Below, one piece after another: positions 1-5,688 of a stretch of 5,688 nucleotides of DNA. The notes under the pieces are model-generated. The model was not told where the DNA came from. It worked only from the letters and a program-made list of their open reading frames with translations, and did not search any database. Made by a program: the position numbers and the translations under genes. The DNA lies in the NCBI GenBank assembly GCA_001871015.1, contig MNUO01000023.1, positions 1 to 5,688 on the forward strand. The letters are read 5' to 3'. The DNA is from Candidatus Desantisbacteria bacterium CG1_02_38_46. GTDB taxonomy: Bacteria; Desantisbacteria; UBA1551; UBA1559. How positions within the stretch are numbered: the stretch's first letter is position 1; the number at the start of each line of letters is the position of its first letter.

Positions 1-2
1 AA

Positions 3-218
3 TACTGGAGTGTAGAAATTGCTATTCCCTGGGAGAATTTTTCTATTGCTAAGGCAAAGAATTTACCACCTAAAGACAAAGATGAATGGAGAATAAATTT
101 GTACCGGTACGAGAGACCGATTGAAACACAGCGATACGAATTAACTGCCTGGTCTCCTACCTACAAGAGAAATTTTCATATTCCTGAAAGATTTGGCAAA
201 GTTATTTTTCTGGAATAG
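3..218 (+). CDS. Carbohydrate-binding family 9-like domain protein, C-terminal end (partial)
   Basis: This open frame enters from the left edge and ends at TAG 216-218, giving the last 71 residues of a longer protein. Recognisable segments are an EIAIPWENF strand near the start, EWRINLYRYER in the middle, then ELTAWSPT and a closing HIPERFGKVIFLE. This order (a strand with IPW, then W-R-x-N-x-Y/R, then W-S-P-T and R-F-G-x-V-x-F at the very end) is typical of CBM9-like beta-sandwich domains of the DOMON-like group. Such domains usually sit in secreted or surface proteins that bind or process sugars. The rest of the protein, including any signal peptide or catalytic domain, lies outside the window, so its overall function cannot be stated. 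The family call comes from recalled motifs, not an alignment. prfB starts 54 bases downstream of the stop. Confidence 0.7.
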   Translation, partial: YWSVEIAIPWENFSIAKAKNLPPKDKDEWRINLYRYERPIETQRYELTAWSPTYKRNFHIPERFGKVIFLE

Positions 219-271
219 ATTACTTCAAATGAGCAGGCGGGCGCTGCAGCTAAAATTAAAGGGAGAAGAAT

Positions 272-1358
272 ATGATTGGAGAATTGAATACTGAATTGGA
301 AAAAATCAGAGATAGACTCCAGATTCTGCGGAGGTTGCTTTGAAATAGAAAAGAAAAAGTGTGAGATTGCCACATTGGAAAAAGAAGTTTCACAGCCCTC
401 ATTCTGGCAGAATAAGGAGAGAGCACAGAAGATTTTAACTCAATTAAATCAACTGAAATCTACAGTCGAATCCTGGACGAAGCTCAAGAAGAAGGAGGAA
501 GAACTCTGTGGACTTCTGAGTCTGATGGAAGAAGAAGACCCGCGTCTTCTTAAGGATATCTCCAGGGATGCCCGCACATTAAAGACAGAGATTGATAATC
601 TTGAACTTGCCACCGTCTTAAGTGGTTCCTACGACCGGCATAATGCAATTTTTTCTGTTCACTCCGGCGCGGGTGGAGTGGAGGCGTGTGATTGGGCTAG
701 CATGCTTTTGAGAATGTATCTGCGATGGATGGAGAAAAGAGGATTCAAAACAGAAATTGTGGATGTGGTTGCGGGACAGGAAGCAGGAATAAAGAATGTA
801 ACCCTCATTGTTAGCGGCGACTATGCGTATGGATACTTGAAGGGAGAGGCAGGAGTCCACCGTCTTGTGAGGATTTCTCCGTTTGATGCCAATAAGCGTC
901 GGCATACCTCTTTTGCTTCTGTAGATGCAATTCCAGAAGTGGAGGATGTGGAAATTGAAGTCAGAGATGAAGATTTAAGAATAGATACTTTCAGGTCCAG
1001 TGGTCCTGGTGGACAGCACATGCAAAAGACATCCTCTGCTGTGCGCATCACGCATATCCCCACTAACATTACCGCTTCCTGCGAGAGCGAGAGGTCCCAA
1101 TCCAGGAACAAAGAAAAAGCGATGAAAGTCTTGAGAGCCCGTCTTTTTGAATTGGAGCAGAAAAAGAAGAAAGAGGAAATTCAAAAAATCAGGGGTAACC
1201 TTGAACGAATTGCCTGGGGAAGCCAGATCCGCTCATATGTATTAGAGCCATATCAAATGATTAAGGACCTTCGCACGAATATTGAGACAAGCAATATTCA
1301 GGCAGTACTGGATGGAGATTTAGATATGTTTATTGAAGGCTATCTCAAGAAAAATTAG
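272..1358 (+). CDS. prfB: Peptide chain release factor 2, expressed by programmed +1 frameshift (join 272-340, 342-1358)
   Basis: Release factor 2 recognises UGA and UAA in the ribosomal A site and triggers hydrolysis of peptidyl-tRNA. The gene starts at ATG 272, just after a purine-rich AGGGAGAAG. It reads 23 codons to CTT 338-340 and meets an in-frame TGA at 341-343. Skipping T341 and continuing with GAA 342-344 joins the main frame, which ends at TAG 1356-1358. The joined product is 361 residues, close to the 365 of E. coli RF2. In joined numbering the anticodon-like SPF motif lies at about 202-204 (HRLVRISPFDANKRRHTSF), which marks RF2 rather than RF1. The catalytic GGQ lies at about 246-248 (SSGPGGQH). 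The N-terminal region is a charged helical domain, with the conserved SQPSFWQNKERAQ just after the frameshift. After GGQH the usual V-N is M-Q here, a small departure. Starting at the TTG at 375 would lose the first helix and is not the likely start. Confidence 0.96.
329..343 (+). promoter_or_regulatory. Programmed +1 ribosomal frameshift site of prfB
   Basis: An internal Shine-Dalgarno-like CGGAGG (329-334) is followed by a 3-base spacer (TTG), the slippery codon CTT (338-340) and the in-frame stop TGA (341-343). E. coli prfB has the same architecture: AGGGGG, 3 bases, CTT, TGA. The known mechanism is autoregulation: when RF2 is scarce, termination at TGA is slow, the ribosome slips from CUU to UUU, and full-length RF2 is made. 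The base after the stop is A (TGAA), where E. coli has the poorly terminating C. Frameshifting is inferred from the sequence and from the reading frames on either side, which both encode RF2. Confidence 0.95.
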
Positions 1359-1429
1359 ACCTGAAGGTCTGAGTTACGTAACTCAGGACTTTAGTCCTGA
1401 CCTGCTGCAACTCAGGACTTTAGTCCTGA
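1357..1429. repeat. Cluster of overlapping palindromes with a 21-base direct repeat
   Basis: Four perfect dyads are packed into 73 bases after the prfB stop. (A) AGACC-TGAA-GGTCT at 1357-1370 overlaps the last two bases of the stop codon. (B) The 18-base palindrome CTGAGTTACGTAACTCAG is at 1369-1386. (C) TCAGGACT-TT-AGTCCTGA is at 1383-1400. (D) The same hairpin recurs at 1412-1429. C and D lie inside a 21-base unit repeated exactly at 1380-1400 and 1409-1429, with an 8-base spacer. A overlaps B and B overlaps C, so B excludes the A+C fold in RNA. No T-tract follows any stem, so a standard intrinsic terminator is not supported. The layout resembles REP-like or other dispersed intergenic palindromic elements, but other copies cannot be seen in this window. 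Confidence 0.85.
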
Positions 1430-1433
1430 AAGT

Positions 1434-1442
1434 TGTGGATAA
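1434..1442 (-). promoter_or_regulatory. Consensus DnaA-box 9-mer
   Basis: TGTGGATAA on the + strand is the exact complement of the E. coli DnaA-box consensus TTATCCACA. It lies 7 bases upstream of the -10 element of the lptC promoter, where a bound protein would cover the -35 to -10 spacer. It is a single site with no second box or AT-rich unwinding region nearby, so it does not mark an origin. Regulation by DnaA is inference, and a chance match is possible. Confidence 0.35.
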
Positions 1443-1446
1443 CTTT

Positions 1447-1455
1447 TGGTATAAT
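1447..1455 (+). promoter_or_regulatory. Extended -10 promoter for lptC-dapA
   Basis: TGGTATAAT is a perfect extended -10 element (TG-N-TATAAT), with TATAAT at 1450-1455. No good -35 hexamer lies 16-18 bases upstream; the closest is a weak CTGAAA near 1426. This fits extended -10 promoters, which tolerate a poor -35. Transcription would start near 1462, giving a leader of about 32 bases before the lptC ATG at 1494. It would separate lptC-dapA from prfB. Confidence 0.6.
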
Positions 1456-1493
1456 TCCCTTAGTATTAAAAAAACAGTGAATAGTGAAAAGAT

Positions 1494-2063
1494 ATGAAAA
1501 TTAGATTTTACTTGATTTTTTCTGGATTAAGTGTTATAATTATTCTATTGATTATTACCCCAAGATTAAGAATAAATCCTTTATCTGGCCTTTCAGGGAA
1601 GAGTCAGGCGTTCCTTCCTGCGAGGGCTGGAGAAATTCCCAGGTTAGAGATTCAGAATTTTAAACTTATTCAGACTGCCGGGGAGAAAAAGCAGTGGGAA
1701 TTAGAGGCTATAAGTGCGCTGGAATATGAGGAGGGAAATGAGATTCAGATAAAGGAAACAATGATAAAGTTTTTTAAAGACAATAAAATTGTGCTTACAC
1801 TTAAGGCGCAGGAAGGGATAGTAGATTTAAAGACCAAGGATATAAAGATTGCTGGAAATGTGGATGCGATTTCTTCAGATGGGTTAGAATTGAAAACAGA
1901 GAGTCTTCAGTGGTTTGCGATGAATGAAAAACTGGTTACTGATGACCACATAGTTTTGACCCGGGCTGGAATGAAGATAGAGGGAAAAGGACTTGAGGCC
2001 GATGTTGGTCTGGGTAAATTACAGGTAAAAAAATCTGCGCGCGTGGAAGTGCCAAGGAAGTGA
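1494..2063 (+). CDS. lptC: LPS export ABC transporter periplasmic protein LptC
   Basis: LptC is the bitopic inner-membrane part of the Lpt bridge. It receives LPS from LptB2FG and passes it to LptA in the periplasm. The 189-residue product has the family's usual size and layout. A short basic start (MKIR) leads into a single hydrophobic anchor at about residues 5-23 (FYLIFSGLSVIIILLII). A beta-rich periplasmic domain follows from about residue 48 (IPRLEIQNFKL). The signature repeats are GLELKTESLQWFAMNEKLVTDD, then HIVLTRAGMKIEGKGLEAD and the closing VEV. The ribosome binding site is weak (GTGAAAAG). The dapA start follows 7 bases after the stop, so the two are probably co-transcribed. lptA and lptB, often next to lptC, are not in this window. 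The family call rests on topology plus the G-L-E-L-K...W and G-x-G-L-E-A-D motifs. Confidence 0.88.
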   Translation: MKIRFYLIFSGLSVIIILLIITPRLRINPLSGLSGKSQAFLPARAGEIPRLEIQNFKLIQTAGEKKQWELEAISALEYEEGNEIQIKETMIKFFKDNKIVLTLKAQEGIVDLKTKDIKIAGNVDAISSDGLELKTESLQWFAMNEKLVTDDHIVLTRAGMKIEGKGLEADVGLGKLQVKKSARVEVPRK

Positions 2064-2070
2064 GGGAAAG

Positions 2071-2946
2071 ATGTTTCAGGGTTCATTTGTAGCTTTGATT
2101 ACTCCATTTAAAAATGGAAAAGTTGATGAGGATAAATTAAGAGAACTGGTAGAGTTCCATATAAAGAATGGTACAATGGGGATAGTTCCCTGCGGAACAA
2201 CAGGTGAGTCTCCAACACTTTCCCATGAAGAACATAAACGAGTTATAAAAATTGTAATAGAGCAATCTCGCAAAAGAATTCCTGTGATAGCGGGAACAGG
2301 TTCAAATTCAACCGCTGAAGCACTTGACCTTACCAGGGACGCAAAGGAGAATGGTGCTGATGCCTGTCTTGTACTGTGTCCTTACTATAACAGGCCAACA
2401 CAAAAGGGGATGTACCTTCACTTTAAGGAAATTGCAACGAAAGTTCATCTTCCTATAATAATTTACAATATTCCATCTCGGACCGGGGTGAATCTTGAAC
2501 CGCAAACACTTGCGAATTTGAATGCTGAGTACCCAAACATTGTGGGTGTAAAAGAGGCAAGCGGTATTATGGACCAGGTGAGTATGATAATCAAGTTGTG
2601 TTCAAAGGATTTCTGCGTTTTATCTGGAGACGATTCTATGACTTTACCAATTATGTCTTTAGGAGGAAAGGGAGTCATTTCGGTAGTTGCCAATATCCTG
2701 CCCGGGGAAATTGCGGATATGGTTGAAAAATTTTTGAAGGGAGATATCGAAGGCGCTAGGTTATTACACTACAGACTTTTCCCATTGGTAAAGGTTCTTT
2801 TTATTGAGACAAATCCAATACCCGTTAAAACCGCGATGTCTTTATTAAAAATGGACACAGGGGAAATGCGCCTGCCACTTTCACCAATGTCAGAAGAAAA
2901 CCTGGCAAAATTAAAGAAAGCAATGCAGGACTACGGATTATTGTAA
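2071..2946 (+). CDS. dapA: 4-hydroxy-tetrahydrodipicolinate synthase
   Basis: DapA condenses pyruvate with L-aspartate-4-semialdehyde, the first committed step towards diaminopimelate and lysine, in the cytosol. The 291 residues match the family length (292 in E. coli) and form a TIM barrel. Active-site features are visible: the GTTGESPTL loop (T43, T44), Y105/Y106 in PYYNRP, YNIPSRTGV with Y132 and R137, and the Schiff-base lysine K161 in GVKEASG. ISVVANILP lies at about 203-211. The ATG at 2071 is preceded by GAGGGAAAG, which overlaps the lptC stop region, and this fixes the start. Its natural partner dapB is 1.6 kb downstream, separated by a nuclease cassette. No riboswitch-like leader is visible, as the gene follows lptC directly. 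Confidence 0.97.
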   Translation: MFQGSFVALITPFKNGKVDEDKLRELVEFHIKNGTMGIVPCGTTGESPTLSHEEHKRVIKIVIEQSRKRIPVIAGTGSNSTAEALDLTRDAKENGADACLVLCPYYNRPTQKGMYLHFKEIATKVHLPIIIYNIPSRTGVNLEPQTLANLNAEYPNIVGVKEASGIMDQVSMIIKLCSKDFCVLSGDDSMTLPIMSLGGKGVISVVANILPGEIADMVEKFLKGDIEGARLLHYRLFPLVKVLFIETNPIPVKTAMSLLKMDTGEMRLPLSPMSEENLAKLKKAMQDYGLL

Positions 2947-2965
2947 AGGTTTTCGTTAAAGATTA

Positions 2966-2986
2966 AATTGAACAGAGGATTCAATT
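2966..2986. repeat. Inverted repeat abutting the ribosome binding site of the nuclease cassette
   Basis: AATTGAA (2966-2972), a 7-base loop CAGAGGA, and TTCAATT (2980-2986) form a perfect 7-bp dyad. The right arm ends exactly where the Shine-Dalgarno GGAGG (2987-2991) of the next gene begins. As DNA it could be an operator for an autoregulating antitoxin-like protein. As RNA it could partly hide the ribosome binding site. The arms are AT-rich, so the RNA hairpin would be weak. Either role is inference. Confidence 0.5.
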
Positions 2987-2998
2987 GGAGGTAATGAT

Positions 2999-3211
2999 AT
3001 GGAGTTACAAATTATTGAAAAAGAAAGTGTTGTTATTTTAAATCCCTTTTTTCCAATTAGAGTGGTTTTTACTGTGCATGATAAAGGGGCAAAAAGGTTT
3101 GAAAAATCTATTTTTGATTTAAAATTTGATTCACCAGCATTGTTAAAAAAAATCATAAAAATTTATGGTTCTGCTACTCCAGAACAAGTAATATACAAAC
3201 AGAGGAGATAA
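2999..3211 (+). CDS. Uncharacterised 70-residue protein, possible antitoxin partner of the PIN protein
   Basis: I do not recognise this family. The start ATG 2999 is well supported by GGAGG at 2987-2991, 7 bases upstream. The stop TAA (3209-3211) overlaps the PIN gene's ATG by one base, so the two are almost certainly translated together. The protein is basic and seems to begin with beta strands (LQIIEKESVVILNPFFPIRVVFTVHD). An amphipathic helix is likely around residues 46-57 (PALLKKIIKIYG), ending in ATPEQVIYKQRR. It has no signal peptide, membrane segment, or obvious ribbon-helix-helix or AbrB motif. Its place directly before a VapC-like nuclease is the usual antitoxin position, which is the only basis for that suggestion. 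The overlap, the strong ribosome binding site and the absence of a competing frame make it a real gene. Confidence 0.75.
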   Translation: MELQIIEKESVVILNPFFPIRVVFTVHDKGAKRFEKSIFDLKFDSPALLKKIIKIYGSATPEQVIYKQRR

Positions 3212-3672
3212 TGCTTGTAATTGATACTGATGTTTTAAGCATTCACCATATTTTCACCGGTGATAAACGATATAAAAAAAATAAAGAATTCCTTTCTATG
3301 GTTAAAACAAAAGAATCTTATACGACTATTTTTAACCTACTGGAACTATGTGGAATATTGGCAACTGTTGGAGACAAAAAACAAGTTGAAGAACTGTATA
3401 GAATGTATTTTGCATCAGAAGAAATCAAATTGCTTTTACCATCCACAATAGATAAGGTTTCAAACATATCGTGGTCGGAAATAAGTGAGGAGATGCTGGA
3501 AATTATTAAGAGAGGTACAAGATTTGGCGATGCCAGCATCCTTTGGATTTGCGAAGAGCACGATGTTAAATATTTTATTACCTGGAATATAAGACATTAT
3601 GAAGGAAAAACAAGCATACAATGTTTTACTCCAGAGCAATTTTTAAATAATACTAAAGGCTTGAAGAGATAA
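3211..3672 (+). CDS. PIN-domain ribonuclease, VapC-like toxin
   Basis: PIN domains are metal-dependent nucleases; VapC toxins of this class cut tRNA or rRNA. The 153 residues open with the family's first strand and acidic pair, MLVIDTDVLSIHHIF (D5, D7). These are followed by TTIFNLLELCGIL with the conserved E45, RFGDASILWICEEHDV with D107, and YFITWNIRHYEG with W125-N126. D5, E45 and D107 form the core metal site. The fourth position is N126, where some relatives have Asp; T-W-N also occurs in PIN proteins, so loss of activity is not implied. The start ATG 3211 overlaps the previous stop (TAATG) and has AGAGGAG just upstream. The stop TAA at 3670-3672 is immediately followed by the next gene's ATG. 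The length is slightly above the usual 120-140 for VapC. Toxicity and target are not shown by the sequence. Confidence 0.85.
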   Translation: MLVIDTDVLSIHHIFTGDKRYKKNKEFLSMVKTKESYTTIFNLLELCGILATVGDKKQVEELYRMYFASEEIKLLLPSTIDKVSNISWSEISEEMLEIIKRGTRFGDASILWICEEHDVKYFITWNIRHYEGKTSIQCFTPEQFLNNTKGLKR

Positions 3673-4494
3673 ATGATAAAGATAAATAGAGAAAAATCCA
3701 ATCTTGGAAAAGAGCATGAACTTATCATTATGAATGTTTATACTGGATTGTTGAAGAAATATCCAGGAGCAAAAGTTGAGTTTCGTAAAAAAATTATGGG
3801 GAAAAGTAATACTTTGAAGGAAATAGATGTATATACTGAAATTCCGATAGGACCACATACATACAAAACTGCTATCGAGTACAAAGATTATAAGAATAAT
3901 ATAGGGATAGAGAAAGTACAAGAATTTCTGGGAAAGCTTCAGGATATAAATATTGATAAAGGCATATTAGTTACAAAATCTGGATATACAGAACCGGCAG
4001 AAAAATTTGCTAAAGAACATGGTATAGATCTTATTGAATTAAGGAAACCAAAAGAAGAAGACTGGGAAGGTCGGGCAAAAACAATCCATGTCCAGATGCA
4101 AATATATTACCCAGAAATTTTTGATATAGAATTAAAAACCGACAGAAGAGAATTAGTTGGGAAAAAAATGAGTGGTTTGGCAAACGAATTAATTTTTGTT
4201 GATGAAAATGGAAATATATACAAGAATTTTAACAAAATTATACAAGAAAATATTCAAAATGACTTGACCGAAGAAATAAAAACAGTGAATATTACTTTCA
4301 AGAAACCATATTTTTTTAAAATAGATAGTGAAAAAGTATCTGTCAAAGGTATGAGTTTCAAATATCGTTTTCAAAAAGTTCCCAAAGAAATAATAATTGA
4401 CGGTGAAAATATCGTAGAATTAATAATCAAGGACACATTTACTGGAGAAATAAAAACCATAGATAAGAACTTCACTATAAGTGAAAAAAAATAA
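3673..4494 (+). CDS. Mrr-like restriction endonuclease (PD-(D/E)xK) with unassigned C-terminal domain
   Basis: The N-terminal ~125 residues match the Mrr-type nuclease core. A first helix has GKEHE (E14/E16 region). It is followed by EIDVYTE with the likely catalytic D52, then AIEYKDY with the E69-x-K71 pair, and IGIEKVQEFLGKL. The closing part is KGILVTKSGYTEPAEKFAKEHGIDLIEL, a strand-helix-strand typical of Mrr catalytic domains (Mrr family nucleases cut DNA, often modified DNA). Residues from about 135 to 273 form a lysine- and isoleucine-rich, probably beta-rich region (IHVQMQIYYPEIFDIELK to the end) that I cannot assign. The ATG directly follows the PIN gene's stop with no gap, so translation is probably coupled. 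The gene is strikingly AT-rich (10 G/C in 4201-4260), unlike prfB. A role in defence against foreign DNA is inference from the domain; no methyltransferase is adjacent. Confidence 0.8.
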   Translation: MIKINREKSNLGKEHELIIMNVYTGLLKKYPGAKVEFRKKIMGKSNTLKEIDVYTEIPIGPHTYKTAIEYKDYKNNIGIEKVQEFLGKLQDINIDKGILVTKSGYTEPAEKFAKEHGIDLIELRKPKEEDWEGRAKTIHVQMQIYYPEIFDIELKTDRRELVGKKMSGLANELIFVDENGNIYKNFNKIIQENIQNDLTEEIKTVNITFKKPYFFKIDSEKVSVKGMSFKYRFQKVPKEIIIDGENIVELIIKDTFTGEIKTIDKNFTISEKK

Positions 4495-4505
4495 TGAACT
4501 CTGGA

Positions 4506-4535
4506 TAGACACAATAAGACCTACTTAGATATAAA
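4506..4535 (+). promoter_or_regulatory. Candidate promoter for dapB
   Basis: TAGACA (4506-4511) and TATAAA (4530-4535) each match the sigma-70 consensus at five of six positions, with an 18-base spacer. Transcription would start near 4542, leaving a very short leader of about 14 bases before ATG 4556. This could let dapB be expressed independently of the nuclease cassette. In AT-rich sequence such matches arise by chance, so support is moderate. Confidence 0.4.
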
Positions 4536-4555
4536 TAATTGTTGTTGGTGATAAT

Positions 4556-5377
4556 ATGATTAAAGTTATTGTTAGTGGAGCATGTGGAAGAATGGGTTCA
4601 AGGGTGATTGCAAATCTTATTGCACAGAAGGATATGAAATTGGCGGGCGCGCTGGAGAAAGAAGGACATCCTGGACTGTGGAAAGATGTTGGCGATGTCT
4701 TGCATATAGGTGAACTGGGAATAAAACTTTCAAAAGATAGTGGAGAGGTGATTAGAAATGGCGATATTCTCGTGGAATTTTCTAATCCTGAAACTTCCCT
4801 TGAGCACCTTCGCATTGCTGCAAAGAATAAAAAATCTGTAGTTCTGGGAACAACCGGTTTTAATAATGCGCAGGTGGAAGAAATAAAAAGGACAGTAAAA
4901 GAAATTCCCTGTGTTTTTTCACCGAATATGTCAGTAGGTGTAAATTTGTTGTTCAAGATTGCCAGGGAAATAGCACCAATTTTAAAAGACTATGACATTG
5001 AAATAATTGAGGCACATCATAACTTGAAAAAAGATGCACCAAGTGGCACAGCATTGAAAATCGCACAAATTATTTCTGAAACTCTGGGTTTGAATTTGGA
5101 TAAGGACGGAGTTTATGGAAGGAAAGGGTTTACCGGCGAAAGAAAAAAAGGAGAAATTGGAATACATTCTGTTCGTGGTGGAGACATTGCTGGAGACCAT
5201 ACTGTAATTTTTGCAGGACAGGGTGAGAGATTGGAGTTGACACACCGCGCTTCAAACCGTGATGCTTTCGCACTCGGTGCAATCAAAGCAATACGATTCA
5301 TAGTAAATGCAAAACCCGGACTTTATAATATGGAAGATGTTTTATTATTTCCCATTCTGGATGGACAGACAAAGTAA
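4556..5377 (+). CDS. dapB: 4-hydroxy-tetrahydrodipicolinate reductase
   Basis: DapB reduces the DapA product to tetrahydrodipicolinate with NAD(P)H, in the cytosolic diaminopimelate/lysine pathway. The 273 residues equal the E. coli length. The Rossmann glycine motif SGACGRMGSRV is at residues 7-17. An acidic residue after the second strand (GALEKEGHP, E34) is typical of enzymes that can use NADH. VEFSNPE is at about 73-79 and VVLGTTGF at 95-102. The catalytic signature EAHHNLKKDAPSGTAL spans 152-167, with H154, H155 and K158. SVRGGDIAGDHTV is in the C-terminal domain. The start ATG 4556 has only a partial ribosome binding site, GGTGAT, very close by. The gene lies 61 bases after the Mrr-like nuclease and 1.6 kb from dapA, its pathway partner. 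Confidence 0.97.
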   Translation: MIKVIVSGACGRMGSRVIANLIAQKDMKLAGALEKEGHPGLWKDVGDVLHIGELGIKLSKDSGEVIRNGDILVEFSNPETSLEHLRIAAKNKKSVVLGTTGFNNAQVEEIKRTVKEIPCVFSPNMSVGVNLLFKIAREIAPILKDYDIEIIEAHHNLKKDAPSGTALKIAQIISETLGLNLDKDGVYGRKGFTGERKKGEIGIHSVRGGDIAGDHTVIFAGQGERLELTHRASNRDAFALGAIKAIRFIVNAKPGLYNMEDVLLFPILDGQTK

Positions 5378-5427
5378 TGTTAAATTATTTTTGAGTTATA
5401 TTGAATTGGCCGCCACAAAGCAAAATT

Positions 5428-5443
5428 AAAGGAGGAATGGTTG
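5428..5443 (+). promoter_or_regulatory. Ribosome binding site supporting a TTG start for the PH-domain gene
   Basis: AAAGGAGGAA (5428-5437) contains a full GGAGG, 5 bases before TTG 5441-5443. That TTG is in frame with the PH-domain sequence. An ATG at 5437-5439 lies in another frame and stops after 10 codons, so it is not the start. No in-frame ATG exists between the upstream stop (5402-5404) and the domain. Confidence 0.6.
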
Positions 5444-5688
5444 GGGATTCCTGTCTTTATTTCCTTTAAAACCTCAGAGTTCGGAATAACAAACAAAAGA
5501 GTTTTGTTTAAGATTGGTTTTATCAGAAGAAACTCTCTGGAAATTCTTCTAACAAAAATTGAAGGAATTCAAGTCAATCAAGGGATCCTTGGAAGAATAT
5601 TGAACTATGGAACAATAATAGTTAGGGGGACTGGTGGAACAGGTAGTCCTTTTCGTAAAATTGAGGCTCCTTTGGAATTCAGGAAGAA
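5441..5688 (+). CDS. Bacterial PH (bPH_2-like) domain protein, N-terminal part (partial)
   Basis: The frame runs off the right edge. The product begins GIPVFISFKTSEFGITNKRVLFKIGFI. It continues with LEILLTKIEGIQVNQGILGRILNYGTIIVRGTGG and ends with PFRKIEAPLEFRK. The order T-x-E-F-x-I-T-N-K-R-V, then K-I-E-G-I-x-V-x-Q-G-x-L-G-R-I-L-x-Y-G-T, then R-G-T-G-G and P-F-R-x-I-x-x-P is the hallmark of the YdbS/YdbT-like bacterial PH domain. In most relatives this domain follows one or two membrane helices beginning around an L-P-G-E motif. Here only about 9 residues precede the T-S-E-F strand from the TTG start, and the in-frame sequence back to the stop at 5402 contains no long hydrophobic stretch. 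It may be a short soluble variant or a gene whose 5' end has been lost. Cellular role is unknown for the family. Confidence 0.75.
   Translation, partial: MGIPVFISFKTSEFGITNKRVLFKIGFIRRNSLEILLTKIEGIQVNQGILGRILNYGTIIVRGTGGTGSPFRKIEAPLEFRK

Follow-up and report, generated by a model that had tools for sequence, protein, structure and literature searches.

A probably acquired cassette between dapA and dapB in a Candidatus Desantisbacteria genome: a VapBC-like pair, whose putative antitoxin is unfamiliar, beside a predicted solo Mrr-type nuclease

The window analysed here, meaning the whole stretch of 5,688 nucleotides of Candidatus Desantisbacteria DNA, carries prfB, lptC, dapA, three small open reading frames (ORFs) and dapB on one strand (Table 1). 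The three small ORFs, referred to as genes 1 to 3, were recovered with exactly the lengths, spacing and dapA/dapB flanks given in a preliminary description of this DNA. The TAA stop codon of gene 1 (3209-3211) shares one base with the ATG of gene 2 (3211), resulting in the sequence TAATG at 3209-3213, while the stop codon of gene 2 and the start codon of gene 3 follow each other as TAA-ATG at 3670-3675 with zero bases in between. Translational coupling of the three genes, as suggested earlier, is probable. Promoter-like sites across the cassette region do not exceed chance level, and just one terminator-like site was detected in the region, located on the minus strand. Spurious ORFs of similar length also occur in the window; for genes 2 and 3, homologues are known. 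Both contig ends hold incomplete ORFs, one before prfB (3-218) with a weakly CBM9-like C-terminus and one after dapB (5441-5686) coding for a bacterial PH-domain protein (PF03703). The prfB ORF itself was listed with a TTG start at position 375; a programmed frameshift is usual in the start region of this gene.

Table 1 Features of the dapA-dapB region (positions refer to the window)
Feature	Position	Strand	Basis or remark
dapA, upstream flank	2071..2946	+	PF00701 2.9e-100; 69% identity with dapA of G001
Shine-Dalgarno sequence GGAGG of gene 1	2987..2991	+	7-nt spacer to ATG; sequence
Gene 1, 70-aa orphan in antitoxin position	2999..3211	+	no family match; no family antitoxin tail
Gene 2, predicted PIN/VapC-type RNase toxin, 153 aa	3211..3672	+	AF2 fold, conserved residues
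Gene 2, active-site residues	D5 3223-3225; E45 3343-3345; D107 3529-3531; N126 3586-3588	+	
Gene 3, predicted Mrr-type PD-(D/E)xK nuclease, 273 aa	3673..4494	+	PF04471 2e-13
Gene 3, active-site residues	D52 3826-3828; E69 3877-3879; K71 3883-3885	+	
dapB, downstream flank	4556..5377	+	PF01113/PF05173; adjoins dapA in G001

The cassette formed by these three genes had been regarded as an AT-rich, acquired insertion between dapA and dapB. Originally, its AT-richness was deduced from a comparison with prfB only, a gene which is itself unusually GC-rich (96th percentile for GC in its own genome). Here, 195 kb sampled from the same genome (152 genes, 833 windows of 1496 bp) served as baseline instead, and the cassette is still extreme, as its GC content of 29.3% lies not only far from the genome mean of 38.4% but also below the minimum of 31.4%, and is thus lower than in any of the 833 equally sized windows. 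Foreign codon usage was considered as another sign of acquisition and dismissed: the AT-ending codons found in the cassette are simply those that this genome prefers too. Since codon usage of the cassette matches the genome preference, it is, of the compositional signs, the GC level alone that supports acquisition.

A second line of evidence comes from G001, a relative of the same taxonomic order, which together with the query genome (G000) makes up the two-genome sample of the phylum. G001 carries prfB, lptC, dapA and dapB, and the empty site sought in close relatives was indeed found there, with dapA and dapB adjacent, a gap of 112 bp including the stop codon and no cassette in between. Moreover, no relatives of gene 2 or gene 3 were detected in G001, the sole other genome of the phylum compared. 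Judged by this one relative, which is devoid of both nucleases at the same site, the arrangement does not belong to a vertically inherited core genome. As dapA directly followed by dapB (gap of at most 112 bp) is also the commonest arrangement in dapA loci of other phyla, the filled site is probably derived and the insertion most likely occurred on the G000 side. An assembly chimera is unlikely because the contig has syntenic flanks on both sides. A search for insertion footprints revealed neither direct nor inverted repeats of more than 7 bp between the flanks, and neither tRNA genes nor Rfam elements were found in the window. Taken together, the GC outlier and the empty site in G001 make an acquisition of the three-gene cassette likely. 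As side observations, the dapA-dapB gap of G001 (L005, 2374-2479) contains a short repetitive stretch (gttcatcgttcgtcgttcatcg...) which resembles a dispersed repeat, and in some genomes of other phyla dapA and dapB are spaced by 283-1035 bp (L129, L130, L121).

Gene 2 gives no Pfam match by sequence, PIN included. The PIN label assigned to it earlier is borne out by its predicted fold and by PF01850 matches in three of the 24 members of its family. An AF2 model based on an alignment of 24 sequences reached a pLDDT of 90, and its best structural matches are VapC/FitB toxins (VapBC 5x3t with Z 14.4 over 128 residues at an rmsd of 2.4; FitB 2bsq with Z 13.9). Residues D5, E45 and D107 are invariant across the 24 sequences and a TWN motif is present. 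According to this model, the protein adopts a PIN fold of the VapC/FitB type with intact active site, and its predicted activity is that of an RNase.

Relatives of gene 2 were found in 31 PIN loci, the majority of them in Chloroflexota and others in Bipolaricaulota, Nitrospirae, Deltaproteobacteria and Armatimonadetes. Scans of viral contigs yielded none, and at the sensitivity used they are absent from plasmids and phages as well. The upstream gene is readable in 28 of these relatives, and in every one of them it is small and overlaps or abuts the start of the PIN gene. Hence, the view that the cassette departs from a standard VapBC layout cannot be maintained for genes 1 and 2, which display the standard antitoxin-toxin arrangement. 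After removal of their last 28 residues, the upstream proteins fall into eight sequence clusters, with representatives matching PhdYefM, MerR/HTH_17 and RHH, and a C-terminal tail of approximately 12 residues is common to 27 of the 28 (the copy in G053 is weak, with 9.9 bits). Judged from these sequences, the putative antitoxins of this PIN family present one presumably neutralising tail on many scaffolds, all of them paired with the same PIN family. The tail motif reads [ST][LFW]x[ED]xMxxxRxR and is observed on unrelated N-terminal domains, i.e. Phd, MerR/HTH, RHH and one unclassified helical domain (L014-L041). MerR-PIN, Phd-PIN and RHH-PIN pairs have been described (Makarova 2009, PMC2701414), as has partner exchange with linear neutralising elements (NetFlax 2023, PMC10440598). 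The relatives of gene 2 pair alike, whereas in the window the partner is an orphan protein.

Indeed, gene 1 yielded no match in Pfam, NCBIfam, PADLOC or PHROG and no real homologue among 386 genomes. The single weak match (L050, E 0.008) is located within an ATPase gene, in antisense orientation, and was attributed to chance. By eye, the C-terminus of gene 1 (SATPEQVIYKQRR) bears some likeness to the family antitoxin tail (e.g. NVREAMAWTRRR); this candidate was rejected by a position-specific tail profile, run with background and shuffle controls. On this profile, the tail of gene 1 scores -2.2 bits, a value that 231 of 489 background proteins attain as well, compared to 14-27 bits for true family antitoxins in leave-one-out scoring, and gene 1 was not reported by a gapped tail HMM either. 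Genes 1 and 2 therefore resemble VapBC/FitAB in the PIN fold, the conserved acidic residues, the small overlapping upstream gene and the antitoxin-first order, but differ in that gene 1 shows neither a match to a known antitoxin domain nor the tail of the relatives' partners, and gene 2 lacks a Pfam PIN match; a recognisable antitoxin of the VapBC type is not seen in gene 1. Because gene 1 has neither homologue nor family tail, it is solely position, size and overlap that point to its probable role as antitoxin of gene 2. Alternatively, gene 1 could be an unrelated small or decaying ORF, with gene 2 acting as a free PIN RNase or being neutralised by an unlinked antitoxin. While the missing homologues and the missing common tail would fit such an explanation, it is unlikely given the good Shine-Dalgarno sequence and start spacing of gene 1, its codon-position GC order (GC1>GC2>GC3, like gene 2) and the small gene found at this exact position in every readable relative.

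The assignment of gene 3 as an Mrr-like PD-(D/E)xK nuclease was confirmed by its match to Mrr_cat, which with 50.9 bits clearly exceeds the gathering cut-off of 21. In 22-23 aligned sequences, E16, D52 and E69 are invariant and K71 is nearly invariant. The model of gene 3 has a pLDDT of 81.5, and its nuclease part resembles AF1548 (1y88, Z 14.6), Can2/Card1 (Can2 with Z 10.7), NucS/EndoMS (NucS with Z 9.9) and AspBHI/MspJI. The C-terminal part, a beta-rich domain of about residues 137-273, is not accounted for by these matches. With regard to a type IV (modification-dependent) restriction enzyme, matches to PADLOC mREase_IV models likewise cover the nuclease part alone, and neither a CARF nor a modification-reader domain was identified in gene 3. 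Full-length relatives including the C-terminal domain were found on several plasmids, in phage phi3T and in 38 viral contigs. Solo Mrr-type proteins (PF04471) such as phi3T_78 and WP_086898769 from an Acetobacter plasmid display approximately 25-35% full-length similarity to gene 3, C-terminal domain included, and share the conserved active-site D, E and K. Gene 3 differs from them in having E-Y-K where E-C-K is usual and in its location within a chromosomal cluster of core genes, where it follows a PIN toxin-antitoxin pair. In a survey of 35 loci of the gene 3 family, the surroundings consist mostly of unrelated phage or plasmid genes, with no neighbour family present in more than four loci. 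The combination of Mrr_cat and C-terminal beta-rich domain is a common solo gene in prophages and plasmids (L057-L094, L008-L012). Gene 3 is plausibly a solo cargo nuclease as well, with a predicted role in DNA exclusion.

The central proposal of the preliminary description was that an RNase and a DNase have been combined here into one defence unit, and homologues never found together elsewhere had been named beforehand as the outcome that would speak against it. This is what the block search returned within the material covered. None of the 31 PIN loci (flanks of 5 kb at most and often shorter, from pattern-seeded scans) contains an Mrr-like nuclease, none of 40 Mrr-family loci contains a PIN gene, and when 386 genomes were searched with both profiles, the two families met in the query genome alone; likewise, the three genes together were not encountered elsewhere in the PIN loci, the Mrr loci or the 386 genomes. 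In a single three-gene system, gene 3 would cut foreign DNA, the PIN RNase would serve as abortive back-up and gene 1 would regulate both. Such a system would be in line with the very tight packing, the AT-rich composition common to all three genes and their joint absence from G001, and the zero-base junction between genes 2 and 3 fits a single functional unit just as well as coordinated expression. Yet, with families that do not co-occur in either set of loci or in the other 385 genomes, and with gene 3 relatives that travel alone and have no recurring partner, a single system is highly improbable.

Linkage without a shared mechanism is conceivable too, if the toxin-antitoxin pair makes the cell dependent on the cassette by addiction and, in this way, guards gene 3. 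A precedent exists in CreTA, a toxin-antitoxin module guarding CRISPR-Cas (PMC9458426), and the genes concerned are adjacent and probably co-transcribed. However, a second example of the pairing was not found, and chance co-insertion accounts for the arrangement equally well, leaving a guarding function quite unlikely. It is very unlikely that gene 1 is the first member of a new antitoxin family and that, at the same time, the PIN pair and the Mrr-type nuclease are coupled in one module, be it as guard and guarded or as a two-stage defence directed first at DNA and then at RNA.

Rather, the cassette can with reasonable confidence be read as a type II toxin-antitoxin pair, with gene 1 as antitoxin by position only, located beside an independent, mobile solo nuclease. 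By analogy with what is known of the respective families, the locus would comprise two independent units, both acquired, side by side. In the first one, a type II toxin-antitoxin module, gene 1 would be translated first, with the TAATG overlap coupling it to the toxin, and its product would bind and silence the VapC-like PIN RNase encoded by gene 2 until it is itself degraded. The second unit, gene 3, would be unrelated to the first. It would encode a stand-alone DNA endonuclease of the Mrr type, from a family borne by prophages and plasmids, which probably keeps out foreign DNA via its conserved PD-(D/E)xK domain and possibly uses the C-terminal beta-rich domain as recognition module. Placed beside the toxin-antitoxin pair, gene 3 is probably co-transcribed with it.

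The locus is real, probably acquired and ordinary in kind, consisting of a VapBC-like pair, in which the putative antitoxin is unfamiliar, and a solo Mrr-type nuclease. The tempting reading of the cassette as a new defence system is thereby removed, and the close packing of a restriction-type gene with a toxin-antitoxin pair does not in itself constitute evidence that they work jointly. Should gene 1 indeed neutralise gene 2, an orphan antitoxin would join a PIN family in which the other partners have a single C-terminal tail in common, borne on several DNA-binding scaffolds, and rescue by gene 1 would then put to the test how readily the neutralising element can be replaced.
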